From: Zeus faber
Lineage: Eukaryota > Chordata > Actinopteri > Zeiformes > Zeidae
Length of the DNA: 64,000 bases
Direction of reading: 5' to 3'
Assembly: GCA_960531495.1 (NCBI GenBank)
Contig: OY482848.1
Location: forward strand, 20,873,397 to 20,937,396
Every line of letters starts with the position of its first letter. The stretch's first letter is position 1. The translations under genes were made by a program, and so were the position numbers. Below are positions 1 through 64,000 of this stretch, one piece after another. The notes below the pieces were generated by a model. That model worked only from the letters and a program-made list of their open reading frames with translations. It was not told the origin of the DNA and ran no database searches.

Positions 1-306
1 TTCCCAAGGGACAGTGAGTACCAAGAGGATGACCTGCTTTGAGGCTTTGGAGAGCAGCACCATGTCTGGCCTCAATGTTATGACGGCAACATTTACTGGG
101 AACTTGAGTTGCTTTCCCAGGCCAACCTTCAGCTCCCAGTCCTGTGCAGTTGAGATCAGGCGGGAGGAGGAGGTCCTGGAAGCTGCTGTTGGTCTCTGAC
201 CAGCTCTGATGAAAGCAATGGTTTTCTTCACTGGACAGATGAGCTTGCAGTGGTTAATTCCACTGGAGATGGTGTCGGCGATGAAAATGTTATGGTGCTG
301 TTTCAT
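1..306 (-). pseudogene. C-terminal fragment of a retroelement-type protein, open at the left edge
   Basis: Reading the minus strand from an ATG at 306-304 gives 102 codons with no stop, running off the window. The end of the visible frame contains DWELKVGLGKQLKFP, then TLRPDMVLLSKASKQV, then LTVPWE. This block (W-E/M-V-G-K-FP, LRPD-V-L-S, LTVPWE) is one I know from the C-terminal part of uncharacterised fish proteins linked to reverse transcriptases. The RPD...LTVPWE segment resembles a restriction-like nuclease fold, but that is inference. Upstream of 306 the frame can continue a few codons, so the ATG is not necessarily a true start. The next part of the protein (E-AHERK-KY, then VEVGCRGF in relatives) would lie left of the window. 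The consensus 'LLELTVPWE' reads 'LLVLTVPWE' here, so a usually acidic residue is lost. Probably a fossil of a mobile element, but no inactivating stop is visible in this part. Confidence 0.55.
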
Positions 307-362
307 ATCAACATAAAAGAATAATCTAGTTTTTCTAGATGAATACTATAGTGTAAATGTAC

Positions 363-388
363 GTGTGTGTGTGTGTGTGTGTGTGTGT
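363..388. repeat. (GT)n microsatellite
   Basis: About 13 uninterrupted GT units. Confidence 0.95.
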
Positions 389-974
389 CTGGGTATTTCG
401 AGATGACGAGGCACTCAAGTAACGCTTGACAGTTGTAAATGTGAAACAGTTTGCTCCCCTGTGTCCTTTTACCTGACAAAATGGGACCCCTGACGGACTT
501 AAATCACTGTACCTAGGTAGAACAATTTAGGCCAAATACATGTATGCCATATTTTGAAAATAAGTAAATAATGGTAAAACAATGTTTTTGCGATTAGATC
601 TAAACAAAAACACTTTGGATCAAGTAGGTTGGCGTTTAAAATAGTAAACTAACTGACAACCTCCTCTAATATATCCTACATTCTGATTCATTCCGTTCTA
701 CAGTAAGAATAGTGTTCAGGTGATGATGCCGTCGCAACTTAGTCTGAATATAACGGAAGACATGGAAGACACAGAAGACACAATTATTGAACAGTATTCA
801 GTTTAGGGAAAAAATTAAACGTGCATTTCCATTTCATTTTTATTTTATAGTTAAATTAGTTTTGCATGATAAATCAGGTTAGGACATATCAATTAGAAAC
901 AGAGCAGAGTGGTTAAATGACTTCCAATAATGTTGGGTGGAGATGAGAAAGCTGAATGGATGATAGCAAAGTAA

Positions 975-982
<8 letters not shown>

Positions 983-1021
<39 letters not shown>
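983..1021. repeat. (AT)n microsatellite
   Basis: About 19 uninterrupted AT units directly after an A-rich run. Confidence 0.95.
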
Positions 1022-1022
<1 letters not shown>

Positions 1023-1424
1023 CAAGGCAATTTAACTGATTTGTGTCAACTTTGACAGAAGCATGGTACGTTTTCCAAATTGAGGATGCCTAAAGGCACG
1101 AGGAGAAAATGGGAAGATCGCTTAGATTGACAACTTCCATATAATGACAAAAAATGTAATTCCCAGCAAAATCTGGCAGCACATGGATATTATGTACAGT
1201 ATATATGAAGTTACCTTAGTGCTATATATACAGTATATGCTGAATATCTGTATGTTTCTCACTGTTCTCTTGCATACAAAACAGAGGAGAGGCACTTCCT
1301 TATGACATGAGATAATGGAGCTGGAAGTGCTTCTGTCCACTGATGGGGCACTAATGTCAATCGTACGATGATTTCAGACAAACTAAATGTATGCTGATGG
1401 ATGGATGGATGTATATACTTGGAT

Positions 1425-1428
<4 letters not shown>

Positions 1429-1488
<60 letters not shown>

Positions 1489-1503
1489 TAGATAGATAGA
1501 TAG
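1429..1503. repeat. (GACA)n then (GATA)n compound microsatellite
   Basis: About 14 GACA units pass directly into about 4 GATA units. It adjoins a LINE-tail-like A-rich segment, and fish LINE tails often end in GATA/GATG-type repeats. Confidence 0.95.
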
Positions 1504-1720
1504 GCAAATGATAAACAGTGAACCTAAAATTGCCCAAAAAGAATGAATAAACCTAAAAAATAAACAAGAAATGTTTGCGAAAAGGCAAAAAGTTACAAAA
1601 AGCAAGGAAATATGTGTATAGATAAAAAATGAAAATAGAAATTTGGAAATCAGGTTAATAACAAGATAAAAAAATCAGGAATATACAATGACCCTAAAGA
1701 TTTGCAGTAAATGAGCAAAG
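1504..1720 (-). repeat. Probable decayed LINE 3' tail (reverse orientation)
   Basis: The A-rich text shares word order with 37770-38045: 'aacctaaa...caataaacaagaaatgtttgc', then 'atacaatgaccctaaagatttgcagtaaa'. Both start beside a GATA-type tract. The LINE family cannot be fixed from this alone. Confidence 0.35.
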
Positions 1721-2409
1721 AATTGGAAATGGAAGGGTACAACAGTTTTAACTATCCAATTTCAGTCTGTGATCACCACTCGCTACATGATGTCCATAAT
1801 CCCAACTTCAAATTGCAAAAAGTTCAGAATTAGCATTTCCTAATGGCAATAAATTAACATTGTCTGTGTCTAAAGTGAAAACCTGGAACTGTGCCAAACA
1901 ATTAATAATTAATCTTCCGTTATTCTGTGACACATGGACATAAATCAAAGAGAAAAATGATATAGATTATATATATATATATATAGATTTATCTTTTGGG
2001 TTCAACAAATCAGAGAGAATCATTTAAAAAGCAGCTCTGTGTTTTCAACCTTAATAAGGTTTGATAAATACAGACAATTTGGTCATAAGAACATATACAG
2101 AAGAAGAGAACTAAATATTATTAGAATGAGGTTATTTCCTTAAGTAAGACATAGAGGCTGTAAAAATAAACACACTTTGTACTATATAATATTTCAATTT
2201 TCAGCCTTAAACTTTCAAAATGTGTTCCTCCATATGGCTCCATCTCAGAGAACACACAGAAGAGGAAAACCGATTTTGAACAGATTTAAAATCATTTTAA
2301 CTGTATAGTTAAAAATATATAGGTATTAACATATATAAAATATTCCTTGAACTGAAAATTGCACATTTTATTTAATATCACTTTATTTCAATTAATAATA
2401 ATAACGTAA

Positions 2410-2461
2410 TTATATATATATATATATATACATACATACATACATACATACACACACACAC
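2410..2461. repeat. (AT)n-(CATA)n-(CA)n compound microsatellite
   Basis: Three simple repeats run into each other immediately before copy A of the GC-rich dispersed repeat. Confidence 0.95.
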
Positions 2462-2465
2462 CTAC

Positions 2466-2750
2466 CTGACATCCAGGTGCCCTGCGCTGCGCACACTCAG
2501 CTACGTGGATGGGCGCTTAGGGCTGGATGGGGCGTCTGGCCGGTTGTGGTGGGCTGGCTTCGCCTTTGCACGGGGTGTGGGAGGGCATGGGGGCCCCGCC
2601 GCCTCAGGGGTGAGGGTCTCCTCACTCCCACTCCGGGACAGGAGTGTGAGTGAGGAGTATGCTCCTCTGGGCCGAGCGCAGGCATTGCTCCGCAGGCTTT
2701 CGGCTTCTCTGGGGGCTGGGGGGGTCTTCTGTGGCTGCAGGGCGGGTGTG
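2466..2750 (+). repeat. GC-rich dispersed repeat, copy A (partial)
   Basis: It starts with ctgacatccaggtgccctgc, exactly as copy B does at 17785. It then follows the same text: 'cacactcagctacgtggatggg', 'ggggcgtctggc', 'gggggccccgccgcctcag', 'ggtcttctgtggctgcagggcggg'. It is strikingly G+C-rich in A+T-rich surroundings. The 3' half seen in copies B and C is absent. Open frames of 111-132 codons occur on both strands but come from the composition. The minus-strand proline-rich frame is discussed under findings. Confidence 0.75.
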
Positions 2751-3186
2751 TGTGTACTTTTCCACATTTCAAGGGTCCTCACTTCTAAAATCTTTACCCT
2801 GACTGAAAGACATGCAGACTGCCTACTGATCAGCAAAATCTGGCCACCTATTTCGGAATTAAACGAGCCAAGTAGTAAAAAAAATACCTTGTTTTTGGTG
2901 TAGGCACTATTACAAAGACCACTACAAGGGGTTTTGTTGTTTTGTTTCTTTAATATTTTCTAGAGATTTCTAGTGATTCGAAGCTCCTTGAAGCCACAAA
3001 AGAAGTTTCCATTTTTGATCCATTTCAATCACTTAAAAACGAGTGTATTCAATATCATTGAAAGCCCATTTGTAATTTACCAACCTCCTGCATGAACAAC
3101 CCTAACCCTAATACCCTTTTCAAAATACAGCTCAGAAACATGACGATATGCTCTAAATAAATGTCTCTGCTGGATTGTTTTGAAGA

Positions 3187-3281
<95 letters not shown>

Positions 3282-6200
3282 TGAGAGAGGATCTTACAAG
3301 GGGACTGCACAGAAGAGGGAAGCTACAGTATGTGTAGCACCCCTTTGCTCTCCGGGCAATTAATAGGGGTAACTAACCTGAGTTCTTTAAATAAAGTGTT
3401 ATCTCTGACTATTAGTGCGTGTTTACTTTGTCTTTTAACTGCGTGTATTAATTACAATGTAGTAAGACTATTATGAATAGTAGGTAACTACCCACTAGTA
3501 AAGGATTAGCCCTTAACTTAACTTTCAGTATTTTAGCCACTCAACATAGTAATTTAAATGCTTACCTTCAAGTAAAGGCTATGGCTATGCATTAAACATC
3601 CAATGCAAATAAACCATTCAACTGCAATACAGATAAGTTTACCTATTTACTTAGAAAAATATATTTACATCTGTACAAGAATAAGAATAAACAAAGAAAA
3701 GTATTTCAGTTCAATACCACTTCAATTCAGTGTGGCATTACCTCAAAAGTTTTGGTCATGTGACCACCAAACCAAATTGTACACAGTTCCAATGAAACAG
3801 TATTTCAACTGAACTGAAACTTTTACCTATAGCCGGCAGCTAACTGAAATTATACTAGGGGTACCCAATGAGTGACCGAGTCAACGGTGCAGGCCTGATA
3901 CGAAGCTCGGGATCGTAGAAGCCACAAACACAAAGGCTGCTTCGCGCCAATGTGCTGAGAACAAAATAAATATTCGCTTGCAACAATTATTCTATTTCTA
4001 CTATTGATTAATTCCTATTTATGAATCAATAAACTTTTACATTCTAGGCCTAATTTTCCATAGGGCTACATATGATATAACAGATCAAACAGATGAAAAA
4101 CTTAGTAAAGACCCAACCTCTATGAGCACGTGTAACAATGTTATATCTTCGATCCATTGAAGTCATCCATTAACAAAGTCATGGCTCACTGCCCAAACTA
4201 ATCCACCATAATGGCCATTTTTTTGGGCAACGAGTAATGATTTGATGTCTGATTGTGATCAATCAATAGTTGAGGCTCTTTTCCCGACGTCGGGCCGACC
4301 AAAAAGGACAATGCTCAGAATGATGAAACTTGCATTAATGCCTTTAACCCCTTCCATAAGCCCTTCCAGCACAGGAAAACCCAAACCACCTTTAATTCAT
4401 CAAATCTGTTGATTATTTGTGAGTAGAGAAAGGTGGAACCCCCCTAGAACGTCATCTTTAGTCTTAAGTCAACATTTAAGGGCAAAATACATAAGGTTTT
4501 GACTGGATTTAAGGTTGTACTAATGAGCTGTGAGTACCATGAGTACTATGCCGCCTGATGAAGAGATGGAACAGAGATGGACTGTTAACTTTACTGGGGT
4601 TGACCAAATCAACTCCCTAATTTAGCAGAATAACAAGTGGAAATATTAAGAGATGTTCTTAATTCAGCAAATCCTCTCAAGTAAATCTATCCATTCGGTA
4701 GGTGACATGTCTGCCTTAATGTCCCCAACGTTATCAGGATTTAGTGGACAGCCGATCATTCTCTGCCACCGTGGACTTAATTAAATCTGGATTATGTGGA
4801 CCACACCTCATTGGGCATTATCCAGTTTAGTTTACCCCATGGACAATCGCCTACGAGGGAAAGTAAGGATCGTTGGTTTTTATTTTTGTGTGTAGCGCAT
4901 TCAAAATTAAGATCTTTCAACAAGACAGTCACAAATTTCTTTGCCAACCCCCCGAGGATCTAAATGAAAGGCTTTGGACACTAAGACCAAAGATGAGATT
5001 TTGCTTGAAAATGAGCGCTCAACCGATCATATCCATTAAAGGATTTGAAGGATGTTGCCGAGCAGGAGTCTCCCATGCTGGGGAGTCAAGCAATGGAACA
5101 TTGAGCTTCAAATGATGAACAGAGAAAGGAATGGGAAACCTTAATTTCATACATCCCATTGGCCGCTGAGAAGGCTATCATTCGCAGGCCAGTCTGGGAA
5201 ATATGTCATAATATGAGATAATATGAATGATATGTGATTTGTTCTTGCTTCAAAGTACATTCATGGTTGTTTGCTCACGTTCATGTAAAATGAGTGCAAC
5301 AAATGCATTGAAGAGAATGAAGGTCAAGCGGCGGCCTTTCTCCGCAGGCCTTCAATCCTTTAGCCCGTTTAGTTGTATGACCTTCGCAGAATAACACCAG
5401 CATACAGTACTACATCACCAAAGCGACGGCAGATCTGGTTTCATTTTCTCAAGGAAAAGGTTTTTGCTCGTGAACTTTAGGGAAACAATGAATACTAAAT
5501 CGAAGCACGCTGGACAGATACCTGTTAATAACATATTCAATGAGTGGCGTTAATGCGATTTACCACAGCTGTCAGCCCACGCAAACCCACTTTGTCTTGT
5601 TTTAGATAAGCTCGGGTGCTAGGGGCTAGCCAGAGACGGCCAAAAAAGGTCAACGAAGACGCCGCAAGGGGGAGGCACGGTCATCGCAATCAGGGAAACA
5701 GCCGTTAGCCAAGCCTGGATGGATTGAATAATGCGACCGGCTCCGCCCCAATAGAAAATCAGCAGGAAGCCGCAAGCGTCTTATCTGGTTTCTATATCTG
5801 TTCGGCTGCAGCGCGCACATTGTTTCAATTGAGTTAGCAATCCAAAGCAGATTCAGTCAATTAACGGGAACATTGTTCCACGCTGGCAGTCAGATGGAAA
5901 CATTAAATGATTTTAATACTAGTATCGCACGTTTCTATTGAGTGAGATCATTCGTCTGCTACCAGCGATGCAGATAAACTCCACTGCGCCTTCCTAATTG
6001 ACTAATCAACCCTGAAAAAAATGCTTTGTGCGCAATCATCATGAAATATTCCACCAAAATGCTTAAGTGAAGCGCAAAAAAGGGCAATGAAAGTCTTTTT
6101 TTCTGCAGAGTGTGGCATGCTGTGGATAAACGGCTCCGACAGATTGTCCAGGCAGCGGGAGCGACTAAAGCAAGGACGAGCTGGGATACAAAACAACAAC

Positions 6201-6303
6201 AACAACAAAAATCACTGAAAATTGACAACAAAGCGCCACTGAGAGGCGAGATGTCATGTGTGTTATCTCTCCTTCGCTGGAACCGGGTGAAGTGTAAAGG
6301 TGT
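2751..6303. other. Mostly single-copy non-coding stretch
   Basis: Contains the long TG tract at 3190-3278. Otherwise I see no gene. 3840-3960 ('aggggtacccaatgagtgacc...') faintly resembles a hAT transposon end. 4680-4860 and 5560-5900 are compositionally even, with TAAT-type words, and look like ordinary single-copy DNA that could include conserved elements; this is not testable here. Confidence 0.55.
3190..3278. repeat. (TG)n microsatellite, about 89 bp
   Basis: About 44 TG units with no interruption. The poly-His-Thr and poly-Cys-Val reading frames across it are artefacts. Confidence 0.97.
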
Positions 6304-6304
6304 T

Positions 6305-6330
<26 letters not shown>
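6304..6330. repeat. (CT)n microsatellite
   Basis: About 13 CT units. The flanking reading frames are repeat-driven. Confidence 0.93.
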
Positions 6331-6338
<8 letters not shown>

Positions 6339-8094
6339 CAACCCCCCAATCCTCCAATCAGACCTCCCGATATCTCCTAAAACGTCTTCAGTTGAGTTGA
6401 CCAAGGAAAAGTCAAGATCCGGGATGAAGGTGATGATGTGTCCGGGAGTTAAGATATCACACATGTCAAGGACCGCCATAAATAATTACATTTTTAAAAA
6501 ACGAATCCACTCAACCTCAGTGCTGAGGCTTTTTACTCTCCAATGATTTTGGAGCCAAAGAAATCATTCAGTTGGTTACTTCAGCCGTGGCAGGTAAACG
6601 AGAGAAAACAGCTTCGCCTTTGGAATAGCAGGGGCAGCGTCTTGCTGCTGGAAAATAGAAGCAACATAGAAGGAGCCATGAAACCCCTCGTGTCTGTCTG
6701 GAGTTTCAAATTGGTTCCTGGAACGATTAAACACTGTTTCGGCAGCATTTACACGTCATAGCGGGGAGGTTAAGGTGAAACATCCACAACAATTGGGAGT
6801 TTTGTCGTTGGTGGGGCAGAAATCACCAGGGGAGGTGTCTGGAGTTGTCGCACTCAATATATCATTGTAAAGATGACTATATCATTTTACTTTTTTGTTT
6901 GATGAGTGTGACATCTCCTCTTTGCCATTTTGCGCTGCTTCTCCAAATTTCCCTCCGTCTCTCCAAACCAAACAGCTCATCAGTTTTCAATTTTAACGGT
7001 GAAAAAAAAATGCTCCGTGCGATCCGTTGCACATCATCATAGCCCCCTCTTCTCAGCCCGAGTCACGCCCTTGGCAGGTATACTGTATATATATATAATG
7101 CAAAGATATACATATGGAGCCATAATTAGTTACCCTGAGGGCCATGGCAGCCATGTTGACAAAGTGAATCTCGCATGAACTTTGACCCTGAAGTCATTAT
7201 GGCTCTTCCATTTGTTTTTCCTTTTAGCTTTTCCCAAGGTAAATGCTGTTAAAATGGTTCAAACTTTAGGAAAATGAGAGAGGAATTATCTGTTATGCTT
7301 TGACAACTGACCCAACCAGTGGGAACACATGTTAGTTATCATCAAGACAATTAAGTGCATATTTGGTGGCAATTTTGAAAAACCTGTCAGCCATGATGGG
7401 CCGTATATCTTCTTCTTTTTAGGGCTGCCCCTGTTACGGATCGCCACAGCAGATCTTCTGCCTCATATATATATTTATTTATTTTTTATTTTTTCCCCAC
7501 ATTTGAACCTTCATCTGTTTTTATTAGGTTTTTATCACAAAATCCGTAATTGCTGTGCTTAATTCTGATTCTGAAGTCACTATGTCACAAATATATATAT
7601 ATATCTTTGCTTTTCCTCAGGTTAATAAAATAACACTACATCTGTGGAAAATCTGGTGCTTTTGTCACAAAATACTCAATTGTTGTTCTTAAGAGTTTCA
7701 AGGTTTACAAGTTTGAGGTGTAGCAAATCAAATGGCAACAAAAGCATCAAATAGATGCTCGTGACCTGGATGCGCTGCCGCCGGATGAAGCCAGCGCTGT
7801 CATCCAGAGAGTGTGGCCTAACCACGGCCCTCGTCTGCCACAGAGGTTAAATGGTCTAAGTAGGCCAAGTGCGCAAAGTCATTCCCACTCACATGCATAT
7901 AGACTAAATTAAGCCATTCATGTGTAATTGCCCACGAATGCCGCCATATTAATTGCCAAGATCCTTAATCTGGCAGATTAAGCATTTAGCTCCGTATTAG
8001 TATGTGGTTATAGACTGAGGAAGAAATTGAGGCAAATTAAATGGAATTGAGTTGAGTTTTATGAAGGCTGAACAGTTGCGGTTGTATGTATACG

Positions 8095-8126
<32 letters not shown>

Positions 8127-8330
8127 TATTTATTTATAAATCTATATATATCTATATAGATATATAAACGTAATCTTAAAAACACAAAACATAATAAGAA
8201 GAGGAGTAATGAGCTGAAGGGGCATGGACTTAGCATCTGCCCGGAGCCACTGATTATGGCTTCACTTCTGCGGCTGCACGGCTCCCACCGCAGTAGCAGG
8301 GTGTGTGCACGGAAGTGTGTATCTGTATCT
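6331..8330. other. Non-coding stretch
   Basis: No coding signal. 7410-7460 has 'agggctgcccctgttacggatcgccacagc', which may be a short repeat remnant. 7750-7990 is a balanced-composition stretch without repeats and a candidate conserved non-coding segment. The (GTAT)n run lies at 8085-8128. Confidence 0.5.
8085..8128. repeat. (GTAT)n microsatellite
   Basis: About nine GTAT units, slightly interrupted at the left end, followed by TA-rich text. Confidence 0.9.
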
Positions 8331-8332
8331 AT

Positions 8333-10301
<1,969 letters not shown>

Positions 10302-10333
10302 CCAACAACCTTCACACCAGTGAAGGTTGTTGG
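10302..10333. repeat. Perfect 13-bp hairpin
   Basis: ccaacaaccttca (10302-10314) and tgaaggttgttgg (10321-10333) are exact reverse complements around a 6-base loop. Confidence 0.85.
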
Positions 10334-10529
10334 GGTCATGTTGTTCTAGGTTGAATGACAGCTTGAATTACATGTGAGGTGATACTATTTGGCTTGATGA
10401 ATGGATGAAGCCGGATGAGACCTTCGGGTGAGGGTTAGGATAAGACCTTGTCAGTGGTGGTTCTGAAATGAGGGTTGCTGGATGGGACACCGTGGCCCTG
10501 AAATGGGGTTGTTGGAGCCATTCCCGGGC

Positions 10530-10800
10530 AGTAGTGGAAGAGGTACACAGACCTTTTAATAAACGGTTTGTGTACCTCTGGTTCCCAGTAAGTGGTGGAA
10601 GAAGATCTCGGACTAACTTAGGTAGAAGGCTGAGTTCTGAGGACAAGGCCTGAACACTTCTTCCATAAGAACTACTCAGACCTTCTTCTTCAGTAAAAGG
10701 TTTGAAGATTTCTTCCGCCACTTCCCGGGAACAGGAAGTATTGAGACCTTTTACTTAAGTAGAAGTTCTGAGGACTTCTTCGACCACTGATCTCAGGGCA
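10530..10800. repeat. Foldback-rich repeat patch
   Basis: agaggtacacagacc (10539-10553) pairs with ggtttgtgtacctct (10565-10579) with one mismatch. A second, larger inverted pair links about 10582-10606 ('ttcccagtaagtggtggaag') and 10707-10731 ('cttccgccacttcccgggaa'). Words such as 'agaccttttacttaagtagaag' recur. This looks like a palindromic MITE-type unit. Frames of 61-117 codons here are not convincing genes. Confidence 0.55.
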
Positions 10801-13394
10801 GACTCTGGGCAAAAGACATGGATGCCAGTGTATCACTCCACTCAGTCAATCCACTCAGACCTATTGGCAACCTAGAGTCTCTAATCAGCCTATCTATCTC
10901 TCTTTGGAGGCGGACCAACTGGCAGAAACCTCACAAACAGAGAGAACTAATGGCCAAAGTCCTCTCAAAGGGATATTTGAGAAGAGCTCCAATCCCAGAT
11001 CTCTGGGTATGGATCTTGTACCCACGGCACCTTCCTTATTTCTTGGGTCGTTCAAATCATCTTTGAATGTTAACATCAAATTCAGACCAAAGTTGACATT
11101 TCGACTAAGTTGGTCCAAATAAACTGACTGGGAAACGATGTTTAAAGCCGACTCTAAGAACAAATAACGTCATGTTCGTAAATCGGCCCTAAGTGACCGC
11201 TGAGGAGGCCCTTATAAAAAATAGAGCATTTACTAAAACAACAGTATAACCACTGGGGACTGGGACTTTTCTTGTCAACGTTTTAAATGGCTTTGTCCTA
11301 AGTGGATGTTTATTGTTGTGGATCTTTCCTCTTTTATAGAAAGTTTGAATGAAGAATGGAGATGAATGTGGAAAAGAAAATGGATCAAGTTGTGTTTGGC
11401 TTCAGATGGCCTTTCCTTTTACACATTTCTTTTCAAGAAGTCAAGGACTTCTATGTCACATCTTTTATTAGGGTTCTTTAACTCTTATACGTCATGGCTG
11501 AAATATGGAAATGTAATTCCCGATTCGTTTAATTCCTGCTTAGTGGAATTGAATTGAACTTTAAATTGTACGCCTGGATATTTTAAAAATGAATCAACTT
11601 TGTTGAAGGGGGTTTTGCTGCTTTTCAAGGTCTAATAAGTACACCTATGGAGGGAACTGAGATCCAACACTGCCTTTAAAATAAAACTTTCTTTTCTCTG
11701 CGGCTGCAGGTGTCAAAAGGTCAGATAAGGTATTTTTTTAAATATATCTCACATGAAAGTGACATAAATCTTTCTTTAAGCCACCGTCCACTCCTCTTCA
11801 ACACAGTGTTAATTAATGAGCAGAGACACTTCACCGCCTTCATCTGTATATAAAGTATACGTATATCATATGTCGATCAGAGACATTGCAAATATAATGA
11901 ACGCATTCCTCGTGTTTCCACCATCATATTAAACTCAAATAGAGTTGAAAAGAAGTGCAGGGTGATATGATACCCCCTCGTATCCCAGGGAAAATCTCCA
12001 GCAGCAGTGCTGGTGCTGGTGGTGATTAGAACGGCTCACTATGCATTTAGAAACTCTTAGACAACTCTTCGCCTCATTATAGTTGTCTATTTTTACTCGG
12101 CTGATGTTTATTGGAAAAGTAAATGGATCGTTTTCTCAAATTACACGCACGCTTCAAAAGTATTATTAGTGATAACAAGGATTTCTTCTCTACAGTGTTG
12201 AGTTTGGTTTTACTTTTGTGTTCCTCGAGTCAAAGAAACGAACTGGGAATCATTGCTGGGAATCAGTTTATTGTAGTAGGGGAGTCATGAGTCCCTTCCG
12301 CCTTGTTAAAGGAGTTACTGCAGTACGGAGTCGGAGATTAATCATGGGGCGTTATCATTCCATTTCTAATGAAGTGACGTATTCTCTCTGACATTTTGGC
12401 AAATTTTTGTCCACCTCCCCCTCAATCCATCCCCTGAGCATTGATATTTCACAAACAATCGCATCAGTAAAAATAAGCCCTGTTTCAATTTGTTATGCAT
12501 GACTCGCAAATGATTTGGTCTGAGCACACAAATGTTCTAAATTATGTTTAAAAAAAGAATGGTTCTTTCGTTTTGTGTTATTATTGCTGTTAAATGGAAA
12601 TCGGAGGAACGCCAGCACTTGCAGAAATGATAAATGGGGTTTGATGGATGAATACCTATGTGGGTATCGTACATTCTTGCACAAAGGTATGCTTTCTTTG
12701 CAAACTTTACCTATTAATCAACTTCAGTATAGATTATATGCATTCCATTGCACATTCCATTCACATCATTTTTGAGACAATTTCATCGAAAGCGACTTTA
12801 GTTAGTTGAACCAACTGTCACTTTTTTACTCTACTACATAATGTCACGATACTTGATTAAAAAAAAGAAAAAATATATATATATTTCAAAAGTATATTCT
12901 ATAGTATATAAGAAAGTTGAATACATACAAAAAATACTTTTTGTATTATTTGTATATTATTTATTATATTATATTATATTTTTTATATATAATATTAGAT
13001 ATATTATATATAATATTTTGTTATGATGCCAGCCAGCCAGCCAGCCAGCCAGCACCTCAGTTCCAGACTGACCACACTCCGAGCCCTGTGCCCTCAGCCT
13101 GCCCACCCAAACGACCCACCCGCCCTTTATTCCATTCCCAGATCATTATTATTCCTCCCCTTGTAAATTAACCTTTTATAATCTGCCCGTGGTGTGTGCT
13201 GCATTTGGGACCTATCCGTCTCGATCATGACATAAGTATATATGTCAATATGGGGTACCAGCTAGTAGTAGTCATTCTGTTTATAGGGTATTTGTACTAT
13301 TACTTTAAAGGGCTTTAAAAAGTCTGCAGATTAAACTTTCAATTGGAACAAGTAAAATAAAGAAAAGTTAAACATTAGTTCATTTTGCTTTATA
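10801..13394. other. Non-coding stretch
   Basis: No recognisable gene. Includes A+T-rich text at 12840-13020 and a short (CCAG)n run near 13030-13051. Confidence 0.55.
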
Positions 13395-14236
13395 CATAAT
13401 GGTACCTTGATTTACGAGCGCACTGGCATACGAGTTTTTCGTTCCGTCGATTTTTTTGTATTGATTTGCGAGCAAAACTTTGAGTTAGGAGGAGCGAGCT
13501 TCAGGTGCCGCCGCTAGTTGGCGTGGCGAGCGAATGCAGCCAGCATCCTGCGTCTCACTCCTTCACGTCACGTGGTTACCTGACCACGGAAGCATCTCTT
13601 TTGTGTTTTGTGCTTGCGATTTGCGCTTTTTGTGCAATTATTTTGGCAATTTTTTTTTTCTAAACGAAGGGTCCGAAGAAAGTAAGTGCTGAGAAGAAGA
13701 AGTGGATGATGTCCATTGAATTAAACCATGAAATCATAGAAAAACATGAGCGAGGTGTGCGTGTGAAGGAATTGGCGAGGCAGTACGAGCGTAGTACTTC
13801 TACGATATGTACCATACTGAAGCAGAAGGAGACGATAAAGGGTATTACGCCAGCCAAGGACGTTCAAATAATGTCTAAGCTGCGGACCGCTGTCCATGAA
13901 AAGATGGAGAATCTGCTGTTGGTGTGGTTGACGGAGAAGCAGTTGCAGGAGATAGCGTGACGGAGGGTATCATCTGCGAGAAGGCAAAAACACATTCTCT
14001 TTTATTATGTTTTATTATGTTTTTATACAATATTTGTTATTTATAAATACATTTTTCTTATTTAAAAACACGTAACAAAAAATAAAATTGATTTTTTTTT
14101 TTGGGGGGGGGGCGGGGGGGACGGATTAATGGCATTTCAATTAATTTCAATGGGGAAAATCGATTTGCTATACGAGCAGATTGAATTACGAGCTCTGTCA
14201 CGGAAAAAATTAAACTCGTAAGTCAAAGTACCACTG
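13395..14236 (+). mobile_element. Internally deleted pogo/Tigger-like DNA transposon
   Basis: The left end carries ggtaccttgatttacgag (13401) and the right end carries its near reverse complement ctcgtaagtcaaagtacc (14215-14232), so these are terminal inverted repeats. The right end closes with ccactg and then TA, fitting the Tigger consensus end CAGTGG and its TA target. Additional inverted blocks lie inside. The interior keeps the N-terminal part of the transposase (next entry). The DDE catalytic domain is missing, replaced by A/T-rich text and a T/G homopolymer patch at 14090-14120. At about 840 bp it is far shorter than a full Tigger (typically over 2 kb) and could only be moved by a transposase supplied elsewhere. 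Confidence 0.85.
13665..13960 (+). pseudogene. Tigger transposase N-terminus (CENP-B-type HTH), frameshifted and truncated
   Basis: The frame reads PKKVSAEKKKWMMSIELN, then HEIIEKHERGVRVKELARQY, then ERSTSTICTILKQKETIKG, the classic first helix-turn-helix of the pogo/Tigger and CENP-B family that binds the element ends. It continues with KLRTAVHEKMENLLLVW, the start of the second DNA-binding region. The frame stops at 13960. Just before the stop, a one-base shift restores GDSVTEGIICEKA, the expected Tigger continuation, so a single-base indel near 13945 caused the stop. Homology ends near 13985. No DDE catalytic domain follows, so the product could bind DNA at most. Which ATG was original is unclear (13706 or 13709). 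Confidence 0.85.
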
Positions 14237-14839
14237 TATATCACAATCTGACAAGTGGCTCAAAGGGGGAAAAAAACTACTCTCATTAGGAGAGAGTAGA
14301 AGGTGTCAAGGTCCCGTGTATCCTGAAGACATTGTCTTCCACACGCTGGTGAGCGACGGGTTGAGGTGCTTTCATCTTAAATAGTGGAAGGAAGTTTGTT
14401 ACTTCACTGCTGTGATGAGCGCCGAGTCACGACTGGGTTACATGTACATTTAGGGCTGGTTCTACACCAGCAGCACTCTGGATGGAGCTGTAGAATCTTG
14501 ATCTGGCTCGCGTCTGATGTTGCCCGGTGACGCATGTATGCGACTAACCGTCGAAGGAAAAGTGGGGGAAAAAGTTAGTTTTTCTGAGAATAGAGTGTGT
14601 TGAGTCAGTGATACTATAACAAACTGTAAAAATTTGCAGACATACAGAGACATAGGAATCCACCTTTTTAGTTCCAGTTTTTCATCGAAAAAACATATAC
14701 ATATACTTAGATACATAATACATATACAAGTATAAGCAAGCAGTACATAATACAAATATATATTACATTTATACATACAAAACACACAAATTATATGGAA
14801 TATTAATATATATATATATATATGATATGTAATGCGAGT

Positions 14840-14953
14840 AAGGTATCCGAGTCACAAACAAACTACTCTCTTGGCGGATTGACTCCTGACTCGTGAGTCA
14901 TTTCAATGATTTGTTCGCCACCAACAACTCGTTTGTGAGTCTTGCATTACTAC
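14840..14953 (-). mobile_element. MITE fragment of the TAGTGATG family
   Basis: The reverse complement begins tagtaatgcaagactcac and continues 'gaacaaatcattgaaatgactcacgag...ggagtcaatccg', matching the left third of the complete copy at 50355-50724. Truncated. Confidence 0.55.
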
Positions 14954-15102
14954 TTTACAGCACACAAAGCCCGACAAAGAAAAAAGTCGAAGAAAACTGA
15001 ATTTGATTGCTGTTGGACGACAACAGCTAGCTGGTGGGATTCCATCCAAAGCATTTCTATAGCGTAGATGGAGCCATCAGACTGGATGTTCTGCAGGGTT
15101 TT

Positions 15103-15140
15103 CTCTCTCTCTCTCTCTCTTGCCCTCTCTCTCTCTTTCT
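15103..15140. repeat. CT-rich low-complexity tract
   Basis: Repeated CT with a few interruptions. Confidence 0.85.
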
Positions 15141-15559
15141 CACAGTCTCACTTTCCTTTTCTTCCAATCTTATACCAGCTACATACTCATTTTCTCTGTT
15201 TGTCTTTGCTTCTTTCATCTTATCTTAATTTATGTGTGTATAAGTAATAACGGGTCAGTGGCGGTAATAGACTCACTCTTGCCTATTTGGATTTGTCTTT
15301 AGAATTGCCATATGTGCCATATAAAAAGTCTAGCAAATGCATTATTTAAGTAAAAAAACAAGACCAATAAAGAGTGTTAGTGAGTTGACTAAAGCAATAA
15401 AAGCATTGCACATGGCCAGAAATGACAAGTAAAAGTATTAAACATAGTAAATTAAGCTTTTACATAGCTAACAAATCCAAATATTGAATAGTGCAGCGTA
15501 CTGAAACAAACTTTTCAAATGAACTGGATTTCTTCAAACCCAGTTTACTGTACTTATCT

Positions 15560-15600
15560 AATACTACTACTACTACTACTACCAACTCTACTACTCTACT
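15560..15600. repeat. (ACT)n imperfect microsatellite
   Basis: Six clean ACT units, then imperfect ones. Confidence 0.85.
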
Positions 15601-17784
15601 AATTTACAATGTGTGCAAATTTGGACTCAAGCGTCTACTTTAGTGTAAGGGTTAGACAGCTGCAGTTCTGCTGATAAATCAACCCATCCATCTTCACACC
15701 CCCGGTGGACTGTATAGCAACGTACCACACGGCATCACACAATATTTATTCCACTCATAGCGGTCTTTGAATGTCTATCTCTTTGAATTTCCGTACGTGC
15801 CTCCTTCAATGTCTCTTAATATATCAGTTATTATGCAGAAAACATGTGGGAAGCTCCCTGCTGCATAACTTGACGTCCAGATCCAGAGCCTTCATTTCAC
15901 CCACCCTGCGGTGCCATTGAAGGAGTGGATCTCCGTCCACGGACTCCTTTTTGGTCTTTGGGTTACAGCTGTTCTCCCTGCACACTAAATCCCTCGGCTC
16001 TTGTACTGTAACCACAATGGGACTCCCAAACACCCTTTTTTTTTTTTATTAACGCCGGTACACCCCAGCATGTTTTCAAGGCTTTGTCCCTGTAGTGACA
16101 ATCCTTTTGTCCCGGTGAAATCAGTAGCAGATGTACTGTATCTTTCTTGGTAAATCATAGTACATCATAGAATGTATTGCTGCAAAAAAAAAAGCGTTGT
16201 CCTCAATAGTCAAAGCAATCCATGGAAATACAACAGAGGAGAAAATACAACAAAGACGGACGTCATCTGCAAGAGTTCCAATTTCCAAACCTGCAATGTC
16301 AAAGTTCAATAATCAACAAAAAAACATCCAAATACCTCCTAATAATTCTATTTGGATGACCTGTGGAATGTCAAGAGCATTTTTCCTCAGATATTTCAGA
16401 GGACAACCTTGTCATGTTTAGATACAGGATGCTTTTGTTCTCTATCTACTGTCTAGTCAGGACCATAGCTGGCAGTTCGTTTGACAGACCAATGAGAGTA
16501 CACCAGGACTTGGGTTTGCTAGCTTCCCTCCCTTTTTGACGAGGGCATCAAAGACATAGTTCCAGGCTTTCTCTCCTTCGTAGATGACAAAGTGAGGGGA
16601 CGGGGATAGCTGGTGGTGCCTCTGTTAAGCTCTGTTGGCATTTCTCTGCCATTTTAAAGTAACCTTGGAGATGGAACAAGAGTGCTGCTGCATTCCAATC
16701 TCCCAAGGAAAGAGTCGTAAACTTCGACGCGTTACATAGGGATGTGATGTAATGACTTGACATAAAGCGTGATAATCCCAGAGCCTTTTGAAGAAGATCC
16801 ATTGATTGCTTTTCTCACCACATACAATGTTAACAGTAGCCATGTGGGTTATATTAGCCGACAATTGAATGGTCGATCAAATGTTTGATTGCAATTGACT
16901 AGTCGATTTAACAGTCTATCGCAACTCTATTTGTTGTTGCAATAGTCGATTTCAAAGGAATAGTCGATTTCAGAGTCCATATTGGAGGTTCGTCTGTCAC
17001 TTCAAAATTCCTTCAACTACATTCAATAGAGTTGGCTCTCAGTGCTCATTGTTACAGCCATTGGAGCAAGGAAGATCAGCCTGAATGTGGCCACTCTCCA
17101 AAGGGCTATCCGATAAAATTCAATTTATTATTATTAATCCCCAGGAGGAAAGTTAAGGTGAATCAAATGCATAATTAAATACATAAAGTAATTAACAGTG
17201 TAAATAAGTTCAATGGATTGTTAAATATATACACATCATTTAATTGTATTATTACCTTCGCCCTAGTATACTGATATTCTAATTAATTTTTATCATACAC
17301 TTCCATTAATGATTCACTTGCTCTTAATTTTTGAACACCTCCTTAACCACATTTTTCTCTGTCTTATGCATTTAATAATTTATCTTTTTTGGATATGGAT
17401 GCAGAAGAGATCTGTGGTGGCTGGGTGGAGTCTCCAACCAACCAATAAACTATCATTGTTAAACAAAGCATTTTATTGAGTTTAAAATCAGTATGCAGAC
17501 GATATTTTGTTATATTTACAAAACCCAATATCATCCCTACCGGGAGTGTTCAATCCTACAATCCTCCTATGTCTAAATTGTCAGCCACCTCTGGACTTAC
17601 CACTCAGTGGGGAAGACTGGAATGCTGTAATCCAGAAAATTCCCTGAACCATCACAATGGGGGACATTAGATTTAGATATATAGATACGTTGATATTGAT
17701 ATCTCCACCAATCTGTCAGATTTGTTTATATATATATACCACAGGTTACCACATATCTGGCGACATACAGGTGTCAGCCTGGGG

Positions 17785-18420
17785 CTGACATCCAGGTGCC
17801 CTGCGATGCGCACACTCGGCTACGTGGATGGGTGCTTGGGTTGATGGGGCGTCTGGCTGTATGTGGTGGGGTGGGCCACGCCCTTGCACAGGGCGCAGGT
17901 AGGGATGGGGGCCCCGCCGCCTCAGAGGTGAGGGTTATTATCCTCTGGGCCGAGCGTAGGGGTTGCTCTGCAGGCTTCGGGTTTCTCTGGAGGCTGGGCG
18001 GGTCTTCTGTGGCTCCAGGGCAGGGTGCTCGGGGCTTTCTTGTGGTCGTGGGGAGTCTATACGGCCTCAGGACTCAGGGGTGGCTTTGGTGCCTTTTCCT
18101 CTGCTTGGGGACGCCACCCTTCTGGTTACATCCCTCTCCTTCCCTTCCTTATTTACTGCCATTACTATGACAGGAAGAGGCCACGTGCTGAATTGCTGTT
18201 GCAGTGTTCCTGGACACAATTAAATCTGTTTTTTCGATACATGTTGTCATCTGACATTTCTGTGTTGATGTTTTCCCACGTACACTTTGCTTTGTTCTGT
18301 TGGTCTCAGCCGCGGTGATTCTCCCCCTCTTGGAGTAGTGATTAGTTGTTTAAAGACCAAAACATGGTGAGATAGTTCTCCAAAGAGGGGCATTGGTGGG
18401 GGTTCTGTGTAACAAAAAAC
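17785..18420 (+). repeat. GC-rich dispersed repeat, copy B
   Basis: Begins with the same 21 bases as copy A. It keeps the 3' half also seen in copy C: 'tttactgccattactatgac', 'aggaagaggccac', 'atgttgtcatctgac', 'cggtgattctccccctcttg', 'agtagtgattagttgttta' and 'ggttctgtgtaacaaaaaac'. The A-rich end followed by unrelated DNA suggests a poly-A-like 3' terminus and plus orientation. Open frames of 86-124 codons cross it without resemblance to a known protein. Confidence 0.75.
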
Positions 18421-22504
<4,084 letters not shown>

Positions 22505-22962
22505 CAAGATCAACAGACAGACAAACAGACAGACAGACAAATAGACAGACAGATATAAAAGTAGGTAGGAAAGTAGGGAGGTAGGTAGATAAGTAGGCAG
22601 GAAGGTAGGTAGGTAGGTAGGAAGGAAGATAGGTAAGTTAGTAGGAAGGTAGGAAGGTAGATAGGTAAGTAGGTAGGAGGGTAGGTAAGTAAATAGGTAG
22701 GTAGGTAAGTATGTAGGTAGGTAGGAAGGTATGTAAGTAGATAAGTAAGTGGGAAGATAGGTAAGTAAGAAGGTAGGAAGGTACTAGGAAGGTAGGCAGG
22801 AAGATAGGTAAGTTAGTAGGAAGGTAAGTATGTAGGTAGGTAGGAAGGTATGTAAGTAGATAAGTAAGTGGGAAGATAGGTAAGTAAGAAGGTAGGAAGG
22901 TACTAGGAAGGTAGGCAGGTAAGTAGGTAGGAGGGTAGGTAAGTAAATAGGTAGAGCTGGTG

Positions 22963-23161
22963 GAGGGATGGTAGCTCAGGAGGTAGAGCTGGTGGTCTAG
23001 TAATCTAAAGGTTGGTTGGTTCGATCCCAAGCTCCTCCTGCTAGCATGCTGTAGTGTCCTTGAGCAAGACACTTAACCCCTAATTGCTCCTGATGGCTGC
23101 GTCCGTCGGTGTTTGAATAATTGTAAGTCGCTTTGGATAAAAGCGTCTGCTAAATGTAATG
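22963..23161 (+). mobile_element. tRNA-derived SINE, copy 1
   Basis: The head gggatggtagctcagg supplies an RNA polymerase III A box and ggttcgatcc the B box, as in an alanine-tRNA-like promoter. The body has 'gctagcatgctgtagtgtcc', 'agacacttaacccctaattg' and 'gatggctgcgtccgtcggtg'. The tail is ttggataaaagcgtctgcta plus aatgtaatg, the LINE-shared tail frequent in fish SINEs. It is inserted inside the GTAG array. About 199 bp and near full length. It is not a functional tRNA: the region between the two boxes does not fold as a cloverleaf. Confidence 0.88.
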
Positions 23162-23343
23162 TTAGGTAGGTAGGTAAGTATGTAGGTAGGTAGGAAGGTA
23201 TGTAAGTAGATAAGTAAGTGGGAAGATAGGTAAGTAAGAAGGTAGGAAGGTACTAGGAAGGTAGGCAGGAAGATAAGTATGTAGGTAGGTAGGAAGGTAT
23301 GTAAGTAGATAAGTAAGAAGGTACCAGGAAGGTAGGCAGGTAA

Positions 23344-23550
23344 CATTTACATTTAGTCATTTAGCAGACGCTTTTATCCAAAGCGACTTACAATTGTTCA
23401 AACACTGACGGACGCAGCCATCAGCAGCAATTAGGGGTTAAGTGTCTTGCTCAAGGACACTACAGCATGCTAGCAGGAGGAGCTTGGGATCGAACCAGCA
23501 ACCTTTAGATTACTAGATCACCAGCTCTACCGCCTGAGCTACCATCCCCA
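23344..23550 (-). mobile_element. tRNA-derived SINE, copy 2 (inverted)
   Basis: Reverse complement of copy 1: tail first (acatttagtcatttagcaga), then the body, then the B box (gatcgaacc) and A box (tgagctaccatcccc). About 207 bp. It lies 182 bp from copy 1 in opposite orientation, in the same array. Confidence 0.88.
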
Positions 23551-23551
23551 T

Positions 23552-23638
23552 AATGTAAGGTAAATATGTTGAAAATAGTTGGCAATAGTTGAAAATAATT
23601 GTTGTGACTCATAGCAAACCAATGTAAGGTAAATATGT
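23552..23638. repeat. Short insertion flanked by 18-bp direct repeats
   Basis: aatgtaaggtaaatatgt occurs at 23552-23569 and again at 23621-23638. The 51 bases between them include a 40-base stretch (43 counting the first bases of the right repeat) that is identical to 25797-25839. Confidence 0.8.
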
Positions 23639-23830
23639 AAGTGGTTAAGTAAGTGGGAAGATAGGTAAGTAAGAAGGTAGGAAGGTACTAGGAAGGTAGG
23701 TAGGTGGGTACCCTGTAGGTAGGTTAGTAAGTAGGTGGGTAGGTTAGTAGGTAGGTAGGTAGGTTAGTAGGTAGGTAGGTAAGTAGGTAGGTAGGTAGGT
23801 AGATAGGAAGGTACTAGGAAGGTAGAAAGG

Positions 23831-25089
23831 TGTTTTATTTTTTATCTGCTAAGAAAGTCAAATCCCTCAAAGTGTAATAAATGATGTGGGCAACACATTC
23901 ATTCCAAATTATCTTTAAAAAATAATTTCCATTCATTAAAACGGAAGATTAAAAACCTCCAAATAATCCTTTTAATAATTTTTAATAAAGGAAGTGAGCC
24001 TTAAATCTCACCCCCTCCCATTAACCTCACAGGAGAATCCACACTCAAAAAGTTAAACAAGGAGACATTGGAGAGTCATTTTTTACAACTGACCATTTTG
24101 ACCCTTCTGTCTATATTTGGCTCCTTGGCATTTAGTAACTATAAGTTACCACTTGGAGATATACGGTGTTACATTTCATTGTTATGATGATGACACCCAA
24201 CTGTACATGCCCTGAGAACGAACTAAAGTGGACAATTCGAGCTCTAGAGGGGCATGGCACTGAAATTAAACAGTGGCATGACATTTCTAGCTGCCTACGT
24301 CCATTGAAGCACCTTACTAATGAAAAGTTATCATCGCTGTTCATACAGAAGGATTCTCATTTACAACAATAACAGATGGTTATAGGCGCCGCTGTACTCG
24401 CCAAAAACATTGATTAAGCGATAAAAAAAAAAAACAATCACCAAACCATAACTGTTTGTGTATACCAGCAAATCCAGACCAATTCAAAATGGAATTGAAT
24501 TTTTTTTTTCATTTCATTATTTTCCCGGTGGTTTCTCATCATTTAATTGACAAACTGGCTTGTTTTAGACCGTGCGCTATGACAGCTCCCCCAATTAAGC
24601 GATCGCACCGTTCACACTGCTCACGCCCCGTGTCATTTCGTATTAAGTATTAAAGAATGATGATGAAATAAAACAAGGACATATTGAACTGGGGGGAAAT
24701 CATTGCCACTCGTGTTTGAGCCGTAAGTGCAGAGATGACATGGAATCCAATACTATTAGCTTAATAGCATATGGCAGCCATCGAGAAAGACAATATTGGC
24801 AATGGAAGCCGTGGGGATTTAACGCAGGGGAGCGGATAAAATGAGGAACACCGTACATAAAGGCTGCGCCCCATATAGCATATTAAAGATAGATCAGGCA
24901 GAAGGATGAATCTCTAGATGCACATGTGTCATGTCAGAATAACAGAGGGAAAAAAATCCTCACTTTAATCCAATGTTTGCCAATCTTTACCCTGCGCCAC
25001 AACACACTTTTTACGACGAAACAATCCCACGTCACACCACTGCAATGTTAGCCACCATTACATCACAAAAAGTATTGGTGAGCTAGGGT
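23831..25089. other. Single-copy non-coding stretch
   Basis: No gene seen. 24540-24930 is free of simple repeats apart from short A runs and has several attaagc/taatagc words. It is a candidate for conserved non-coding DNA, unproven. Confidence 0.5.
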
Positions 25090-25357
25090 TAGTGATGCAC
25101 CATGCAAACAATCCATTCGTAGTGAACAAATGTTTTAAACGACTCGAGAGTTGGGAGTCACTCCGGCTAAAAGAGTAGGCGAGCAGGTGGATCTTTGGTT
25201 AAATGAAAGTCCGAGGCAACAAAAAAAAGTCCATGGCTTTCCGAATAATTCACGTTGAATGTGGTCGATTTACACTTTGGGGTCCGCCAAAACAAACAAT
25301 TTGACACAATTCAGCGATCCCTGTGAGATTTCCATTCCCGACTCGGAGCCCTCCGAC
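25090..25357 (+). mobile_element. MITE fragment of the TAGTGATG family, cut by another element
   Basis: Starts tagtgatgcaccatgcaaac and keeps 'cgtagtgaacaaatg', 'cgactcgagagttgggagtcac' and 'cacgttgaatgtggtcgatttacactttg', all in the order of the complete copy at 50355. The right end is lost where the hAT-like sequence begins. Confidence 0.65.
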
Positions 25358-25960
25358 CAGGGGCGGCGCTAGGATCCTTTTGTTGGGAGTGCAAAGGGAA
25401 TGCTTTATGCAGTAGTTCTGGGGGGGTGCACATTAAATTTTGACATCCCAGTGCAGACTGTGGCTATGAAGTCTACATCAGTTACATACTCTGCATAATA
25501 TTTCGGGCATCTAGCGTTAGTTAGATGCAGCACAGCTACTACAGAAGGCATACGGTGCATTTATTTAGCTTATGTACTGCCATCTCACACACTCAAGAAT
25601 GAATACAATGACCCAGCTCCTCAATACCAAAGCCAGGAAAACATTGCCACAGCATGACAGATGGGCTAAACACTGTTTTGATCTTATCACTAATTTAAAA
25701 ATAATATTCCAACATACACTTTCATTGTAGTAATGCCAGAAATACTGGAAGTGTTGCCAACATTACATAATACACTGCGACAACACACGAAAACACGGCA
25801 ATAGTTGAAAATAATTGTTGTGACTCATAGCAAACCAATCAATGATGTCCTGTTCATCGTGGACCTGAGGGCCTCTCTGAACCTGAGACACTGTAGTCAC
25901 CTGGCTGTGTAAACCCACCTCCCACACGCAAGCACATTTTAATTTTGAGGGGGGACCCAG
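25358..25960. mobile_element. Possible hAT-like DNA transposon remnant
   Basis: caggggcggcgctaggatcc at 25358 is a typical fish hAT-type terminal motif (CAGGGGCGG...). No transposase frame follows, and the right end is not certain; the 'gggggacccagggcggtcc' at 25950 is the best candidate. Contains the donor copy of the 43-base segment also found at 23581. Confidence 0.35.
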
Positions 25961-26389
25961 GGCGGTCCAATACTTTCTTTGGGGCACAATTCATTTTATA
26001 TGTGTTGAGAGGACGCTGGCATGTTTTGTTGCCACTTCTCACCTGCGTGTTAACGTGTCTGTTTCATTGTTTCTCATCTCCCCCAACTTTTGGCCATCGC
26101 TACTTCCGTTTTTGGCCAACTGCTGCACCTACCCGAGGCTATTTATTTTATTGTTTTCTCCACTGAAACTGGAGTGGCGGCTTGCCACCTTGTCAGCTCC
26201 CAGCCCTGACATCTCGCTGCTAGCCCTCCCTGCTAGCTTGCGCTGCTCCCCAGACTTTATGGCCATGGCTACTTCTGTTTCAGCCCACTGCTGCAACTAC
26301 CTGAGGCCACTTATACTACTGTTTTTCCCTTCCCGCTAGCCAGCGCCACTAGCTCCGCTATCTGAGATAGGCGCTCACCTGTTGCGGAG

Positions 26390-29300
26390 ATGGTGCTCTT
26401 AAAATATTCCGCATTGGAACTCATGAATCTCTCCTGTCACACCACTCCAAACTGCCTCACCGATATCAAATCCATCGGACTCCTGCGCCGCCCTGGCTAT
26501 GTCCACAGGGCTGGGAGCTGTAAGTCTGTTTACTCAGATGGCACTATTCCTTCCAAAATGTCGAATCGGCGGAGGCAACGTCATCACAGTAAATCACGTG
26601 TGCATTCTGTTCTGCAGCCGCTGGTCTGTGTTGACAGGCTCGTTCCTCTTATCTAGCCTGCCTTACCTTCCATAGTTAAAACTGCAACTTTCATGCTACA
26701 GAATGCACGATCTCTCAGCAATAAATCACTGCTCATTGATGACATTATCATGGACCAGAAAATTGACTTTGTCTGTTTAACAGAAACTTTGCAAGTTCAA
26801 CAGGACTTTATTATACTCAACCAAGCGACCCCCCTGGATATGTGTACATTCAGAAGCCCCGCTCCATAGGTCGTGGTGGTGGGTAGGTTGTAATACAGAC
26901 ATCCTGGCCAAAGAACTCTTTTCACCTCTTTTGAATGTGTTGCATTCTCACTCACTGCACACCTCCAGGTTGTCCTCATCTATCGCCCCCCGAAAGCCTC
27001 CACCACCTTTTTCTCTGAGCTGTCTGAGCTGCTTACCTCTGTCTGTTCCATGTCCCAATCTGCCCTTCTGCTCGGTGACTTCAACATCCACATGGACTCC
27101 ACCGGCTGTACGTTTGCCATGGATTTCCTGTCACTGTTTGACTGTTTTAACCTCACACAGCACGTTCAAGGTCCCCCCATGCCAAACGGGGCACACTTGA
27201 TCTGGTGTGCACTACTGGCCCTTCTCCCTCCCATCTTCAGTGCCTCGACCTGTTTCTGTTTCTGACCACCATCTGTCCTGTTCACTGTTCCTGTCCCCCT
27301 GCCCAAGCAATCCGCTAAACGCACCATCATGTTCAGGAACCTCAAGTCATTGAGTACACCAGCCCTGATCAACACCCTTGCGACCCACCTGGCCCTAGAT
27401 CCCCCTGACACCACTGTGGATGGCCTGGTCGCCCACTATAACCCTGCCCTCTCCCTCAGCCTCAGTTCTCTTGCCCCCCTCAAAACCTGGACTGTCTCCT
27501 TCATTCGCCATGCCCCCTGGTACACCTCTGAACGCCACACAATGAAGGCCAGCGGCCGCCAGCTGGGGAGGCTCTACAAGAGATCAGGCCTCACTTTCCA
27601 CCTCCAGGCCTTAAAACAACATGTGATCTCCTTCAAAGAAGCTCTCTCCAGAACAAGGATTCAATACTACTCAACCCTCATTGGCAATCAGCAAAGCCAC
27701 CCCATTGTTCCCCACCATAAACCGGCTGCTACACCCCCCTGATCCCCCTCAATCCCCCGACCCCTCTGACCGCTGCTACATGTTCAAGGAGTTTTTTCAT
27801 GCCAAAGTGGACACCATATCCCAGCATCTCCAATCGCCTGCCCTCCAACACACACCCAACAATAGGGTGTTGCACCCCCAGCTGCCAGCCCACCCCAGTG
27901 CTGTCTCTCCTCCTTCTCCCCTGTGGACGTGCCACAAATTATTATGCTGGTCACCAAGGCCAAAGCATCCACCTGCTCTCTGGACCCCATGCCAACAGCC
28001 CTGGTCAAGGCTTGCCTTGGCATCCCTCTCCCCTGTCATGGTTGCCATCATTAACGCCTCCTTGAAATCCGGCACGGTTCTCACCAGCTTCAAAATGGCC
28101 TCAATCACTCCAATCATAAAGAAGCCTGGTCTCAACCTGGACAACCCCAACCACTACCTTCCAATCTGCAACATTCCGTTCCTAAGCAAAATCCTGGAAC
28201 GTGCAGTTGCTGCCCAACTCCAACAGCACATGTCCAACCATGAGCTTCACGAACCCTTTCAATCCGGATTCAGAACCCACCACAGCACAGAGACCGCCCT
28301 CATTAAATTACCAACAACCTCCTCATTGCTGCTGATGCAGGCTACATTAGTATCCTCATCCTTCTTGACCTTTCAGCTGCCTTTGACACAGTCTCACACA
28401 CTATCCTGCTCAACCGTCTATCTGGCTACCCTTGCCTCTCCGGTACTGTTCTCTCCTGGTTCCAATCCTACCTCACCAACAGGAAGCTGGAAGCTTACAT
28501 TTCACTGCATATATGTATGGAAGTATGTATGTATGTATGGAAGTATGTATATGTATGTGACAAATAAAAATCTTGAATCTTGAATCTTGAAAAGCAGTTT
28601 GTCTCTATCGGAGACTCCTGCTGCTCCCCTGGCCCAGTTGACCAAGGCGTGTCTCAAGGCTCCGTGCTTGGGCGCCTCCTCTTCACCATTTACATGCTCC
28701 CCCTTAGTTAGATCATACACCACCACTGTATGTGCTTCCGTACCTACGCAGATGGCACCCAGCTATACCTTAGCACAAAACCATCCTCCCGCCTCCCCCC
28801 TCAGTCTCTTCTAAACTACCTCCACGACATCAAAGTCTAGATGTCTTCAAACATGCTTAAACTCAACAATAACAAAACTGAACTCATGGTTGTGGCTCCC
28901 AAGGCACTGCTCAGGAAGGTTGGAGATCTCGTCTTGGTTGTTGATGGCTGCTCCATCTTCCCATCCTCTGAAGTACGCAACCTAGGCGTCATCTTCGATT
29001 CATCCCTTTCATTCCGGTCATACATCAATTCCATAACCAAATCTGCCTTCTTCCACCTCAAGAACATCTCCAGACTACGCAGATCACTGTCAGAGTCCGT
29101 GGCTGAAACATTAATCCACGCCTTCAGCACATCACCCCCAACCTCATCAATCTTCAGTGGCTCCCTGTCAAATTCCGTATCTCCTAAGAAAGCCTACATT
29201 TAACCTACAAATCCCTCCACACCCTCGCCCCGCAGTACCTAGCTGACCTCCTCCACCCCTGTATGAGGCTTCGAACCTTTGGGGACAGAGCCTTCAGTGT

Positions 29301-29410
29301 GGCAGCCCCCACTCTCTGGAACTCTCTCCCCACTGACATTGGGAATGCTCCATCCCTGGCCACCTTCAAAAGCCTGCTAAAATCCTACCTCTACCTTTAC
29401 TGCCCCTGAC
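26390..29410 (+). pseudogene. L2 ORF2 remnant: AP endonuclease plus reverse transcriptase
   Basis: Domains appear in the expected order but in shifting frames. The endonuclease part shows LQNARSLSNKS (26696), VCLTETL (26771), LLGDFNIHMD (27067-27096) and SDHHLSCSLF (about 27262). The reverse transcriptase part shows ITPIIKKPGL, NPNHYLPICNIPFLSKILE, QSGFRTHHSTETALIKL, then LLDLSAAFDTVSHTILLNRL (28361, frame shifted), QGVSQGSVLG (about 28645) and TYADGTQLYL (28742). The catalytic YADD-type box reads YADG, so one catalytic aspartate is lost. The C-terminal part MLKLNNNKTELMVVAPK and GDRAFSVAAPTLWNSLP is present. The stretch between HAFSTS (about 29130) and WLPV-type text is missing, an internal deletion. 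Full-length relatives are about 1000 codons or less. No function is expected. Confidence 0.85.
28480..28590 (+). mobile_element. Rex1-type LINE 3' end nested in the L2 element
   Basis: The text 'atttcactgcatatatgtatgg', GTAT repeats, 'atgtatgtgacaaataaaaatc' and then (TTGAATC)n matches the 3' ends at 44703-44790 (reverse) and 59210-59310. It splits the L2 reverse transcriptase between TNRK and QFVSIG. So the L2 copy is older than this insertion. Confidence 0.8.
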
Positions 29411-29539
29411 ACTTTTTTTTTTTCTTATTTATCTTTTTTTATTTTGGATTTTCTACCCTGTCTTGTTTTATTATTGTTTTTTTTTTTTTCATTATAAAGT
29501 GTCCTTGGGTTCCTGAAAGGCGCTATATAAATCCCAGTT

Positions 29540-29625
29540 TATATATATATAAATATATATATATATACAGTATATATACAGTATATATACAGCATATAAG
29601 ATATATACAGTATATAAGATGTAAA
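29540..29625. repeat. AT-rich low-complexity with cagtatata units
   Basis: Repeated 'atatatacagtatat' words after the L2 tail. Confidence 0.85.
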
Positions 29626-29672
29626 CTTTCATTCACTGAAACCTTGAACTTGAACACAATCAGCAAACATGT

Positions 29673-29866
29673 GGGGATGGTAGCTCAGGCGGTAACACTA
29701 GTGATCTAAAGGTTGCTGGTTCGATCCCACGCCCCTCCTGCTAGCATGCTGTAGTGTCCTTGAGAAAGACACTTAACCCCTAATTGCTACTGATGGCTGC
29801 GTCCGTCGGTGTTTGAACAATTGTAAGTCGCTTTGGATAAAAGCGTCTGCTAAATGTAATGTAATG
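29673..29866 (+). mobile_element. tRNA-derived SINE, copy 3
   Basis: Same head (ggggatggtagctcaggc), B box (ggttcgatccc), body and tail as copies 1 and 2. About 194 bp. A few bases are missing after the A box compared with copy 2. Confidence 0.88.
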
Positions 29867-30085
29867 AAATACTTATAAAAAGCCGTCCTCCAAGCAGTCT
29901 TAACATTTATATGGCTTGTCTTGTGTACGCCGCACCGCTGTGGCGTGGTAGCAGACGTCAAATGTTGTAATAATCCATCATGCAAGTTTTTTCTCATCAC
30001 ACTTTAATAAAGTTGTAAACAAAGGACGGTGTTTTTCTTCTCTGCATTATTGGCTCAGAGACAAAGAAGGGCGGGACATTAGAGT

Positions 30086-30150
30086 TAGTGATGCATGATG
30101 CAAACAATTCATTTGTGTTCACTTCGAATTAATTGTTTGGCCACACGTGT
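30086..30150 (+). mobile_element. MITE fragment of the TAGTGATG family
   Basis: tagtgatgcatgatgcaaac, then 'attcatttgtgttcacttcg', resembles the first 60 bases of the copies at 25090 and 50355. Short and degenerate. Confidence 0.4.
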
Positions 30151-30744
30151 CACCAGATGTTCTCATTCACCATTTTTCAAACCCAGACACCTGTTTCCAC
30201 GTCACGCACTTCTCTAAACCACACAGTGCAAAAACACATGTCTGGTGGGAGGGGCATGAGGGGGCATTGGGGCTCAATCACATCCCCTTGGCCCCTCCAC
30301 TCTTTTCGCCTATGCCTCTACACTTGCCTGTTTTACGAATTATTGGTCTGGAATGAATTTAAAACAAATTAAATTGACTCACTAAAAATAATTGTTGGAC
30401 AGTCGTTATTCTGACTACTATTTTGAGTTTTAAATGAAAATGTAAAATTGCGAGGAAATCTCTGGAGGCCTGCGCCACTGCCATGCAAAATCCTGACCGG
30501 AAGAAAAGATAGCGTTCTTACAAAAACGTAAAGAAAGCAGTGATGTCGGCGCTGATGCTGAGTCATCTCTGGACAGACGGAGACAGGAAACCCAGCTGTT
30601 CCTCACCACTTGGTATGCACGGTTACTGGTTGCTGGTACACCGCCAGTGTGTCCAGATGTAAAGGTTCAGCCTTCTCCATCACCCTCCCCCTCATCTGAC
30701 ACTTAAGGTAATGGTCTCGGTCAGCGCGCTAAAGGTTAACGCTG

Positions 30745-30876
30745 CCCCCCCCCCCCCCCCCCAACCTATCTTAACAGGGGGTTATTTTTTGACAGCCTGG
30801 TTTTCATCACCGCATAAACTAAAAAGATCACATCGGTCACGACAGATGGGTGATCCCCCCCCCCCCCCCCCCCCCC
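30745..30876. repeat. Two long poly-C runs
   Basis: About 18 C at 30745-30762 and about 22 C at 30855-30876. Such runs are prone to sequencing and assembly error. Confidence 0.9.
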
Positions 30877-31008
30877 AAATGTTCAGTATCCAGGCGTTAT
30901 CAGAGAATAAATCACATGTGAAAGATATAATGCACACATACCCCCCCCCAAAAAAAACTGTGCCAAACACTTACACCGTCAAGGCGGTTAATGTCACATC
31001 TAACACGC

Positions 31009-31057
31009 CCCCCCATCCTCCCACACCTATCTTTGTGAGATATGGGAGGATGGGGGG
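31009..31057. repeat. 15-bp perfect inverted repeat
   Basis: ccccccatcctccca (31009-31023) and tgggaggatgggggg (31043-31057) around a 19-base loop. Confidence 0.85.
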
Positions 31058-31304
31058 CTCTGTCGCTGACGCTTAAAATCAAATAACTCGAAAAAAACAG
31101 CTGGTCGCCATGTTTCGTAGCCTCTCTCCCTTTCATCCTTTATCCTCTTAAACAAAAAGGGAACAAGCCGAGCCAGGGACACGGGGGAATAGGAGAGTCG
31201 TGGTCTTACATGACCAAGTATTGTTGTGTGAAATGACTCTAGCTGCCGCCATGCTCGATAAAGGGAAATAAAAGGCGAGATAAAGCGCCGATGGAATGGA
31301 AGTG

Positions 31305-31305
<1 letters not shown>

Positions 31306-31358
<53 letters not shown>
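31306..31358. repeat. (GT)n microsatellite
   Basis: About 26 GT units with a single break at its right end. Confidence 0.94.
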
Positions 31359-31359
<1 letters not shown>

Positions 31360-31439
31360 CATGTGTGTGCGTGCGAACGTGTTCTGCAAACAGGGAAACA
31401 GGGAATGAAGGAACAATGTGATTGTTGTCTGTGTTTGTG

Positions 31440-32078
31440 CAGTCTCGGAACCCATCGGCTATCGGTCTGACGACGATACCTCTGGAAACAACAGCCAATA
31501 AGGGGGTTCCGGTGTAGCCAGTGGATATCCGGTGTACTGGTGGACCGTCCGTGTGGGGAGCAAAAGAGGCGGAATGAATTGGCCGAAATGCAATCTCAGA
31601 AACCCATCGGCTATCGTCTCACGCCATTTTAGCTTTTTATTAGCTTTTTTTAATTCATATGCAGATATCTGTTCATAGAGATTACCCCAAATGTTGTCTG
31701 GACCTGGACACTAACAAAAAGCATTAATCTTTGTGTATTGTGTGGAGAAGTGTTTGACTCATGTGATAAAAGAAACAAATTGCTTTCAAAGTCAGATTAC
31801 AAAATTGCTTTTGAAAAAATGACAGGAGTGGCCGATTCTCCCAGGGCCGTATGCAACTCTTGCAAAGAGGCTCTAATACAGTACAATCACAGCAATGGAG
31901 AAGCTAAATACTAAATTGGCAATTTAAATCTCAATTCTCGCGTCTCAAGTTGCTAATCGGGCTGTGGAATAGGACGTCTTGGCCCGGATATCCACTGGCT
32001 ACACCAGAACATCAGAAATAAGCTGTTGTGCTAAAAAGGTATCGTCGTCAGACCGACAGCTGATGGGTTCCAAGATTG
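31440..32078 (+). mobile_element. Short DNA transposon with ~95-bp terminal inverted repeats and 9-bp target duplication
   Basis: The left arm (31440-31532) and right arm (31984-32078) are near reverse complements. Both contain tcggtctgacgacgatacct and, at the inner end, tgtagccagtggatatccgg, identical in the two arms; the centre of the arms is more diverged. Immediately outside both ends stands gtgtttgtg (31431-31439 and 32079-32087), a perfect 9-bp target-site duplication. The 639-bp length, long arms and 9-bp duplication are most like Mutator-type elements, but the superfamily is not settled. A second copy of the left outer end lies inside at 31591-31625. The interior carries a small zinc-finger-like frame (next entry). 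Confidence 0.8.
31653..31914 (+). CDS. Small reading frame with two CxxC pairs inside the 31440-32078 transposon
   Basis: The frame is open from just after a TAA to a TAA at 31912-31914 (about 86 codons). It reads TPNVVWTWTLTKSINLCVLC, GEVFDSCDKRNKLLSKS, DYKIAFEKMTGVADSPRAVC and NSCKEALIQYNHSNGEAKY. The Cys pairs at 31732-31743 and 31852-31863 are 36 residues apart and have the spacing of a four-cysteine zinc-binding module, vaguely like the first cysteines of ZAD or other transposase zinc fingers. It has no ATG at its start. A good splice acceptor (pyrimidine-rich, ending in gcag at 31661-31664) suggests it is an exon that once joined a transposase. No catalytic domain is present. I do not recognise the family. 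Confidence 0.4.
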
Positions 32079-32133
32079 GTGTTTGTGTGTCTGCCTACTG
32101 TAGTGTGCACACACTCCAACATTGGACACCATC

Positions 32134-32151
32134 GTGTGTGTGTGTGTGTGT

Positions 32152-32195
<44 letters not shown>

Positions 32196-32198
32196 TCC
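32134..32198. repeat. (TG)n-(TTTC)n compound microsatellite
   Basis: About eight TG units, then about eleven TTTC units. Confidence 0.94.
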
Positions 32199-32346
32199 TT
32201 AATGTCTAGAGTGTTTGAGGAAAAGACTAGAGCAATACGGATTTGTGGCAATATTTTTATTTTAAGGTATTATATTATTTGAGGTATTATATATTAGTGA
32301 ATCCTCTAAATCGCTCGGGAGTCAGTCCGGCAAAAGAGTTGGGCAT

Positions 32347-32376
32347 GTTTGTTTGTTTGTTTGTTTTGTTTGTTTG
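32347..32376. repeat. (TTTG)n microsatellite
   Basis: About seven TTTG units with one break. Confidence 0.88.
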
Positions 32377-32629
32377 GTTCGTTCATTCATTCTGTTAGTT
32401 CTCCGGTTCGTTCATTTTGGTATGTCGGTTGGATTTGTTGGTTTTGTTGGTTTACTTCATTCTTCCATTCTCTATGTTCAACTGCAGCCAGACACAGCCA
32501 TTCACTAAATTTTGATTCATGCAGGAAAGGGGCAATGTGCCCAAACAAGCTCCTCAAGTTTTCCTTTACTGTTTGGACAAACCACAAAGAGATAGAGTGA
32601 GTCAGGGGCTTCTCACCATCATGGGTGTG

Positions 32630-33565
32630 GGGTGCGGTGCGGGAAGCGGCTGTCTGCGTTGCTACCGCTGCGTGGCTTCTCTGCCCCGGGTGCCGGCAAT
32701 GGTTGGCGGGGGTTGTGTTGGGGGTGTCCTGTACCATGCGCACTCAGCTACCTGGATGGGCACTCGGGGCTTGTGGCCGGGTGGCGCATCTGGTCGGTTC
32801 TGGTGTGGTGGGCCTCAGCTTTGTGCGGGCCGTTGGTGGGCATGAGGCCGGTTCTGGCGGGGTGTCGGTCTGTCAGCATGGGACCTGGCTCCGGGGCTAT
32901 GGTTCGTGCCTGCCACCTGCAGCTGCGTCTTATGCCTGCATGTTGGTTGTATGTGTGCGCTTCTGGTCCCGGGGCCCCTGCACTCTCCGGGACTGGTTTA
33001 TGCTCCTCAGGGCTGTGGTGGGTGTTGCTCCAACTGGAAGCCATTCCAGTGTCCCTGGGGGCTTGGGGGTCTTCTGTGGCTGCAGGGCGGGGTGCTGGGA
33101 GCTTGCCTGGGGTGTTTATACGGCTGCGGGACTCAGGGGTGGCTTCGGGGCCTTTTCCGTTGCTTGGGGACGCTAATACCAATTTTATACAACAGAACCA
33201 ATTGGGATAAGTCCTGTACACTAACCGGTGGACACATCACACACACCCCCAAACACCTTCCTGGTTATATTCTTCTACTTTCCTCCCTCATTTACTGCCA
33301 TAACTATAACAGGAAGAGGCCACATGGGAATTGCTGTTCCGGTTTTCCTGGACTTAATTATGTTTGGTCTATACATGTTGTCATCTGATGTTTCTATGTT
33401 TATGTTTTTCCATTTACATGTTGTTGTTTGGTAGTATGTTTAATTGTCTCACCCGTGGTGATTTTCCCCCTCTTAGAGTAGTGATTAGTTGTTTATAGAT
33501 CAAAACATGGTAAGAGAGTTCTAGAAGTGTGGGATTGGTGGATTGGTGGTTCTGTATAACAAAAA
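32630..33565 (+). repeat. GC-rich dispersed repeat, copy C (long copy)
   Basis: Shares with A, B and D the order: 'cgcactcagctacctggatgggc', 'ggggcttgtggccgggtgg', 'gtgggcatg', 'gactggtttatgctcc', 'gggggtcttctgtggctgcagg', 'ggggccttttccgttgcttgg' and, after an A+T-richer spacer, 'tttactgccataactataac', 'aggaagaggccacatg', 'atgttgtcatctgatg', 'gtggtgattttccccctctt', 'ggttctgtataacaaaaag'. It extends about 100 bp further 5' than A and B. Long open frames on both strands (157-192 codons) exist because stop codons are rare in this composition. Confidence 0.78.
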
Positions 33566-33757
33566 GCTGTGCTCTTGTCATCCTACAGGTCGTCCACAGG
33601 ACAGAGTTATTGCAGCAGTTCTTGATGATTTAAGAATTAATGAAGTGCTGCATTGCAGGTTGAGAAGTTGAACTCCACTTGCAGACTACCTCTGTCCTAG
33701 ATGCAATGGCATACAAATACTCTGTGTTGTATGGACGGCATGCTGACAGCACAGGTT

Positions 33758-33761
<4 letters not shown>

Positions 33762-33824
<63 letters not shown>
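33762..33824. repeat. (AG)n microsatellite
   Basis: About 31 AG units without a break. Confidence 0.96.
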
Positions 33825-33826
<2 letters not shown>

Positions 33827-35396
33827 AATCACAGGAAGTCCTCCCCCGCGCAAACAAATCTTCATAATGAGGCACTCGTCTCGTCAAGAATCGAATCTGA
33901 AAAAACAGCCAAACCCTTCAAACTATTACTTATTATTATTAGTAATGTATGAAACTAATATATATTTTTTTCCTCCATGTTATGTTCTCTTTCCAAACGT
34001 GGTAATGAATTATTGTAGGAAACAGAAGCGTCCCTTTAGGGAGTTGGAAGCGTTACGAAAGTGTCAGTCCGTCCATTCTGCCCCAGAGACAAACCGCCAC
34101 GCAAAAGACCAAAACCAGAAGTCTATTTCACAAGGACTGTCTTGCCGCTGCCGTCCATGTGCATGGTAATGAGCACGGGTACAATTCATTACCCAAGGAG
34201 ACGTGGGATTTTGTCTGGAGATTGCTTGGCAGCTAAAAAGTTTTGACACTTTAATATAACAGATGGAGGGCTCACTTAACTTTGCCAAATCCCTGTAGAT
34301 ACGTTAATACAGGGAAGGGGGCAAAAATCACCGAATTGTTTATGTGTGTGACAGACACAGTAGCAGGGAATCAAGGGCTGCTTTAAATGTGTAAAAAGCT
34401 CATTTGTTTAAATCAGGGAATAAATCCCAGGACGTCTCAAGTGCTGCAGTGGTTTGTCAATGATGCTATTACAAAATCTTTACATGTGCACATGCAAGAA
34501 GTGGCAATCCATCAGATCTGTGTTGGGTGGATTACATCACAAGTCCCAGATATCCATGGGAAACTGCTACATTTACCACTGGTACCGTAGCTGCATTCTG
34601 GCAGGGAAAGGCGGAGCCGCCACCCAACAATGGAAGCAGCATATAATGTAGATGAACAACATACCTAGTGCATAACATGCACAACATTGAATGGCTGTTT
34701 CTTATAAAATGCCAGATCAATAATTATGAGATAAATATCAAATACGGGAATTTTGTTGACAAAATAATCATACTACGAAATAACACATTATATTATTCAT
34801 ATATTTTTTCAACTCCTAAATGGTTAAGGGTGCGTTCTGTTAATATTCCATATTTAAACCATCGTATCTCTCTCTCTGTTCTGCCCCCTCTCTCTCTGGG
34901 TCACATGCTCAGTTAATTGAGCTGCTCTCCAAAAAAGAAATAAAAATTGTCAACCCTTTTTGCTCATGCCTGGCAATTTTGTGGTCCCCGTATTTCCTTT
35001 TCCTCTTTTCTTTTCTCCGTTTTCATGTCATCGGTTTCCCTTCCTCCCTCCTTCCCTATTAGCTCGCTCGTAACTCAAGCACAAATTTGCCAAAGTTTTC
35101 TGAGGCGGCGCTCAATGATTACTTAAGCTCTGACATCAGTGGAGCTGGCACTGATTATGAAAAATTAGCTTCCCTCCGAGCCCCCCCATCCCCCCCTTCC
35201 ACAGGGCCCTGATCAGCCCGGCTTGTATCTGCTCCACTGGGTTTGTTTTTTTCCGCTCCGGACCCCGCCGTGAATACCGATGGTGCAATCCCCAATAGTC
35301 GTCCTGTTCAGGGAACAGTGTACCAACCAGAGATCATATCTGAAGATGAAGGAAGCATTTAGCAAAATACCCCAATGGATATAAACAGGATATACA

Positions 35397-35497
<101 letters not shown>

Positions 35498-36807
35498 GGG
35501 CTAGGCACCGCCCATATCTTCAGAGAAAAAGCTGAGAAAATAAGTTCAATAAATAAAAATAAAATACCCTTGTAGAGCACAAATTCCATGTCAATAACTA
35601 CCTTGAAACAGATTACTGTACTTTGGTGAAAAGCATTGTTAGAGCCATAGGACTCAGAAAATCTATTTTATGAGAATTGATTTAGAATAGAATTATTATT
35701 TATACAACCCACTAATTTGTAGTAACCTATAGAATTTATGTTCAATCCAGTTATCCCCTTCTTGTATTGTTACCCCCGCCTAGTGGGTATGGTGGAACAC
35801 CTGGCCATCACACCTGTCACTGGCCAGGTTATTAGTCAGAGCTCACATTAAGGCCAATATGGCGGCAAGCCACTCTCTTAGGACTCACCATGGGCAAGCA
35901 GCTGGCAGAGCCATTCCCTGCATGACCAAAAGACTATGATGCATTAAGACGTGAATCATTTGACCAAGCGCTATCAGCGTTTCTCCAAGCGTTCTCATCA
36001 TTACGCCAAGCAAGAGCGTAACATTAAGCGTCTTAGTAAATCCACCCTGGATCCATAAACCTACCCCGCTCACAGTTACCGCCACCACCGACCATCCTGG
36101 CAAACTTGTAACGCTCAACACTTACCCACTGAGCCACCTGTTTATTCACAGCCACAACGTGCTGCAGCCCATTACAAGGAGCGATCTTCCAAGTGACCTC
36201 TGTGTCCACCCAGTGACAGGAAAGCAACTGCAAACATGAACAAAAAGAAAAACGCAGGGTCTGAGTTACGTCAGGTTGGGTCTGGAGGGTCTAATTCCTC
36301 ACTAGCCCTAAGCTCTGCATGTCATTCTCTATGAGTTAATAAAATGGAGAATGCAACAGAAGCGTGATCTTCACGATTTTTATAATTTAAATGGAAAAAT
36401 CTTAACTGAACCAGAAATTGGGTGTTATGAAATGTAAGTATGGTGAAAATATCATCGGTTTGAAAAATACGGAAAATATGGAAAATAATGGAAGAAAATC
36501 GAGATTTGGGTGGCACACTAAGCTCATATTGTAGTGCAAATTTCCCAAAACCTGAAAAATAGAGACTGTTAAATGAAATATGAGCTTGTCGATAATGTCA
36601 GTGTTGACATAAACCTGACAGCACACATATAATTAGCTTCATCATATAAAAGAAAAGAAAAAATCAATTTGCTTTTTTTTTCTTAACTGATTAAGTATAA
36701 TCACCAAAGTGCTCAAAGCAGTGTGTTTGACTATTTCTTTATTTTCTTTGTTGTATAAGTACAAACAAGTACAATTGTGTAAGGCCTTGTATAACAATAG
36801 AAAACTA

Positions 36808-37113
36808 CTATAACCGGAATGTATTCACTTCAGAAAAAAAAGATTTTTCCCAAATTGACAAGATCCGTCTTTTGGAAAGCCCATTCTGATCTGCACTGTA
36901 GAACTGATCCTGGAGGAACACCACAATGTCCAGCAGATCAGAATGGGCTTTCCGTCTGAACCACCGCAAAGTGCCGAGGTGCCTGCACAAAGTCGAGAAA
37001 CTAATAACAATACCATCTACGTTACTTAAACACACGAGCATCTCCCAATGTTTCAAAGCCAAACTAAAATAAAACTGGATTGAACTAAACAGGCGGGACA
37101 TGTTTGCATCCAT
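36808..37113 (-). pseudogene. N-terminal fragment of a fish integrase-core (DDE) mobile-element protein
   Basis: The minus-strand frame reads QFYFSLALKHWEMLVCLSN, then VDGIVISFSTLCRHLGTLRW, then FRRKAHSDLLDIVVFLQDQF. This matches the helix-turn-helix part of a family common in fish, which runs like 'GLKHKEIL..L....GI.IS..TL.R.L..LGLFRRK..SDLLDV..FL', followed in intact members by a rve-type integrase domain. Here the homology stops after FLQDQF at about 36920. The following residues are encoded by the right half of a 21-bp inverted repeat, so the rest was lost in a rearrangement. No catalytic domain remains. The family name is from memory of the motif and not from a search. Confidence 0.55.
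36874..36953. repeat. 21-bp perfect inverted repeat
   Basis: ggaaagcccattctgatctg plus c (36874-36894) is the exact reverse complement of 36933-36953. Loop 38 bases. One arm codes for the RRKAHSDLL part of the integrase-like fragment, so the other arm is an inverted copy of that coding DNA. Confidence 0.9.
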
Positions 37114-37214
37114 AAAAGCGAGCTCTCAAAGTAGGAATGTGAGCTTCTGACAGGACCACAATCCGGCTCTGTTTGGTGGTTCTGCTCTGTTTTTCCAAAT
37201 TAAAGAGATACACA

Positions 37215-37345
37215 TCTTGTTAATTGGGTAAAACAGAGCAGAATTTTATTTTTTTTCATGAAAACTTATCTCGTTAATTCAAGAAAAACAGAGCAGAATT
37301 ATTTTTCATTAAAACTTATCTGGTTAATTCAGAAAAACAGAGACA
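37215..37345. repeat. Tandem repeat, period about 58 bp
   Basis: About 2.3 imperfect copies with the shared words aaaacagagcagaatt and aaaacttatct.gttaattc. Confidence 0.7.
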
Positions 37346-37709
37346 TTTTTGTTCCTAAAGTGAATGCATTACTCTTCCAGAGAAAACAACCAACCCAGCA
37401 GTCAATAAAACCTTGAGCATGTTACATAAATGGCAATTATGTGCTGCTGCTCTAATGGCAAATAAATTGATAATACCTGTCAGATGATTCATTCCTGTCA
37501 CTTTCTCACATTCTACAGCGACAGATCGCATGAAGCCAGAGGTGAAACTCATGACCTGTTCAAAAACACATTCATACCACAAAGGTACAAACAACGTGAA
37601 CAGTAGTGGAGTATGAAACATCAGGAAATAGCAGTTCCCTCTTTTTTTGTATTTTTACTGTAGAGGAACATACAGAAAGCGGTGAATTAATGTTTTTGTC
37701 ATTTAAACG

Positions 37710-38045
37710 AGATAGATAGATACTTTATTCATCCCTGGTAGGAGATTGCAGTGTTACAGCAGCTCACATCAAAAATAGGCAATAATGATAAAGTAACAAG
37801 AATCAAATAGAAAACTGAAAATGGCCATATGCAATAAATAATAGACATTTGCAGTAAACAATCCAAATAAACCTAACAATAAACCAGAAAAATAAACAAT
37901 GAACAATAACAAAAATCTGCAATATACAACAAACCTAATGATAAACAATAAACCTGAAATGACCCAAAAATAAAAAAGAAACCTAAACAATAAACAAGAA
38001 ATATTTGCCAAAATACATTATGCCTAAAAATGATCAATGACAAGA
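37710..38045 (-). mobile_element. LINE 3' tail in reverse orientation
   Basis: gatagatagatactttattc, then 'atccctggtaggagattgcagtgttacagcagctcaca', is the reverse complement of a widespread fish LINE 3' end that finishes in GATA-type repeats. The A-rich remainder resembles 1504-1720. The same block recurs at 49405-49490. Confidence 0.55.
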
Positions 38046-39320
38046 AAAAGATAGAAAGTGGCAACTTCAGAAAAAATATCATAGCTATCAAATATAAATA
38101 TGCGCTACAGCTGAAATGCTTTGTATTGAACTACTAGCTTTATCATTAACTGTTTGACAATGTTACTCCAGACTAAAACTGAACCCTCCAATACACTCAA
38201 AATGTCAGTATCAATAAGTCGAAATCCAAAAGGTGTGTGTTTAAATGAGTCTTATCAGACGTAGTGGGGCCCAAGGAGTGTCAATGATAAGCGACACTGT
38301 AGGGCCCTGTTCAGCCGACGTTTGGCGGGTCCCCACGCCGTGTCATCTCTAAACAGATGGCGGAGGGATGGTGTTACATTAATGGAAAGTCCCCGCCTCA
38401 CTCGAGGTATCTGTCTTCCTGACAGCCCGCGTCCCTGCTGAGGACTTATCAAAGTTTCCCCATCATTTTTAAAGAAGTTTTATGTCATTCTCCATCGCCA
38501 GGAGCAGTCATTTTTTTTCAACGCAATTCAAGGCCAGGGGGCGTGAGCGGCGGGGGTGGGGGGTAATGACACTTTCACCCCTCGAGGGAGATGGAACCGT
38601 GTCATGCGAGGCCCACCCCGTCGACTTTGATACCTTATCACGCTCTCCCTCTCTGACACACACACACAGACCCACTGGATATGCATGTTCATACATTTCC
38701 GTTCTTTTTTGTCTTTTGCAACGTAGTGTGCAATCTAGTGTCTCGTTCGCCCAAACATCTTATAAATTAAAGCCTGTAGCAATGAACACTTTCATTTAGT
38801 GTTTTTGTTTTTGTCCATTTTCAGCGTTTAAATTGGCCAATGACCGTCCGGAAATGTGACGTTCCAAAATGACCCTTTGTCTGTAGCAACTAGCGATGAA
38901 TTATAAAGCTAAGGAACTTGAAGTTGATGGCAAGGCAATACCAATGCAACCAGTACCTATGTAATTGCAAATTGACAATTGGGAGTTTCCTGTAGCTTTA
39001 AAGGATAATACCACCAATTTTCACCATTTATATGGCCAAAACTATAACCCCCACCAAGTTGTTATGTGATCCAAAGAACTGATTCCTACCCCTGGCTAAA
39101 TCTGAGAACAGGACATTCAGGAGATTTGAGAGGCTGAACTGTGACATACCGATCTTCTTTTTGGCTCCTCCCCTTGGAGGAGAAACTTGTTTCCCGGAAA
39201 ATTAGCTCTATCAGAGACTAGAGCTATGGCTTTGACAATAGAAAAAATGGAATTGTCCAAAATGACATTGTAAACCAACTCGATTTACGGTTGTAGTGAC
39301 TTTTCCCCTTTCTTTTTTCC

Positions 39321-39446
39321 TTATGCCCTTTTTTGGAGTTCCACCTTGTCTGTGATGTACAGGTATATGCCCTTATTTGGAGTTCCACCTTCACCTTGTC
39401 TGTGATGTACAGGTATATGCCCTTATCTGGAGTTCCACCTTCTCCG
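39321..39446. repeat. Minisatellite, period about 45-50 bp
   Basis: Three starts of 'tatgccctt.t.tggagttccacctt', the first two followed by 'gtctgtgatgtacaggta'. Confidence 0.85.
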
Positions 39447-40830
39447 GCTCAATTCACTTGTTTTATTTTTTGTTTTGTTTTGCTTTTTCCAGTAATTGCT
39501 TTTATATTTGTACTGATTTTCTCCTTGTTAGATGTTCAGTGATGCTGGATGTGGTTAGGGACAGATGCTGTATCAGTACAACTCTGCGGTGATAAATGAA
39601 GTTATTAGTGTTTATTATTTAAGATATTTATTAAAAATAATAAATACAAATTCCATAGAGAGGGATGCCTGGATCGCTGGAAGGGAAATCAAATAGGGTG
39701 TGAAGGAGCTTTTAGTTTGACGTCTATCAAACAATAATTATTAACCCATTCCCTTCACCAACAGCTCCCAATGCTATCACATACCATTGACACGCATGTC
39801 GTACCATCGACCCACATGTCATACCTTGGTCACCCGGGAAGCGCGGAGGAAACAGCGTGGGGGCTGATGCGTTTGGCTGGGTTTAACATGGGAACCCTTG
39901 CTTTACAGGATGGTCATCACCGGGCAGGGGCCCCATGAGGACCTCAGTGAGAACATGCTGACAGGCTTACAAGGCCAGAGGCATGGAAGGGGAACGGTGC
40001 TTAAGCCTCCCTGACAGCCAGAGGGGGAGAGAAGGGAGGCAAGACAAGAGGAAAAAATAAATCCAAATACCCTCTTGCAAGGGGAAACAGGGGATTACCA
40101 AAACAGGGAGTCCTTCAGTATTTCCCAGGGGAGCAGGAGGGGGCAGATAGGACAGAGGGAAACTAGCCATCCTGAAACTCCAAAACATATTCACAATGTG
40201 TTATGTTGGTATTTTAATGCTTTCAAATTTAATTAAATACTGGTTAACTCTAACACAGTATCTCCAGTGGAGTGTAGTTTTATGTGTTTACATTTTTTCA
40301 TTTTTTGGACATTTTTGGCTACTGTGGACAAAAAAGGTATGTTTTGGTGCGCCGTTACGCCTTTTTGCAAGAGGCTTAAGGATCCTGACTGTTCTTTAAA
40401 AACTGACAGTATATTTCTGCAAGTGTTGATTCATGTGACTGTTTCATGTGAATTATTTCATGTGAGTATTACAGAGGATTTTTTTATTTATGCCCATGAG
40501 CATGGAGCGAGCACCGATTTGGATTATATATAGAAAATAGATCAATCACCAGCAACCCCGAACTACATAGTTTGCATAGCATGTAGAGGAAATGCCTTTG
40601 CAGCAAATATGACTTAGTCATGCGCCACAACCCCAAGGTTGATAATATCTGACTATTTAGACTCCCGGTTGCATGTGCATTTGTTTTGGAGAGAAGAGTG
40701 AGAGCTGTTGTAGAACCACAGCTGTTTGCAAGATGTATTGCAAAAAGGTCATCTTATATTAAAACACATAACTCATATGTGATTAACACATTTGATTTTG
40801 TGAGGAATCCAAGTATTTGGAAGCATTATA

Positions 40831-40891
40831 TTTACATTTACATTTACATTTAGTCATTTAGCAGACGCTTTTATCCAAAGCGACTTACAAG
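40831..40891 (-). mobile_element. SINE/LINE tail fragment
   Basis: (tttaca)n followed by tttagtcatttagcagacgc and 'ttttatccaaagcgacttacaa', the tail shared by the SINE copies above. Only about 60 bp, 5' truncated. Confidence 0.75.
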
Positions 40892-41766
40892 GGAGAATAG
40901 CATGTATATTCACAAACTGATAGAAACGTTGTGGGAAACTCTTTATAGTGACGTCAAAGGATAATTATGGACACGCACCTGAACCTCATTTCCCTGTCTT
41001 TTCTAACTATTGTCCCTAAATCTGATCAAATGCTTCAGGGTAGCGATATTAATCAACTCTATTATCAAGAATCTCTCGTGACAGTTTTAGTTCTTTAGCT
41101 TTGAAAGCCTGTTGTACAACCTCTACAGTCATTGTTCAGTGTGCATGGGTTTGACACTAATCAAAAAGAAAATCTGTAAAAAATAAGAGTTCAAATAGTT
41201 TTCTATCTAAATTTATAGAATTCCATGTTCAATAACGGTCAGACTAGGTAATGATAGGTCATGAACTACATGTTGCACAGCCTTTTGATTTGAAAATGAA
41301 AGTTCAAAGACCTTTAGTTTGAAATCAAAGGACCAAAGAATAGATCCTACAATTATATAGACGTAGTTTGAGTGCTCCCATGACAAAAAAAAGCTATTGA
41401 ACTTTGTAATTAAAAAATGAAAATAAAAATGTAAAATAAAAAAACAGCTTTTATTTTGAAATGTAAAGGCTGTAGATTAGATCTCAGAAGCATATAGACT
41501 TACTTTGAGTATTCTCATTCACATGACAAAAAAAAAAGTGCTGTCACTTGTCACCATAAAAGGCCATTGAAACTCTCAGCCCCGCCGCTGTCCGTGAAGC
41601 AGCACCTCCTTCCAGGAAAGCGATCAGCTGCTCTCCCTTTGGCGTTTATCAGGTGAAAACCTGCTTAATAAAAAAAAATCCCCAAATGAATGCAATACTT
41701 TTCGGTAGTTTTCAGTCTTTCAGGATCTGGAGGGCTGCCCTAATGCGTGTGGGCGGGCCTCGCTGG

Positions 41767-41821
<55 letters not shown>

Positions 41822-44464
41822 ACTGAGAGATGGGTGAGAAGATGATAAAATTACTATAAATGCGATGATAACATTTAAATGATTGCCTCGTCAACAACCG
41901 CTCGCCCACCGAGGATCTAGCCCCTTTCCCTGCTCACACGTGTAGTGCCGCAGATTAAGCACAACAGATTTGAGAATTTGACACGTCAGGGGTGATTTTG
42001 CAAAAAATTTTGGGTCGACTTGCTCCGTTTAATTGCGTGGTAGGCTGGTGAGTCATGACAGCCCAGATAGTCCGCACGCTAAAGAAAGACTCTTATTAGA
42101 CCCAGATAAGGTTTCTGTGGGTGGAAAAGACGGGAAAGGGAGGAATTATCCTTTAACAGGATGCTTAGTCCTTCAAACCATCACTTTTAATTGACTATAT
42201 GTTTAAGGTTTTATGGTGTACGACGTTATGACTGTCAAAGAGAAAAAAGATACAAATCTTAACCACCTCTCAAAAGGTGTACCTGTAAAGAGCCATAAAT
42301 AACATTTTGTTTTAGATCTAAGGGAAAGAATAATGTAAGAGAAATGCTTTGCTGTCTGATAGATTTACTCAAAGCATACAGTATGTACATACTGAGCTTG
42401 TTTATAATGCAAGTTGCAACTGCAAGCTGACTATTAGAAATGGCTCTGATTTGCCAAATGTAATCTCTTTATTACATGATGACTACCTCAAATATATTAA
42501 CTTAAATTAAAGGTCCTAAAATATTTTTTGGTAATTCAATATACAATAGTTTGATTAACCTATCCAAGACCTTTCCTCTGTTCCAAGTGTATAAAAATAT
42601 ATTTCAAATATAAACAACTTGTGAACAGCCTTCAACAAATAGATGTATTATTGAATTAAAGGATAGCAATGTGGAGGAATCAGCCTCAAAATGATATAAA
42701 ATGTTAAAGTTGGTAAGTCATCGTGAGACCTTGAGAATCTTGTGGCAAAAAAAGATCTATCATGTGAAATTGATAAGAGAACCTGGTTAAATATAATTTG
42801 ACTTGGGGTAGAAACCACAGGGAAACTAAAGGAAAGGGTGTGCTATTGAAAGTACTAAAGTATTTAAAGTCATACATATTTTGCTCCCTGCAGATTTAAC
42901 AGGAAATGATTTATGTTGGAGACGTAATGAAGCTGCAGGGACACTAATGCTGGTCTCATGGTAATGTACAGCTGTGCACCCTCTGTGGGGAGAGTGCTTG
43001 AAGGTTATGGAACAGGGCCTTGGTTTCCCAATTCCTAAGTCACGCAGGCTGCCGACTAGGGGGATAAATCACAGGTTTTGGGGATTAACAGAACTTCAAT
43101 TTAAAGTAAGGAATTTAAGTTTAAAATATTGCACTTGCTCCTTAAATATTGGAAAAGTGCCAGTGTTTACTGAATGGATGGATTTATTAGTTAGGGCATG
43201 ACATTATGAAATTGTACTAAATAGAAGGTTGCCCGTGCCAACCTGGCCAACTTGACTCTGTGAGCTCTATGCTTATGAGGGATCATTCAGTAAATGCAAA
43301 TATCCACAAATGTAATTAGGAAACAAATGCCAGTGCTATCGTAAGAGGTACATAATTCCAGGTTCCACTGCACAAAATGGAAGAATGAGTACTAACAAAA
43401 ATAATGCTGCATAAATCCTGCTTCTCTATTTCCTCTCTAAGCATTTTTGATCATCGTATTTTCCCGAGACACTCCTCAGAACAGTTTCCATTGAGCTTCC
43501 ATCCATCAGCTTCTTTAAAAGATACTTTGACGATGTGTTGTTCTCTGGATTATCTCAGCAATTGCTTCCTGGCCTTCAAGAAAAAATACAAACCATTCAA
43601 GTTAGGATAAGCTGTGTATCAATAGAGGAGAGGTCTTCCATGACCCGCAGGGGACTCTTACGTAGAGTTCCGTAATCATGTATTGGAGAATCGATACACT
43701 ACAGGATGTTGCTTTTGGGGGAAAAAGCAACATCTGCAACAATTTCCTTCCTTCTGTGAAAGCGCTGAAATGATAAAAAAAATGAAATGAGTCGCCTTGA
43801 TGGTGTGGTTCAAGAAAGGCCCTCTGAAAGCACGGCTGTATTCTATCTGCTTGATCTATCCACAAAAAAAAAGATTTTTATTTATTTTTTTAACAGTGTC
43901 TCTTTTAAGTGACTGGGATGAAATAAATCCCAAAAGATTAGCCGCTCGGCTCAGATAACTGGAGTCGAGATAGAGCAACGCTGGCACTGAAGGCAGCCTT
44001 AACTTGCCGTGAATAGAAATGCCACGAAGATGAACACGTTCTACGGCGCAGTAAACAAGAGACATTTAGAATCCCAGAGAGTTCACAGCCAAAAAAAATC
44101 CATCCATGCATTTCAAGTGTGACGAGTGGGGAAATTGTCAAAAGTTCGTTTTGGAGAAAAATAAAAGTAAATGCCTGTTGTTCTGAGCATGATTCCTCCC
44201 AAAGTCTGAGCGGTGTACGGGTTGGAAATATAATTAGTGAAAGGAGTTATCCAACAGCCTCTCCCATGGAGTCGGGCATGTGACCTGCCTCCTCAGTTTG
44301 GTTTGGGACCTGCCTGATCTGATAGCCTGATCTGCATGCGCCGCTGTGGCTCAGAAAATTGTCTCGATACAAAATGTTACAAGATCAGAGGTGGATCCTC
44401 CTGTTTTTTTAATGAGAGTGGAACTAGAGGTACCTTTGCATTTTGTAAGGACCCTCGTTGGTGG
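40892..44464. other. Single-copy non-coding stretch
   Basis: The only clear repeat is the TG tract at 41768-41820. 41560-42130 and 43400-44150 are plain DNA with no protein resemblance. Short open frames here show no known motif. Confidence 0.55.
41768..41820. repeat. (TG)n microsatellite
   Basis: About 26 TG units. Confidence 0.95.
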
Positions 44465-44545
44465 GGGTGGTAATGGCTGTATTGGACAAACTGATTGTAT
44501 TGTGGAAACTGGCTGTATTGGTTTAGTTGGTGTGGCCACTTGGCA
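44465..44545 (+). repeat. Minisatellite with ggctgtattgg units (left part)
   Basis: Units built on 'aatggctgtattgg...aaactg' of about 18-24 bases, about four copies. The same unit resumes at 46189. Confidence 0.75.
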
Positions 44546-44663
44546 GGGTGGGAAGGAGGAGGAAGAGAGCCAAGTCTGGTTCGACGCTGTTTGACGTGCC
44601 TTCATTGCTGGTGTGAGCCATGTGGGCTTTCTTTTAATGGAACTGAGTGGCGCGCTGGCTAAA

Positions 44664-44664
<1 letters not shown>

Positions 44665-44704
<40 letters not shown>
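44665..44704. repeat. (TAA)n microsatellite
   Basis: About 13 TAA units abutting the Rex1-type tail. Confidence 0.95.
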
Positions 44705-44705
<1 letters not shown>

Positions 44706-45275
44706 GATTCAAGATTCAAGATTCAAGATTTCTATTTGTCACATACATATACATACTTTCATACATATATGCAGTGAAATGTAATGCAACACACCCGGTG
44801 ATAGCACACAATATGTCCTAGGAAAAAAATAAAAGTAAAAAATTATTTTCTAATAGACCGACTAACTGACTCCTCAACGTAATACAGCAAGTTGAATACT
44901 TATAGAATAAGATAAAAATATATAGAATAAAATACAATAAAAATAAAATGAAATAAAATGGAATAGATAGAGGGAATATACCTATGTATATACAGATATG
45001 TGCATTTAAAGTGCCATGTGAATTAAAGTGGCATGTGAATGTGAATAAAGTGAGGTAGTGTTTGGGATAATACAGCACAGTATACAACAGTACGGCGCAG
45101 CAATACGGCATCACGAACAACCCTGAACAGTGACACAGTATGTGGTACAGTATGCTACATACAGTACAGTAGGTAGTGGAGCCTATGTGTTAGGACCCCT
45201 GGTGAGGTCAGCATTGACAGTTCTAATGGCTTGCGGGAAAAAACTCCGTCTCAGTCTCTCTGTTCTCGCTGGGTG
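44703..45275 (-). mobile_element. Rex1/Babar-like LINE 3' end, minus strand
   Basis: Read on the minus strand it begins 'gagactgagacggagtttttt', then 'gcaagccattagaactgtcaatgctgacctcaccaggggtcc', matching 58700-58780. A long A+T-rich 3' untranslated region follows with 'tactgtatgtagcatactgtac'. It ends in 'catttcactgcatatatg', 'gtgacaaata' and (TTGAATC)n. Only the last codons of the reverse transcriptase are included. Confidence 0.8.
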
Positions 45276-45550
45276 ACTGCGGAATTATAATACGGGTTAA
45301 TCCGGGTGCTGGAGGAATGCCGGCTTCTCAGATTCCCGGAGCTTTGGCGGTCCTCTAGATGGCTGTTGACCCCATACGCCAAACCCTCATCGCAAGAGAC
45401 GAACGTTAAGAAAGCTTCCGGCCCCGGAATCGGACCGATCAGCGCTAATTAGGTCCAATCAGCTAATTAGGGAGATTCGGGACAGCTGCAGGAAGGAAGC
45501 CGTGCTGCTGTCTGCAGCCGCGGCATCACAAAGCCCCTTGGTCCACAACA
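45276..45550. repeat. Diverged copy of the 53158-53895 repeat
   Basis: 'gagacgaacgttaagaaagcttccggccccggaatcggacc...gctgcaggaaggaagccgtgctgctgtctgcagccgcgg...ccccttgg' follows the same order as 53380-53510 and 53745-53890. Probably a non-coding part of a mobile element. Confidence 0.55.
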
Positions 45551-46188
45551 GTTGCCTTGATTGGTGAAAGTGCCTGTATTAATATTGCTAACCCACATAG
45601 CCCCTTCGCCTGCGTCCTCCTCGCACCAGTGCGCCACTCGTCTCCCGCCAGCAGCCAGGGGAGGCTGGGCACCGGCTGAGCGCTCTGCAACCTCTTCCAG
45701 GAGGGCCGCCTCGGGGTGCTGCCTTCCCGGGCACGTTGAGTAGGAGGGGTGGCGATCTCCCTTCTCCCTGCGGCGTCCCTAGTCCGGGTACGCCCTCCTG
45801 GACGCCATGTCGGTTGCTCCCAAACAAAAGACGAAAAAATATATAGTGAGAAAACACTGCACTGCGAAACCAAACAGTGCTCGAGCCGGTGACTCACACC
45901 AACTCGTACGAGTTGGGGATCCGAAAGGGGAAACAGTTAATGTTGGGAATTTTGAGAATCTCAAGCAGGATTCCCCCCTACTCCAAGTAAGAAAAGAGGG
46001 AGAGAGGAAGTGGGGCCTGCGGTTATATACCGCCATGCGGGGGTATATAACCAGCATCATTATCATTAGCAGCAGCATCATCACTTCCCCTGCCAGCCGG
46101 CGTGATTGAAGAGTCTTCGATTTGATAACATGATCTGTCGATTAGTCCCGTGAGTAATAGATCGCAGTCCCTGCCATAGGGAACTGGC
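45551..46188. other. GC-rich then AT-richer non-coding insert
   Basis: Contains an 18-bp perfect palindrome at 45899-45916 and an 11-bp inverted repeat ggttatatacc / ggtatataacc at 46021-46052. Frames of 60-123 codons show no known motif. It separates the two halves of the ggctgtattgg minisatellite, so it probably arrived by insertion. Confidence 0.5.
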
Positions 46189-46390
46189 TGTATTATTACT
46201 GCTAAAACTGGCCGCATGGGTGGAATCGGCTGTATTGGTCAATCTAGCTGCATTGATTTGGGTGAAACTGGCTGTTGGGGGGAAATATCTGGCTGTATTG
46301 GTATTGGTGAGAATGACTGTGCTGGTGAAACAGGTTGTGTTGGTGAAATTGGCTGTGTTGGTGAAACTGCTTTTGTTATTGAAATTGTAG

Positions 46391-46391
<1 letters not shown>
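46189..46391 (+). repeat. Minisatellite with ggctgtattgg units (right part)
   Basis: About ten units such as ggctgtgttggtgaaatt, with period about 18 and some longer units, running into an AT tract. It matches 44465-44545, 1.7 kb to the left. Confidence 0.85.

Positions 46392-46423
<32 letters not shown>
46392..46423. repeat. (AT)n microsatellite
   Basis: About 16 AT units. Confidence 0.94.
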
Positions 46424-46426
<3 letters not shown>

Positions 46427-48696
46427 TGTATATAGGGAGATCTACCTTTCCCAATCACTGGAGGCTGTGGTTCTGGTCACGCGTGGTGAAAATCACATTT
46501 TGGAATTATCTCTGGTTCAAACTGTTGGCGGTGCCTCCGTCCGTGGCGATTCCTGGTTCACACCGATCACAGCGGTGAGCTCGTGACTTCAGGATGCCAG
46601 CTAACTACAGTATCTTGATGATTTCAGAAGTAATTTTTTCCACAAATTGGTCCCTTCTTGTGAGCCTACCTCTGTAGTCTGAATTTAAAAGCTATTATAT
46701 GGATAGATTTAATAACAAGGAGCTAAGTCTTAGGTGACGCTGCTTTTTTTCATCCATTGTATTTTTGTCCGTTAAGGATGACGGAGGCATGAAACCAAGT
46801 CTCCATGTCTCCATGATAACCACACAATGAATACATGAATACATGTATTAATTGTGTGGTTATCACTACTCACTTCTATGTTAAAGGACTGCTCTGCTTT
46901 TCGTCAAGCCAATCCTTATGTTTTATCATTGGGATAGTTGGAGAATCGGCATCTGGTTTTGAGAGAATCACTCGGGTTGAACCTAAATAAGGTTTCGGTT
47001 CAAAAATACCTCTTTTAATAGTTTATTCCTCTACCATTTACAAGCATCTTTTGGGATTCCTTGGCTGACGCGAGCTTGGCCTTTTCATTCCACACAGTGC
47101 AAGTGTTCTCTGGATTAATTGTGATATTTCTCTCCACCCCTGGAGTCTTATTCCAAAGGCACTGGGTTCCTCCTTGCATGACGGCGTGATCTGTGAAATT
47201 TTAAGCAGCACTCTTTCTTTCCTTGCCATTTATTTATTGTCGGGCGGCCGAACGGAGGCTCTTTGAGGAGTGAAACCGAGATGACAGCCAAATCAAATCT
47301 CCCTTTTCCACCAAGGCCTGCTTGTAATAGTTTGTCACTTGTGATTTCTCAAATTTGTCCAGAATATTGCAGATTAATGAGGAGGCTGCCACATGAACCG
47401 GGGCTTGTGTTCGCGGTCCCGATGGAAGAGGCAGTTATTTTGATGCATTATGTCATTAAAAATGACGGCCTATTCAAGGTATTGTATTTGTATTTATTAA
47501 TCAGTATCGCTAGTTATTGTTTGTTTTGTAATTTTTATTATTTGATTTGTAATGTTTCTCAAATAATATTGTTATTACCATTTATATATATACAGTATAT
47601 AGGGAATTACGGCCTATTCAAAGTATTGTATTTGTATTTGTTAATCAGTATCATTAGTTATTGTTTGTATTTAATTTGTATTATTTGGTCTGTAATGTAT
47701 CTCAAATAATATTGTTATTACCATTTATATTTATAGAATTATATTTAAATATAATTCATATACAGTTATATTATAACTATATGAATAATTTGCGTATTAA
47801 TAATACCATGATCTATTACAATCAAGTGGTGAAAATCCAGGTATACTGCAGTGTGTGAAACTAAACCTTGTCTTGTTAAAATATTTTTTCAACAAGCCAA
47901 GGTTCACTCAAGCTCTTTTTGAGTTTAGGATTCATATCTAGTAACAAACATTATAATTTAAAACGTACACGCATCACTGTGCAGACAGAAGCGATGCGGC
48001 ATGCATGTGGATGCCTGTTTGTGTGGATTCAAACGCGCATGGGAGCAAATGTGTGCGTTTCGCAACACACACCGGGCAAAAACCTACAACACGCGGTTCA
48101 GAGTTCACCGCGTGGGAGCTATCAGCTGTGTGGAAAAAATAAAATTGAGCCAAAATAAAACAAATGAGTTTCAAAATGACAGCCAACATATTAAGTACAT
48201 ATTCCTGTATCCTTTCAGCCCAAATATTATTCCACAACAGAAGGCTTTGTGAATGACTTGTGTTTTACATAAATAACCCCTCAGTGTTTGGGCACGTACG
48301 TACATTTCCTTGCCAGGTGTGTGAGTGTGTATGCATGTGTGGAAGGAAGGACCAAATGGGAGGCCATTAAGAGGGCGGGAAGAAGGGTTGTGTGTGGGGT
48401 GGGCAGCAATCTGCTGCTGCTTCCATGTCCGTTGTCGAGGATTTAATTGAGAAAATCAATTTGTCGCGACACTTTGCCGATAAAAGTAATTCCCCCCTCG
48501 TTCCCCCTCCCCGCCCCCTCCGCTGATACCTGCTCTGGACTTAAGACGGGGGGGGTCGGTGTTTGGATATCTGTGAGGTTAGTGGAGTTTGGTTAAGGGG
48601 GAGGGGGGTGGAGTGAGTGGGAGAGAGACAGAGCATGGACTCCAGCATTAGACGTAATGGTCAATGCATCATGTGAATGTGCAGCATGACACTCAC

Positions 48697-48697
<1 letters not shown>
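46424..48697. other. Non-coding stretch
   Basis: Contains a 144-bp tandem duplication (next entry). 48410-48500 ('gaggatttaattgagaaaatc...') is a candidate conserved element. No gene seen. Confidence 0.5.
47465..47740. repeat. Tandem duplication, period 144 bp
   Basis: Two copies start acggcctattcaa at 47465 and 47609 and both end near 'aataatattgttattaccatttata'. They differ at few positions plus small indels. The 148-codon frame spanning both is A+T-driven and hydrophobic by composition. Confidence 0.88.

Positions 48698-48788
<91 letters not shown>
48698..48788. repeat. (GT)n microsatellite
   Basis: About 45 GT units. Overlapping frames are artefacts. Confidence 0.97.
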
Positions 48789-48791
<3 letters not shown>

Positions 48792-50354
48792 CTCCCTTCC
48801 TCGTGCTACTCGGGGGAGGGAGGGAAGGGAATTTATTATCGGTGGAGGAGAAGATCCAGCCATGATGGCCGGCCTGACAAAGTTTTCCCCAGGTCCAATC
48901 AATCAGGGGTGGCTCGCTCCCTCTCTCTCTCTCGCTCGCCCCACCCTCTCTCCCTCTCTCGCTGTGAGAAAGGGCCCCGGGGGGAGGAGGGGATGGGCCC
49001 TCGGGGCCCTCGCCCGCAGATTAGTCACAGCCCCGGACTCCTCGTTTCTGCAGCGTTAGAGATGGTGTGATCAAAGGAGAGTGGGAAAGCAGATGTGGGT
49101 AAAAAAGGAAATATGATGGAATGGTTCAGACTGGTTGGTATTCTTGTTAATTGTTTGTGGCCTATTTTTATTTTAGAATTATTTTTGTTGTTATTGCTCA
49201 TTTTGGATGTTATATTGTTAATCCAAGTTTGTTGTAATATTATTTAGTATTATTTGGTTAATTTGACTTTATTGCATACTGCTGATTCTTCTCTATTTTT
49301 ATTCTTATTCGTTTATTATTTTTGCTTATTGTTGCTGATGAGAAGTGCAGTAACACTGTCATTTAATCTATATATCCATCTGTCTCTCCCGGTCTGTCTG
49401 TCTGTGTTACAGCAGCTCACATAAGAAATAGGCAATAATAATAAAGTAAAAAGATGAATAGAAAAAAGAAAATGTCTAAAGAATTTAAATAAATGAACCT
49501 CTTTATAAACAATTCACGCTGTCAAAACCAGGACATTATTTGGTCATTTCCAAAAATGGTTTCCTTATCCCATTCAGAAAATGAAATCTCTTTGCATCTT
49601 TACTTTATGGTGTATTTATTTCAACACGTTCAATGACCGAGCCTGAGGCATGTAACACAACAACATATTATATGTTATGGAAAAAAATTAGCTTTATTGT
49701 TCTATCTTGCCTCTCTGGCTCTCATGGCTTCCAACTACGGAAACGATAAAGAAGGAACAACATTTTTAGATGTGGCGAGATTATTTTTGTTATCAAGTAA
49801 TAGATCCTTGTATTATATATACTTCCGACACATTTAATAAAACAATGAAATGGGAAAAACATCACTGGGATCTTCACCAGGTCAAGTCAAGCTGATGAAG
49901 ATCCTATTTGATCCCATAAGGGATGAAATAGCTACCTGATTGACTTGCCTATAGCTTTGATATCAGATACAACGATCCAAGCCTTATCTTATTAATTTCA
50001 GTTATAGAATATAAAACTGAACAATTGTGCTCCTCATAACATGCTGTATTGATGCAGTGACCCCTTGTGTTTATTGTGCTTTTCATCACTGCGATAATAA
50101 CCGCTCTGCAGTCCATTACCTAAGCCTTCGGGGGAGAGTGCTGACCCGGAGCCGCGAACTGCCGCGGTCTAAGTCCCAATATCTCACCCTTATCAATCTC
50201 TCCTCACTTACACTTGGCAGTGTCTCAAACACAACATGGTTTCACACACATACACACACTTTCCCAGGGAGATAAACAAGAAGAAACCGGTCACAGGAAA
50301 ACGCAGCAGCAGCAGAACGTAGCAGAAAACAAATGCCCCGCTGTACCAGTGCGC
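48789..50354. other. Non-coding stretch
   Basis: 48917-48962 is CT-rich. 49405-49490 ('gtgttacagcagctcacat...') is a LINE-tail fragment of the 37710 type. 49140-49330 is T-rich text of the same kind in plus orientation. No gene seen. Confidence 0.5.
49405..49490 (-). mobile_element. LINE 3' tail fragment (37710 type)
   Basis: gtgttacagcagctcacat, then 'aagaaataggcaataataataaagtaaaaag', is nearly the same as 37750-37800. It is preceded by GTCT repeats instead of GATA. Confidence 0.6.
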
Positions 50355-50724
50355 TAGTGATGCAAGACTCAAACGATTCATCCGTAGTGAACAAATCTCT
50401 TCAATGACTCGCGAGCTGGGAGTCACACCAGCAAAAGAGTCATTTGTTCAAAGGCCGCAGAATGTGAGTCTTGCAAAATAATAACTGAGGATTTGGTGGC
50501 ATTTGGTGTAATTCATATTGAACGTGACTGGTTTACACTTTGCTTTCAACCTAAATAAATAATTATGGCAGAATTGAGAAGTGAGAATTAGGTTCACAAT
50601 TCAGAGCTGAACGACTGTACCACCTGACTCACACGAACAAAGAGTCTGAAAACTGAAAGATTTTTTTTCCTGAGTCTCTTGTAAAGAGCCAAATCTCCAA
50701 AAATAGCCAGACTTTTCATCACTA
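50355..50724 (+). mobile_element. Complete MITE of the TAGTGATG family
   Basis: Left end tagtgatgcaagactcaaac; right end 'acttttcatcacta'. The terminal 8 bases are perfect inverted repeats. The flanks are cagtgcgc on the left and cggtgtac on the right, which differ only by transitions, so a decayed 8-bp target duplication is likely and points to a hAT-type origin. Inside, 'gtgaacaaat' and 'gactcgcgagctgggagtcac' are rich in GACTC-type words. About 370 bp, no coding capacity. Confidence 0.75.
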
Positions 50725-52044
50725 CGGTGTACTCTATGCAAAGGTAGCCTTGAATCCCGGCGACACCGCATCCTTTTTTCCTTGAGAAAGGCTGTTACTC
50801 CCTGTTAACCTCTCCAGCAAACGGGGGCAAGGGGTCTTTCTCTGGACTCGAGCACGGACCTTAATCTTATTCCCCGGATCTTTCTGGACTTCGTCTGGAC
50901 ATCTGCCCACTTTCCAGTAGGGGGATCTCATCCCTTCACCTCTTGACTCTGTGCAAAATGGGATAGATCAGAGGGGCAGAGTTGCTTGAAGCACTTAAAG
51001 GAGGAAGGATGATGTTAGGATGCGCAAAACTCAGTGGAGGAAAAGGAGCAGCAATTCATATTCACTGAAAATAAATTCAATCTGAACCCATGTAAATATT
51101 AATTTTGGTTTAAACCTTTCTATGCCTGTCACAGGGTTGATATTGTGGTATTCTGTCTGATAGATATGATTGTTTGCGGGTGGGATAAAAGATAGAGATA
51201 GAGAGACTGACTTTTTGTTCAGTTAAGTTCTGGTTTGCGTTTTGCGTCGCTGTAAATTTCACCTTTCACCTCCAACCTTTGTGAGGGGTCTTGTGCCGAG
51301 CTGCATGAAGAGCGGAGGAAATGAAGAGCGGACTGCACAAAGAGCAGAGTGGAGGAGCGGAGTAGGACAGATTTATGATTTCAGACACATGCCTTTCATC
51401 ATTGTCTTAGAAAGCTATGACACCCTGTTCTCAGGAAAACCATTGCTTTCTCTATTGTTTCATTGAGGAAAGATCCAATAAAAAGCTGATAGAATGCCTA
51501 TCATGCATATTCTCTTTCAATCTTCCAGTTTGTCTGTTTGCATCTCTCGTTGATAAACACAGACACACTCACACATAACTACATGGCCCACTACAACTAT
51601 AATTACCTCCCACTTTGGATATTGGTTACGGTTTTGTGAAACTCCTTGTACCAAGGTCCCCTTTTTCCGTTCCATGGAGGCTTTGAGATAATCCAGGGAA
51701 TGGTAAGTCCTTGCAGCAATTTATTTGAAAGCCTTTCAAAGTGCACATGGAGTTCAACTTAATGCACATACAGTTTTGTTGTGCATGGAGTTAACTTTTT
51801 TGCCCTGTCTTTGAGATAATTTGGAAGTACATAAACCACACAAAAGGCTACACGCTCCTGCCCTGGCACGCTTCCCATCTGTCCTGCAATTTTAATACCA
51901 CTAAATTATTAGCTTAGGACACCTACACACCCACACAAATCTTACTCCGAACAACACTGGAGTGTGAGTGATTTGGGTTCGACATACTCATAGGACTCAC
52001 ACCCCCATGCCCTGCAATATTTACTGCATTTACCGACAGCACAC
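50725..52044. other. Non-coding stretch
   Basis: No gene or clear repeat seen. Short frames carry no known motif. Confidence 0.55.
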
Positions 52045-52861
52045 ATTGAGAACTGGTGTTTCTGTGGGGGCGGGGCACTGGTGGGCTGTTGGGGTGTTGT
52101 TGGCCGGGGGGCAACCAGGTGGGCCCCCTGCCGGCTGGGTTCAGGTTCTGGTGGCTTGCGCCTGGTGCTGGGTGGTCTCTGGCCTGCTTCGACCCGGCGG
52201 GGCTTCTTTCCAGGGGTGGTGGAGGGCCCGCATATCTGGCTGTCTGCGGGCATCGGTGGAAGCTGAAATCCTTGTCCTGTGCCAAACAAACTCGGCTATT
52301 TAGATGGGAGCTTGGGGCTTATGGCCGGGTGGGGCATCTGGGGCCGGTTGCAGTATGGTAGGCTTCACATTTGCGCGAGGTGTTGGTGGGCATGGGTGAT
52401 CCGCCGGCTCACCTGCGGTGGCGGGTGATTCTGGCAGGGTGCAGGTCTGTCGGTGCAGGGACTTGGCTCCGGGCCTATGGTCCGTGCCTGGCATCTACAG
52501 CCCGGGTTCTGTGCCTGCGTCTTATGCCTGCACATAGGGGTGGGTTTTATGTGTGTGCCTCAGGGGTGCAGAGTCTTCTTGCGCTCTCTGGGACTGGTTT
52601 ATGCTCCTACGGCTGTGCGTGGGTGTTGCTCTGCAGGCTCCTGGCTTCTCTGGGGGCTGGGGTGGTCTTCTCTGGCTGCAGGGCTTACCTGTGGTTGTGG
52701 CGTGTCTATACAGTTATGGGACTCATGGGTGACTGCAGGGCCTTTTCCTCTGTATGGAGGCGCTATGATATAATTCCGACCTTTTACACCAGAACTAATT
52801 GGGACTGTGTGCCGTACACTCACTGGTGGCCACAACACACACACACAAACACGGACACACA

Positions 52862-52918
<57 letters not shown>

Positions 52919-53130
52919 CACTTGCTTTGAACTCACCCTCGAACCCAGTCCTGATTACATCCCTCTCCTTCTCTCCCTCATTTACTGTCATAACTATCAC
53001 AGGAAGAGGCCATGTAGCGAATTGCTGCTCCAATTTTCCTGGACATTACTAATGAATTAGTTTTGTTGATAAATGTTGTCATTTCATGTATATAATGTAC
53101 AGTATGTTTACTTTTTCCCATGTTTCCTTT
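52045..53130 (+). repeat. GC-rich dispersed repeat, copy D (long copy)
   Basis: Order matches copy C: 'aactcggctatttagatggg', 'gcttggggcttatggccgggtgg', 'gtgggcatggg', 'gactggtttatgctcc', 'ggtggtcttctctggctgcaggg', 'agggccttttcctctgt', then 'accagaactaattggga', 'tttactgtcataactatcac', 'aggaagaggccatgt'. It extends about 230 bp further 5' than A and B, and a CA microsatellite (52830-52917) has expanded in its middle. The 3' end decays after about 53060. The 229-codon frame running through it and into the CA tract is not a gene. Confidence 0.75.
52830..52917. repeat. (CA)n microsatellite inside copy D
   Basis: Interrupted CA units, pure from 52869 to 52916. Confidence 0.95.
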
Positions 53131-53157
53131 TTCCCCAATATTTTCTTTACTGTGGGA

Positions 53158-53895
53158 GTCTCTGCCCACAGGTAGGGGTTTCGGGAGGGAGATTGAGTCC
53201 TACTTGCCATGGGTTGCTGTCATGGCAAGAGATCATAAAACCTGAACAAAAAGGCTTGTTGGCGAAAACGATCAATGACAAAGAATAGTGCGTTTGGGTG
53301 CAGTAGGAACGACATTCCAGTTTGTCTCCTGGCCGGCTCATGACCCTGTGTGCCGATCCCCTCTGCAAGATAAACAAACTTTACGAAAGTTCTCTGTTCC
53401 AGATTGGACCAACCAGTGCCGCCCGGGCGCTGATTTGGCCAACTCAGGGCAACTGAGCGGCCGCGGGGAAGGGAGCAAGGCTACCGTCTGCAGCCGCGGC
53501 CATGCCCCTTGGTGTGCCACATAACCCCAGTGCCCGAGGACGGCCGGGGAGCCGTCTAGCCAATAGCCGAGTCTCTCTTGCCGTGAGTTGCCAACATGGC
53601 GAGAGTTTTATTATAAAAACTGAACAAAAATGGTTGCAGGCCAAAAGGATAAATGATAAAGAATAGTACGTTTGGGCACAGGAGGAACAACGTTCCAGTT
53701 TGTCTCCTGGTCGGCTGCAAGCCTGTGCATCGATCCCGTCTGCAAGAGAGACAAACATTAGGAAAGCTCCCTGCCGCGGATCGGACCAGTTAACACTGCA
53801 CCTGTGCTGATTCGGCCAACTCGAGGCAGCCTTGCGGTCGCGGGGAAGGAAGCCAATCTGCCGTCTGCCATCTAACCATGCCCCTTGGACTGCCA
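53158..53895. repeat. Direct duplication, period 378 bp (possible LTR-like unit)
   Basis: Unit 1 (53158-53535) and unit 2 (53536-53895) share 'ctgaacaaaaa', 'agaatagt.cgtttggg', 'ttccagtttgtctcctgg', 'tctgcaaga', 'ggccaactc', 'cgcggggaag', and 'catgccccttgg'. tttgtctcctgg starts at 53321 and 53699, exactly 378 bases apart. A third, diverged copy is at 45385-45550. The units could be LTRs with no interior or a tandem repeat of a non-coding element. No primer-binding site or polypurine tract was recognised. Confidence 0.75.
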
Positions 53896-56800
53896 CATTT
53901 ACTTTCTCAGCACAGCTTTTTTTGGAGCCTGCCAATTAACATTTCAGTCAATCTTGAATCTTGGCTTTATTGCTCCAGAGCAGCAACCCCCAGGTGGGTG
54001 ATGCCAAGAGTCTGTATAATCTTAGTAAAAAAAGAAAAGCTGATTTTGTTCCTGGTATTTCCCAGTATGGAATTCATGGACCAACCATTCCCATTCCACG
54101 CAAGGAATGACAACATGGTAATGCACCTTCTGCAGCTCAGTGACTAAACCCCCATATATAAAGAAGCTCTGCGGGAGGTCCATTTTGCCTGCAGCAATGA
54201 AACTCTACAACCTCACTTGATCTAAGTGATCACAGTCAGACTCGGTGATGCAGAAACATTTTCAATCCCTGTTGGAGGCAGACATATACAGTATTGTGTC
54301 TATATATAGTTAGATATATCGTTTTTTTAATGCAGATGGTTATTGTCGGTGGTATTGTGCCTAATCTGGAGTGTCCAATGTTCTCTTCCTGCGGCTGATA
54401 CCCTCCAAATTCTCTCTGGAACGAAATAGATATATAGGTATATGTATGAATTGGGAATCTCTATTAAAGAGATAAGAGAAGATTATAAAGGTGTAGATAC
54501 ACCTCTAGGCATTTATTGATTTTAATCCAAATGGTATGTTCTAAGTTCCCAGGGGACCGGCGTAGCACCTGTGGGAGTTTGTCAAACAGGACTCCAGAGG
54601 CTTATGGTTTTTCCGAGGAAAGAAAATGTATGAATGAGTGATGTCCTTTGGGAGAAGAGAGGGGACGATTATAAGACAGTCAAGTTGGTTCGCTTGTAGC
54701 GGGACAGTTCATGGTGTTCAAGCCTTATAACAATTGGTAGAGCTGAGGTTTCAAAATGACACAGCCATGTAAATGTTTTATATTAAAACAATAACCACAA
54801 ATATGTTCATAGAAAAACATTTTAAGTTTCATCTAACTGTTTTAATTTAAACATCCATAAAAGAAACCCCTTTCAGAATAAAATGTTAAATTACTTTGCA
54901 GGTAATTTATACAGTAGAACACATACCAGTGTCTCTGATAGGAATTAAACATGACTCCAGTTGAAGGCAATTTACCATCTTCTCAGAGGCCACATTTGAA
55001 AGTTTCCACTGAAAGAAGGTTTTAACAAAGGAGGTGGAACACACAAGGTAGCATTGCATGGCGGTATCTCCAGCTGGGGCCTTGAAGATCTCAAATTCTT
55101 GTTTCTCTCAAAGAAAATAGGTAAACAGATTGGAGGTGCAGGCTCAAAAGTTCAATAACATTTCTGCTAACGAGGCAGCAAAAGGAAGATTCAGATCCCT
55201 GCCTTTGTCGTCAAATAGGTAAAGTAATTATGATTATTTTTTGGTTTGAGAATAAATCCATGCAACATTTTAAGCAATGAGAATTTAAGCCGAGGTCACT
55301 TGCATCATAGGTCATAGTGTGTTGTGCATAATTGCATGATTCCTGTGAGATGGATGCCTGAGATAATGATTGTTTCCCACTTTTTACCCCTAAGTGCAGT
55401 GAATGATACACTAGCTTTAAATATAAAAAAAATGGATCTGCATTAACAGTGTTATGAGTTAAGCATTCACCTAAAAAGTATACACATATCTGCGATTATA
55501 TCTGTGTAATTGTGAGAAAGGTGTAACTTGTGAATGAGGAGATAATTATTGGTTCAATATATTTGAGAGTGTAATAGAAGACAGGAGATGTAGCAGACAC
55601 AATCAGCCGTCCATTATGTGCTCTGGGTGAGCAGTGCAAGGTGGGAAAACAGATCAGACTGGGTATTTGCAGCTAAGTGGAGATGGCGACCAGACGTGGT
55701 GCAGACACGTATATGAAGGGCCTAGTTACTCCTTAAAAACACTGAGGTCAGTGACAAGTCAGACACATTATTTAATGTGAGTGGGCCCGATGTTTGCCGC
55801 TTTCTGGGTGCCTCTTCCTTGCTCATCAACGTGCACTCACTGAGGGTGTAAGGAGAGCAGAGACAGGAGAAGCAATTGAGAATCCAGCCGTCCTGTGGAG
55901 GACAGTGCACATTCTATGGAACAGAGAATTTGGCCCCCCAGTAGAATAAAATAACCTGTGGAAGAGCCTCTGTTGAGCGACAGAGCAGGCTGTTGCTCTT
56001 TTTCCTTCTTCCGCTTCCCTTTGTGGGATGGGTGTAAACACAAAATGCGGGATGATTATTTTGAGTAAGGTACACTTGGATAGCCCTGGCATCACCATAC
56101 CAATTCACAAATGTGTGTTTGTCTGGAATCTCTCTTCATTATTTCAATTCCAAGGGGAGTTACCAACGGGCGCAGACTAAAACGTCTCTGGATGTAATTG
56201 GATAGACCTACCACCAATCAGAACAACAAAATGTGTGACGTAGTGCTGAACGAGTGAGTTGGTAAATTTCACTTTACCAAATCTGATCAGAAGTACAGCA
56301 AACATATATTTCTTATCAACAAAAGCTTTTTTAGAGAAAATATACCATCCAGTTTGTTTAATATTGTCTCGATAGCGGATTCAGCAGACAGTTCTACATC
56401 AGCGGCAGCCATCTTGGTAAGATGTGTCAACGACTCTCCTCTGCATTGTCGTATCAAACCCGCCCAATATTATATAGACGGTTGGCATCAGTCGAACCCT
56501 GGCAAGGTTTGGGGGAAATCTGTTTGAATGGGAGGGTGGCCAGATGTATTCTGCAGAGCATATTAAGCATGAGCTTACAGATTTGTCTGGTTCTCAGGAT
56601 AACTGAGAGAAATTGAAGGCTGAAACTGTTAGTTGCCCTTCTGCAGAGTTCTGTGGAGTCCAAAAATGGCCTCCATCTCGACCATTCTTCAGATAAAGCC
56701 CCACCATGAAACTAGTTTCACTGCGATTGCAATTAACCCAGTTGTTACATCTGATGAAACTTGGATACAGTGCAACTGCTCCAAAGACCTAGACAGGATC

Positions 56801-57956
56801 AGTCAACTACCCTCTCCAGCTACTTTAGGGTGGGTCATTTTGACTTTCCCTGTGGGTGTCCTGATCCAGAACCTAGGATTTGCTGGTGCCCAATTGTGGA
56901 AATTAAAGCAATAGGAGTCAAGATACCGTTTGTGCTTGATACAGGTGACCCTTAGCCATTCACCATTCCTTTCTAAGAAGTGGTTTGGACATAACTAGAA
57001 ACTAGACAGAATGTGTTGTGTGTGTGTTCACATGTTGACAGTAAAAAAAAGTTATACCTTGTGTTATTGCGGACCAGGAGATGGTTATTGGGAGAGTGGC
57101 TCGAACAAGTTGCCAGGTTCTGATAAATGTTGGGAAAAAAGAAATCATTTGCGGTGACATTCATTTTGGCACTAAACCTTCCTGACACGTTTCTGGTCCC
57201 TTTTGGATGTTTATTTTAAAGCACAGGGCTCGATAAGACTAAAAGGGCAAAAGACTAACTTGCGTTCAGTTCACAAGTGTTGTCTGCCATATTCAACTTT
57301 GGCTGAGGTAAGCCTTCCATTGCTGTCCACTTGAACACAAAACAGTGAATGGATTAAAAATTGATTGCAAATTTGCTCCATTGATTAGATACTCATACAT
57401 GTTAATGAGGAGAGAGTCTTTACAGTTGATGATAAATGCTGGGACAAGACCAAGACTTGTTGTGCATGAAAACAACCAATTACTTGTGGAGATTGATGTT
57501 TCAGGGAGACATGCCGACCGAACCCCTCTTGAAAGCTGCCACCAAAGGGATAGCTTTCAAGATAGATAAACAAGTAGAGGAAAGCATTTCCCATGTGCCA
57601 AACATTCGTCCAATATAAATGGCCTGGTCCTTACTCCTTTGGCATAGTTTTGGATCCTGGCAAAATCCATGGCAAATAGGGTCTGATCCAGAAGTCCTCC
57701 AGAATGGTTTGATGTTAGTTCAATTGGGGTGGAGAAGTCAGAGCACCATCCAGTTACTGTCCTAAGGGGGAGAGGGTTTGTCCAAGGAGGAACAAAGGAC
57801 CTTGGATAATCTGCTTCAGCAGTAGTGTGTGGTATTCCACAAGAAAGATAACACCTGACCAGTCTCCTTGAGCAAATATTGTGGTATGGCGTTGTTTCGT
57901 CTCTTGTGTATTCCAATCTATTGCTGACGAGTGGCTTATGGCAGGTTGCTGTAGGG
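53896..57956. other. Mostly non-coding stretch
   Basis: No gene recognised. 56400-56610 ('gtgtcaacgactctcctctgc...ccctggcaaggtttgggggaaatctg') resembles a repeat I have seen in fish genomes but cannot name. 56840-56955 has a frame ending VKIPFVLDTGD, superficially like a retroviral-type protease active site; support is too weak for a call. 57290-57620 and 55700-56110 contain short frames without motifs. Confidence 0.45.
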
Positions 57957-58317
57957 CAGTGATTCCCAACCTATGGGCCGCGGCGCACTGGTGGGCTGCA
58001 GGGGTATTGCAAGTGGGCTGCCAAATCATGGGCAAAACACATCGATTTTATTGAAAAAAGAAATAAGAAATTATTCATTACAAAAACGTTTTTTTTTTTT
58101 TGTTTTTCTTAAGATCATTTCATGGAATTTTTTCTTCAAAACCTTCAAAAATGCTCCTATCGATCACTGATCGATAGGAGCTTTTGTTAGGGCGTACAAC
58201 GTCCAAGCCGGACCATGATCTACGTGTACCTGGACATTTTTGCACTTGTGGTGATAATGAAAAAGGATTGTTGGCTAGCGTCAGGCACACTGAAAAGGAA
58301 AGAAGCTATTAGATCAA
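57957..58317 (+). mobile_element. hAT-like transposon left end with subterminal palindrome
   Basis: cagtgattcccaacctatgg, then 'gccgcggcgcactggtgggc', is the typical CAGTGGTTCCCAACC-type end of hAT elements. A 13-bp perfect hairpin follows at 58153-58181. The element appears to be cut by the Rex1 piece at 58318, and no transposase is visible. Confidence 0.6.
58153..58181. repeat. 29-base perfect palindrome (13-bp stem, 3-base loop)
   Basis: gctcctatcgatc, loop act, gatcgataggagc, followed by TTTT. Unusually strong for this A+T-rich region. Confidence 0.93.
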
Positions 58318-59310
58318 CCTTGGTGCTTCGAGAGGCTGATTAAGGATCACATCTGCGCCTCCCTCCCCCGCACATTGGACCCACTGCAGTTTGCGTACCG
58401 GCCGAACAGATCCACGGACAATGCGGTCTCCCAGGTACTGCACACCATGCTGATCACCGACAACGATGGGAAGGCCTACCGTGAGGACAATAGCTCACTC
58501 CTGAACGTCAGCAAAAAGAAGGAGCTGACTGTGGACTTTAGGAGGGGATTACAGGCGCCGTTGGTGATGAATGGGACTTCTGTCAACAGGGTGAGCAGCT
58601 TCAAGTACCTGGGAGTCCACATCATAGATGATTTAACATGGACTTTACATACAGACACTCTGATGAGAAAGGCAAGAGCCTCTGCAATCACACAGCGAGG
58701 ACAGAGGGACTGAGATGGAGTTTCTTCTCGCAAGCCATCAGGACTGTCAATGCTGAACTCACCAGGGGTCCTTACAAAAAGCACTGAGACACTCACACAG
58801 GCCCCACTGCCTTCTGTACTGTATGTAGCATACTGTACTGTACTGTACCTCATACTGTATCACTGTTCTGGGTTACTGCATACAATATGCTGTAATGCTG
58901 TTCTGTTCAGTGTTACTGGTTGCTGTGTGGTACTGTTGTATACTGTATTCATTATCTCCATACTCACTTTATTCACATGCACTTTACTGCACAAATCTGT
59001 ATATACAAATTGCATATCCCATAAACATAACTCTATTCCCTTCTATTTTGTATCCCCACTTTGTATTATCTTTTTGAGTCTCATTTTATTTGTATTTTAT
59101 TTAGCATCACGTTGAGTGAGTTTCAGTTAGTTAGCTAGGCAGCAAAAAGGTTAGCTATTATGTTCGGTTTAGTAACTATTGTGCACAATCTCCGGGTACT
59201 TTGCAAAGATATTTCACTGCATATATGTTTGAACGTATGTATATGTATGTGACAAATACATATACATAATACCTCTTGAATCTTAAATCTTGAATCTTGA
59301 AATTGTCCTC
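58318..59310 (+). mobile_element. Rex1/Babar-like LINE, 5'-truncated and internally deleted
   Basis: Covers the start of the reverse transcriptase, a deletion, the connection region, a 3' untranslated region with tactgtatgtagcatactg, and the shared end 'atttcactgcatatatg', 'gtatgtgacaaata', then (TTGAATC)n. The family name is by memory of the protein and the 3' end. Confidence 0.78.
58321..58713 (+). pseudogene. Rex1-like reverse transcriptase with catalytic core deleted
   Basis: The frame reads WCFERLIKDHICASLPRTLD, PLQFAYRPNRSTDNAVSQVL, HTML, then jumps to TDNDGKAYREDNSSLLNVSK, KKELTVDFRRG and SFKYLGVHIIDDLTWTLHT. In intact relatives about 100 residues lie between these two parts, including the [F/L]xDYSSAFNT and FADDT catalytic boxes; here both are gone at about 58460. 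After RKARA the frame is disturbed by an indel, and the usual ending (SFFSQAIRTVNAE, from 58719) is in another frame. No activity is possible. Confidence 0.8.
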
Positions 59311-59329
59311 ACATGGCCTGGTCAAAATT

Positions 59330-59720
59330 GGCCAGGAATAACACCAAAGTGGCGATTCTGTCCATCAACTACAGTTCCGTTTTCAACACCATAAACACTA
59401 CAAGCCCATCCTCAAGCTCAGAAATCTGGTTCTCAACAACAGCCATTGCAGCTAAATTCTGGACCTTTTGATGGATAGACCCCAGGTGGCACCTATCACG
59501 TTCAACACCTCCTCCACAATTTCTGTCAGAGTTGTGAATTCATCCCACTGTCCCTGTTTACCTTTGCTTGCGTGGCCACACACAGCTCTGATTCAATTAT
59601 AGAGATTGAAGATGTCACCGCAGACAAGGCAATTTCCTTGGGAGAAATTCCTTGGGCGTTTTTCACTGTTTGATGACTGATTTGAAAATCACCAACGGAT
59701 TTGGAGGTGGCATTAGCAGA
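59330..59720 (+). pseudogene. Second Rex1-like fragment holding the catalytic region
   Basis: In shifting frames: KVAILSINYSSVFNTI (about 59348), LDLLMDRPQVAPITFNTSST (about 59460) and LFTFACVATHSSDSIIEIED (about 59560). These follow the order of the reverse transcriptase palm of the same family, where relatives read IDYSSAFNTI, LDFLTDRPQVV..., CVATHSSNSII.FADDT. The FADDT box reads IEDVT here, so the catalytic pair is altered. This is just the part missing at 58460, but placed downstream of the 3' end, so it is a separate insertion or a rearranged piece. Confidence 0.65.
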
Positions 59721-59940
59721 ATCAGCATTATGAGGTAAGAGGTCTGCGATATGATGCAACTCAGGAGACCCAAAGATCACCCTTTAAATTTCCCCTCAAT
59801 TAGAATTCAAGTCCAATATGCTCAACCTCATTATGTAATTCCATTGATTTTCAACACACATGGTCAGGAAAAATCATGTTACATTTGTTTAAAAAAGCAT
59901 AGTGACAGTTTAGCATAGTGCCATGCAATTGGGTGGGAAT
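59721..59940. other. Short non-coding stretch
   Basis: Nothing recognised between the Rex1 fragment and the piggyBac-like end. Confidence 0.5.
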
Positions 59941-60590
59941 TTAACCCTGTAAAGCCCAAATTTAGAAAACAATGAGCAAACATTTTTTGCACCTTTCAGA
60001 TATTGTTGTAGGATTCCTCTAATGAAGAAAGAAATAAATGGTTTTTTTTTTTACGTTTTAGTGCATTTTCTAGGAAATTATGTAATATTGCAACGTTGGG
60101 ACTAGTTGGGAGCAGAATTTCTGTATTTGTACTGACATTGTCTGAACAAATATACAGAGCAACTATGGGTTCATTTGCAGGGCTGATTGCTTATTTAGCC
60201 CCATAACAGTATAGAGTATATCATGAATAATAATCACACAACAGTCAAATTTGTTATGAATAATCATTTATTAATAAAACATTTAATTGTATTTACAAAA
60301 CTAAATGTCATCTTAGTCCCAGTGTTCAGCCATGTCCATTTGCAATCATAGGTCCAAATACAGTTATTTTGAAAAGCAAAGACAAACATTACACTAGCCT
60401 CATAACGTGTTGGCTTATCCTTTATTGCAGTGTCGACAGTGTCCTCTCTTCGTCTTCACTGGGAAATGTGTGATTAAGTCCTTGCGTACATCACGTGGGT
60501 GGTGTACAGATGATCTATTGGCTTGGACCCTGTTTGGTGGACTCCCATCAGCCAAGGATGGTCTCTTCTGAGCATTCACACAAATTCAAA
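59941..60590 (-). mobile_element. piggyBac-like element, 3' end only
   Basis: TTAA at 59941-59944 is followed directly by ccctgtaaagccc, fitting the piggyBac rule of a TTAA target and an end beginning CCC. About 470 bp further in, on the minus strand, lies a transposase C-terminal tail (next entry). So 59941 would be the 3' terminus. A matching GGGTTAA-type other end was not found to the right, so the 5' portion is probably missing. Confidence 0.55.
60415..60580 (-). pseudogene. piggyBac-like transposase C-terminal remnant
   Basis: The minus-strand frame to a TAA at 60415-60417 reads NAQKRPSLADGSPPNRVQAN, then RSSVHHPRDVRKDLITHFPV, then KTKRGHCRHCNKG. HFPVKTKRGHCRHC is the lead-in to the cysteine-rich C-terminal zinc finger of piggyBac transposases (HxP...R..CxxC). 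The stop comes after the first two cysteines, so the finger is incomplete. The DDD catalytic region upstream is not seen. About 55 codons. Confidence 0.6.
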
Positions 60591-63505
60591 CAAATTGACA
60601 CAATACTGTCTGGCTAGCCTATTACTCAATTTATCATCCTAAAAGGCATGCATGCATCTCCCAGAACACTTACAGTTCCACATTCAGGAACATTCTCACC
60701 TGTCCCTGAACAATGCAACAAGTATCGCCCAAAACATTCCAGAACAATCAGAGCCCGTTCCGGCCAAACGCAATAAGCAGCTATTTTGACAAACAAAAAA
60801 ATCCCAGGAAAAAAGCCCAGGATCAAGTGAAATGTATTTTTTTTAACTAATAAGATACAGATAGAGGTTCAAATACTGCAACCATAAATATATTTTTTAA
60901 TTGATTCAATTCTGGCCTAAACTTTTAACAGAGAAAACACATTAAGAACTTAATCATAGTGAATCATCAAATAAATTGTTTATATTAATATTTTTATTTC
61001 CACGTGAGAAGTGCAATGTCCCCATATAATGTGTAAGGTGCACATGCTACAGTATTTTGACTAGCAACCTCACCCAAACATGTAGAATTGCGACACACAC
61101 ATAACAAGCTCACAATTGAATCAAATGAATATATTCCACAATAACTAAATATCTACATGTTCTAGACATACTAATAATCACAGAAACAAATATTTAAGGC
61201 ATTTTTCTCACTTGAATCTTGACAAATCCAGTCCAATAAAACAGACTTTCTTGAAGGAAAGTTTGCAGGTTGTGAGTTCATGGCCAGATAGCCTTTAAAT
61301 ACATTTACTTTCCAATGGCACTGCAAGGATAAGCAATAGTACTCATTGACTATGTAAATGTGTACTGTGTCTTAAAATAACAAAACAAACATTTACAGAT
61401 ATTTTTTAAGGAAAGATAAAAGTGATTATCAGAAATTATTATTGTCATTTTGCAACTGTGGTCCTTTTAAATGTCGGGTTCTCATGATTTGTTTTTACAG
61501 TTGGACACTGTTATTTTATAATGTTAATTATACCTATCAATTATTTCTCTGTTCCTTTACACTGGTACAAATGATGATAGACGCCTGAAGACCAAAGTAT
61601 TTCATTGCCAGAAACGACTAGTACTCACTGTAGACCCATTGTTAGTGCATTTGACAAATACAACTTTTAAACTTGATTTGCTTCATGCTTAAGGGTCAAA
61701 TCTGACCTACTTTGCCTTAAAAGGCAATTAGGATGAATGCAGCTGAGTAAACATTACTCTCCATTAAAATCATGTTGGTGAATAAGTGTCATAACATAGT
61801 TAGGCCATGTGTCAAATGGGCCCAAATAAGTATGCTTCTTATTCGGATTTAAACACTTAATCCAAATAAGTGTTCCAGTTAAGCACAAGAATATTTGCTT
61901 GATTTCAATAGAAACTCAACACTAAGGAAACAAGACAGGACGATCGTACCACCTTGGAATGAACAAAGATGAAAAAGAATGAATTAATTAGAATGTGCAT
62001 AAATTGCCAATCGCGGCAATTAAAATTCATGTATGTTAAAAATGGCATTATTAATTTAAAGTGTTTAAAACACTTCTTGATTTGCCGTTATCCTTTCATT
62101 CTCTGATGTTTCCCATTCAACAGGGCACCCATAAAATATAGATGGCTCTGACCTATTTAAGCCTGGCGAAAAGGAGGTTAAAACAAATAAGGAGCAATTT
62201 CATTCTGCTGTCGTGCTGCTTCAGTTCCCACCGTGGCGGGGTCTCTTTGCACAGACGGAATTGCCGTTTGGTTTTAAGAGTAATTAGAAATCCTTGTAGT
62301 AAAGAGGTCTTTGTCCCTTCATTTGCGTCCCCTTAAATGGCCATTTAGGGAGCAATTGTACTTTCATTTGTCCCGATGCGACTCTCTTCCACAGAAAGAC
62401 ATAATTAAAAAGGAATTGCTCAAAAGGCAGATTGGAGAAGCAGAAAAGGGGGAACTGAGCGAAGTAGGTTTGTGTCAGTCTATATGCTTAATTTACCGTG
62501 CTCGATGGGATGTCATCCAGCCCTGGATGTGGTGATCATCTGCAAGGACAAACCAGGAGGCCAAGGAAGCCCATACTACATATTTCATTTAATTCTGAGG
62601 TCTTGCTTTTAAATTGTTTTAAGATGTGTATAAAAGTGAATCACAATAAAGGTATTATGTCATCTGCACAAGGCCTGCACTATAAAACAGCACCATAGGG
62701 AATCTCTGTGAAAACAGCTGATTTTCCCTTTATTGTACTCACTACCTATTATTTAACATGTGTCCCCTTCCTGAAAAAACTATATTGGATTTGTGCTGTT
62801 GATTTTACTGGGGATTTTAATAATGTCTTTTCACCTTAGCCCCTGTGGATATGTTATACAAACACAAAAGGTGCTACCTTTTTTGTTCCCGAGCCACAAG
62901 TAACGCTTGAAAAGATGACCAATTAATGAGGATGTCTAAAACTATTCCATTTGGTACTTAATCATGCGCACAAACCAATAGTACAATACATCCAACTCAC
63001 ACTGCGGGAATACAATGATTTCTACCAATTCTTTTTGTTATTTGTGATATTACTCCACTGTGTTCTCTAGTGTTTGGAACTCTGTCTCTTTTCACTGAGC
63101 CGGATCCTTTAGCTCAGCTCAATTACAGTATAAGAGGCTCTTACGACTCAAAGCCACTGGCCAACTCTAATTCTCAAATTCTATGAAATATTTTGATATG
63201 GGTGCTGTTTGTTTGAGCACATCTACATACCACTTCAGCTAATTCAAACTTGCCAGGAGCCAGAAAATTGGCATATACTGTATGTTTTATGACAACTTTT
63301 AATGCATTTTTACCTTTTACTTTTTCCCCAACGCAAGCACAATTTTCTTTTGCTATTGTGATCTCAGTCGCTAAGCAACAACTCATAACAAAACAAACTA
63401 TGGCAAGCTCTCAGGTAGGTTAACTTTTCGGCAGGATTCCCTGAAGGTTCATTAACTTTGCACGGATACTGACAGCAGCATATGTACCCGTTCCAGTTAT
63501 ATTCA

Positions 63506-63528
63506 TTTTTTTTTTTTTTTTTTTTTTT
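63506..63528. repeat. Poly-T run
   Basis: About 23 T. Confidence 0.9.
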
Positions 63529-63564
63529 ACATTTTGAAATAATTAATTAAATTAGAGATTAGAT

Positions 63565-63625
63565 TTACGACTCAGAGCCGAATGGAGTCACTCATAAAGA
63601 GGCAAATCTCCAAGAAGAGAAATTT
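63565..63625 (+). mobile_element. Scrap of the TAGTGATG MITE (right part)
   Basis: 'cgactcagagccgaatgg' and 'aaagaggcaaatctccaaga' resemble 50605-50700. Confidence 0.35.
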
Positions 63626-64000
63626 TCCCCATTAAATAAAATTATGACAAAATATGTTGTTTTAATTAATAAACCACAGACATGGTTACACAGCACAGAC
63701 TGTACGAAAGGAATCATGGCCTAGGTCGTCTAAATTATGTTTTTGATTAGTCCTTCTACCAATCGATTCATTCAAACCACCAGAATATTTTATGGCTTGC
63801 AGCTGATGCAGTATAAGATTACCGGCCCCTTGAAAGAGAGGATGTAATTGTCCTTTACTTGTTCAGGTCCCTTCACCTGGAAAAAAGAGTAATTACTTTG
63901 GGTTTTGTCTCTGGAGGAGACAGTCAGAGGAGGCGCTCTGTGCTTTATCCCATTTTTATGAATAAAAAAACGCTGCGACTCGCCCTCCCCCCTCGCATCA

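Follow-up and report, generated by a model that had tools for sequence, protein, structure and literature searches.

A single 639-bp probable DNA transposon with bipartite inverted ends, a 9-bp target duplication and a four-cysteine reading frame in Zeus faber

At one locus in the genome of Zeus faber, two arms that are near reverse complements of one another are each abutted by the same 9-base word and enclose an open frame with four regularly spaced cysteines. This arrangement raises the question of whether the locus is an inserted mobile element and, if so, what kind of parent element and transposase it would derive from. We examined it within a window of 64 kb, to which all positions given here refer. 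The span from 31440 to 32078 (639 bp) is very probably a non-autonomous and likely internally deleted cut-and-paste DNA transposon; its length leaves no room for a transposase gene, and a DDE domain is absent from this copy. In its inverted ends and flanking direct target duplication, features observed in one copy, the element agrees with the terminal-inverted-repeat order of transposons.

Inverted arms and flanking duplication

The left arm (31440-31532, + strand) consists of an outer conserved block, a variable spacer and an inner conserved block, and the same block pattern is found in the right arm (31984-32078, - strand). When the left arm was aligned to the reverse complement of the right, 77 of 95 columns were identical (81%), with 18 columns differing, 2 of these being gaps, which bears out the description of the arms as near reverse complements in the initial annotation. 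The two exact blocks of at least 20 bases reported there are likewise present, with an outer run of 20 and an inner run of 22 identical bases (GGTGTAGCCAGTGGATATCCGG). The element begins with CAGTCTCGGAACCCATCGGC at its left end and, read as the reverse complement, with CAATCTTGGAACCCATCAGC at its right end, giving CAGTC/CAATC termini. Identity is unevenly distributed along the arms, with 40 of 47 outer, 11 of 21 middle and 26 of 27 inner columns identical, and the spacer between the blocks is conserved in length to within 2 bases. The arms are thus bipartite, and a Fisher test comparing the middle with the remainder returned p 0.0005, the block limits having been set after the alignment was seen. 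An inverted duplication decaying evenly along its length would account less well for this bipartite conservation than two transposase-binding sites per end. The arms can be read as carrying two constrained sites at each end, which probably serve transposase binding.

The word gtgtttgtg stands on the + strand at 31431-31439 and again at 32079-32087, the two copies matching exactly and adjoining the arm ends exactly, in agreement with the perfect 9-bp duplication that had been noted on both outer flanks. Because the neighboring bases differ in both the outward and the inward direction, the length of the duplication is exactly 9 bp. The + strand of the window has the word at no other place, and the complement of the word is present at 3923 and 52844. 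Perfect 9-mer matches at the spacing of the element were found at 5 of 63,343 window positions, namely 14856, three neighboring positions at 22641-22643 and the element itself. When the two flanks were joined as they would be in a related empty site, the joined sequence matched nothing else within the 64-kb window.

The end-versus-end score of the element is 57, and when 2000 places of 639 bp were drawn at random from the window, one of them scored higher (65, at 22957). That place is a pair of LINE tails in inverted orientation, so that inverted pairs alone are no proof of transposition, and it is the abutting duplication that carries the case. An inverted duplication that arose by chance, or by some route other than transposition, within GT-rich DNA could draw on these inverted LINE tails, which score above the element, and on the GT-rich composition of the flanks, where 223 of 63,754 9-mer pairs match (0.35%), a count that includes GT microsatellites and the duplication itself. 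Against such an origin, none of 28,390 flank comparisons match once the microsatellites and the duplication are set aside, the 9-bp duplication meets the arm ends exactly, and the blocks keep the length of the spacer between them; we therefore hold this explanation to be very improbable. Taken together, these results support the earlier reading of the locus as a DNA transposon whose insertion duplicated 9 bp of target and whose inverted ends are long.

Repeats in the window, copy number and age of the element

The window is rich in other repeats, with many microsatellites and four UnaL2 LINE 3' elements above the Rfam gathering score. The inverted LINE tails mentioned above, of UnaL2 type, lie at 22965-23156 and 23358-23548, are 96% identical over 192 bp and are separated by some 200 bp that include a TAGG-type repeat. 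Sub-threshold matches to Exo_endo_phos_2 (endonuclease) and RVT_1 (reverse transcriptase) were found at 26894-27262 and 27627-28580, and a UnaL2 3' element lies at 29810-29863; judged by these endonuclease, reverse transcriptase and UnaL2 parts, the region from about 26894 to 29863 may be one decayed LINE copy of L2 type. A GC-rich dispersed repeat, 69-83% alike piecewise, is present in four places (2466-2748, 17785-18418, 32725-33565 and 52273-53089), and one open frame scanned in each of the last two places matched no Pfam family at E ≤0.1. A further repeat of about 600 bp, LINE-like by eye, has two inverted copies at 44705-45283 and 58681-59297 that are 69% alike; one end of each copy carries a short tandem repeat (AGATTCA in one and TCTTGAATCTTGAAA in the other). 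Two compact palindromes were also observed, at 37180-37243 (64 bp, 81% self-complementary) and 46814-46865 (52 bp, 92%).

A second copy of the element was not found in the 64-kb window, where blastn at E ≤1 returned, beyond the element itself, its arms and an internal copy of its end, only matches of 17-30 bases. A 20-mer of the inner arm had no match in collections of genome contigs and viral contigs, which cover prokaryotes and viruses and have little bearing on an animal element, and a 29-base pattern of the outer arm had none in the viral contigs, a result that likewise says little about an animal element. A 17-mer of the outer arm did match one viral contig (L001), with a best alignment of 24 bases at 92% and a tblastn E-value of 0.75 for the frame, and this match was taken as chance. 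No description of the element was found among the literature titles and abstract openings listed, a scope that lies outside Repbase, the home of such families. What we say of its family, its copies and its parent is accordingly extrapolated from the single copy in the window.

The observed-to-expected CpG ratio of the element is 0.78; the window as a whole has 0.52, and the two flanks of 1 kb have 0.60 and 0.53. Among overlapping tiles of equal length, 88 of 1243 outside the element reach 0.78 (95 of 1268 when the element's own tiles are included). The intact duplication and the CpG ratio are modest signs, and they suggest a fairly young insertion. A moderately recent insertion had been proposed earlier from the preserved identity of the inner arm; the fairly young age is modestly favored by the duplication and the CpG ratio, whereas the inner arm is a poor guide to age, since conserved blocks around a near-random spacer resemble constraint that acted on the ends before insertion. 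Arm identity is no clock in any case, because the ends of the parent family are constrained and the left and right ends may have differed from the outset.

Internal end and four-cysteine frame

Between the arms, positions 31591-31623 (+ strand) partially repeat the left end in the same orientation (CAATCTCAGAAACCCATCGGCTATCG...), in a stretch that is 85% identical to 31440-31472 over 34 columns and shares an exact 16-mer with it. Further in, an open frame of 86 codons plus a stop codon (31912-31914) occupies 31654-31914 (+ strand). The initial annotation had given this frame as 31653-31914; its end was right and its start off by one, as the reading from 31653 is full of stops. A splice-acceptor-like start had also been proposed, and the AG at 31663-31664, with 70% pyrimidines upstream, is a weak candidate for it, two AGs slightly upstream having 75%. 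Since this acceptor is not the best one nearby and methionine is absent before residue 56, where the first one stands, an assignment of the four-cysteine frame as a putative exon is possible and goes no further.

The four-cysteine segment itself (31732-31863, + strand) reads CxxC-x36-CxxC, and translation of the frame confirmed the reported separation of 36 residues between the CxxC pairs; two more cysteines stand at residues 3 and 37. The length of the frame is unremarkable, being reached in 1032 of 5000 sequences obtained by shuffling the 451-bp interior. The pattern CxxC-x(30..45)-CxxC within one open frame appeared in 7 of 5000 such shuffles, the range having been chosen to bracket the 36 residues seen here. 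In the six frames of the window there is one instance of this pattern.

Pfam searches with the frame resulted in sub-threshold matches only, most of them to zinc families. Two families, zf-AD and FYVE, span the cysteine segment: zf-AD (ZAD) scored 15.8 bits (E 0.017) with a 62-residue piece and 14.4 bits (E 0.048) with the 86-residue frame, below its cut-off of 28 bits, and FYVE scored a similar 14.3 and 14.9 bits. The lowest E-values for the 86-residue frame were those of zf-Tbcl_FmdE (0.0052) and zf_PCFS4 (0.0069), each of which covers one CxxC pair. In ten shuffles that kept the cysteines fixed, zf-AD was matched in none, some family was matched at E ≤10 in six, and two reached E-values of about 0.02. 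A single sub-threshold zinc-ribbon match (E 0.054) came from NCBIfam. Judged from its sequence, a zinc-binding module in the frame is plausible.

Searches for relatives covered several collections. In the protein collection, the 86-residue frame had no homologue, and neither did residues 24-86 within a 400-codon read-through; as no candidate shared three 5-residue words with the query in either search, it is close relatives alone that these searches exclude. The peptide pattern of the frame matched 2 stretches in the viral contigs, neither of which was confirmed by tblastn, and in the PDB the 86-residue frame returned one match, an RNA polymerase entry at E 0.72, and a 61-residue piece none. 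A single-sequence AlphaFold2 model of the frame was poor, with a mean pLDDT of 42.6.

Cut-and-paste elements with this anatomy depend for movement on a transposase supplied from elsewhere, which makes staggered cuts at the target. In the present case, a transposase encoded elsewhere in the genome would have bound both blocks at each end, excised the 639-bp unit and inserted it at a target whose strands had been cut 9 bp apart, after which gap filling by host repair would have produced the 9-bp duplication. The four-cysteine frame may be an exon that survives from the parent element and could represent the N-terminal zinc module of the parent's transposase. The third end at 31591-31623 could be an extra binding site, or else filler copied in when gap repair broke off, an event that would also have removed the interior.

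Parent element and comparison with known transposons

The origin of the frame and the identity of the parent admit several explanations within the transposon reading. The frame may be captured host sequence, or may have arisen by chance, and be unrelated to the transposase of the parent; to this we give somewhat less than an even chance. The late first methionine, the unremarkable length, the poor structural model and the empty homologue searches, which were of limited sensitivity, all favor such an origin, and the rarity of the cysteine pattern in shuffles speaks against it. An autonomous partner encoding a zinc-finger transposase was proposed in the initial annotation; a transposase origin of the frame goes beyond what this copy shows. 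The element was also proposed to be of Mutator type. Mutator-like elements (MULE/MuDR) have target duplications of 8-11 bp, mostly 9, and typically long inverted ends (PMC6446971), and the 9-bp duplication and long arms observed here agree with both; these traits are common to other groups as well, and with no DDE domain in this copy, membership is not demonstrated. That the element is a true MULE derivative, with a parent encoding a MULE transposase, strikes us as rather unlikely. No transposase sequence, and thus no visible MULE transposase, is present in this copy, evidence for MULEs in chordates is described in the 2019 survey as limited, one sea squirt sequence excepted, and the zinc fingers that this survey reports for them include at least SWIM, FLYWCH, CCHC, C2H2, PHD and RING, none of these being a CxxC-x36-CxxC module (PMC6446971).

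A more speculative explanation, which we consider distinctly unlikely, is a parent from a non-MULE vertebrate lineage with 9-bp duplications, two-part ends of roughly 95 bp each and a transposase that opens with a four-cysteine zinc module resembling ZAD or the RAG1 N-terminal (Chapa) module. In its favor, the zf-AD match, sub-threshold as it is, spans the cysteine segment and is seen in none of the ten cysteine-fixed shuffles, and zinc modules have been described both for the N-terminal part of RAG1 and for Chapaev transposons (PMC4411706, PMC7204232). Against it, that match falls short of 28 bits, FYVE does similarly well, two short zinc families have lower E-values, and six of the ten shuffles matched some family. 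The RAG1 N-terminal / Chapa module and the N-RAG-TP element of Aplysia offer a parallel, a zinc module that is rich in cysteines and carried by mobile DNA (PMC4411706, PMC8355894). The resemblance of our frame to the RAG1 module may be due to chance, and we treat it as a lead: an alignment to one RAG1 N-terminal stretch did not extend beyond the first CxxC pair, and its score was reached in 46 of 1000 cysteine-fixed shuffles. The duplications of RAG-like and Transib elements, moreover, are 5 bp (PMC7204232), which also sets this group apart from the 9 bp observed here.

The superfamily of the 639-bp transposon itself is most likely Mutator-like or else some 9-bp group outside the present classification, and we file the element as a terminal-inverted-repeat transposon whose superfamily is unsettled from one copy. 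By itself the element is one worn non-autonomous transposon, and it would gain greater weight if its family were resolved. If a fish family combined two-block ends with 9-bp duplications and had a zinc module linked to them, its arm blocks and four-cysteine exon would serve as sequence handles. With these the autonomous element could be sought, and the transposase that makes insertions of this type identified.

Among other superfamilies, hAT and P elements generate duplications of 8 bp, which differ from the exactly 9 bp found here. Dada elements have duplications of 6 or 7 bp, shorter than the one seen here, and many lie in multicopy small-RNA genes (PMC8869645); in the window, ARAGORN in its bacterial setting found no tRNA, and no small-RNA gene was found at Rfam gathering scores. 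Merlin is closer, with duplications of 8 or 9 bp and arms of 24-462 bp, and differs in requiring 5'-GG ends (PMC8101967), those of our element being 5'-CA. Rehavkus shares the 9-bp duplication and has arms of 26-400 bp, a range that includes the arms of our element, and differs in that the survey records it from arthropods and annelids only, with a minisatellite before the 3' arm and a PHD finger (PMC6446971); between 31440 and 32078 there is no tandem array, and no PHD family appears in the Pfam list, traits that a deleted copy may have lost. For the three zebrafish 'MuDR' entries given as autonomous, the survey was unable to find a match to MULE transposases and sees a need for re-evaluation (PMC6446971), and Ricksha is still placed under MuDR in a review of human repeats (PMC5753468). 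If a non-MULE lineage of the kind considered above does exist, it could explain some of the fish elements filed as MuDR that have no MULE transposase.
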